NCBI GenBank assembly: GCA_016196295.1
Contig: JACPYA010000043.1
Coordinates: 1 to 34,080 of the forward strand
Direction of reading: 5' to 3'
Source of the DNA: Candidatus Peregrinibacteria bacterium
GTDB taxonomy: Bacteria; Patescibacteriota; Gracilibacteria; Peribacterales; Peribacteraceae
DNA: 34,080 nucleotides
The position numbers and the translations under genes were made by a program. This document shows, piece by piece, positions 1 through 34,080 of this stretch (within the stretch, counting starts at the first letter, position 1; each line of letters opens with the position of its first letter). The notes below the pieces were generated by a model. That model worked only from the letters and a program-made list of their open reading frames with translations. It ran no database searches and was not told the DNA's origin.

Positions 1-138
1 TACACGATGGACGCCGGACCGACCGTGCATTTGATCTGCCCGGCGGAGGGACTGTCTGCCGTTCAAGCATTCGCACGCGCCCAGAAGGGATGCAAGGTCT
101 TTGAGGCCAAAGTGGGAAAAGGGTCCCAACTCTTGTGA
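1..138 (+). CDS. mvaD: Diphosphomevalonate decarboxylase, C-terminal end (partial)
   Basis: Only the last 45 codons are in the window; the reading frame is open from base 1 and stops at TGA 136-138. It begins with YTMDAGPTVHLIC, which matches the conserved end of mevalonate diphosphate decarboxylases (the TxDAGPNVH segment of the GHMP fold). The enzyme makes isopentenyl diphosphate from mevalonate diphosphate by ATP-dependent decarboxylation in the cytosol. The next gene on the same strand is HMG-CoA reductase, and HMG-CoA synthase and thiolase follow, so it belongs to a mevalonate cluster that probably continues to the left of the window. The catalytic N-terminal part cannot be seen, and the call rests on the tail motif plus context. 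Confidence 0.8.
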   Translation, partial: YTMDAGPTVHLICPAEGLSAVQAFARAQKGCKVFEAKVGKGSQLL

Positions 139-288
139 AATGACACCGGGAGGTTCCGCGCGCCAGGGGGGTGTGGGGTAGCCCTGCGCCGAAGGCGCGT
201 GGCGACGAGCCGAGCCGAAGCCTTGGAGGCTCGGCGAGGAGCCACAGGGCGTGCGGAGGAGTGATTGGCGCGCGGTGCGCTTTCTTTC

Positions 289-321
289 CTTCTTTCTTTG
301 TCGCCCAGACAAAGAAAGAAG
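289..321. terminator. Perfect 14-bp hairpin between mvaD and hmgR
   Basis: The arms 289-302 and 308-321 are perfect reverse complements around the loop GCCCA. The arms are pyrimidine- and purine-rich (CTTTCTTTGTC / GACAAAGAAAG). It lies 150 bp after mvaD and 22 bp before hmgR, so it may end mvaD transcripts, but there is no following T-run. It may also be a dispersed hairpin repeat. Confidence 0.5.
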
Positions 322-328
322 ACTCTAG

Positions 329-334
329 TACACT
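329..334 (+). promoter_or_regulatory. -10 element of hmgR
   Basis: TACACT ends 9 nt before the ATG at 344. A partial -35 (CAGACA, 306-311) is 17 bp upstream. There is no Shine-Dalgarno, so a leaderless or nearly leaderless mRNA is predicted. Confidence 0.5.
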
Positions 335-343
335 GCTCCTCTA

Positions 344-1501
344 ATGGATCTTCGAACCTTCCGCGTCGGCATGGACGGTGCAGAGCGCGTCACCGAGCGC
401 ATGAAGAGAATTTCGAAAGAACTGGGGCTCGACCTCTCCCCTCTCATGGCCGATCCGAAGAAGATCGGTGATGCCGAGGAGAAAAATTGCGAGAACATGT
501 TCGGACACGTGGGTATACCCATCGGCCTCGCGGGGCCGCTTCGCTGGACGCTCAGTACGGGCGAGCAGCGGGGAACTTATCTGCCGCTCGCGACAACGGA
601 GGGGGCGCTCGTTGCGAGTATCAATCGAGGATGCAAAGCGCTCACGGAGGCAGGCACCATCCGCACCCGCTGCATCTACCACGGCACGACGCGCTCGCTC
701 GCGTTTCGCGCACTCGATGGGGGCACCGATGTTGCGCGCGAGCTCAAGGACAGGGAACCGGAGTGGAGAGCGGTGGGCGAAGGCACGAGCGGACACCTGA
801 AAATCTTGCGCGCTGACATCGACGAGCGAGAGGGGCACGTATTCCTCACGATCGCCTGCGATACCGATGAAGCGATGGGCATGAACATGGTGACGATCGC
901 CGCGGCGGAGATCGGCAACTGGGTCGCGGAGAACCTGCCGGTGGAGTTCGTGACGGTCGCGGCGAACGTGGATGGCGACAAGAAGCCCAGCAAGCGCACG
1001 CACGACCTCGGGCGCGGGCACGAGGTGATCGCGGAAGGCATTCTGCCCCGTGCGACGGTCGAAAACATCCTGAAGACGACACCCGAGCAGATGGTGAAAG
1101 TCGCACGCGCCAAGCTGGCGGTCGGATCGCAGATCGCAGGATCGATCGGCAAGAATCTCCACATCGCCAATGTCATCGCGGCTCTCTACCTCGCAACCGG
1201 CCAGGACGCGGCGCACGTCGTGGAGGGATCGCTGGGCGACACGACCGTCATGCCGGAGAAAGATGGGCTGCGGGTGATGGTGCGGCTGCCTGCACTGCTC
1301 GTTGGCGTGCGCGGAGGCGGCACGCAGCTTCCGGCGCAAAACACTGCGCTCAAGATCATCCTGAAGGAAGAACCTTCGCTGCATCCGCGTCAGCTCCTCG
1401 CAGAGACCATCGGCGCGGCAGTCCTCGCAGGGGAAATGTCACTCCTTGCAGCGCAAGCAGCCCACGATCTCGCGATGGCGCACGTGAAACTCGCTCGCTG
1501 A
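344..1501 (+). CDS. hmgA: Hydroxymethylglutaryl-CoA reductase, class I-like
   Basis: 385 aa. It reduces HMG-CoA to mevalonate with two NAD(P)H in the cytosol, the committed step of the mevalonate pathway. Class I (archaeal/eukaryotic) signatures are present in order: IPIGLAGPL (58-66), TTEGALVAS with catalytic Glu86, NRGCKA (94-99), DEAMGMNM (175-182), DGDKKPS with the catalytic Lys at 213/214, GQDAAHVVEGS with Asp288, and the catalytic His380 in the C-terminal AHVKLAR. The length is right for a soluble enzyme with no membrane anchor. The cofactor cannot be read safely, although class I enzymes normally use NADPH. The ATG at 344 is chosen because of the -10 box 9 nt upstream. It follows mvaD on the same strand; its TGA abuts the stop of the convergent HMG-CoA synthase gene with no gap. 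Confidence 0.95.
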   Translation: MDLRTFRVGMDGAERVTERMKRISKELGLDLSPLMADPKKIGDAEEKNCENMFGHVGIPIGLAGPLRWTLSTGEQRGTYLPLATTEGALVASINRGCKALTEAGTIRTRCIYHGTTRSLAFRALDGGTDVARELKDREPEWRAVGEGTSGHLKILRADIDEREGHVFLTIACDTDEAMGMNMVTIAAAEIGNWVAENLPVEFVTVAANVDGDKKPSKRTHDLGRGHEVIAEGILPRATVENILKTTPEQMVKVARAKLAVGSQIAGSIGKNLHIANVIAALYLATGQDAAHVVEGSLGDTTVMPEKDGLRVMVRLPALLVGVRGGGTQLPAQNTALKIILKEEPSLHPRQLLAETIGAAVLAGEMSLLAAQAAHDLAMAHVKLAR

Positions 1502-2521
1502 TTACTGTTTTAGGGTAATCAAGTCGCTGTAACTCACGTAGGTCGTCTCGCGCTCGTCTTTCGGAAGCGCCACGCCATGTTTCTGCATCGTCAGGACGAA
1601 GGCATCGCAGCCGGCACCCGAGCCATACGACACGAGGAGGATCTTTTCTCCCTTCTTCGCCTTCTGCAGCACATGCACGAGGCCGAGGAGTGAGCAAGCA
1701 CTGTAGGTGTTGCCGATCGACGGCACGATGAATCCATGCTCCATCTGTGCTTTCGTGAATCCAAATTCCTTCGCGATGCGGCTGGGGAACTTGCCGTTCG
1801 GCATGTGGAGGACAATGTGTGCGAAGTCCTCTGGCTTCAGCTTGGCCGTGTCGAGCATCCCTGTGATGGCCGTGCGAACATGGTGGAAGTAGCCCGGCTC
1901 TCCGGTGAAACGTCCCGCATGGCGTGGATACTTCTCGTCGGCCGCTCTCCAGAAGTCCGGCGTGTCGGTCGTGAAGGAGAGTGTTGCATCGATCTTGCAG
2001 AGCGCATTTTTACTATCGGAAGGACCGAGGATCACAGCCGCCGCGCCGGCGGCGGCGGTGTACTCCAAGGCATCACCGGGCGCGGCCTGCGCGGTATCGG
2101 ATCCGATCGCGAGACCGTACTGCACCTGGCCCGCGCGTACCATGCTATCGACGATCTGCAGTCCCGCCGTCCCCGCTTTGCAGGCAAATTCGAGGTCAGC
2201 GCAGTGCGAGAATGGATGGAGCGACAGTGCCGCCGCGAGCATCCCGCTCGTCGGCTTCACGGCGTAGGGGTGACTCTCGGATCCGACGAAGATCGCGGAA
2301 ATCTCCGAAGAGCGGATCTTCCCGACCTCGATCGCCTGACGCGCGGCTTCGAAGGCCATCGTGAACGTGTCTTCATCTCTATCCGGAACGGTCTTCTCGT
2401 TCACGCCCAGAGAAGATGCCAGTGCACCGGGGTCTTGCTCCCACCGCGCCGCAATCTCCGACGTTTTGATCCGGAGGTTGGGGAGGTACATGCCGAAACC
2501 GATGATCGAGGAAGAAGCCAT
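1502..2521 (-). CDS. mvaS: Hydroxymethylglutaryl-CoA synthase, archaeal type
   Basis: 339 aa from the ATG at 2521; an in-frame TTG at 2539 lies inside the promoter and is rejected. It condenses acetyl-CoA with acetoacetyl-CoA to HMG-CoA. The thiolase-fold signatures are of the archaeal type: SESHPYAVKPTS (81-92), LEFACKAGT with catalytic Cys114, GDALEYTAAAGA (149-160), TDTPDFWR (185-192), GRFTGEP (203-209), HMPNGKFP with His239, and the C-terminal SYGSGAGCDAF. Archaeal enzymes of this kind form a complex with thiolase and a DUF35 protein, and both partners are encoded within 2.3 kb here. It is divergent from the thiolase gene and convergent with hmgA. Confidence 0.95.
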   Translation of the reverse strand: MASSSIIGFGMYLPNLRIKTSEIAARWEQDPGALASSLGVNEKTVPDRDEDTFTMAFEAARQAIEVGKIRSSEISAIFVGSESHPYAVKPTSGMLAAALSLHPFSHCADLEFACKAGTAGLQIVDSMVRAGQVQYGLAIGSDTAQAAPGDALEYTAAAGAAAVILGPSDSKNALCKIDATLSFTTDTPDFWRAADEKYPRHAGRFTGEPGYFHHVRTAITGMLDTAKLKPEDFAHIVLHMPNGKFPSRIAKEFGFTKAQMEHGFIVPSIGNTYSACSLLGLVHVLQKAKKGEKILLVSYGSGAGCDAFVLTMQKHGVALPKDERETTYVSYSDLITLKQ

Positions 2522-2529
2522 GGGAACGT

Positions 2530-2538
2530 AGTATAGCA
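2530..2538 (-). promoter_or_regulatory. Extended -10 of mvaS
   Basis: On the minus strand TGCTATACT ends 8 nt before the ATG at 2521. It is a textbook extended -10 (TGN plus TATACT), and no ribosome binding site fits between it and the start. Confidence 0.65.
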
Positions 2539-2557
2539 AAATGCCTACTATGAGGTG

Positions 2558-2645
2558 GAGACCGATGAAACCGAGGAGGCCAATGAGACCAAGGATGTGC
2601 GGCTATTCCTTGGTCTCATTGGTTTCATTGGTCTCCTTGGTTTCA
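2558..2645. repeat. Hairpin made of 9-bp repeating units
   Basis: The right side (2607-2642) is four 9-mers: TCCTTGGTC, TCATTGGTT, TCATTGGTC, TCCTTGGTT. The left side is the same kind of unit inverted; 2580-2595 and 2607-2622 are perfect 16-bp complements around an 11-nt loop. It fills most of the gap between the divergent mvaS and thiolase genes. Two similar structures with other unit sequences lie at 19948-20007 and 28988-29045. Confidence 0.7.
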
Positions 2646-2689
2646 CATCAAAATTACCTTCCTCAGCCATACCACCCTCCCCTCGCCTC

Positions 2690-2698
2690 TGCTACACT
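2690..2698 (+). promoter_or_regulatory. Extended -10 of thiolase gene
   Basis: TGCTACACT ends 8 nt before the ATG at 2707. The intervening CCACCGGA has only a weak purine run, so the transcript is predicted to start at or next to the ATG. Confidence 0.65.
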
Positions 2699-2706
2699 CC
2701 ACCGGA

Positions 2707-3834
2707 ATGCAGTGTGACGTCTTTTTGGTGGGAACCGGACAGACCCGCTTCGGCGAGCTCTTCGACAGGAGCACGCGCGACGTGATGGAAGAAGCGATCG
2801 GCAACGCAATCGAGAACTCCGGACTCACGTCGCTCGATATCGACATGGTCGTCGTCGCGAACATGCTGGCGGAGCAGACGAATAACCAAGCGCACCTGGG
2901 GTCCCTCGCCTCACAGATGCTCCCGCACCATCCGCCCGCTCTGCGCGTGGAAGCGGCCTGCGGATCCGGCGCGGTCGCGCTCCACACGGCAACGGCGCTG
3001 CTCGAGAGCAAACGCGCGGAGACGGTGCTCGTCGTCGGCGTCGAAAAAATGACCGATGCGAGCACGGAGGACGTGAGTACGGCACTCATGGGTGCGGCGG
3101 ATAGCGAACTCGACCAGCCGAGCGGCCTCACCTTCCCCGGTATCTTCGGCCTGATCGCACAGAGGTACATGCACGAGTACGGCCTCACACGAGAGCAACT
3201 CTCACTCGTGAGCGCGCTGCACCATCGAAATGGGATGCGAAATCCCTTCGCCCAGTTTCGCATCGAGGTGACGCCCGAGGCTGTCTCCCAAAGCAGTCCG
3301 GTCGCGGATCCGCTGCGGCTTCTGGACTGTTCGCCCATCAGTGACGGCGCAGCGGCGTGCATCCTTTCGACGCTCCACCGGTCGCCCCTGCGTCTCGCCG
3401 CATCACAGATTGCAACGGATACCCTCAGTATCGCGCAGCGAGCAACGCTTACGTCGTTCTCCGCATCGAAGGAAGCGATGGAGAGGGCGCTGCGCGAAGC
3501 GGAGATTGATCGCGATGAGATCAAAGCCCTCGAAACGCATGACTGCTTCTCCATCGCAGCGCTCATCAACCTGGAGGACCTGGGGTTTGCGGAGCCAGGC
3601 GAAGGAATCCGCCTCTACGAGGCGCTCTATAAAGGACGCGCAACTTCTCTGATGATCAATAGGAGCGGCGGACTCAAGGCGTGCGGTCATCCCGTTGCCG
3701 CAACCGGCGTGAAACAGCTGTGTGACATCGGCAAGCAATTGATAAGCGAGAAAAAGCAGTGGGGCATCGCCCACAACTTCGGCGGCGCGTGCGCCTCTTG
3801 TGGTATTCACCTACTCGAGAATCTTGATGCGTAA
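2707..3834 (+). CDS. Acetyl-CoA acetyltransferase (archaeal/SCP2-type thiolase)
   Basis: 375 aa. It condenses two acetyl-CoA to acetoacetyl-CoA, feeding HMG-CoA synthase. The nucleophile is Cys85 in VEAACGSGAV. Downstream are the ETHDCFS segment, GGLKACGHPVAATG (active-site His of the GHP motif) and NFGGACASCG near the C terminus, all in the order found in the SCP2/archaeal thiolase branch rather than in the bacterial AtoB/PhaA branch. The N terminus starts directly with the first beta strand (VFLVGTGQTRFG), which supports the ATG at 2707. It is followed after 38 bp by the DUF35-kinase fusion; archaeal thiolases of this type need a DUF35 partner, so the neighbour is probably functionally linked. 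Confidence 0.92.
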   Translation: MQCDVFLVGTGQTRFGELFDRSTRDVMEEAIGNAIENSGLTSLDIDMVVVANMLAEQTNNQAHLGSLASQMLPHHPPALRVEAACGSGAVALHTATALLESKRAETVLVVGVEKMTDASTEDVSTALMGAADSELDQPSGLTFPGIFGLIAQRYMHEYGLTREQLSLVSALHHRNGMRNPFAQFRIEVTPEAVSQSSPVADPLRLLDCSPISDGAAACILSTLHRSPLRLAASQIATDTLSIAQRATLTSFSASKEAMERALREAEIDRDEIKALETHDCFSIAALINLEDLGFAEPGEGIRLYEALYKGRATSLMINRSGGLKACGHPVAATGVKQLCDIGKQLISEKKQWGIAHNFGGACASCGIHLLENLDA

Positions 3835-3872
3835 TCCTTTGCACTTCGAACTTGGTACTTTGCACTTCGCAC

Positions 3873-4796
3873 ATGCGTGACTCCTCCCCCATCATCCACC
3901 GGGCGCAGAAGAAACGAAGCGACAAGCTCCAGAGCGGCACCATCGTGTCCTTCACGATGCTTCGAAACCCGCCTTCCCAATTTGGGAAGTCCCCGCGCCC
4001 GATTGGGCTCATCGAGCTGGAAGACGGGTCGAACGTCCTCGCCACGCTCGTCGGTTCGAACTTCCAGATCGGCCAGACGGTGCGCCCCCGCATGCGGCTG
4101 AGTTACGTGAACGAGGAAAAGCTGCGGATCTACGAAGTGGCCTATGAAACTGTAATGCCAGCGCGGATTTCATACCCGCGCGAGAAGGCTTTCCCCGGCT
4201 ACATCCTCGCGCTCACCGGCCCCTCCGGCGTCGGCAAGACGACCGTCAGCCGGATCCTCGCGAAAGGGTTTGGCGGGTCCCTCACGAGCGTGCCCATCGT
4301 CACGACGCGTGCACCGAAGTCCGGCGATGAAGGCGAGTACCTCCACATGACGACGAAGGAATTCGAAAACATGCGCGCGAAGGGCGCGATCATTGCGGTC
4401 ACGCATATCCCCTCCGCGACCGAAGAGCGATGGTACGGCTACCGGGCCGCCGATATCGAGGCGATCTGGAAAGCGGGCAAGCTCCCCGTCGTCATCACGG
4501 AGATGCATCTGCTCCAAGGCCTCGCGACGCACTTCGGCCGCCGGTCGATCCTCTCCTTCGGGCTGCTGCCTCCCGGCAAGAGCAAACGCACGATGCTCTC
4601 GCACCTGCTCCACCGCCTGCGCACCCGCGGCCGCGATACGGAGGAACACATCAAGGACCGCCTCAAGAATGCCGAGGCCGACATCGCGTTCTTCAAAGAG
4701 CGCAAAGACCTGTTCGATCATCTGCTCGTGAATGAGGATCTGGAAAAAGTCATTTCGACACTGAAAGAGCGCGTGCCAGGACTGTCTGAGGCGTGA
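3873..4796 (+). CDS. DUF35 OB-fold fused to guanylate-kinase-like P-loop domain
   Basis: 307 aa from the ATG at 3873 (a TACTTT -10 lies 11 nt upstream). Residues 21-92 read as a DUF35/ChsH2-type acyl-CoA-associated OB fold: SGTIVSFT, then PP, PRPIGLIELEDG, LATLVG and IGQTVRPRM in the family order. The Cys-rich zinc ribbon that normally precedes this fold is missing. Residues 110-305 are guanylate-kinase-like: Walker A GPSGVGKTT (116-124), TTRAPKSGDEGEY (144-157), WYGYRAADIEAIWKAGKLPVVI (187-208), and RLKNAEADIAFF...LLVNEDLEKVI near the end. By eye, GMP-contact positions differ from true GMP kinases: the second Arg is Lys149, the usual Glu of the FLE segment is not acidic, and the final Asp is Glu. 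The role is unknown. A thiolase/HMG-CoA synthase scaffold with an added nucleotide or phosphomevalonate-related kinase activity is possible; an ordinary GMP kinase is less likely. Confidence 0.8.
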   Translation: MRDSSPIIHRAQKKRSDKLQSGTIVSFTMLRNPPSQFGKSPRPIGLIELEDGSNVLATLVGSNFQIGQTVRPRMRLSYVNEEKLRIYEVAYETVMPARISYPREKAFPGYILALTGPSGVGKTTVSRILAKGFGGSLTSVPIVTTRAPKSGDEGEYLHMTTKEFENMRAKGAIIAVTHIPSATEERWYGYRAADIEAIWKAGKLPVVITEMHLLQGLATHFGRRSILSFGLLPPGKSKRTMLSHLLHRLRTRGRDTEEHIKDRLKNAEADIAFFKERKDLFDHLLVNEDLEKVISTLKERVPGLSEA

Positions 4797-4797
4797 T

Positions 4798-4825
4798 TTG
4801 ACAAAAAGTTAATAAAAAATAAAAT
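4798..4825 (+). promoter_or_regulatory. Promoter of the 77-aa gene
   Basis: -35 TTGACA (4798-4803, overlapping the stop of the preceding gene), 16-bp A-rich spacer, -10 TAAAAT (4820-4825), then 7 nt to the ATG at 4833. It is one of the strongest promoters in the window. Confidence 0.7.
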
Positions 4826-4832
4826 AATAATC

Positions 4833-5066
4833 ATGAGCGATGACGCAGAAGCATGGCTGGCTCCTCTCTCAAAAGCTCTAGCAGAAGCCGCAGGCATTCC
4901 TGAAGACCCAGACGGGGATTTTTTTGATGCAATGTCTACACTGTATGAAAAGAATGGCGAAAATGAAGTAAACAGATTGGTTGAAAATGCCATGAGTAAA
5001 ATCCCTCCCCGGCTTCAATCCGAAGCACGAGCACGTCTGAGGTTTTTCATGGATTTTGGGATTTAA
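4833..5066 (+). CDS. Hypothetical protein, 77 aa
   Basis: A small, soluble, largely helical and acidic protein with no signal peptide, membrane segment or recognisable motif. It starts MSDDAEAWLAPLSKALAEAAG and ends with a run of charged residues and RFFMDFGI. A consensus-like promoter 7 nt upstream of the ATG supports it being a real, well-transcribed gene. The TAA overlaps the stop of the convergent aminotransferase gene by 4 bp (5063-5066). No function can be proposed. Confidence 0.7.
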   Translation: MSDDAEAWLAPLSKALAEAAGIPEDPDGDFFDAMSTLYEKNGENEVNRLVENAMSKIPPRLQSEARARLRFFMDFGI

Positions 5067-6355
5067 GATCGAACGCAAGCACTCAAAATATTTTCAAAAA
5101 CTTTCGGCAGATCTTTTTCCGGAACGGATGAAAAGGCCACACGAATCAAATCCCCCACCGCAATGACGCCCGTATCGAATTCCATATAGAGTCGGCGGCG
5201 GATGGCATTCGCGTCGAGCGGCGGGTGCATCTTGAGACAGAGGAAGTAACCGGCGTTGAACGGGAGCGGCGTGAAGTACTGGGCAAATTTCTTGTCTTTC
5301 AAGATCTCCTTCACGCGCAAGTACCGCGCATGCAGGACATCGTACGTCTCTTGCTTCTCCTGGGCGTGCGTCTTCGAGAGGCACGCGAGATATACGAGCG
5401 TCTGTGACAGGTGTGACACATTGGAGATCGTCCCGCGCACGACGCCCGCTGCCTTCTCTTCGAGCCCGTGACACGCATCGGCGGAGATCCCCTTCGACGC
5501 GAAAGTCATGAACCCCACGCGCAGGCCCCAGCCGAAATGTTCTTTGGAGGCGCCGTCGATCTTCACGGCGAGGATCCGCTCGTGGAGGTCCGCGAAGCGC
5601 GCGAAGAGCGATTCTTTTAGAATCCCCTCCTCGTAGACGAAGCCGAAGTACGCATCGTCGAGGATCACGACGAGACTGTTCCCTTTCTCCGCGCTCTCTC
5701 GAAGGATCGCGACGATCTTCTCGGCTTCCTTCAGCGTCGGGCTGTATCCGGACGGGTTATTGGGGAAGTTGAGCGCGAGGACCCTCTTGCGCGGTTTGTC
5801 CTCCGTGAGGTTCTTCCGCATCGTCTTGAGATCCAACGCGCCATCATGAAACGTGCGAAAGGGCGCGAGCACTGCTCCCTGCCCTCTTTCGAAGATCATG
5901 TCGTAGTTCTCCCAGAACATGTCGGGCAGCAGTAATCGTTCTCCTTCATCGAGAAACAGGTACCCCGCGACCGACAGTCCGTGCGTCAGTCCATTCACGC
6001 AGACCGGGAGGGAGATGCGGCCCTTCAGCGCAGGATTCTTCCTGCGTATCTCGTCCTGCCACGTCTGCCGGACGGCGGGGAGCCCGGCGGTGGCGCCGTA
6101 GGGGTAGACATCCTTCGGCGGGAGATTCAGAAGTTTTTGGATCGTCGGGAGCCGCATGGGCGACCTGTCGTCTTCCACCGCGATGCCGATGGTTGCATTG
6201 AGTCGCGTGTCTTCCGCCTCCATGGTTTGTCCGATGATCCCCTCGCGCGGGAAGTACATCTCCTTTCCACGCCGCGAGAGAAGATCGAACAGCACGGGGT
6301 TGCAGTCCATGAGCTCTCGATTGAGTTCCTCCGCCAGCGGATGGTATGGGGGCAC
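5063..6355 (-). CDS. Class I/II aminotransferase (PLP-dependent)
   Basis: 430 aa starting with GTG at 6355. Fold type I aminotransferase signatures: YPYGATAGLPAVRQ (84-96, substrate/cofactor loop), NFPNNPSGY (196-204), DDAYFGF (233-239, PLP pyridine-binding Asp), and the Schiff-base Lys271 in GASKEHFGWGLRVGF with Arg279. The length and order fit the aspartate/aromatic aminotransferase superfamily, but the substrate cannot be fixed from sequence. The GTG start is favoured because an extended -10 (TGCTACGAT) ends 6 nt upstream; no in-frame ATG is close. It is divergent from the 51-aa gene, so the two share the promoter region 6356-6426. Confidence 0.85.
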   Translation of the reverse strand: MPPYHPLAEELNRELMDCNPVLFDLLSRRGKEMYFPREGIIGQTMEAEDTRLNATIGIAVEDDRSPMRLPTIQKLLNLPPKDVYPYGATAGLPAVRQTWQDEIRRKNPALKGRISLPVCVNGLTHGLSVAGYLFLDEGERLLLPDMFWENYDMIFERGQGAVLAPFRTFHDGALDLKTMRKNLTEDKPRKRVLALNFPNNPSGYSPTLKEAEKIVAILRESAEKGNSLVVILDDAYFGFVYEEGILKESLFARFADLHERILAVKIDGASKEHFGWGLRVGFMTFASKGISADACHGLEEKAAGVVRGTISNVSHLSQTLVYLACLSKTHAQEKQETYDVLHARYLRVKEILKDKKFAQYFTPLPFNAGYFLCLKMHPPLDANAIRRRLYMEFDTGVIAVGDLIRVAFSSVPEKDLPKVFENILSACVRS

Positions 6356-6361
6356 AACGAA

Positions 6362-6370
6362 ATCGTAGCA
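6362..6370 (-). promoter_or_regulatory. Extended -10 of the aminotransferase gene
   Basis: On the minus strand TGCTACGAT ends 6 nt before the GTG at 6355. This decides the GTG start and implies a leaderless GTG-initiated message. Confidence 0.55.
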
Positions 6371-6389
6371 TGGAATAACCGGTTTCTCA

Positions 6390-6418
6390 TTGAGATGCAG
6401 ACGGGCTTCCTCTATACT
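6390..6418 (+). promoter_or_regulatory. Promoter of the 51-aa gene
   Basis: -35 TTGAGA (6390-6395), 17-bp spacer, -10 TATACT (6413-6418), then 8 nt to the ATG at 6427. Confidence 0.7.
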
Positions 6419-6426
6419 TACTCCCT

Positions 6427-6582
6427 ATGCCACGCAAACGCGCACGAAAATCCCGCGGCGGAGACGACGACAAGAAAAACAACGACAAGGAAGAAAAGGT
6501 AGACCTCGTCGAGGCCGGAGAGTACGAAGAAGAAGGAAAGCGGGAAAACAGCAATGACCCTGCCGTAGAGGCAGTCAAATGA
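6427..6582 (+). CDS. Hypothetical 51-aa protein with basic head and acidic tail
   Basis: ATG 6427 to TGA 6580-6582. The first ten residues, MPRKRARKSR, are strongly basic; after GGDDDKKNNDKEEK the rest is acidic (VEAGEYEEEGKREN...). It has no hydrophobic core, so it is probably disordered. A near-consensus promoter with a 17-bp spacer lies 8 nt before the ATG, which is the main reason to believe it. Its last 8 bp overlap the end of the convergent Maf gene. The basic head could bind nucleic acid, but this is a guess. It is below the length that most gene finders report. Confidence 0.6.
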   Translation: MPRKRARKSRGGDDDKKNNDKEEKVDLVEAGEYEEEGKRENSNDPAVEAVK

Positions 6583-7147
6583 TCATGCCGGCCTTCTGAA
6601 AAAGCTGCCCCAGCAGAAAGACTGGCAATCCCACGACGCCTGTCCAATCCCCTTCCAAGTGCTCGATCATACATTGCCCGAGCCCATCGATTTGAAATGA
6701 TCCGGACCGGTCCTCCCACTGACCCGTTTCGATCCACCATGCAATGTCTTCATCGGACAGTTGTTTGAAGCGAACGCGCGAAGACGAAACACCCTCGAAG
6801 AGTGTCCCCCGGGAATCGACAAGCGTGAGCCCGGAGTGAACTACCGACACTTTCCCGCTCTGGAGCCGCAGCATCCTCTCGGCATCCGTGGCATCGACGG
6901 GCTTCTCGAGGATCTGTCCATCGGCCACGACCAGCGTATCGCAGCCAAGGACCCACTTCCCTTTCATGCGGGATGCGACCTCCTGGGCTTTTTCCCGCGC
7001 GAGCGCCTGCGCCCGCAAGACCGGATCTTTCATGTCGGGATGCGTGCGCTCGTTGAACATGCTCGGGACGACCTCAAAGGGAATACCGAGCCCCTCGAGG
7101 AGAGTTTTTCGCTGAGGGCTCGCCGATGCGAGGATCAATTTCTCCAT
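6575..7147 (-). CDS. maf: Maf-like nucleoside triphosphate pyrophosphatase
   Basis: 190 aa from the ATG at 7147. It hydrolyses non-canonical or methylated nucleoside triphosphates to monophosphates (house-cleaning), in the cytosol. Maf signatures: LASASPQRKTLL (6-17), VLGCDTLVVADGQILEKP (66-83, the catalytic Asp is in GCDT), VVHSGLTLV, QWEDRSGSFQIDGLG and VVGLPV close to the end. An upstream in-frame extension to 7216 exists but lies across the promoter and is rejected, since the family begins exactly at this ATG. Its 3' end overlaps the convergent 51-aa gene by 8 bp. The substrate subclass (dTTP/UTP versus m7GTP) is not settled. Confidence 0.93.
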   Translation of the reverse strand: MEKLILASASPQRKTLLEGLGIPFEVVPSMFNERTHPDMKDPVLRAQALAREKAQEVASRMKGKWVLGCDTLVVADGQILEKPVDATDAERMLRLQSGKVSVVHSGLTLVDSRGTLFEGVSSSRVRFKQLSDEDIAWWIETGQWEDRSGSFQIDGLGQCMIEHLEGDWTGVVGLPVFLLGQLFQKAGMII

Positions 7148-7155
7148 ACAACAAC

Positions 7156-7164
7156 AGTCTATCA
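7156..7164 (-). promoter_or_regulatory. Extended -10 of maf
   Basis: On the minus strand TGATAGACT ends 8 nt before the ATG at 7147. It decides the start against the longer reading frame. Confidence 0.65.
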
Positions 7165-7175
7165 TTCGTTCGTTC

Positions 7176-7204
7176 GTAGAGACGCGCGATTCGCGCGTCT
7201 CTAC
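7176..7204. repeat. Palindrome with 12-bp stem
   Basis: GTAGAGACGCGC (7176-7187) and its exact complement (7193-7204) flank GATTC. It lies upstream of maf and is GC-rich with no T-run on either side, so a dispersed palindromic repeat is likelier than a terminator. Confidence 0.6.
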
Positions 7205-7253
7205 AGACACACACAAAAAAAATCCGTAGCGGAGAGCACGTTTTCTCAGCTAC

Positions 7254-7284
7254 CAAAAAACCCTCTCCCTTCGCAGGAAGAGGG
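7254..7284 (-). terminator. Rho-independent terminator of the 220-aa secreted-protein gene
   Basis: On the minus strand a CCCTCT...AGAGGG hairpin (7261-7284) is followed directly by six T (7255-7260). It lies 15 bp past the stop at 7299. Confidence 0.8.
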
Positions 7285-7298
7285 TGGGCGATCCAACG

Positions 7299-7961
7299 TT
7301 ACCTCGCCGGTGCCGATGTCCTCGATGGGCTCGTACTCTGCTGAGGCCTCGCTCCCATGTTTTCCCTGAGCATCTGCAAACGGAGGTTGAGAGTGCGTGG
7401 CGTAACAGTGCGACGAGACTTCAGCGTCTGCAGATCGTTCATGATGCCCGTCGGTGCGGTCCTGCGTCTGTTGCTCGTGAGCGAGAGACAGAGCTCGTAG
7501 AATCCCGCGGCGAGCGACTCCGAGCAGTAGCCGACGCGAATAAACCGGCGCATCTCCTGTTGCTCGTCCTCCGAGAGACTCTCGAACGAGACCGGAGCAA
7601 CGCGTCTGCGAGCCGCGGCATGGGCCGTCTCGCCTTCTTGGTCCAAGTAGAAATCCCACGTCGAAGGGTCATTGACATCCGGCTTCACGAGCGTGCTCGG
7701 GTCGATAGTGCGGCCATCGCGCTCGGCGTTCAGCATCGATCGGTAGATCTCGATCGCACGATGATACTCACGGCTCACGTCGCGACGACGGTTGTTATCA
7801 TTGACCGCTCTGTCGCGCATATCGGCGACCTCCTCGCGCGGTCGGTTTCCAAAGTAGGGAGTTGAGCGGAAGAGCGCTTGGGTCGTGAGCGGGATCGAGA
7901 CCGCGAACACGAGCAGCGCAACCGTCGCGGAAACCCAAGAATGGAAGGCTTGTTTCTTCAT
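7299..7961 (-). CDS. Secreted or membrane-anchored protein of unknown function, 220 aa
   Basis: The N terminus has a Lys pair followed by a hydrophobic stretch (about residues 10-30, VSATVALLVFAVSIPLTTQAL), a signal peptide or single anchor. The rest is hydrophilic, with helical charged segments (REEVADMRDRAVNDNNRRRD) and a Ser/Thr/Arg/Pro-rich tail. Two Cys (in VGYCSESL and ELCLSL) could form a disulfide. I do not recognise the family. It has a consensus TATAAT -10 with a 25-nt gap to the ATG, an exception to the leaderless pattern, and a clear terminator, so it is a monocistronic gene. The -35 overlaps the trpS stop codon. Confidence 0.7.
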   Translation of the reverse strand: MKKQAFHSWVSATVALLVFAVSIPLTTQALFRSTPYFGNRPREEVADMRDRAVNDNNRRRDVSREYHRAIEIYRSMLNAERDGRTIDPSTLVKPDVNDPSTWDFYLDQEGETAHAAARRRVAPVSFESLSEDEQQEMRRFIRVGYCSESLAAGFYELCLSLTSNRRRTAPTGIMNDLQTLKSRRTVTPRTLNLRLQMLRENMGARPQQSTSPSRTSAPAR

Positions 7962-7986
7962 AGTTGGATGTGGGTATTACCTTACT

Positions 7987-8015
7987 ATTATATCAAATTT
8001 TGGCTTTTAGCGCAA
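7987..8015 (-). promoter_or_regulatory. Promoter of the 220-aa secreted-protein gene
   Basis: On the minus strand: -35 TTGCGC (8010-8015), 17-bp spacer, -10 TATAAT (7987-7992). 25 nt separate the -10 from the ATG at 7961, so this message should have a short leader. Confidence 0.7.
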
Positions 8016-8969
8016 CCCCACGGCTTTTCGGACCCGATCCATGGTTTTGCCCGCAACGGCCCTGGCTTTCGCGGCTCCTTCCGCTGCCACGTCCTCCAAG
8101 AATTTGGGCTTTTTAGCCAATTCCTCACGCTTTTTGCGCATCGGGGCAAAGACCTCCAGATAAGTCTCGAGGAGCCTTTTTTTAGCATCTCCATAGGAAA
8201 GCCCCGCGCGGTATTCCCCGGCCAATTCCTCCGCCCCCGTTTTGCTCAAAAATAACGCGTGGATCTGGAAGATAGGGGATGTTTTCGGATCCTTCGGATC
8301 CTGGGCGCCCTTGGAGTCCGTCGCGATGCCCATGATCGCCTTCTTCGCCTTCGCCTCATCGCCGAAGAGCGGGATCGTATTGCCGTAGCTCTTGCTCATC
8401 TTCTGGCCGTCGGTCCCCGGCACCACCGCGACCTCCGCGCGGATGACCGGCTCGGGAATCACAAAGGTATCTCCATAGAGATTGTTGAACTTCATCGCGA
8501 TGTCGCGGGTGATCTCCACGTGCTGTTTCTGATCTTTCCCCACGGGGACTCGCTCCGAGTCATAGAGGAGGATGTCCGCCGCCATGAGGACGGGATAGGC
8601 GAAGAGTCCCGCGGAGGCGGAAATCCCCTTCTCCACCTTCTCCTTGTAACTCACGGCGCGCTCCAGGAGCCCCACAGGCGTCACGGTCGAGAGAATCCAC
8701 ATGAGTTCTGCGTGCTCCGGAACGTCGGATTGGAAAAAGATCAGCGCCTTGTCCGGGTCAAACCCGCACGCGAGGTAGTCGAGGAGTGCCTCACGGCGAA
8801 ATTCCCGGAGTTCCTTCGGATCCTGCACCGTCGTGAGCGCGTGGAGATCGGCAATGAAGAAAATGCTCTCATTCTTGTCCCCCACGCTTTCGAGGTTCGG
8901 CCGGATCGACCCGAAGTAGTTTCCCAAATGGAGCTGACCCGAGGGCTGGATCCCGGAAAGGACGCGCAT
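8007..8969 (-). CDS. trpS: Tryptophanyl-tRNA synthetase
   Basis: 320 aa from the ATG at 8969. It charges tRNA-Trp. Class I synthetase motifs: the HIGH-like PSGQLHLGNYFG (9-20) and KMSKS in GQKMSKSYGNT, followed by an anticodon-binding helical tail. AGLFAYPVLMAADILLY and VPVGKDQKQHVEITRDIA are typical of bacterial TrpRS. A longer reading frame to 9059 runs through the repeat element and is rejected, because family members begin RVLSGIQPSG. A TACACT -10 lies 6 nt upstream. The normal length is about 320-335 aa, so it is complete. Confidence 0.95.
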   Translation of the reverse strand: MRVLSGIQPSGQLHLGNYFGSIRPNLESVGDKNESIFFIADLHALTTVQDPKELREFRREALLDYLACGFDPDKALIFFQSDVPEHAELMWILSTVTPVGLLERAVSYKEKVEKGISASAGLFAYPVLMAADILLYDSERVPVGKDQKQHVEITRDIAMKFNNLYGDTFVIPEPVIRAEVAVVPGTDGQKMSKSYGNTIPLFGDEAKAKKAIMGIATDSKGAQDPKDPKTSPIFQIHALFLSKTGAEELAGEYRAGLSYGDAKKRLLETYLEVFAPMRKKREELAKKPKFLEDVAAEGAAKARAVAGKTMDRVRKAVGLR

Positions 8970-8975
8970 GGCGGG

Positions 8976-8981
8976 AGTGTA
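8976..8981 (-). promoter_or_regulatory. -10 element of trpS
   Basis: On the minus strand TACACT (context CGCTACACT) ends 6 nt before the ATG at 8969. Confidence 0.5.
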
Positions 8982-8990
8982 GCGGGTGAC

Positions 8991-9112
8991 GCCTCCATCC
9001 CCAACCCTTCCTCCAAAGGAGGAAGGGGGGGCAGCCATTCCATAAGTCGAGCATCCCAAAAGGAATAGCGCCCCTCCTCCTCCCTCGGAGGAGGAGGTTG
9101 GGTGGTGGAGGC
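8991..9112. repeat. Compound palindromic element
   Basis: Outer arms (8991-9006 GCCTCCATCCCCAACC and 9096-9112, its near complement) enclose two internal hairpins: 9005-9014/9018-9027 (10-bp stem) and 9073-9083/9087-9097 (11-bp stem), with a small AT-richer centre. The same architecture recurs at 28290-28392, and a single-hairpin version sits inside the adjoining pseudouridine synthase gene (9520-9592). It fills the trpS/rlu gap and may act as terminator for the rlu message. Confidence 0.65.
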
Positions 9113-9113
9113 G

Positions 9114-9854
9114 TCATCCTCTTAACTTCTTCAGCAGCTCCTCGAATACCTTCGGCATCGGAGCGTTAATCTTCACTGCTTCCTTCGTAAACGGTTGTAC
9201 AAACTCCACCGAATACGCGTGGAGGAAAAACTTGCGATAGCGGTGTGCCTTGCTGAACGCCGCATTGAATTTCTTGTCACCGTAGATCTGATCCAGCACG
9301 AGCGGATGGCCGATTTTTTGGAAGTGGCGGCGAATCTGATGGTGGCGGCCGGTTGCGATCTCCGCTTCTATATAGGTGCAGTCGGGATAGCGCTCCAACA
9401 CGCGATACGCCGTGTGCGCGGGGACGGTGTCTTTGTTGTTGCGCGCAGGCAGCGGAAAATGAATTGCTCCATGATCCTTTGTTAAGCGGCCAGCGACTAC
9501 TGTCCTATAGGTTTTTTTCCAACCCTCTCCCCCCTCAGTCCCCCCTCCCCCATCGGGGGAGGGGGGAAGGGGGGTGGGGGGTTTTCGCGAAGAAAGAGAA
9601 TGAGCATTAAACTTCCGCGAAGGAGGCATCACTGCTTCCAGAGCCTCTCTCGTTCGTGCAAACAGCATGACCCCCGAAGTCTCGAAGTCGAGGCGATTCA
9701 CCGGACGGATACCGGGGAACTCTTTGCGCAGGAAATCGTGAAGCGGCAGTTTATCCACCGCTCCCTTTCCTTTCACGGAGAGCTCGCCACTGAGCTTATG
9801 GACGGCGAGAAACTGGTCGTCCTTGTAGAGAATGCGCTTGGGGTCGATGGGCAC
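9114..9854 (-). CDS. RluA-family pseudouridine synthase with in-frame repeat insertion
   Basis: 246 aa from a GTG at 9854, 6 nt after a TACACT -10. It isomerises uridine to pseudouridine in rRNA or tRNA. Motifs: VNRLDFETSGVML with catalytic Asp56, KTYRTVVAGRL (the K-Y-x-A/V-x-V-x-G strand), and ATGRHHQIRRHF. There is no S4 domain at the N terminus. Between the catalytic strand and KTYRTV there is a low-complexity block (about residues 83-113, KPPTPLPPSPDGGGG...) encoded by a G/C palindrome; homologues have only a short loop here. The frame stays open through it. Which of RluA/C/D it corresponds to cannot be told. Confidence 0.88.
   Translation of the reverse strand: MPIDPKRILYKDDQFLAVHKLSGELSVKGKGAVDKLPLHDFLRKEFPGIRPVNRLDFETSGVMLFARTREALEAVMPPSRKFNAHSLSSRKPPTPLPPSPDGGGGTEGGEGWKKTYRTVVAGRLTKDHGAIHFPLPARNNKDTVPAHTAYRVLERYPDCTYIEAEIATGRHHQIRRHFQKIGHPLVLDQIYGDKKFNAAFSKAHRYRKFFLHAYSVEFVQPFTKEAVKINAPMPKVFEELLKKLRG
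9520..9592. repeat. Palindromic repeat inside the pseudouridine synthase gene
   Basis: The core is an 11-bp stem (CCCCCTCCCCC 9541-9551 and its complement 9555-9565) around ATC, with G/C-rich flanks. It is translated in frame as a Pro/Gly linker. It is related in composition and layout to 8991-9112. Confidence 0.7.
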
Positions 9855-9860
9855 GGGTGC

Positions 9861-9866
9861 AGTGTA
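9861..9866 (-). promoter_or_regulatory. -10 element of the pseudouridine synthase gene
   Basis: On the minus strand TACACT (context CGCTACACT) ends 6 nt before the GTG at 9854 and decides that start. Confidence 0.5.
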
Positions 9867-9887
9867 GCGGACTGCCCGCACTCTGCA

Positions 9888-10943
9888 TCACTCCACCTTC
9901 ACCGTCTTTGCTCCGCGGACATGTTGCACCATGGGAACATCGCGCTCTGCGATCTTCTTCGTCACTTTCTCCGCAGAGGAATTCTCCAGAACATAGGTGA
10001 AGATCAGCGGCGCGACGATGGAGGCGTCCGAATTGATGGTGAAGTCCACGGTTTTGAGATCCAACTTGTGCCACGTCACCTTCTCGTTCGGCGGACAGCC
10101 CGAGTACGAACCGAAGGAGGTGGTGGAGTCGCCGATGTGACAGAAGTATCGCCACGGCTTCACCGTGATCTTGTGATCCCACAGGAGCCCCGGCACCACG
10201 CACATCGCGAAGTCTCCCGCGATGCCGCCGCCGATCTGGAAGAACCCGATTTCGTGCTTCTTGTCGTTCTCCAAGTACCACGCCGTCAGGTGAGCGAACT
10301 GTTCGGTGCCCGGCTTGATGGTGCTGTAGTTCTTCAGTTTTCCTTTGATCATGTCGGCCGTGAACATGTTGCCGATGGTGGAGTCCTCCATGCCCGGCGT
10401 GTAGACGGGGATGTCCATGTCGCACGCGGCAAGCAACCAGGAGTTCTCCTCGGGCACGTCGTTCTTGCCCTTGAAGAAGCCGTTGCGGATCAGCTTGTAG
10501 AAGTATTCCCAGTGGAAGTAACTCTCGCCCTTGGCTTCGGCGTCTTTCCAGAGCTTGGACATGCCGGCGTAGACCTCCATCATGACGTCGTCGGGGATGC
10601 ACGTGTCCGTGACGCGGTTGAAGCCCTCTTCGCGCGTCTTCATGTCGTCTTTCATGTCCAGGAAGCGCCAGTTCGGCTGCAGCTTGTAGCGGCTATTGCC
10701 GACCAAGTTGAAGATATCTTCCTCGATGTTCGCGCCGGTGCAGGTGATGGCGTGCACTTTTCCCGTACGAATGAGCGGCGCCAGCGAGACGCCGATCTCG
10801 GCGGTGCTCATCGCACCCGCGAGACAGACAACCATTTTTCCGCCCTTATCCGCGAACTCCACCCAGCCTTTCGCGGCTGCCAGAGTTTCGCGAGCATTGA
10901 AGTGCCGGAAGTTATGTTCCATGAAGTGTGAGATCGTTGGCAT
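9888..10943 (-). CDS. Deoxyhypusine synthase family protein
   Basis: 351 aa from the ATG at 10943; a longer in-frame start at 10994 is possible but less like the family. The fold is the DHS Rossmann type that binds NAD: MVVCLAGAMSTAEIG (37-51), CTGANIEED (68-77), GFFQIGGGIAGDFAM, and NEKVTWHKLD, whose Lys matches the enamine-forming Lys of deoxyhypusine synthase (EAVSWGK). Bacteria lack eIF5A, and bacterial homologues transfer the aminobutyl group of spermidine or putrescine to a small amine (for example homospermidine synthase). It is divergent from the putrescine-forming pair at 11024-12945, which fits a polyamine role. The exact product is not known. Confidence 0.9.
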   Translation of the reverse strand: MPTISHFMEHNFRHFNARETLAAAKGWVEFADKGGKMVVCLAGAMSTAEIGVSLAPLIRTGKVHAITCTGANIEEDIFNLVGNSRYKLQPNWRFLDMKDDMKTREEGFNRVTDTCIPDDVMMEVYAGMSKLWKDAEAKGESYFHWEYFYKLIRNGFFKGKNDVPEENSWLLAACDMDIPVYTPGMEDSTIGNMFTADMIKGKLKNYSTIKPGTEQFAHLTAWYLENDKKHEIGFFQIGGGIAGDFAMCVVPGLLWDHKITVKPWRYFCHIGDSTTSFGSYSGCPPNEKVTWHKLDLKTVDFTINSDASIVAPLIFTYVLENSSAEKVTKKIAERDVPMVQHVRGAKTVKVE

Positions 10944-11002
10944 ATGTAGAAGGAAACAATGCAAGAATAATGATTCATATTTTTCGCACGTCAAGGAAAT
11001 AT

Positions 11003-11011
11003 TGCTACACT
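11003..11011 (+). promoter_or_regulatory. Extended -10 of the aguB-aguA operon
   Basis: TGCTACACT ends 12 nt before the ATG at 11024 (15 before the alternative ATG at 11027), slightly longer than in most genes here. Confidence 0.55.
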
Positions 11012-11023
11012 TTCCTTCACTCC

Positions 11024-11887
11024 ATGATGAATCGCTCGATCACCATCGGTCTCGTGCAGATGCAATGTGACGCTGACGCGAAAAAAAATCTCGCGACGGC
11101 GTTGCGTCACCTCGAACACGCGGCGAAAAACGGAGCGCAGATCGCGTGTCTGCCGGAGCTCTTTCTTTCGCCGTATTTCTGTCAGAAAAAAGATGATCGA
11201 GAGGCGCTGGAGAGCGCAGAGCCGATTCCAAACGCGGCGACGAAGGCCTTGAGCGAGGCCGCGGCGAAACTGAAAATCGTCCTCGTCGGAGGATCGGTCT
11301 ACGAACGCGCGCACGATGGAAAAAAATATAATACCGCGCTCGTCTTCGGTCCCGATGGAAACACGATCGGCACCTACAGAAAGACACACATCCCGGAAGA
11401 TGCTCTGTATCATGAGCAGCACTATTTCGCGCCGGGTGACACCGGGATCCGCGTGTTCGACACGCCCTTCGGAAAGATCTGCCCGCTCATCTGCTTCGAC
11501 CAGTGGTTCCCGGAGGCCGCGCGCATCGCCGCGCTCAAAGGAGCCGAGATCATCTTCTACCCGACCGCGATCGGCACGATCGATGAATCGGTGGAGGAAA
11601 ATATTACCGGCGACTGGGAGCAGATGTGGCGAGCCGTCCAAGTCGGCCACGCCGCCGCGAACACCATCTATATTGCGGCGGTGAATCGTGTGGGAACGGA
11701 AGGCGCCATCCACTTCTGGGGAGGCTCCTTCGTCGCAGATCCCTCGGGGAAAATCCTCGCGAAGGCGGACAATCGCGAGCAAGTGCTCCTCGCGACGTGC
11801 GACCTCGCGCGCGTGCACGATCTGCAAGACGCGTGGGGATTCATCCGCAATCGCCGTCCCGATACCTATAGTGATCTCACACAATGA
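11024..11887 (+). CDS. aguB: N-carbamoylputrescine amidase (nitrilase superfamily)
   Basis: 287 aa; ATG 11024 or the next codon 11027. It hydrolyses N-carbamoylputrescine to putrescine, CO2 and ammonia. The nitrilase triad is intact: Glu45 in CLPELF, Lys120 in YRKTHIPE, Cys157 in PLICFDQWFPE. EQHYFAPGD and WGGSFVADPSG are typical of the AguB/CPA branch. It overlaps the agmatine deiminase gene by ATGA (11884-11887), so the two are translationally coupled and form the two-step agmatine-to-putrescine route. Confidence 0.94.
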   Translation: MMNRSITIGLVQMQCDADAKKNLATALRHLEHAAKNGAQIACLPELFLSPYFCQKKDDREALESAEPIPNAATKALSEAAAKLKIVLVGGSVYERAHDGKKYNTALVFGPDGNTIGTYRKTHIPEDALYHEQHYFAPGDTGIRVFDTPFGKICPLICFDQWFPEAARIAALKGAEIIFYPTAIGTIDESVEENITGDWEQMWRAVQVGHAAANTIYIAAVNRVGTEGAIHFWGGSFVADPSGKILAKADNREQVLLATCDLARVHDLQDAWGFIRNRRPDTYSDLTQ

Positions 11888-12945
11888 CGAAAAGCCCGAA
11901 AGCATTGGGGTTCCGCATGCCCGCGGAATGGGAGCCGCACGCAGCCACGTGGCTCACCTGGCCGCATAACGAGAACCACTGGCCGGGAAAGTTCGAAAAA
12001 ATCCCGCCGATCTGGGCGCAGATGGTGCGAGAACTTTCCACGGGAGAGGACGTGCATATCCTCGTGCACAGCAGCGAGGTGCAGAAGAACGCCGAAGCAG
12101 AACTCAAACGAGCCGGCGTCACAAGCAGCCGCGTATTTCTGCATCGATTCAAGAACAATTACTCCTGGGCGCGCGATCATGGCCCTATTTTCCTGAAGCG
12201 AAGCGGAAGCCCCGAGCGAAGTCGCGGGGGTCAAAAAGAGGAGAGCATGATCACCAACTGGACGTTCAACGGGTGGGGCAACAAGTGGCCACATGACTTG
12301 GATGATCAAGTTCCCTCCTTCGTCAGCAAGCTCACGGGTATCAAAGAAGTGCAGATGCCGATGGTCCTCGAGGGCGGCTCCATCGACACAAACGGCAAAG
12401 GCACGCTCCTCACGACATCCTCATGCCTCCTCCATCCCAACCGGAACCCGGGGATGACTAAGGAGCAGATCGAGGAGAACCTGAAAGAGTATCTCGGCAT
12501 GACGCAGGTGCTCTGGCTCGACCACGGCATCGCGGGAGATGACACAAACGGCCACATCGACGACATGTCGCGCTTCATCGGACCGAAGACGGTCTATACG
12601 GTCGTGGAGGAAAATCCGGAGGATGAAAACTACGCGGGACTCGAGGAGAACCGCACATCGCTCGAGCAGATGAAAGATCAAGAGGGAAATGCACTGGAAG
12701 TCATCGCGGTGCCGCAGCCTGCCCCGATCTACTACCAAGGCATGCGCCTCCCCGCGAGCTACGCGAACTTCTACATCGGCAACGATGCCGTTCTTCTTCC
12801 CGTCTTTAATGATCCGCACGATGCTTTTGCCATCGAAACGCTGAAGAAAGCATTCCCCACGCGAAGAATCGTCGGCATCAATGCGGTGGATCTCATCTGG
12901 GGCTTTGGAGCATTTCATTGTGTGACACAACAACAACCCGCTTAG
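11884..12945 (+). CDS. aguA: Agmatine deiminase
   Basis: 353 aa. It converts agmatine to N-carbamoylputrescine and ammonia (GME/pentein fold). Signatures: MPAEWEPHAATWLTWPHN (12-29), SWARDHGP with Asp98, LEGGSID with Glu163, DDTNGHIDD with His224 and Asp226, and the nucleophile Cys346 in HCVTQQQP at the C terminus. Residues about 107-120 (SGSPERSRGGQKEE) do not fit the usual loop before the NWTFNGWG strand and are encoded by a small palindrome. It is downstream of and coupled to aguB. A second, broken copy of the C-terminal motif follows at 13006-13038. Confidence 0.95.
   Translation: MTKSPKALGFRMPAEWEPHAATWLTWPHNENHWPGKFEKIPPIWAQMVRELSTGEDVHILVHSSEVQKNAEAELKRAGVTSSRVFLHRFKNNYSWARDHGPIFLKRSGSPERSRGGQKEESMITNWTFNGWGNKWPHDLDDQVPSFVSKLTGIKEVQMPMVLEGGSIDTNGKGTLLTTSSCLLHPNRNPGMTKEQIEENLKEYLGMTQVLWLDHGIAGDDTNGHIDDMSRFIGPKTVYTVVEENPEDENYAGLEENRTSLEQMKDQEGNALEVIAVPQPAPIYYQGMRLPASYANFYIGNDAVLLPVFNDPHDAFAIETLKKAFPTRRIVGINAVDLIWGFGAFHCVTQQQPA
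12207..12231. repeat. Small palindrome inside aguA
   Basis: CCCCG...CGGGG around AGCGAAGT, translated in frame as SPERSRGG. Its composition (CCCCGAGCGAAGT) is like the dispersed palindromes elsewhere in the window. Confidence 0.5.
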
Positions 12946-12960
12946 CCGAAACAAAAATGA

Positions 12961-13038
12961 AGGCAAAATATCGGCGTAGTCCCGCAAGCGCGGGACGAAG
13001 CCGTATTGCACTGCGTCACGCAGCAACAGCCAAGGTGA
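12961..13038 (+). pseudogene. Remnant of an agmatine deiminase C terminus
   Basis: Codons 13006-13038 read LHCVTQQQPR-stop, repeating the active-site tail HCVTQQQP of the intact gene that ends 60 bp earlier. The DNA is diverged from that tail, and codons differ, so it is not a recent tandem copy. Upstream in frame it runs into a palindrome (12974-13003, GGCGTAGTCCCGC...). It could be the old 3' end of aguA displaced by an insertion or recombination. Confidence 0.6.
12974..13003. repeat. Dispersed CCCGC/GCGGG hairpin repeat
   Basis: GGCGTAGTCCCGC, AAGC, GCGGGACGAAGCC. The same element, inverted and with a different 4-nt loop, is at 33255-33284, and related ones are at 13105-13132 and in dnaX. 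Confidence 0.65.
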
Positions 13039-13048
13039 GACATGATAA

Positions 13049-13215
13049 TGGTGGTGCCTGGGCGACAAAATCATAACCGATTTCCGCGAACATTGGCCCG
13101 CCTCCGTCCCGCATGCGCGGGACTACGGACGGGCAGGCGCGGCGGCTGAAAAACCTTCGATTGGGCGCAGCCGCCGCGCCGCCAAAACGCTCTCGCCGTT
13201 TCCGTGACGATGTGC
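13049..13215. repeat. Inverted repeat, left copy
   Basis: 13049-13096 matches 17088-17135 in inverse orientation over 48 bp with one mismatch. Similarity resumes after a palindrome insertion (13105-13132) as a GC-rich hairpin (13137-13180, arms GGCGCGGCGGCTG and complement) and a CGTTTCCGT segment, matching 17035-17086 with gaps. On the plus strand the 48 bp read WWCLGDKIITDFREHW. Confidence 0.8.
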
Positions 13216-13248
13216 AACTGCTCTTTTTTAATTAATGGCAGTAGTAAG

Positions 13249-15249
13249 TTATTTTCCCGCAATAATTTTATGAAGAGGCTCTGCCAAACGATTCTTCCAT
13301 TGACTGAGTTCAAAATTGAACATTTCGGAAACATAGGCTGGTTCATCGTCAATGGAAAATAGACCCTCTTGGGACATTTTTAATCTTACAAGCTCTGCAC
13401 AACACGCATCCAAGATGAGTTCCGCAAGTAGACTCCGCGCTTCAGGTTCATTCTGATTCTCGCCTTCGGGTCCGAAATACCGTATTAAAGAAGGTGCCTG
13501 TGTAGCAATAACAACGATGCCAGTAGCACTCACATACCGGACACGTTGTTTGGGCTCAGCGTACTTATCGAATTTGTAATCCCTAAATAATCCCCCCGTG
13601 TTTCTCCTATCTCCTCCGCTATCCCGTTTCCCCTCCTCTTGCACAACAACTTCTAATTGAGCTTCTCTATCCTCGCATTTAGCAGTTATTACTCCTTGAG
13701 CGCCAACTACTTCACTTTTCAGTTTCGGTTTGAGGGTAACAATTTCAACATTTTGCTCTCCGATATTGCCCTCATATACAACTTTCGAGCTCATGAAGTC
13801 AGAGATTTTTAGTTCCGCATTTGCGACCACAACTTCCGGATTACTAGATTTCAGCTCTACCACAGACTTAGAAGTTATCCCCCCCTCCAGTTCTACTTTT
13901 AAGGTGACGGACCTATCCTTAGCCACTTCCATGCGTACGAATGGTGGCATGAAAGCCATGCCGTTTGGGACCCGTTTTATGACAATCTCTTTTTTGATGC
14001 CAGGCCCCTCTCCCTCTACCGCAAATTCTTCCCTTGCAACCTGGTTCAACATCGCCAGCGCTTCTCTAACTCGTCGCTTTGTCTCTTCATTCTCGTACTG
14101 CTTCTCATTTTTTGAATGCCTCTCTGATTCCTTTTCGTAGAGTCCCTTAAGCTCTTTTGTAACAGTCTTTGCAAGAGATTTTGCAAAAGGATGATAGCTC
14201 CATCTTACTCCATCTCTACTTTCGTGGAGCCAAGTTGCATCGTCTTTATCCCGAAGAAGTTGGTCGAAATATTCGCAGTACACTCGTCCAAACAAATATC
14301 CAGCAGCCTCGTGATTCTTAAATCCAAAGTCGTGAATGTCGTGTATCGCGTGCTTGCTGCAAACTAAAAATCCACGCTCTTCTGAATACTTTTGGTCAGA
14401 TTCAGGAATTTCTTTCGCGGACTTACACACTTCAATCTTTACCAATGCAGATGGATACCCTTCAACCGATACCTCCTTCTCCAGTATCTTCTCTCCACCT
14501 GGGAATGAGTAAGCAAGCTTTTCTTCTTCTTTCACCCGCCATCCTCCTCTAGTGCCCAGAGTGATATAACGAAGGGTTATGTGCCGATTTGAGTTGGCTA
14601 ATATATCTCTCAGTGAATAGTGATGGGAAAGAGTGTGTGAAAGCTTCCTGAACTGAGGAGTTCTATGAAAGGTGTCATTGACTGCGAATAAACGAATACG
14701 AGTGCCATTTCCCCCGCGCGGTATCTGCAACTCCTCGTAATCCGATGCAGTAGCCTTTCTCGTCTCCGGTTTCATTGAGACATGAGCACCCAATGATGAA
14801 CACTTATAGTGCATACCATCTTTGATGGAACGCACCTCTGCTTTGCCAAAGGCGATCATACATTCCTTAAGGCCTCGACCAAAGAAAGACCTCCCACCCG
14901 ATGAAACGGTCAAACCATTGCTGGCATCACCAATGAGAGTAATTTTTTCAAGCATGTCACGCGCATCCATTCCTCTCGCCTGGTCGTATACTTCATAGAC
15001 CGTTTCAGGCCCCTTCCGTGACGCAACGTGCACAAAAATATTTCCCGTTACTGGGTGGTCTTCTTCTTCCATTTTCATGTAGCCATGCTCATCGCAGTTT
15101 GTAATCAGCTCCACAAGAGCTAGTACAGGGTCACCTTTGACCGTTTGTTGTGCTTGTTGCGTCCACATACGCTCAGTTGCCTCGAACAGTTTCATGTTCG
15201 GGGGAGTTTGGATGCTGCGCCTGCGAGTAACTGTGCCCATTGAAGGCAT
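13249..15249 (-). CDS. GHKL (Hsp90/gyrase-type) ATPase, 666 aa
   Basis: N-terminal GHKL ATP-binding domain: N box with Glu47 and Asn51 in ALVELITNCDEHGY, G1 box VYDQARGM (87-94), G2/lid GGRSFFGRGLKE (118-129), and the final Thr in GNGT (180-183). This combination is that of Hsp90, MutL, MORC and histidine-kinase ATPases. Residues about 200-380 are a second unknown domain, followed by a charged coiled-coil-like stretch (KESERHSKNEKQYENEE), an Ig-like beta segment (about 455-560) and a helical C terminus. The ATG at 15249 is 24 bp after the stop of the upstream gene, so it is the last gene of a three-gene operon. GHKL ATPases of this size beside small unknown genes recur in defence islands; the function here is not known. 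Confidence 0.85.
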   Translation of the reverse strand: MPSMGTVTRRRSIQTPPNMKLFEATERMWTQQAQQTVKGDPVLALVELITNCDEHGYMKMEEEDHPVTGNIFVHVASRKGPETVYEVYDQARGMDARDMLEKITLIGDASNGLTVSSGGRSFFGRGLKECMIAFGKAEVRSIKDGMHYKCSSLGAHVSMKPETRKATASDYEELQIPRGGNGTRIRLFAVNDTFHRTPQFRKLSHTLSHHYSLRDILANSNRHITLRYITLGTRGGWRVKEEEKLAYSFPGGEKILEKEVSVEGYPSALVKIEVCKSAKEIPESDQKYSEERGFLVCSKHAIHDIHDFGFKNHEAAGYLFGRVYCEYFDQLLRDKDDATWLHESRDGVRWSYHPFAKSLAKTVTKELKGLYEKESERHSKNEKQYENEETKRRVREALAMLNQVAREEFAVEGEGPGIKKEIVIKRVPNGMAFMPPFVRMEVAKDRSVTLKVELEGGITSKSVVELKSSNPEVVVANAELKISDFMSSKVVYEGNIGEQNVEIVTLKPKLKSEVVGAQGVITAKCEDREAQLEVVVQEEGKRDSGGDRRNTGGLFRDYKFDKYAEPKQRVRYVSATGIVVIATQAPSLIRYFGPEGENQNEPEARSLLAELILDACCAELVRLKMSQEGLFSIDDEPAYVSEMFNFELSQWKNRLAEPLHKIIAGK

Positions 15250-15273
15250 ATTGAGAAAGGGGGGAAGGAAAGA

Positions 15274-15918
15274 TTATCCGTACATCCCCTGCCTTGATTT
15301 CTTGGGGATGTTAAAAAGGTGTGAAAAAGTTTCTTCGACCCAATCTAAACACTCTGCCACATCATTCCATCCGCTGATAGTCGCCTCATCTCTAAATCTT
15401 TGCAGGTTCTTCGTCTTTATTTCGGGTCCCGCATCAAGAGTACAAAAGAGCATCGTACATACGTCATACTCAGTAATATCTTCCTTTTTTTGGCTCATGT
15501 ACTTCTTAAATGCAGCGCTCTGCTTCACTCGCGCAATCCTCTTCCCAGCCCCCGATTTCTTATGTACCTTCGCAACTTCGATCTTTTTTTGACCTGGCAA
15601 ATCCTCGATGCGCTCACTTACAGATTTTGCGACATCTAAGCCACTGGATGTGAGCGAGTAACCGTCAGCCCTCTTCCCTCTTAATAATCCCTTACCTCGA
15701 CAACGCAACATGCTCTTATCCACTTGGGCAGAGTCAGGATACTCATTTTCGTGATGCGGAAGTCCAAAACGTAGTGGAAAGAGCTTGTGCGAACGGATTA
15801 CAACGTCATGCCATCCAAATTTTCCTTCTTCCTCAACCAGAGTCCAAATAACATAGATGATGAGATCATCGAGGCTGATGTCCTGGTAGGAGCCTATACT
15901 TGCAGTGCCTTGTGCCAC
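15274..15918 (-). CDS. 214-aa protein, probable winged-helix domain
   Basis: Middle gene of the operon, 3 nt after the 72-aa gene and 24 nt before the ATPase gene. Residues about 16-100 (LDDLIIYVIWTLVEEEGKFG...DVVIRSHKLFPLRFGLPHHENEYPDSAQVDK...GYSLTSSGLDVAKSV) have the helix-helix-strand pattern of a winged helix, ending in the LTxxG motif that is common in such domains. The rest is Lys-rich and helical (SAAFKKYMSQKKED). Two Cys occur in DVCTMLFCTL. It may bind DNA or act as sensor for the ATPase. I recognise the arrangement as one seen beside ATPases but cannot name a family. Confidence 0.75.
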   Translation of the reverse strand: MAQGTASIGSYQDISLDDLIIYVIWTLVEEEGKFGWHDVVIRSHKLFPLRFGLPHHENEYPDSAQVDKSMLRCRGKGLLRGKRADGYSLTSSGLDVAKSVSERIEDLPGQKKIEVAKVHKKSGAGKRIARVKQSAAFKKYMSQKKEDITEYDVCTMLFCTLDAGPEIKTKNLQRFRDEATISGWNDVAECLDWVEETFSHLFNIPKKSRQGMYG

Positions 15919-15921
15919 AAT

Positions 15922-16140
15922 TTATAGGGTGAATTGCTTGGTCCTCTTGGGCTTAAATTTCGCCTTCGTTTCCTGAAGTTCCCTTGTAATAGTACCAAAA
16001 ATCTTATCTATATCGTCCTCAGAATATTCGTATGGTGACCGATTGGCGCAATTGCCTAGTACACGAATCTTTTCAATGACGGCATTTGTGCGTTTAGAGG
16101 CCAATCTCTTAAACCTTTCTTGGCGCGACTCGTTATTCAT
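15922..16140 (-). CDS. 72-aa basic conserved-type protein, first gene of ATPase operon
   Basis: Start ATG at 16140, chosen because a full promoter (TTGATT, 17 bp, TAATAT) ends 7 nt upstream; an in-frame start at 16218 lies upstream of that promoter. The sequence RFKRLASKRTNAVIEKIRVLGNCANRSPYEYSEDDIDKIF has the look of a small conserved helical family (L-GN-ANRS-YEY-E-D--KIF), ending in a Lys-rich tail QFTL. It is short, basic and has no Cys-rich motif. Probably an accessory or regulatory subunit of the following two proteins. Function not known. Confidence 0.72.
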   Translation of the reverse strand: MNNESRQERFKRLASKRTNAVIEKIRVLGNCANRSPYEYSEDDIDKIFGTITRELQETKAKFKPKRTKQFTL

Positions 16141-16147
16141 GCCGCGA

Positions 16148-16176
16148 ATATTACTGAGAATATTGTTGCTAATCAA
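16148..16176 (-). promoter_or_regulatory. Promoter of the three-gene ATPase operon
   Basis: On the minus strand: -35 TTGATT (16171-16176), 17-bp spacer, -10 TAATAT (16148-16153), then 7 nt to the ATG at 16140. The divergent gene at 16231 shares this AT-rich region. Confidence 0.7.
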
Positions 16177-16230
16177 GTTATTTTTCATATATATTGCAAA
16201 TATATCTATTCCTTTCAATAGTTTTCCTCT

Positions 16231-16944
16231 GTGAGCAATAGAAAGAAAAGAAATGGCATTAAACGGAAAAGGCTCAAATCATTCTGGAGCCTTCTTTTAG
16301 CCTTTGGCTCGCTCGCTGGACTGTTCTCGCTGCCTCACACGATTTTCGAGATGCGAAAAGAAATGCCTTCTATACAGTTTGAATCCACGGGTATTGCTGG
16401 AGGTACACATGAAGAGAATGGAACATTGGTGGTAGAAAAGCATTTCAATGGAAAGTTGAAGAATCGGAGTCATGCTCCTAACGCTGTGACACAAATTAAT
16501 TTGGTCGTTTTTAACAAGCAGCGAAATGCCTTTCTGAGAGATGGCTACACTGCTGAGGCGATTGCTGATATTTCCGAGACCGGAAGTGGGAAACAGATCG
16601 CATTGCCCATCAACTTAAATCCTAAAGAAGCAAAGAAACTTATCATTGTCTCTCACATTCAGTATAGTGGAACTGATCAAATACTACTCGATGAGTCCTA
16701 CCCGAAACTGACTGATCATGGTTTCGTTAGTGCGAAGTATGAATACGAATTAATATTTGAAGACGTGAATGGCAATCACTTCGATATGACTGGAAATCAC
16801 ATAAATCAAGAACTCATGAACCTGAAATGGATTTATCAAGATGAAAGCTGGTATTCACCCAAACCACTCTTTTTAAAGACAAAGTCTCGCTTAGCTTTCC
16901 ACTTCAAGAAGTGGATGGCCTTCCTTGGGCTTAGCTACGATTAA
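16231..16944 (+). CDS. Membrane-anchored protein of unknown function, 237 aa
   Basis: Starts with GTG at 16231. A very basic N terminus (NRKKRNGIKRKRLK) precedes one hydrophobic segment (about 18-37, FWSLLLAFGSLAGLFSLPH), so the bulk is probably outside the membrane. The remainder is rich in beta strands, with no motif I recognise. It is transcribed divergently from the ATPase operon within the repeat-bracketed block, so it travels with it as cargo. It could be an effector or a sensor at the membrane, or unrelated; there is no direct evidence. Confidence 0.7.
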   Translation: MSNRKKRNGIKRKRLKSFWSLLLAFGSLAGLFSLPHTIFEMRKEMPSIQFESTGIAGGTHEENGTLVVEKHFNGKLKNRSHAPNAVTQINLVVFNKQRNAFLRDGYTAEAIADISETGSGKQIALPINLNPKEAKKLIIVSHIQYSGTDQILLDESYPKLTDHGFVSAKYEYELIFEDVNGNHFDMTGNHINQELMNLKWIYQDESWYSPKPLFLKTKSRLAFHFKKWMAFLGLSYD

Positions 16945-16970
16945 AAAGAGGGTACAGAATTTGTTTGTAG

Positions 16971-17230
16971 AAAATTTTGCGGCTGGCGAACCGCCCAGTT
17001 CATGCCGTCTTGCTTTTCCGGTTTCGCGTGCTGTTCTGACGGAAACGGTCGCGGCGCGGCGGCTGCCCCCAATTTTCAGCCGCCGCACCAATGTTCGCGG
17101 AAATCGGTTATGATTTTGTCGCCCAGACACCACCAATTGCGACGTTCTGGGCTGGTGCGCAAAACGCGCCACCCGATTTTGGCTTCGTATTGCACCGCAT
17201 TCTCTTTCCATTCGCCAGCCGCAAAATTTT
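16971..17230. repeat. 260-bp segment with perfect 20-bp terminal inverted repeats and recombinase debris
   Basis: 16971-16990 and 17211-17230 are exact reverse complements (AAAATTTTGCGGCTGGCGAA and partner). Inside, minus-strand codons from about 17215 to 17130 read AVQYEAKIGWRVL...RRNWW, close to the C terminus of the intact recombinase (AVRWDAKIGWRVL...SRNWW); 17088-17135 is one arm of the 48-bp inverted repeat; 17017-17037 is a 21-bp inverted copy of recombinase positions 17399-17419; and 17056-17086 is a GC-rich hairpin. Confidence 0.75.
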
Positions 17231-17254
17231 TCTTCCATGTGGTACCATTGGACC

Positions 17255-18724
17255 ATGGACAACCGCTACGTCATCTACGTTCGGAAGTCGAGTGAACAAG
17301 AAGAGAGACAGGCATTGTCCATTGCCGCTCAATTTCGTGAACTCGAAGAGTACGCAGCAAAAGAGCAGTTACAAATCGTCGCCTCCTTCGAGGAGGCCAG
17401 AACAGCACGCGAAACCGGACGAATAATATTCGAAGAAATGTTGGGATGGATTGAACGAAATGAAGCAGACGGCATTTTGGCATGGCATCCCGATCGATTG
17501 GCACGCAACGCCGTGGACGGCGGCCAGATCATCCATCTTCTCGACTGCGGAAAGTTGAAAGATCTGCGCTTCCCGACCATGACTTTCGATAACAGCCCCA
17601 ATGGGAAGTTCATGCTGCAAATCGCCTTCGGCCAGTCCAAGTACTACACAGACGCCCTAAGCGAGAACGTGAAACGCGGCATCCGGCAAAAGATGAAGCG
17701 CGGCGAATGGTCCTGGAAAGCGCCGACGGGGTATCTCAATAACCCTCATACGAGAAACATCGACATTGACCCCGAGAAAGCGCCGATCATTCGGGAAGCA
17801 TTCAAGCTTTACGCCACCGGCGACTACACGCTGGATGCCATCAAGGACTTTCTTGCGACAAAGGGCTTCCGCAGTCGAACGAACAAGGTTATGGCAAAGG
17901 CTTCCGTCCAGACACTGCTCAAAAATCCCATTCATTGCGGGCTCATGCAGGTGAACGGCGAACTGCATGAAGGGTCTTTCAAGCCGCTCATCAGCAAAGA
18001 ACTATTCGACAGGTGCCAAGACGTCATGAAGAGTCGGGGCAAGGCAACGCGCAAGAGACACAATGATTTTCCCTTTGTCGGCTGGCTCACATGCGTTCAT
18101 TGCGGATGCTCCATCACCTGCCAGAGACAAAAGGGCCATCATTACTACCACTGCACCAAGAAGCGCGGTCCTTGCCCCAGCAAGCACTACGTCCGTGAGG
18201 AAACGATCCTTCGGCGAGCGAAAAAGATAGTCGAACAGCTCTCTTTGCCTGATCTTTGGGCGGATAACATTCTCAAGAAGCTCGACCAGGAAGACACAGT
18301 GCAAAAGTCAGGCCATCGCGTAGCCGTTGAGCATTTGAAAAACGAGAAACGAGAGCTTGAGGAGAAACTCGAAGACCTCCTCGATCTACGGCTTGATGGC
18401 GCGCTCAGCAATGACGAGTACCTCGGTAAAAAGAACAAGCTCGTTTCTCGGAAGGTTAATCTCGACCAGAAGATCGCCCATGCGGAACGAAGCCACTGTG
18501 AATGGCTAGAACCGTGTCGCCAGATGATTCTTCGCAGTAAGAGAGCCAAAAGTCTGCTTCAGACAAAAGATTTGAAGGAAATCCCAACATTTCTCAAACA
18601 AGCCGGCTTGAACTGGTCTTTGAAAGACGATGCGGTGCGGTGGGATGCCAAAATCGGGTGGCGCGTGCTATGCGCCAGCCCCAAAAGTCGTAATTGGTGG
18701 ACGATACTGGATTCGAACCAGTGA
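17255..18724 (+). CDS. Large serine recombinase (site-specific integrase)
   Basis: 489 aa from the ATG at 17255. Resolvase N-terminal domain: YVIYVRKSSEQEERQALSIAAQ, catalytic Ser12 (or 13), and the ILAWHPDRLARN helix. Then a recombinase domain (KRGIRQKMKRGEW...APTGYLNN, and the DNA-binding part to about 260), a zinc ribbon (CVHCGCSITC...YHCTKKRGPC, about 285-310), and a long coiled coil (about 350-430). The last codons WTILDSNQ-stop are read from the 3' half of tRNA-Val, so the gene ends in the probable attachment site. It integrates or excises the element by Ser-linked strand exchange. A fragment of a related recombinase lies just upstream on the other strand. Confidence 0.93.
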   Translation: MDNRYVIYVRKSSEQEERQALSIAAQFRELEEYAAKEQLQIVASFEEARTARETGRIIFEEMLGWIERNEADGILAWHPDRLARNAVDGGQIIHLLDCGKLKDLRFPTMTFDNSPNGKFMLQIAFGQSKYYTDALSENVKRGIRQKMKRGEWSWKAPTGYLNNPHTRNIDIDPEKAPIIREAFKLYATGDYTLDAIKDFLATKGFRSRTNKVMAKASVQTLLKNPIHCGLMQVNGELHEGSFKPLISKELFDRCQDVMKSRGKATRKRHNDFPFVGWLTCVHCGCSITCQRQKGHHYYHCTKKRGPCPSKHYVREETILRRAKKIVEQLSLPDLWADNILKKLDQEDTVQKSGHRVAVEHLKNEKRELEEKLEDLLDLRLDGALSNDEYLGKKNKLVSRKVNLDQKIAHAERSHCEWLEPCRQMILRSKRAKSLLQTKDLKEIPTFLKQAGLNWSLKDDAVRWDAKIGWRVLCASPKSRNWWTILDSNQ

Positions 18725-18771
18725 CCTTTCGAATGTGAATCGAACGCTCTAACCAGCTGAGCTAATCGTCC
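18695..18771 (-). tRNA. tRNA-Val (anticodon CAC)
   Basis: 77 nt including an encoded CCA. The cloverleaf folds fully: acceptor GGACGAT/ATCGTCC, D stem GCTC/GAGC, anticodon stem TTCGA/TCGAA with loop TTCACAT (anticodon CAC, reads GUG), variable AGGTC, T stem ACTGG/CCAGT with loop TTCGAAT. The serine recombinase CDS overlaps its 3' part (to 18724), and the GIY-YIG reading frame overlaps its 5' part (from 18749). Confidence 0.96.
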
Positions 18772-18997
18772 GTAAGCATTTGCGGAAGCGCCGCCCTGCG
18801 GCTGACTTAAGATACTTTTCACGCACTCTGGCTACAAGCCTATTCTCGTGTTCTTCTTGATAGATAATCCACGGACGCAGCCTTGCGGTTGATCGTACTT
18901 CACCGTTGTTATGCTCAATAAGACGCTGATCTGGATTTGCCGACATGCCGACATATTCAGCGTTCGCGATTGAACTCCGGAGGACGTAGACGAACAT
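18749..18997 (-). CDS. Small GIY-YIG endonuclease-domain protein
   Basis: 82 aa. Single-domain GIY-YIG (UPF0213-like): MFVYVLRSS with Tyr4, EYVG with Tyr15, then Arg25 and His29 in DQRLIEHNNGEVRST, and a Glu in YQEEHE. These are the catalytic positions of the fold. Such small proteins are thought to nick or cleave nucleic acids, but most are untested. The last codons (ISSAG-stop) and the stop TAG are inside tRNA-Val, so gene and tRNA may be co-transcribed. A TATGAT -10 lies 8 nt before the ATG. The C terminus may be an accident of read-through into the tRNA. Confidence 0.8.
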   Translation of the reverse strand: MFVYVLRSSIANAEYVGMSANPDQRLIEHNNGEVRSTARLRPWIIYQEEHENRLVARVREKYLKSAAGRRFRKCLRTISSAG

Positions 18998-19005
18998 AAG
19001 GAATA

Positions 19006-19011
19006 ATCATA
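19006..19011 (-). promoter_or_regulatory. -10 element of the GIY-YIG gene (and perhaps tRNA-Val)
   Basis: On the minus strand TATGAT ends 8 nt before the ATG at 18997. No other promoter is seen before the tRNA. Confidence 0.5.
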
Positions 19012-19021
19012 CCTCATTTTT

Positions 19022-19094
19022 GGATGTGAATCGCACGCTCCCCGCCCGTACCGAACGGTACGTTCGGGCGGGTAACCAGCTGAGCTAATCGTCC
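19022..19094 (-). pseudogene. Broken tRNA-Val 5' half with palindrome in the D loop
   Basis: Reads GGACGATTAGCTCAGCTGG then TTA, a roughly 30-nt palindrome (CCCGCCCGAACGTACC and complement), then GAGCGTGCGATTCACAT, i.e. the real tRNA up to the anticodon loop CAC, after which the match ends. The D stem GCTC/GAGC is kept; the palindrome sits exactly in the D loop. Confidence 0.8.
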
Positions 19095-19103
19095 GTAAAA
19101 CGG

Positions 19104-19252
19104 ACACTCTAACCATCCCGCGAGTGCGGGATAATCGTCCAAGAGTGACATTGTTATGAACACTCTAACCATCCCGCACGCGCGGGATAGTCGTCCAGGA
19201 GTGACATTGTTATGAACGCTCTAACCATCCCGCAAGTGCGGGATAATCGTCC
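19104..19252 (-). repeat. Array of tRNA-Val-derived units with palindromic D arm (56-bp period)
   Basis: Two full 56-bp units (19197-19252 and 19141-19196) and one partial (19104-19140). On the minus strand each begins GGACGATTA like tRNA-Val, but GCTCAGC is replaced by a hairpin TCCCGC-NNNN-GCGGGA, followed by TGGTTAGAG and a TTCATAACAATGTCACTC tail. The loops of the hairpin differ between units (compensated), unlike the rest. Confidence 0.8.
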
Positions 19253-19292
19253 ATAAAATCATGGTAACAGACTCCTAGCCCAAGCCCTAACC

Positions 19293-19907
19293 CTAGCCCT
19301 TTTTCATAAACTCCGGATCCGCCGCCAGGCGACTCTCTTCCGGAAGGATCTGCCCCTGATATTTGCTATTCGGCTTCAAGTTGTAGGGCATGTCTGCTTT
19401 CGACGTCATCTGCTCGAACGCGATCTGGCAGACGCGCATCCCCGGGTAGAGCGCGACCGGCATGCGATTGAGGTTACTGATCTCCAATGTGATGGTTCCC
19501 GAAAAACCGGGATCCACGAAGCCCGCGGTCGAGTGCACGATGATGCCGAGGCGGCCGAGCGAGCTCCTGCCTTCCACGCGCACCACGAGATCATCCGGCA
19601 CCGTGATATGTTCGCGCGTGACGCCGAGGACGAACTCACCCGGCTGCACGATGAAGGGTTCATTGTCCGGAATGGTGATCGTACGCATGTTGCCATGGAA
19701 GGATTCCGGCTGTTTCGGGTCCAAGACGGCAAATTTGCTGTGTTCGTAGAGCTTGAAGGTATTGCCCAGACGCAGATCCATGGAAGAGGCATGGATATGC
19801 TGGAACATCTCCCCTGCCCTGAGCGGCATCGAAGGGTGCTGCGGCGAGTCGATCTTCACGCGGCCGGTCTCGAGCGCCTTGCGAATGTCTCGATCGGAAA
19901 GAATCAT
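19293..19907 (-). CDS. dcd: dCTP deaminase (possibly bifunctional dCTP deaminase/dUTPase)
   Basis: 204 aa from the ATG at 19907. It deaminates dCTP to dUTP; bifunctional members also hydrolyse dUTP to dUMP, supplying thymidylate synthesis. Signatures: SSMDLRLG (41-48), REHITVPDDLVVRVEGRSSLGRLG with the conserved Arg/Ser, and VHSTAGFVDPGFSGTITLEI, whose Glu is the general base. HSTAG rather than HVTAH resembles the bifunctional archaeal-type enzymes, but this is only suggestive. An upstream extension to 20054 is rejected: family members begin MILSDRDI, and an extended -10 (TGCTACGCT) lies 7 nt before this ATG. Confidence 0.94.
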   Translation of the reverse strand: MILSDRDIRKALETGRVKIDSPQHPSMPLRAGEMFQHIHASSMDLRLGNTFKLYEHSKFAVLDPKQPESFHGNMRTITIPDNEPFIVQPGEFVLGVTREHITVPDDLVVRVEGRSSLGRLGIIVHSTAGFVDPGFSGTITLEISNLNRMPVALYPGMRVCQIAFEQMTSKADMPYNLKPNSKYQGQILPEESRLAADPEFMKKG

Positions 19908-19914
19908 CGACCCG

Positions 19915-19923
19915 AGCGTAGCA
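19915..19923 (-). promoter_or_regulatory. Extended -10 of dcd
   Basis: On the minus strand TGCTACGCT ends 7 nt before the ATG at 19907, fixing the start. Confidence 0.6.
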
Positions 19924-19947
19924 CATGACAGGTATGGAATGTAATGA

Positions 19948-20007
19948 GAGTCAGGAAGGTTACGAAGGGCACTTTCCTTACGTTCCCGACTTTCCTGACC
20001 TTCCCAA
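19948..20007. repeat. Hairpin made of 9-bp repeating units
   Basis: Right side 19972-20007 is CTTTCCTTA, CGTTCCCGA, CTTTCCTGA, CCTTCCCAA; left side 19948-19971 is inverted units of the same kind. It lies between the divergent dcd and 610-aa genes. Confidence 0.6.
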
Positions 20008-20060
20008 GAAAACCCCGGAATATTTTTGCACCCCTCACATGAGGTCACTAGCATCTCCCT

Positions 20061-21893
20061 ATGGTCGCCCCCCCAAATTCATCTCCGGAATTCGACGTGT
20101 CAGAGCTCTTTGAGTCGCCGGCGGACGCAGAAACCGCAGAGGAGAATTCCCTCGAGCGGATCCGCGCGCAATGTCTGAGTGCCGTGCGCGGCGCGACGTC
20201 GCGGACCGTGCTCGGCTCTGCCGACGTCACGGCCTACCGCGACGACGTGCTCAGTGACAGAGCGCTCTTGCTCTCCGGCATTTCCGACTACAAAGGGAAG
20301 CTGGACGCCCTCCTGGAGATGCGGATGAAGTACATCCCATCCATCATCACCGATGCCGCGCATCTCGAGCGCACGTTCGCTCGGATGCTGAAAGAGGCGG
20401 AAACCGCCGGCGGCATCAGCTCCGGCGATGCGCAGAAGTGGATGGACCGCTTGCGCGACAGCAACGTCATCTATTGGAAGAAGAAGCAATTCATCAACGA
20501 CAAGATCGCGCGAGTCTACCTCCCGAACTGGGTCAAGCTGGGACAGGACTTGAAGAAGATCGAAGAGAAGCGCAAGGAACTGAAGCTGAAACCGGACGCA
20601 CTGCCGGAGCTCGCGAAGCTGAATGTGCCGGGATTCCTGGACATGCACTTCCTCACGAAGCGTGATTACGCGAACAAGGCGGAGGGCGCGCTCGCCGCGT
20701 TTGAAAAGGGTGAATATAAGGAGGCGGACACCACCGCGCTCTACCAGCAGGCGAAGAAACAGCTGGACGGAGCGGTTGCCGACGGCTCACTCGCGCCTTG
20801 GAAGGTCGGCGAGTGGCTCAAGCGGATCTTCGTGAAGAACGCTAGGCGTGAGAAAATCAAAGACTTCATCGAAGGCCGGGGTGAGACGACGCTCGGCCGT
20901 CTCATCGAGCGCTGGGCCGCCGTGCGCAAGAAGTTCGACTGGATCGAGATGAAGCGCAAGACCGGCGGATCGCCGCGTGGCTTCCACTTCGTCCACATCA
21001 ATGTGTTCCTCGGATGGCACTACGAGAAACGCACGGCCTACGTGCAGGAGGCGGACCATCGCTTTACGAATATCAGCAACGAACGGGATAGCTTCTTGAA
21101 GATTCGTCACGCGCTCGACACGAAGGATTGGGAGGAAGCAGACGACCTGATCGCCGAAGCGAAGAGCGAGGATTTGTCCGCATCGGACGCGGGCAAGTTG
21201 CAATCGATGGAGAAATTTCTCCGTGAACACCGCAAGGGACCGATCGAACCGGAGAAGAAAGAGAAACCGGCGCCGGAGGAGATCCTCCTGAAGATGCGCG
21301 CGCTCGTGAATCAAGTGCCCGACAGTTTGCGAAGCATGTACGCCGAGACGCTGCGCCGCGGCTACAACACGTTCTGGACCTTCAGCACGCTCCTGTATAA
21401 CCGCGACTGGTGCTACCGGCACCATTACCTGGATGACGAAAAGGAGCACTGCCTCTACGAGGAATCGAAAGACCTCACCGCAGAGCGCATCCAGCATGGC
21501 CACAGCGACCACTTCGAGGCGAACGACCTCACGCGCGGCCGCAACAATCAAGATCCCGCCGTCCGCGACCAGGGCGATATGAACGCAGCCCAAGTGCTCT
21601 TCTGCGACAGCTCCAGCAAGGACACCGTGCTCTCCGCCATTCAGAGACAGGGAGGCGATCGGCAGTTCTGGTACTGGACCAGTCTCGTCCCGCGCGATGT
21701 CACCATCGCCCGCCACCTGGAGATGACCCGTCCGGGCGGCATCAACGCGCAGCTCAAGAAGCTCATGCGACAATTGGCCAAGACGAACGTGCGCTTCACG
21801 CTCTCCGGAGCACCGGAATACAAGCAGGCCGTGGAACGGCCGAAGAAACGGAGAACCGCCTCGGAGGGCTCGACGTACGGAATCTCGGCCTAA
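20061..21893 (+). CDS. Hypothetical protein, 610 aa, soluble and helical
   Basis: No signal peptide or membrane segment. The N-terminal 40 residues are acidic and likely disordered; residues about 60-400 are strongly helical and Lys/Glu-rich (for example LGQDLKKIEEKRKELKLK), with a conserved-looking aromatic patch (GFHFVHINVFLGWHYEKRTAY, in parts). After a KEKPAPEE linker, the C-terminal third has NTFWTFSTLLYNRDWCYRHHYLDD, an ADH-like HGHSDHFEAND stretch, and a basic tail. I recognise no domain. A TAGCAT -10 lies 6 nt before the ATG. The lipoprotein gene follows after 59 bp on the same strand. It may be a lineage-specific protein. Confidence 0.75.
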   Translation: MVAPPNSSPEFDVSELFESPADAETAEENSLERIRAQCLSAVRGATSRTVLGSADVTAYRDDVLSDRALLLSGISDYKGKLDALLEMRMKYIPSIITDAAHLERTFARMLKEAETAGGISSGDAQKWMDRLRDSNVIYWKKKQFINDKIARVYLPNWVKLGQDLKKIEEKRKELKLKPDALPELAKLNVPGFLDMHFLTKRDYANKAEGALAAFEKGEYKEADTTALYQQAKKQLDGAVADGSLAPWKVGEWLKRIFVKNARREKIKDFIEGRGETTLGRLIERWAAVRKKFDWIEMKRKTGGSPRGFHFVHINVFLGWHYEKRTAYVQEADHRFTNISNERDSFLKIRHALDTKDWEEADDLIAEAKSEDLSASDAGKLQSMEKFLREHRKGPIEPEKKEKPAPEEILLKMRALVNQVPDSLRSMYAETLRRGYNTFWTFSTLLYNRDWCYRHHYLDDEKEHCLYEESKDLTAERIQHGHSDHFEANDLTRGRNNQDPAVRDQGDMNAAQVLFCDSSSKDTVLSAIQRQGGDRQFWYWTSLVPRDVTIARHLEMTRPGGINAQLKKLMRQLAKTNVRFTLSGAPEYKQAVERPKKRRTASEGSTYGISA

Positions 21894-21952
21894 AGAGGAG
21901 TTGTCGGGGAGCACGGGGCACTCTAGAATCTGTATCCCTTTTCTCCTTTCCT

Positions 21953-22537
21953 ATGAAAAAGAGCATCTTTCTCGCCCCCCTCTTCCTGCTCGCCGCGTGC
22001 GGCCCGACTATCAATGAGGGAGCAGCGATCACCCTTGAGCAACTGCTCGAAAATCCACTCTACGCGGAGCAGTACTACGACCTTCTACTTGAACGGATGG
22101 TGGAGTTGGAGATCCAGAAAGATCCGATCCTCGAGGAAGGAAGCAAAAAATCTCTGGTCGAAGATGTGCGCCGGGATGCGCTCGCAAAAGCGAGGGAAGC
22201 GACCGCAAAACAGCGCGAAGGATTTATGGGTGTCTTCGTGCCGGCGAAAGAGCAGGCGCACGGAGAAGCGCTATACGTCGATGACACGCTGTATCTCGGA
22301 CCGTCCTTCGACTCGCCTCCGGGACCGGACTTGCGCGTGTACCTCTCCACGCTCGTAGACCCCCGCGATGGAGAATTTCCCGATGAGCAAAGTCTGGATC
22401 TCGGCCGGCTGGAATCCCCCTTCGGTACGCAGCGATTTTCCGTGAAGCCGACCGATAGCCCGGAGCTCTATCGAACGGCCGTCCTCTACGATGCTGATCT
22501 CGACCGGATGTACTCGTTCGCGCAGCTTTCACAATAG
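21953..22537 (+). CDS. Lipoprotein with DM13-like domain
   Basis: 194 aa. Signal peptide with lipobox LLAAC (Cys16), so it is lipid-anchored outside the cytoplasmic membrane. After a helical acidic region (about 25-85), residues about 95-194 read GEALYVDDTLYLGPSFDSPPGPDLRVYLST...LDLGRLESPFGTQRFSV...YRTAVLYDADLDRMYSFAQL, which matches the DM13 (electron-transfer DM13) pattern of G-A-hydrophobic, F--PPGPDL-VYLS, then a L-G-L--P-G-Q-F stretch and a final AVLYD / F--A-L strand. DM13 domains are found in redox and surface proteins; the usual Cys is not obvious here. The DsbA-like lipoprotein 0.5 kb downstream may be related in function. Confidence 0.78.
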   Translation: MKKSIFLAPLFLLAACGPTINEGAAITLEQLLENPLYAEQYYDLLLERMVELEIQKDPILEEGSKKSLVEDVRRDALAKAREATAKQREGFMGVFVPAKEQAHGEALYVDDTLYLGPSFDSPPGPDLRVYLSTLVDPRDGEFPDEQSLDLGRLESPFGTQRFSVKPTDSPELYRTAVLYDADLDRMYSFAQLSQ

Positions 22538-22547
22538 GTTTTAGGTG
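22535..22547. repeat. Inverted repeat flanking the S23-type gene, left
   Basis: TAGGTTTTAGGTG, followed by related TTAGGG-type sequence to 22560. Its exact complement is at 22957-22969, after the gene body. Related CCTAACCCTAGCCC stretches occur at 19273-19300 and 29159-29185. Confidence 0.65.
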
Positions 22548-22559
22548 TTAGGGATTAGG

Positions 22560-22568
22560 TGCTAGACT
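22560..22568 (+). promoter_or_regulatory. Extended -10 of the S23-type gene
   Basis: TGCTAGACT ends 8 nt before the ATG at 22577. It is intact although the gene is frameshifted. Confidence 0.6.
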
Positions 22569-22576
22569 AGCCGACT

Positions 22577-23025
22577 ATGGAAATTCTCACCCGGTCCCAC
22601 AAAGATCTCATCGTGTGGCAGAAGTCCATGAGTCTCGTCACGTTGATCTATACAAGCTAACAGCGGCATTTCCTCGTTCCGAATTGTATGGTCTCACGAC
22701 TCAAATGAGAAAATCTGCAGTATCGATACCTTCAAACATTGCAGAAGGGAGACGACGCGGATCGAAAGGCGAATACCGACATTTTCTCCTCATTGCCGCC
22801 GCGTCAGGAGCTGAGCTTGAAACTCAATTAGAAATAGCCAAAAGATTGAACTTTGGCACTCAAGCTGCTCGTGAAGCATGTGAGTCATTACTTCTTGAGG
22901 TTCTTAAAATGCTCACCGTCATCATAAAGACTATGAGCACATCGTCTAATACCTATCACCTAAAACCTAACACCTCGCAAAGTCGAGATGTTCATTGCGA
23001 GAATCGAACATTTCTGCCATCATAG
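22577..23025 (+). pseudogene. Four-helix-bundle (S23/avd-like) protein gene with frameshift
   Basis: From the ATG at 22577 the frame reads MEILTRSHKDLIVWQKSMSL and stops at a TAA near 22660. The family pattern then continues in another frame: DLYKLTAAFPRSELYGLTTQ, SAVSIPSNIAEGRRRGSK, SGAELETQLEIAKRL. Joined, they give the usual roughly 115-120-aa four-helix bundle (SHKDLIVWQK / YKLT--FP--E-YGL / IPSNIAEG). A single-base change between about 22636 and 22655 would restore it; there is no obvious slippery heptamer. It may be a decayed gene, an assembly error or, less likely, a programmed shift. Inverted repeats flank it. Confidence 0.8.
22957..22969. repeat. Inverted repeat flanking the S23-type gene, right
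   Basis: CACCTAAAACCTA, exact complement of 22535-22547, and followed by ACACC, which matches further bases of the left arm imperfectly. Confidence 0.65.
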
Positions 23026-23029
23026 CCGC

Positions 23030-23620
23030 ATGCACAAACTTCCATTCGCACTCATCTCCGTTCTTCTTCTCGCAGCCTGCGTCGATACGACGGGACTCAC
23101 CGCCGATTCCAGCCGTACGCCGCGCGGCAACGCAAACGGAGCCGTGATCGTGCAGGAGTTTGCCGATATCCAGTGCCCGGCCTGCAAGTCCGCGCATGCG
23201 GGCATCAACAAGCCTCTGCTCGACAAGTACGGCAACCAAGTGCGCTTCGAGTTCATGCACTTCCCGCTGCAATCCATCCATCGCTTCGCGCTGGAGGCGG
23301 CACAGGCGGCGGAGTGCGCGGCCGATCAGGGAAAATTTTGGGAATTCGTCGATCTGGCGTACGAGCGGCAGACCCAGCTCTCGAGTACGGCGCTGCGCGA
23401 CTGGGCGGGCGTGCTGGGACTCGATGGAGAGCTCTTTGACCGCTGCGTGCGCTCGGAAATCAAAGAAGACACCGTCCTCGAAGATTACGAGAGGGGCCGT
23501 GCCCTCGGCGTCCAAGGAACGCCCACGTACTTCGTGAACGGCAAGAGAGTCGAGTCCGGCTTCGACACCGTCAGCAAAGTGATTGATGAAGCGTTGAAAG
23601 GAGCGTTGCAGCGCCTCTGA
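23030..23620 (+). CDS. DsbA-like thiol:disulfide oxidoreductase lipoprotein
   Basis: 196 aa from the ATG at 23030 (an upstream frame to 22988 does not begin with a signal peptide). Lipobox LLAAC with Cys17. The thioredoxin-fold active site is CPAC (49-52) in VQEFADIQCPACKSAH, followed by an inserted helical domain (AAQAAECAADQGKFWEFVDLAYE) and the cis-Pro loop GVQGTPTYFVNGK (about 160-172). This is the BdbD/DsbA-like (thioredoxin_4) branch, which makes or rearranges disulfides in exported proteins. The next large gene encodes a Cys-rich surface protein, a plausible substrate. Confidence 0.92.
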   Translation: MHKLPFALISVLLLAACVDTTGLTADSSRTPRGNANGAVIVQEFADIQCPACKSAHAGINKPLLDKYGNQVRFEFMHFPLQSIHRFALEAAQAAECAADQGKFWEFVDLAYERQTQLSSTALRDWAGVLGLDGELFDRCVRSEIKEDTVLEDYERGRALGVQGTPTYFVNGKRVESGFDTVSKVIDEALKGALQRL

Positions 23621-23704
23621 ACGTTCGCCAAATCCGATTTCCAAGAGTACAAAAGATTTTCTGATCGATTTTCGGATGCCGAAAGATCGTTTACATTTCC
23701 CAGG

Positions 23705-23902
23705 ATGCCCACGCTGGTTCCTCCACCCAGCGGCGGGGGCAACTGCGTCGTGTTGTCGCCGCCTCCGCCGCGACCGCCAGCGGTGGACGAAATCGTGGAA
23801 ATCGACCACTCGGAGCAACCACCGACAGCCCGGCTGACAAAGCAGGCTCGGTCGATCGCCCGAGGACTCTTGGGACGTCCAAAGGAAGCGCAAAACGAAT
23901 AG
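23705..23902 (+). CDS. Possible 65-aa Pro-rich protein
   Basis: ATG 23705, 7 nt after a TACATT -10 (23692-23697). The first half is a Pro/Gly/Ser stretch that lies within one arm of the 68-bp inverted repeat; the second half is hydrophilic and basic (TARLTKQARSIARGLLG). It is the only plausible gene in the 347-bp gap 23621-23967. It could be spurious: the repeat arm encodes the same Pro/Gly linker as the 901-aa protein when read on the other strand. Confidence 0.35.
   Translation: MPTLVPPPSGGGNCVVLSPPPPRPPAVDEIVEIDHSEQPPTARLTKQARSIARGLLGRPKEAQNE
23712..23779. repeat. 68-bp inverted repeat, copy 1
   Basis: Reverse complement of 25437-25504 with a single mismatch. Read on the minus strand it encodes GGRGGGGDNTTQLPPP and so on, the same linker as in the 901-aa protein. 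Confidence 0.9.
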
Positions 23903-23953
23903 GTGTACCCCATGTTTTCCTGTTGTCAATTTCTATGCATCGAAACACGCAGC

Positions 23954-23959
23954 TACTGT
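23954..23959 (+). promoter_or_regulatory. -10 element of the 901-aa gene
   Basis: TACTGT ends 8 nt before the ATG at 23968. Confidence 0.45.
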
Positions 23960-23967
23960 GTTGATCA

Positions 23968-26673
23968 ATGGCTAACGCATACACACGGTGGATTTTCTCG
24001 ATAGGCATTGTGTCGCTTCTGCTTATTGGCATTGTCGCTGCAGGTCATAGACTGTTGCCATCTAATGTGCAAAGCCGGGCTGTATTCTCGTTTGGTAGCA
24101 ACTTTTCTCTATCATTACCACAGCCACTGCCTCCGCTCGCGCCGCGCGTCTGCACGGCGGCGTGTGACGTGAACCGCAACGAGCGCGCGCTCGTGGTCGT
24201 AAACCTCATATCGCAATACGATAGGTTTAAGGAGCTGTACCGATGGGCGGAGATCGCCGGCCCCGCGTTGATCAACACTGTGCTGCTCTCGGAGTACGGG
24301 CAAATGAAGGAATTGTCCGGAAATGCCGCGACGACGAATGCATTCGTCGATGCCATCGTTGAGATGGAAAGGAACCCCTCGATCGAAGCTGTCGACGTCA
24401 TCGTCATCCTTCACGGTAACAAGGACGGATCGTTGGTGTTCGCGGACCGCACGATCAAGGTCGATGGCGCGACGGACTCGCTTAACGCACTCGTCGTACG
24501 GAAGCGTCGGGACGCGTGCTCGTCGGCCTTCGATAAGGCGGAATGCGTGGCGAACCTCGCGAAGAAGGACCGTATGGTCCTCAATACCTCGTGCTACGGC
24601 ACGAGTGCCTTCTCCGGGTGGCGCGCGATCGGTTTCAAGGCAATAGACGGATCGCGCGGCGTCTCCGCCGATGGCGCCGCGAGCGGCCCCGCTATGCTCG
24701 ATGCCTGGAGCAAAGGTTACACCTTCGGTGAGACGGTCGACCGCGGAAACGCCGCCGATCCGACCCGCATCCTCGACACATTGGCCAGTCGTAATGGTTA
24801 CAACGAGGTCGAAAGCTTCCGCCTCGTGTCTGGCGTGTCGAACGCCCTTCAGTTCAATCTCTGGACAAAACCATATTCCACAGGAAGCGGAGGAGAGCAT
24901 GGTAGCAGCAGCTCCTCTTCAGTCCCCAGCGTGAACGTCCGTGGCGGCGCGGAGCTCGTGAACGGGAGGATCGTCGGCTATGCATGCGATCCAACCCGCT
25001 CAAATGCCGCGCTCATCGTGGAGATTTGGAATGGAGGGCGACCGCCGAGCAGAGGCACGCGGCTGGGACGCGGGCCTGCGAATGGAAATAATCCCGCGGC
25101 TGCGGGACCGTGCGACAATGCGCGGCATGGGTTTGCCATGAGGCTCCCCGCAAATCTGCAGTGGGAAGTGATCACGCTCTACACAGCGGTGAATGGGCGC
25201 GTCGTCAATTTCGCGACGATTCGAAACCCCGCGGCAAAGCCCCCTCCCCCCGTCGCGAGTTCCTCGGCTTCCTCCGACCCATGCGTTTCCCGGCCCGGCA
25301 CGCCCATTCCACTGCCCCCGCCCAGACCTCTTCCTCCTCCGCCCGGTCCGTTCCACGGCGACCTCCTGAACACGCGTGCATCTCTTCTCGCTCAAAGACA
25401 AGACCTTCCCCTCGATCCGTTTCCGGATGGCGCCATTGGCGGTCGCGGCGGAGGCGGCGACAACACGACGCAGTTGCCCCCGCCGCTGGGCGGAGGAACC
25501 AGCGGCGGTCCCTCGCGTCCACCCTTTGATCCGAACGACCCCTGCATCTTCGTCCCACCCGAATCGCAGTGGCGAACATTCCGGAGCGACAAAGTAGGCA
25601 TCACCCTCCGGCATCCGGTGACGGCTACCGTCATCGAGGAACCGGGCAACATCGCGGCGGTCACGGTCACGCGGTACCTGTACATGACCATCCGCCTCAT
25701 CAGTACGGATCTCAACCCCGCTCTCCCGCCGCAGCAGCGCTTGGACCAGTGGATCGCGCAGCGCGGTTACCGGGGGCAGCGGCTGAAGGAAACGCTCACG
25801 ATCGGCGGCCAGCCGGCCAAGTGGTTCATCATCACGGGCATCGAAGGAGGAGAATCGGAAGTGATTTTCGTCGCATTCCAGAACCGGGGCTACATCATTT
25901 TCTATCCCCACACCGAAGATCTCTTCCGGCGCATTCTCGCCACTGTCGCGTTTCTTCCCGAGAGCACCTATCGCCCGCCCGCCGCGTCCTCGGCTCCGAG
26001 CAATCCCTTGCGCGGCGCGATTCGGGGGAGTTTCAGCAATGTCGAGGGACTCCTCTTCGGTCGCGCATGCGATCTGCGCACTGCGACGGTTCCCGTGCCG
26101 ATTCAGGTGTACGGAAACGCGGAACATGATCGCGGCGGCGTTCTCGTTCGTGAGTTCACTGCGACCAACACCGTCACGCAGGCGCCGAGTGCCTTCCCCA
26201 GGGTGGAGGGGTGCGACAATAACAGTACGACGCGCGGCGTCTTCTTCCAGAGGTTCCCTCGGAGCGACCAGCAGAGGTTTCATACGCTCTACGTGTACGC
26301 GTTGAACCAACAAAGAACCGAACGCGTCTTGATCGGGACACTCGTTACGGCAATACCGCCCCCACTCGGCCCGCCACCCGCGCCGCCCCCGCCACAGATC
26401 CCTCCATCCAGCGCCCCGTGGAGACCGCGAGCCATTCCGCCGACGGCATCTGATCTCGCGAGCATCCGCGCACAGTGCAATTTCAAGCCACCCGGGGACT
26501 GGGGACAGCCAATGGCCTTCAATGGCAAAGCGCAGTGCTGGAGTTATTGCGATGCTCCGAATCCGTTCCAGACGCGATACATCCGGTGTGGCGGCCAATG
26601 CGAGCGATGCAACGAGCGCAGAACTCCACGCTGCCAAACCACAATCCGAGGCCTTACCAGGCCATGTCCCTAG
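23968..26673 (+). CDS. Multidomain surface protein with caspase-like domain
   Basis: 901 aa. N-terminal hydrophobic segment (8-26) as signal or anchor. Residues 70-300: alpha/beta domain with a hydrophobic strand ending in His149-Gly150 (VDVIVILHGNKDG) and a second ending in Cys209 (RMVLNTSCYGTSAF), the layout of clan CD peptidases (caspase, gingipain, CHAT), followed by GFKAIDGSRGVSADGA. Residues 325-415 and 690-795 are two copies of a beta domain (GYACDPTRSNAALIVEIWNGG / GRACDLRTATVPVPIQVYGNA). Residues 530-668 resemble a PsbP/DUF1795-like module (FRSDKVGITLRHPV...WIAQRGY...GGQPAKWFIITG). Pro-rich linkers at 425-465, 490-520 and 797-825. A C-terminal tail (826-901) has eight Cys. Probably exported and disulfide-bonded. 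Whether it is a protease is untested. Confidence 0.8.
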   Translation: MANAYTRWIFSIGIVSLLLIGIVAAGHRLLPSNVQSRAVFSFGSNFSLSLPQPLPPLAPRVCTAACDVNRNERALVVVNLISQYDRFKELYRWAEIAGPALINTVLLSEYGQMKELSGNAATTNAFVDAIVEMERNPSIEAVDVIVILHGNKDGSLVFADRTIKVDGATDSLNALVVRKRRDACSSAFDKAECVANLAKKDRMVLNTSCYGTSAFSGWRAIGFKAIDGSRGVSADGAASGPAMLDAWSKGYTFGETVDRGNAADPTRILDTLASRNGYNEVESFRLVSGVSNALQFNLWTKPYSTGSGGEHGSSSSSSVPSVNVRGGAELVNGRIVGYACDPTRSNAALIVEIWNGGRPPSRGTRLGRGPANGNNPAAAGPCDNARHGFAMRLPANLQWEVITLYTAVNGRVVNFATIRNPAAKPPPPVASSSASSDPCVSRPGTPIPLPPPRPLPPPPGPFHGDLLNTRASLLAQRQDLPLDPFPDGAIGGRGGGGDNTTQLPPPLGGGTSGGPSRPPFDPNDPCIFVPPESQWRTFRSDKVGITLRHPVTATVIEEPGNIAAVTVTRYLYMTIRLISTDLNPALPPQQRLDQWIAQRGYRGQRLKETLTIGGQPAKWFIITGIEGGESEVIFVAFQNRGYIIFYPHTEDLFRRILATVAFLPESTYRPPAASSAPSNPLRGAIRGSFSNVEGLLFGRACDLRTATVPVPIQVYGNAEHDRGGVLVREFTATNTVTQAPSAFPRVEGCDNNSTTRGVFFQRFPRSDQQRFHTLYVYALNQQRTERVLIGTLVTAIPPPLGPPPAPPPPQIPPSSAPWRPRAIPPTASDLASIRAQCNFKPPGDWGQPMAFNGKAQCWSYCDAPNPFQTRYIRCGGQCERCNERRTPRCQTTIRGLTRPCP
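25437..25504. repeat. 68-bp inverted repeat, copy 2
   Basis: Inside the 901-aa gene, encoding the Gly/Pro linker at residues about 491-512. Inverse of 23712-23779 with one mismatch. Confidence 0.9.
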
Positions 26674-26724
26674 GCCGATTCCGCAGAATCTTTCGGTAAT
26701 TTCGAAAAGGGGGTGGCTGAGCCG

Positions 26725-26733
26725 TGCTATGCT
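26725..26733 (+). promoter_or_regulatory. Extended -10 of dnaX
   Basis: TGCTATGCT ends 8 nt before the ATG at 26742. Confidence 0.6.
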
Positions 26734-26741
26734 TCTTCCCC

Positions 26742-28289
26742 ATGTCCCTCTACCGAAAGTACCGGCCGAAGACGTTTGCGGAAGTGGTCGGCCAGGAGCA
26801 CATCGTGACGACGCTGGAGCAAGCGGTACTCCAGGACAAGCTCTCGCATGCCTATCTCTTTTCCGGGCCGCGCGGCACCGGGAAGACCTCCATCGCCCGC
26901 ATCCTCGCGAAGATGCTCCTCACGAGAGGAGTGGGAGACGAGAAGATCCAAAAGCAGATCCTCCGCGCGGTGGAGGAGGAAAGCCTCGTCGATCTGCTGG
27001 AGATCGACGCCGCGAGCTACACGCAGGTCGATAACATCCGGGACTTGATCGAGAAGATCCAGTTCTCCCCCGTCGTCGCGAGCGCGAAGGTCTACATCAT
27101 CGACGAAGTGCACATGCTCAGTAAGAGCGCCTTCAACGCGCTCCTGAAAACACTGGAGGAGCCCCCGGCGTACGCGTACTTCATCCTCGCGACCACGGAG
27201 CTCAATAAAGTCCCTGCGACCATCCAGTCGCGCTGCCAGCGGTTCCCCTTCCGCGCCGTGCGCGAGGAGGACATCATCCGCCATCTGCAATTCATCGCCG
27301 ATCAGGAGAAGATCCCCATCGATCGAGGAGCTCTGCGGGCCGTCGCACACCATGCCCAGGGCGGGATGCGCGATGCCATTTCGCTCCTCGATCAGCTGCG
27401 CTCGCTCGAGAAGATCGAAATGCAGGACGTCCGCGAACGCATCGGCGAGAGCGGGCAGGAATTCATCGAGGCCATTCTGGAAGCAGTCGCCGCGGGAGAC
27501 AAGAAAGAGCTCCTGGAGATCGTCCGTAAAGTCGAGGAGAGCGGCATCGCGCTCGACATGCTGCTTCGCCAACTCCTCGCGGAGGTGCGCCAGCAGTTGC
27601 ACGCATCGATTGAAAGCAATCATCCGATCGAACGTCTGAGCCTCGTGCTCGACACGCTGCTCAGCGCCATCCGCGACATTCGTATGGCTCCCGTGCCCGG
27701 GCTCGTGCTGGAGTCCGCGCTGCTCTCCTTCTGCGAGGAAACGGAAGCTCCGAAGGCGGAGAAACCCGCAGGTCTTTTTGGCAAGCGCAAGAAAGCGGAG
27801 GAGATGGAGGCGCCGAAGCCAACGATCCAGCCTTCGTCCTCGCGCATGCGCGGGACGGGACTACCTGCCCGTCCGGCAGGCGGGTGGCCGGCAGGCAAAG
27901 CGGCGGACCTCCCGGGCAAGAAGGAATTTGAACCGGCGGAAGCCCACAAGGAAGCCATTGTCGAAGCGCCGGAGGTCTCGCTCGAGGCAGTCAAAAAAAC
28001 CTGGGCGAACGTACTCGAGGGTGTCACGCCAGCGTCTGTGAAAATGTCGCTGAAGAACGGACGAGTGCATGCCGTGAGCGCGAAAACCGTCACCGTCAGC
28101 TTCGCGTCTGCGTTCCACCGTGACAAAGTGGCGACGACCGATGCGAGCCGGAAGGTAGAGGAAATATTCGAGAAGTTTTTCAAGCGGCATCTGAAGCTCG
28201 AATGCGTCGTGCAGGACGAAACCGGCATCGCCCCGAGCAAAGACGACAAGATGGTGAACTTGGCGGAGGCAGCGGCGGAGATTTTTTAG
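26742..28289 (+). CDS. dnaX: DNA polymerase III subunit gamma/tau
   Basis: 515 aa from the ATG at 26742 (MSLYRKYRPKTFAEVVGQEH, as in the family). It is the AAA+ motor of the sliding-clamp loader. Walker A GPRGTGKTS (about 42-50), Walker B VYIIDEVHML, sensor 1 ATTELNKV, and the arginine finger in QSRCQRF. The zinc module with four Cys that normally sits between Walker A and B is absent: the segment reads LLTRGVGDEKIQKQILRAVEEE. The C-terminal part (about 340-515) has a disordered linker interrupted by a repeat-encoded Arg/Gly/Pro block (about 366-386), then a globular end typical of tau domain V-like regions. Complete. Confidence 0.95.
   Translation: MSLYRKYRPKTFAEVVGQEHIVTTLEQAVLQDKLSHAYLFSGPRGTGKTSIARILAKMLLTRGVGDEKIQKQILRAVEEESLVDLLEIDAASYTQVDNIRDLIEKIQFSPVVASAKVYIIDEVHMLSKSAFNALLKTLEEPPAYAYFILATTELNKVPATIQSRCQRFPFRAVREEDIIRHLQFIADQEKIPIDRGALRAVAHHAQGGMRDAISLLDQLRSLEKIEMQDVRERIGESGQEFIEAILEAVAAGDKKELLEIVRKVEESGIALDMLLRQLLAEVRQQLHASIESNHPIERLSLVLDTLLSAIRDIRMAPVPGLVLESALLSFCEETEAPKAEKPAGLFGKRKKAEEMEAPKPTIQPSSSRMRGTGLPARPAGGWPAGKAADLPGKKEFEPAEAHKEAIVEAPEVSLEAVKKTWANVLEGVTPASVKMSLKNGRVHAVSAKTVTVSFASAFHRDKVATTDASRKVEEIFEKFFKRHLKLECVVQDETGIAPSKDDKMVNLAEAAAEIF
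27838..27900. repeat. Palindromic repeats inside dnaX linker
   Basis: CGCGCATGCGCG, then CCTGCC/GGCAGG-type palindromes, closely similar to 13105-13142 (CCCGCATGCGCGGGACTA...GGACGGGCAGG). Translated in frame as Arg/Gly/Pro/Ala-rich linker. Confidence 0.65.
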
Positions 28290-28392
28290 CCTCCATCCCC
28301 TGACCCCTTCCTCCGAGGGAGGAAGGGGAAAGCATTTCTTTTTTGATTTACTCTTCCCTCCCCCTTCGGGGGAGGGTTAGGGTGGGGGTGCC
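28290..28392. repeat. Compound palindromic element between dnaX and the next gene
   Basis: GCCTCCATCCCC arm at the left, hairpin CCCCTTCCTCC-GAG-complement (28305-28329), AT-rich centre with a T-run, hairpin CCCTCCCCC-TTC-complement (about 28357-28377), and a GGGTGGGGGTGCC arm at the right. It is the same plan as 8991-9112. The first hairpin with the T-run may terminate dnaX. Confidence 0.65.
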
Positions 28393-28968
28393 ATGCACAT
28401 CCGAGATGAAAAGGCTCAGCTCCGGCAATCGATCAAAGACCGTCTCGACCGCTACCCGGAGCGCAAGATGCGCGCCGAGAGCAGAAGCATCGGCAGGAGG
28501 ATCCTCGAAGCGATCCCCGATCCTCCCATCACGATCGCAGGGTTCTACCCGCTCACGCACGAAGCAGACATCCTTCCTCTGCTGCAAGATCTCCTCGATC
28601 GTGGAGACCGGGTCTATCTGCCGCGATTCAAAAATAACGTTCTCACCTTCGCGAAGATCGAAGGATTGGACAATCTCACGCCGGGAGCGCTGAATATTCC
28701 GGAGCCGCCGCTGGACGCTCCGGATCTGGATCCTTCCACAGTAGACGTCGTCCTCGTGCCCGGCAGAGCCTTCGATCGAATGGGTAATCGCCTCGGCCGC
28801 GGCAACGGGGGCTACGACGTCTGGATCGAGAACGTTCGTGCTATCAAACCCTCCGCCCAATTCATGGGCGTGGCCCTGGAATGTCAGATCGTCGAGAAAA
28901 TTCCGAGCGAGCCTCACGATCAAAAGATGGATGCGATTGCGACAGCGCGGGAGGTTATTGATACCTAA
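28393..28968 (+). CDS. 5-formyltetrahydrofolate cyclo-ligase family protein
   Basis: 191 aa. It converts 5-formyl-THF to 5,10-methenyl-THF with ATP in the cytosol. Family pattern: KAQLRQSIKDRL at the N terminus (the basic helix near the ATP site), IAGFYPLTHEADILPLLQ (50-67), RVYLPRFKNN, VDVVLVPGRAFDRMGNRLGRGNGGYD (about 116-141, the G-R-G-GGYYD nucleotide/folate loop), and ALECQIVEKIPSEPHDQKMD near the end (the PxxxHDxxMD motif). The length is normal. It lies just before glyA, another one-carbon enzyme, on the same strand. The ATG at 28393 directly follows the palindromic element, so its promoter may be in the repeat or further upstream. Confidence 0.93.
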   Translation: MHIRDEKAQLRQSIKDRLDRYPERKMRAESRSIGRRILEAIPDPPITIAGFYPLTHEADILPLLQDLLDRGDRVYLPRFKNNVLTFAKIEGLDNLTPGALNIPEPPLDAPDLDPSTVDVVLVPGRAFDRMGNRLGRGNGGYDVWIENVRAIKPSAQFMGVALECQIVEKIPSEPHDQKMDAIATAREVIDT

Positions 28969-28987
28969 ATTCTACAAGGACGACTAT

Positions 28988-29045
28988 TGAAGACAAAGAC
29001 GACAAAGAGTCCTTGTCTTCCTTGTCGTCTTTGTCATCTTTGCAT
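28988..29045. repeat. Hairpin made of 9-bp repeating units
   Basis: Right side 29010-29045 is TCCTTGTCT, TCCTTGTCG, TCTTTGTCA, TCTTTGCAT; left side 28988-29009 carries inverted units (GACAAAGACGACAAAG). It lies between the cyclo-ligase gene and glyA; the rest of the gap (29046-29192) shows only short CCTAACCCTA-like sequence and no clear promoter. Confidence 0.65.
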
Positions 29046-29192
29046 TGACCACAGACAAAAAAAGAAGGTCCGAGACTACATTCTTTGACTCAGGAAAGTG
29101 TTCACAAGACTTCCCCGACTCAAAGTTCTTCGGCTAGGCTAGATGCCTCGGGAATTCCGAGCCCTAGCCCCTAATCCTAACCCTATCTCTCT

Positions 29193-30461
29193 ATGCCGTC
29201 CTATTCCGCATTGGCCGCGTCCGATCCCGCAGTGCATGCGGCGCTGATGGGCGAGATGAAGCGCCAGGCGGAAGGCGTAGAGCTGATCGCGTCGGAAAAC
29301 TACATTTCCCCCGCGGTCCTGGAAACCATGGGCACGGTCTTCAACAATAAATATTCGGAAGGCTATCCGGGTCGCCGCTACTACGGGGGACAGGAGTTCA
29401 CGGACCAAGTGGAAACCCTCGCGATCGACCGGGCGAAGCAGCTCTTCCGCGCCGGTCACGCGAACGTCCAGCCGCATGCCGGCTGCCCGGCGAACATCGC
29501 CATGTATTTCGCGCTGCTCGAGCCCGGCGACACGGTCATGGGCATGGACCTGAGCCACGGCGGGCACCTGTCGCACGGCCACCCGGTCACGTACATCACG
29601 AAGATCTTCAAGTTCATCCGCTACGGGATGAAAGACATCGAGACGGGCGAGATCGACTACGACGCGATGCGCGAGACGGCCCTGAAGGAGCGGCCGAAGA
29701 TCATCCTCGCGGGCTTTTCCGCGTATCCGCGCGAGGTGAACTACGCGAAGATGAAGGCGATCGCAGAAGAAGTGGGTGCCTACACCGTCGCAGACATGGC
29801 GCATATCGCAGGGATGATCGTGGGAGGAGTCCTTCGCAATCCCTTTGACGACAGATTTGATGTCATCACCACGACCACGCATAAAACTCTCCGAGGTCCC
29901 AGAGGAGGGATGATCCTCTGCCGAGAAGCAGACCTGGGAAAGAAGATCGATAAATCCGTTTTTCCGGGTTTCCAAGGCGGCCCCATCATGCAGATGATCG
30001 CGGCCAAGGCCGTCGCCTTCGGCGAGGCGCTGAAACCGGAGTTCAAGCAGTACGCCGCGCAGATCGTGAAGAACAGCAAGCACTTGGCAGGCTATCTGAT
30101 GAACAAAGGGGCAAAGCTGATCACGAATGGCACGGACAATCACCTCATGCTCGTCGATTGCGTCACCTCGTGGGGCATCCCGGGTGGAGACGTGGAGGTC
30201 ACACTCGACAAGGTCGGCATCACGCTCAATAAAAATATGATCCCGAATGATCAACGAAAACCGATGGACCCTTCCGGTGTGCGCCTCGGTACGCCCGCCA
30301 TCACGACGCGCGGCATGAAGGAAAAGGACATGGAAACCCTCGCGGACTTCATCCTGAAAGCGATCGAAAAGCGCAGCGATGAGGCAGCACTCCAATCGAT
30401 CCACCACGACGTGATCGCATGGTGCAAGAAGTTCCCGGTGCCGGGGATCCCGGCATCTTAA
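29193..30461 (+). CDS. glyA: Serine hydroxymethyltransferase
   Basis: 422 aa. It interconverts serine plus THF with glycine plus 5,10-methylene-THF, PLP-dependent, in the cytosol. Signatures: ELIASENYISP (30-40), NKYSEGYPGRRYYGG (52-66), NVQPHAGCPANIA (91-103), DMAHIAGMIVGG (201-212), and the Schiff-base Lys231 in TTTTHKTLRGPRGG, then FPGFQGGP. The length is standard. The ATG at 29193 fits the family start. With the formyl-THF cyclo-ligase upstream it makes a small one-carbon group. It is followed by a hairpin and convergent with the 105-aa membrane protein gene. Confidence 0.97.
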   Translation: MPSYSALAASDPAVHAALMGEMKRQAEGVELIASENYISPAVLETMGTVFNNKYSEGYPGRRYYGGQEFTDQVETLAIDRAKQLFRAGHANVQPHAGCPANIAMYFALLEPGDTVMGMDLSHGGHLSHGHPVTYITKIFKFIRYGMKDIETGEIDYDAMRETALKERPKIILAGFSAYPREVNYAKMKAIAEEVGAYTVADMAHIAGMIVGGVLRNPFDDRFDVITTTTHKTLRGPRGGMILCREADLGKKIDKSVFPGFQGGPIMQMIAAKAVAFGEALKPEFKQYAAQIVKNSKHLAGYLMNKGAKLITNGTDNHLMLVDCVTSWGIPGGDVEVTLDKVGITLNKNMIPNDQRKPMDPSGVRLGTPAITTRGMKEKDMETLADFILKAIEKRSDEAALQSIHHDVIAWCKKFPVPGIPAS

Positions 30462-30466
30462 AGGCT

Positions 30467-30490
30467 GCGGCCTGCCTCTCGACAGGCCGC
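30467..30490 (+). terminator. Hairpin after glyA
   Basis: GCGGCCTG (30467-30474) and its complement (30483-30490), 5 nt after the stop. Only a short CTCTTT follows, so it is a weak terminator. Confidence 0.5.
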
Positions 30491-30505
30491 CGCTCTTTGG
30501 CGGGA

Positions 30506-30823
30506 TTAGTCGGGCACGTCCCCCGTTTCCGCCATGTGTCTTAACTGTCCTGCGGCATCGTGCCGCAACGCAGCCTCTCGAAGCGCTTCTTGTTGCTGTC
30601 TCTGGCGCTCAAATGACTGCTCATCGAGTGCGAGGACTCTCGCAGCACAGACACCGACACCGGATACGATCAGCAAGATGCATAACACTACAGTGTCGAG
30701 AAGGAGAATGCGCCAGACGAACGTATCCTCCGCATGACTCCACAGAGCTGCCCACACAGAGAGGCAGACAAGGACAAGTAAGACGAGAAATATCACAATG
30801 GACACGCGGTACAGAGCGACCAT
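30506..30823 (-). CDS. Small two-helix membrane protein, 105 aa
   Basis: Two hydrophobic segments, about 6-28 (VSIVIFLVLLVLVCLSVWAALW) and 38-62 (ILLLDTVVLCILLIVSGVGVCA), then a charged cytosolic-type tail (DEQSFERQRQQQEALREAALRHD) likely to form a helix. There is no enzyme motif. It has a promoter (TTGACA, 16 bp, TACTGT) and a leader of about 50 nt with a hairpin that is shared with the next gene (30978-31322), so the two are probably co-regulated paralogue-like genes. A purine-rich GGAAAGGG lies 7 nt before the ATG, one of few Shine-Dalgarno-like sites in the window. Confidence 0.7.
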   Translation of the reverse strand: MVALYRVSIVIFLVLLVLVCLSVWAALWSHAEDTFVWRILLLDTVVLCILLIVSGVGVCAARVLALDEQSFERQRQQQEALREAALRHDAAGQLRHMAETGDVPD

Positions 30824-30903
30824 GGTAGTCCCTTTCCAAAGAGCGCAGCACGGACCATCCGTGCGGCATAGGACTACAGTAAACTGAATAATTTTACTGT
30901 CAA
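30824..30903 (-). promoter_or_regulatory. Promoter and structured leader of the 105-aa gene
   Basis: On the minus strand: -35 TTGACA (30898-30903), 16-bp spacer, -10 TACTGT (30876-30881), then TATGCC and a hairpin GCACGGA-TGG-TCCGTGC (30848-30864), GCGCTC and TTGGAAAG. The same order and spacing occur at 31323-31405. Confidence 0.75.
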
Positions 30904-30910
30904 ATATAAG

Positions 30911-30938
30911 AAGACGGTCCGCCTAGGCGGACCGTCTT
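30911..30938 (-). terminator. Perfect 28-bp palindrome, terminator of the 114-aa gene
   Basis: AAGACGGTCCGCC and complement with no unpaired loop needed; on the minus strand it is followed by TTCTTATATTT. It ends the gene at 30978-31322 directly before the next promoter. Confidence 0.8.
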
Positions 30939-30977
30939 CCTTGGATTGGCGCCAATGTCACGGAAGTTCATTGGCCC

Positions 30978-31322
30978 CTACGTGCGGGATTCTCCCGGAT
31001 CGTCGGCCTGGCCAAGAGGCTCATGATGGTCTGGACGGTCACGGTAGGGATCATCTTCGACGGAGCCTCCGAATCTCTCGATATAGGGCGCGGTGTCGTC
31101 CTCTTCTTCATCGAGATCGTCATCATCGCCGACTCGGACGTAGACTCCCCACAAGTCAGTGATGAGGGCAAAGACACCAGTCAAGCCCAAGGCAACAATG
31201 GTGGCGCGAAGAACCGAGACTTGTTCCGTTTCCGCAAAGAGAACGATTGCTCCAGCCATCAAAGCGGCGAGATGCCAAAGGACACTGAGAACACGCAGCG
31301 CAAATCGAATGATCGGCGACAT
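30978..31322 (-). CDS. Small two-helix membrane protein, 114 aa, acidic tail
   Basis: Start ATG at 31322; an in-frame extension to 31379 would run through the leader hairpin and is rejected. Two hydrophobic segments, about 10-29 (LSVLWHLAALMAGAIVLFAE) and 37-58 (ATIVALGLTGVFALITDLWGVYV), then a very acidic tail (VGDDDDLDEEEDDTAPYIE...) of about 55 residues. It shares gene size, topology and the promoter-leader unit with the 105-aa gene downstream. No function can be named. Confidence 0.7.
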   Translation of the reverse strand: MSPIIRFALRVLSVLWHLAALMAGAIVLFAETEQVSVLRATIVALGLTGVFALITDLWGVYVRVGDDDDLDEEEDDTAPYIERFGGSVEDDPYRDRPDHHEPLGQADDPGESRT

Positions 31323-31405
31323 AATGCACCTAACTTTCCAAGGAGCGCTGCACGGACCATCCGTGCGGCATATAGACAAACTATGCCGAATGCGGCCTAA
31401 GTCAA
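31323..31405 (-). promoter_or_regulatory. Promoter and structured leader of the 114-aa gene
   Basis: On the minus strand: -35 TTGACT (31400-31405), 16-bp spacer, -10 TAGTTT (31378-31383), then TATGCC and the hairpin GCACGGA-TGG-TCCGTGC (31350-31366), AGCGCTC and TTGGAAAG. From the -35 to TATGCC the distance (27 nt) is identical in both leaders although the sequence between differs. Confidence 0.75.
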
Positions 31406-31422
31406 ATTTACCGATCTCGCTG

Positions 31423-31431
31423 TGCTAGACT
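31423..31431 (+). promoter_or_regulatory. Extended -10 of dgkA
   Basis: TGCTAGACT ends 7 nt before the ATG at 31439. Confidence 0.6.
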
Positions 31432-31438
31432 CTCGCAC

Positions 31439-31885
31439 ATGCGCAAAGCGCTTCGCAGCCTTGGGCACGCCAGAGAAGGTCTCCTCCACGCCCTCAAGCG
31501 CGAGCGAAACTTCCGGCTCTTCTTCGGAGGGTATGCGCTCCTCCTCGCGTACGGCTATGCCATCGGCATCACCCCAGCGGAAGCGGTCGCCCTCCTCCTC
31601 TCGGGTGGAGCCTTCCTGGCCGTGGAACTCCTGAATACCGCCCTCGAGCGGCTGGTGGATGCCGTCGATGAGTGTCGCCAGGCGAGCTTGCCCACCGAAG
31701 CTTCAGCGAAGGCGGGCCTGCCCACCGTAGCCCCGCATAGCGAGGCGAAGGCGGGCCATGACAATCTTCCCCATCACATCGGACTCAAAGCGACCAAGGA
31801 CACGGCCGCTGCGGCCTCGCTCGTAAGTTTCCTCTTCTTCATCGTGGTCGCCGGCATCGTCTTTGCGCCGTACCTGGGTCTTTAA
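31439..31885 (+). CDS. dgkA: Diacylglycerol/undecaprenol kinase with in-frame repeat insertion
   Basis: 148 aa, integral membrane. It phosphorylates undecaprenol or diacylglycerol for cell-wall lipid recycling. HAREGLLHALKRERNFRLFF (amphipathic N terminus, 10-29), membrane helices about 30-46, 50-66 and 122-145, the catalytic signature AVELLNTALERLVD (61-74), and KDTAAAASL (120-128). Between helix 2 and helix 3 there are about 30 extra residues (81-110, ASLPTEASAKAGLPTV...), encoded by GCCCACCGAAGC/GCGAAGGCGGGC palindromes; homologues are around 120 aa. The active-site residues are on both sides of the insert and intact. Its stop overlaps the convergent 354-aa gene by 4 bp. Confidence 0.9.
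   Translation: MRKALRSLGHAREGLLHALKRERNFRLFFGGYALLLAYGYAIGITPAEAVALLLSGGAFLAVELLNTALERLVDAVDECRQASLPTEASAKAGLPTVAPHSEAKAGHDNLPHHIGLKATKDTAAAASLVSFLFFIVVAGIVFAPYLGL
31679..31768. repeat. Palindromic repeats inside dgkA
   Basis: Two units with GCCCACCG...GGCGGGC ends (about 31688-31718 and 31719-31760), translated in frame. Confidence 0.65.
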
Positions 31886-32946
31886 TCCTTATCGTGTTCC
31901 TTCTTCGTACGTGCAGCCATGCGGTAATGGATTTCAACATCAATGTGTCCTCGTTTCATGTGCGCTTTATCGAGTTCGACGTAAAACTCTCCATCAGGAA
32001 ACCGCTCCATCAGCTCCTGAAGGTTGCACGCAAAGACCTGAAGATCGATTCCTGATTGCACCACCGCATTGTCATTCCATTTTTTGAGCTCGCATGTCCA
32101 TTCCGGTCCATCCATGGTATCTGCCGGTGCGTCTGCAAAGCGCAGGTTCTGCGTGAGGATCCCCGCACTGGAGAGATGATACAGAATCTGGGTCCTCAGC
32201 CTTTCGTCAGGCGTGCGTACTTCGGGGTAGAACAAGTAAAGGCAATCACCGGCCGATGAAGGTGGACCCCACACTGCGACAAAACCGTGTTTTTCTGCCG
32301 TTCGCTCAATGATGTCGCGAATGGCTGTACCTCCGGATGGGATGGCGTGCTCATCCACGATTAAGTCGCCTACAAATCCGCAGGCGCATGCTTCCTTATG
32401 CGCGATCGCCTTCGCTTCATCGATATCCCCCGTATCAGGTACCAGGATCACCTTCTCGCGAAGACCTTTTTTGAGGAAGCGTCCCCTGGCCCACAGATGT
32501 CGCAGGACTCCGCCACTTTCTTCTCTGCGCCACGGAAGTTTTCTCTCCACCTCTCTATCTACTTGGGCACTATCGTGATCCTGTTTGAGCGAGAGAATGC
32601 CGTGTCGGACATTTGCAGTGCTGCGCGTGCGCTCGAACTGCGTACACACGGCAAACAGATTTATGAGAATCTGGTTTGCCACGAGGGAAAACCCCGGATC
32701 ACGTTTCTCAATGTCCGAATAGAGCCTCACGTCAGCCGCCTCAGCGTGTCGCACGACGACACTCCGTCTTTTATACCCTTCGGTTCCCCTGTCCGCGTTC
32801 ACCTGAGGCCGAATGCTATCGAGCAGAAAACCCACCGCCTCCAGGCGATCTCCAATGTCCCCTTGAAGATACGCAATAAGTTTCTCTTCACTCCCCTCAG
32901 TCCAGTATCGGGGCCCGTACGATTCGGACAAATGTTCGAGTGACAT
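31882..32946 (-). CDS. Hypothetical protein, 354 aa
   Basis: Start taken at the ATG 32946 (MSLEHLSESYGPRYW); in-frame starts at 33018 and 33171 exist. Soluble, mixed alpha/beta, no signal peptide. Visible segments: KLIAYLQGDIGDRLEAVGFLLDSIRP; RSVVVRHAEAADVRLYSDIEKRDPGFSLVANQ; an EACACGFVGDLIVDEHAIPSGGTAIRDIIERTAEKHGFVAVW region (in parts) that could be a catalytic core; and a basic HYRMAARTKKEHDKD tail. I do not recognise the family. It converges on dgkA with a 4-bp overlap. Confidence 0.65.
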   Translation of the reverse strand: MSLEHLSESYGPRYWTEGSEEKLIAYLQGDIGDRLEAVGFLLDSIRPQVNADRGTEGYKRRSVVVRHAEAADVRLYSDIEKRDPGFSLVANQILINLFAVCTQFERTRSTANVRHGILSLKQDHDSAQVDREVERKLPWRREESGGVLRHLWARGRFLKKGLREKVILVPDTGDIDEAKAIAHKEACACGFVGDLIVDEHAIPSGGTAIRDIIERTAEKHGFVAVWGPPSSAGDCLYLFYPEVRTPDERLRTQILYHLSSAGILTQNLRFADAPADTMDGPEWTCELKKWNDNAVVQSGIDLQVFACNLQELMERFPDGEFYVELDKAHMKRGHIDVEIHYRMAARTKKEHDKD

Positions 32947-33196
32947 TGGACAGCATTGTGCACTGCACGTTCTCTGAGCGCACGAAAAATCCCGTATGAC
33001 AAAAGAAGAAGACATTTGATGAGTTTTACGCGTACAGAGAGGAAAAATTCCATGTAAACTTTTGTATAATTTATGTATACAGATCAAATTCAGCTCGAAG
33101 CACCATCGCGAATTCTTGTGATTCTGAGGTGCTCGCATATGATAACACGATTTGTTCAGACAGCGGTTCACAAATCACGATTCGTTCATTCACACC

Positions 33197-33222
33197 GTCA
33201 CGTCGGTCGCGACCGACGTGAC
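33197..33222. repeat. Perfect 26-bp palindrome
   Basis: GTCACGTCGGTCG followed by its exact complement, no spacer. No T-run follows on either strand, so terminator function is doubtful. Confidence 0.75.
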
Positions 33223-33254
33223 ACCGTCGCAGAAAGAAGAGTAGTCATTCATGC

Positions 33255-33284
33255 GGCTTCGCCCCGCACGTGCGGGACTACGCC
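33255..33284. repeat. Dispersed CCCGC/GCGGG hairpin repeat
   Basis: Inverse copy of 12974-13003 with a different loop; GGCTTCG and CTACGCC flanks are shared. Confidence 0.65.
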
Positions 33285-33479
33285 GCCATCAAATCACATA
33301 GGGCATAACCTTATGGGCGTTTGTATCGCGAAGCCGTACACGTAGTCACAAGGACCATGTGCTGTGCGCTAGTTCCTCCCGGGCACACTTTTACAATTTA
33401 TTGTATATAGCTGGGTATAGGTAACTCGATCGCCTGCCATCTTCGAGTGACTACTCTCCTCTCTGCGAACACAAACATC

Positions 33480-33510
33480 AAAGACCCCCGCAGGGGTCTT
33501 TTTAAATTTT
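33480..33510. terminator. Hairpin terminator after the 127-aa gene
   Basis: AAAGACCCC-CGCA-GGGGTCTT (33480-33501). On the plus strand it is followed by TTTTAAATTTT. On the minus strand it directly follows the stop of the 127-aa gene, so it can work in that direction, with a weaker T-run. Confidence 0.65.
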
Positions 33511-33885
33511 AACGGGAATGGGTGTGTTATCTGTATTCCACGCAAGACGCTCTTCTTCCAATCGCTCCTGCCTCGCAGCAAGTTCGGTCAGAGCAAATAG
33601 GTTCGATCTGATATTGTCACCTTCACATTGAATTCCCATCTCAAGACGACCCAGGTGATGCTCCAATCTATCGAAATCCATAGCTTCAACTTCGAAAGAT
33701 TCATCTTCCCACTCTAGAGCCCTAATGATGTTTGCACGCAAACGCAATGCGTCTTGTAGAAGAGGCGCTCCATACGTAGATGTCTCCAAAGACTGAAACC
33801 CTTTAGGCCATAAATCATTTCTGACTAATCGAGAATCCGGGACTTGGTGGAAACTGACACGGTTAAGAAGTTCACTCCTTTGCAT
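33502..33885 (-). CDS. Hypothetical protein, 127 aa
   Basis: Starts with ATG at 33885, 6 nt after a -10. Soluble and acidic, mostly helical (LLQDALRLRANIIRALEWEDESFEVEAMDFDRLEHHLGRLE in parts, then ALTELAARQERLEEERLAW), suggesting a coiled-coil dimer. No motif recognised. It is flanked by a terminator on each side and has its own promoter, so it is monocistronic. Confidence 0.65.
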   Translation of the reverse strand: MQRSELLNRVSFHQVPDSRLVRNDLWPKGFQSLETSTYGAPLLQDALRLRANIIRALEWEDESFEVEAMDFDRLEHHLGRLEMGIQCEGDNIRSNLFALTELAARQERLEEERLAWNTDNTPIPVKI

Positions 33886-33891
33886 GCGAAA

Positions 33892-33920
33892 AGAATGAGC
33901 GAATTTCCGAATTCCGTCAA
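33892..33920 (-). promoter_or_regulatory. Promoter of the 127-aa gene
   Basis: On the minus strand: -35 TTGACG (33915-33920), 17-bp spacer, -10 CATTCT (33892-33897), then 6 nt to the ATG at 33885. Confidence 0.55.
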
Positions 33921-33942
33921 AAAGAAAAAGGGTTGAAACCCC
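33921..33942 (-). terminator. Terminator of a gene beyond the right edge
   Basis: On the minus strand a short GGGT-TTCA-ACCC hairpin is followed by TTTTTCTTTTT, directly before the promoter of the 127-aa gene. A second hairpin (GCCCC...GGGGC, 34021-34037) lies 80 bp upstream. The rest of 33943-34080 shows no gene. Confidence 0.55.
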
Positions 33943-34080
33943 TACAATAAGCCAAAAATTCCCATAGAGCGGTTATTTTACGTACGATCTTTTTGTCATA
34001 TTCTTGCGCGAAAAGAATGAGCCCCTTAGATTGGGGCGCTTTTGGACGTTGATCCGTTTACTTTCCCGCTTTCATAAAAA

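Follow-up and report, generated by a model that had tools for sequence, protein, structure and literature searches.

A DUF35/guanylate-kinase-like fusion protein as a candidate for the missing kinase of the mevalonate pathway in Peribacteria

What is a guanylate kinase doing at the end of a scaffold protein of isoprenoid synthesis? The question is raised by a gene in a 34,080-nucleotide stretch of DNA from a Candidatus Peregrinibacteria bacterium (GCA_016196295.1, contig JACPYA010000043.1; hereafter "the window"): a single unbroken ORF, opening with ATG at 3873, that joins a DUF35 domain to a domain of the guanylate kinase (GK) fold in the midst of mevalonate pathway genes (Table 1). The answer offered here, which we consider probable, is that a kinase descended from guanylate kinase and fused to a DUF35 scaffold supplies the missing step of the pathway. 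Domain identity, conservation, co-occurrence, gene content, residue pattern and the decay of the active site in genomes with a PMK-like gene (PMK, phosphomevalonate kinase) are established by the comparison of sequences; activity, substrate and tethering are inferred from them.

The fusion protein and its neighbours

A first-pass annotation of this DNA had read residues 21-92 as a DUF35 OB domain and placed a guanylate kinase part C-terminal to it. Both assignments hold: Pfam finds OB_ChsH2_C/DUF35 (PF01796) at residues 21-74 (37.5 bits; cut-off, 27.1) and Guanylate_kin (PF00625) at residues 113-299 (50.9 bits; cut-off, 25.2), and the AlphaFold2 model (mean pLDDT, 86.8), for which an alignment of 42 relatives served as input, consists of an OB-type set of strands and a GK fold with a low-confidence linker between them. 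The top Foldseek match to the model is yeast GMP kinase in its GMP-bound form (1gky; TM 0.85 by target length, E 8e-16), and the best PDB match of the DUF35 profile is a chain labelled "Pfam DUF35" (E 1.8e-10). The same annotation had remarked on the loss of the DUF35 zinc ribbon. As an observation this stands, the four-cysteine N-terminal zinc ribbon (rubredoxin-like) domain being absent and only a short helix preceding the OB fold; as a mark of the fusion it does not, since the standalone DUF35 proteins of distant Patescibacteria also lack the ribbon, and the notion that fusion caused its loss has to be rejected.

The DUF35 domain, the thiolase and the HMG-CoA synthase of the window find their top PDB sequence matches in chains E, A and I, respectively, of one entry, 6ESQ, the archaeal complex of these three proteins in which the DUF35 subunit is the scaffold (PMC6996347). 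The adjacency of the genes is preserved as well, and the putative partners of the fusion protein are encoded alongside it. The window DUF35 differs from its archaeal counterpart in lacking the zinc ribbon and in bearing a kinase domain; that a complex forms here at all is only inferred. (The HMG-CoA synthase gene of the window is inverted with respect to those of the reductase and the thiolase; in the sampled relatives that were checked, the three are co-directional.) The genomic cluster also holds the genes of a short GHMP kinase and a decarboxylase, with those of UppS and IPP isomerase within or adjoining it; the GHMP genes of the window's own genome are on another contig (C4).

Table 1. Coordinates of the fusion gene, its parts and its neighbours in the window
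Feature	Position	Strand	Basis or remark
HMG-CoA reductase	344..1501	+	PF00368, 283.9 bits
Archaeal-type HMG-CoA synthase	1502..2539	-	TIGR00748, 400 bits (cut-off, 353); top PDB match 6esq chain I, E 2.5e-105
Acetoacetyl-CoA thiolase, directly upstream of the fusion	2707..3834	+	Thiolase_N/C_1; top PDB match 6esq chain A, E 2.4e-75
DUF35/guanylate-kinase-like fusion protein, 307 aa	3873..4796	+	Translation; PF01796 and PF00625 above cut-offs; fusion in 46/57 family genomes
DUF35 OB domain, residues 21-93; short helix N-terminal to it, no zinc ribbon	3933..4151	+	PF01796; AlphaFold2 strands 22-93; top PDB match 6esq chain E
Flexible linker, residues 94-107	4152..4193	+	pLDDT < 50 at residues 96-104
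Guanylate-kinase-fold domain, residues 108-305	4194..4787	+	PF00625; Foldseek top match 1gky
P-loop GPSGVGKTT, residues 116-124	4218..4244	+	GxxGxGK[ST] kept in 38/38 kinase-intact relatives; GVGRT in G044
Y188-G189-Y190	4434..4442	+	Acceptor-phosphate Tyr (yeast Y78) retained; Tyr in place of guanine-contact Ser80

The fusion is present at full length in 46 of the 57 genomes of the Peribacteria family (Patescibacteria) and in none of 39 sampled genomes from other families of the same class; the named relatives that were found are Candidatus Peribacteria and Peregrinibacteria. An artefact of assembly or a frameshift can be dismissed, the identical fusion occurring in 46 genomes of which one (G027) is a single contig. 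In the sampled phylum, every DUF35 match within the family lies in a frame of at least 305 aa, and those outside it lie in short frames of about 100-175 aa (one of 259). Several distant Patescibacteria families have a standalone, ribbon-less DUF35 encoded between the thiolase and a pair of kinases; distant Patescibacteria with the unfused DUF35 have two GHMP kinases, including the PMK-like kinase "A" discussed below, and the decarboxylase that goes with it. In one family genome the complete fusion gene is closely followed by a fragment that repeats part of the GK C-terminus, with 57% identity to residues 261-306 (G002:C71:44109-44246).

The kinase step missing from the family's isoprenoid route

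IspH is absent from 57/57 family genomes (the controls were detected in 10 genomes), which means that these bacteria have no MEP pathway and depend on the mevalonate route. Most of the family genomes yield two GHMP matches, a mevalonate-kinase-like protein and a decarboxylase; since a second GHMP kinase is absent from most of them, one kinase step is missing. A 2016 study of five Peribacteria genomes found genes leading up to mevalonate-5P and then from mevalonate-5PP onward, and called the pathway "near-complete" (PMC4736985).

None of the known candidates for the step has come to light. No family genome (0/57) has a match above cut-off to the isopentenyl phosphate kinase model NF040647; AA-kinase searches returned one match each in several near-complete genomes, and in three of these it was confirmed as UMP kinase. 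The animal-type PMK (PF04275) has no match in the 57 genomes, which is weak evidence in the absence of a working positive control. An unrecognised kinase elsewhere in the family genomes cannot be excluded.

Might the roles be exchanged, the GK domain acting as mevalonate kinase (MVK) and the short GHMP protein as PMK? It can be said for this arrangement that NCBIfam scores kinase A, the extra GHMP kinase present where the GK domain has decayed, best as a mevalonate kinase. However, the top PDB matches of the short GHMP protein are the staphylococcal and streptococcal MVKs, and it matches no PMK in the PDB except, weakly, Lin0012; moreover, the GK domain keeps acceptor-phosphate residues for which mevalonate would have no use. 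The exchange is disfavoured, and we hold it to be very improbable.

Residues of the GK active site and their decay

In the numbering of the yeast enzyme, the GK domain of the window retains K14, R38, Y50, Y78, R131, R135 and R146; at the acceptor-phosphate positions R38, Y50 and Y78 are kept and R41 is Lys. The guanine contacts, by contrast, are replaced: S34 by I, E69 by A, S80 by Y and D98 by I, with E at D100. The first-pass impression that the GMP-contact positions look changed is thereby confirmed, and it extends to the family. In the main set of 36 sampled fusions from genomes without an extra GHMP kinase, K14, Y50, Y78, R131, R135 and R146 are invariant (36/36), R38 is altered once, and S34, E69, S80 and D98 are replaced in 36/36; two further fusions, in G050 and G025, also conform, and S34, E69 and S80 are substituted in every sampled fusion. 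A GK-specific arginine, R186, lies near the acceptor site in 38/38 intact proteins. Such a domain appears suited to phosphorylate a monophosphate other than GMP, an activity inferred from its residues.

That it is nonetheless an ordinary or backup GMP kinase, joined to DUF35 by chance, is scarcely tenable. It shares with guanylate kinase (gmk; TIGR03263/PF00625) the fold, the P-loop, the acceptor-phosphate Arg/Tyr/Tyr and the LID arginines, but it differs in the replaced guanine contacts (S34, E69, S80 and D98, throughout the sampled fusions), in the extra arginines 186 and 254, in an insertion at 236-246 in the LID and in being fused to DUF35; its score of 80.4 bits against the TIGR03263 equivalog does not reach the cut-off of 160.45. 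The window genome has a separate gmk (G000:C34, 91.4 bits), so that the finding which the first-pass annotation had named as fatal to its idea, an ordinary GMP kinase that is the genome's sole gmk, is not what is seen; the other such finding, failure of residues 21-92 to fold as an OB domain, is likewise not borne out by the predicted structure. The protein is rejected both as an ordinary and as the only GMP kinase. A precedent of sorts is provided by ribose 1,5-bisphosphokinase PhnN, a kinase related to GK whose phosphate acceptor is not a nucleotide, but PhnN belongs to another pathway and is matched only weakly (28.7 bits, far under its cut-off of 156).

The fate of these residues goes largely with what else the genome encodes. 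Eight family genomes carry the extra, PMK-like GHMP kinase A together with a different decarboxylase. Among these eight, seven have a broken GK active site, spread over four independent lineages, versus none of the 37 examined genomes without A, and the damage differs between lineages. At seven catalytic positions 24 of 49 cells are changed in the broken proteins, as against 1 of 266 in kinase-intact ones; what is lost is the catalytic set (R146, Y156, R186, Y188, R254, R263 and others), Y188, for instance, being present in 38/38 intact proteins and gone from six of the seven broken ones. The eighth genome, G025, carries A and has kept its GK site intact. With ancestry ignored, the Fisher value for the association of A with GK decay is 1.8e-7; because there are only five independent contrasts, the sign test gives only p=0.125, even though four of them agree and none is opposed, the remaining one (G025 versus G050) showing no decay. 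(A technical note: the tree behind the contrasts was built from thiolase, reductase and synthase, and by itself it cannot distinguish gain of A from its loss.)

What, then, is kinase A? HMM scores did not tell MVK and PMK apart within the set of GHMP proteins, and motifs and gene content were used instead. A has a GSGFD motif, which we take to be ERG8-like, and local matches to TIGR01220, TIGR01219 and NF040957; its neighbour has the MVK signature HGxPSGGDN and less PMK signal. We read A as a PMK for these reasons and despite its NCBIfam ranking as a mevalonate kinase, an identification by motifs and elimination only.

A different set of residues (R223, S228, 230-235, R239, S243 and L246) is invariant even in the dead proteins and partly changed in an unfused relative in genome G012, a pattern suggestive of a part in structure or docking. 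Should one go further and deny the entire domain any catalytic importance, regarding it as a structural or regulatory module such as a scaffold-borne nucleotide sensor? GK domains can turn into binding modules, as they do in MAGUK proteins, and the persistence of the GK fold in all seven broken-site proteins, along with that invariant set, would fit. On the other hand, catalytic positions are almost unchanged in proteins with an intact kinase site, which come almost entirely from genomes without a PMK-like kinase, and the pathway would be left one kinase short. We judge a purely structural or regulatory function unlikely.

A proposed function, and the question of the substrate

A GK-derived kinase serving the mevalonate pathway remains the preferred explanation. 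The N-terminal DUF35 OB domain would dock onto the thiolase/HMG-CoA synthase complex, and the C-terminal GK-fold domain would be an active kinase devoid of guanine recognition that phosphorylates a small monophosphate of the pathway; docking and activity are both inferences. The idea that DUF35 serves here as a bridge and that the P-loop kinase joined to it might phosphorylate something in the mevalonate route had been put forward in the first-pass annotation, and it gains support on three counts: the fusion and HMG-CoA reductase co-occur exactly, being present in the same 46 genomes (46/46) and absent from the same 11 (0/11); none of the kinases known to carry out the final phosphorylation is present; and the GK site has been lost almost only in genomes with a PMK-like gene. 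For the companion suggestion of a coupling to nucleotide level there is nothing to indicate that nucleotide levels are sensed. Two genomes sit awkwardly with the explanation: G025, with its intact GK site beside the extra kinase, and G012, whose intact GK domain stands alone in a genome that lacks both HMG-CoA reductase and GHMP kinases.

The G012 protein (L159:9498-10256, minus strand, on G012:C1) is about 50% identical, has an intact active site and no DUF35, and is encoded among ribosomal protein genes near secY; this genome, 99% complete, lacks HMG-CoA reductase, GHMP kinases and IspH. The protein could represent an unfused form or serve as a salvage kinase.

Two substrates come into consideration, each a special case of the preferred explanation. 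The domain could convert isopentenyl phosphate to isopentenyl diphosphate, provided that the adjacent decarboxylase is of the phosphomevalonate type; mevalonate would then pass through mevalonate 5-phosphate and isopentenyl phosphate to IPP by the route of haloarchaea and Chloroflexi, except that the last kinase would be an unrelated one. (The known isopentenyl phosphate kinase, NF040647, would catalyze the same reaction but has the AA-kinase fold, unrelated to that of GK, and the window protein is not a member of its family.) Alternatively, the domain could convert mevalonate 5-phosphate to its diphosphate, in a classical pathway whose PMK would be of a third kind, unrelated to the GHMP type (TIGR01220/ERG8/NF040957) and the animal type (PF04275). 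The latter is also a P-loop kinase; the window protein differs from both in belonging to the GK family, and neither type is among the Pfam and NCBIfam matches listed for it.

The decarboxylases speak for isopentenyl phosphate. At two positions the usual decarboxylase of 34 sampled genomes has Asn (31/31 where covered) and His (34/34), like the phosphomevalonate decarboxylase of Anaerolinea (6n0x); Lys and Met stand there in the diphosphomevalonate decarboxylases of mouse, human and Arabidopsis and in the mutant entry 6n0z, and the first position is Lys or Arg in 16/16 genomes with a PMK-like kinase. Mutagenesis has switched the substrate specificity of the Anaerolinea phosphomevalonate decarboxylase, as stated in PMC9254496, which cites Thomas et al. 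2019. Judged by these residues the usual enzyme looks like a phosphomevalonate decarboxylase, a pattern that makes isopentenyl phosphate the likelier GK substrate and tells against mevalonate 5-phosphate. The largely hydrophobic residues that replace the guanine contacts (I, A, Y, I/V) point the same way, and retention of the kinase in G012 without an upstream pathway would fit salvage of isopentenyl phosphate. Genomes G022 and G050 point in the opposite direction: they combine an intact GK with a Lys-type decarboxylase and no PMK-like kinase, which favours mevalonate 5-phosphate. So does R186, which would suit an extra negative charge on the substrate and might make contact with the carboxylate of mevalonate 5-phosphate, and so does the PMK-like character of the gene that accompanies GK decay. 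We put isopentenyl phosphate somewhat short of an even chance, and mevalonate 5-phosphate only a little behind it; the choice is not settled, and both may be valid if the enzyme is permissive.

A more ambitious picture can be sketched, and we would sooner expect it to fail in some part than to hold as a whole. A guanylate kinase recruited as isopentenyl phosphate kinase, and tied through DUF35 to thiolase and HMG-CoA synthase, would unite the opening and closing steps of IPP synthesis in one assembly; where a lineage has a PMK and the matching decarboxylase the kinase would die, its body staying on as a structural part.

If the preferred explanation is true, it fills the gap in the Peribacteria pathway, adds an evolutionarily separate kinase to the GHMP-type PMK, the animal P-loop PMK and the AA-kinase type of isopentenyl phosphate kinase, and provides an instance of guanylate kinase converted to isoprenoid metabolism as well as the first case seen here of a DUF35 scaffold bearing a catalytic kinase. 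Among the best-ranked literature matches, no publication connected guanylate kinase with the mevalonate pathway. The genomes with decayed GK sites are ready-made negative controls, which makes the idea directly testable.

Some further features deserve mention. The decarboxylases of G022 (L147:9795-10820) and G050 (L134:175-1314) are of a third type, with a YMGKDxRG insertion. In Dec2-type decarboxylases (for example L121:13603-14580, L216:9286-10278, L221:5650-6657) the catalytic Asp (YTLDAG) is changed to Asn (NTGQD/NTGQN), a change common in Patescibacteria with the two-kinase set. Elsewhere in the window, N-carbamoylputrescine amidase and agmatine deiminase are encoded in tandem (putrescine synthesis; 10928-12945, plus strand), preceded by a 443-aa ORF without a Pfam or NCBIfam match, and a large serine recombinase with Resolvase, Recombinase and Zn-ribbon domains is encoded at 17237-18724 (plus strand).
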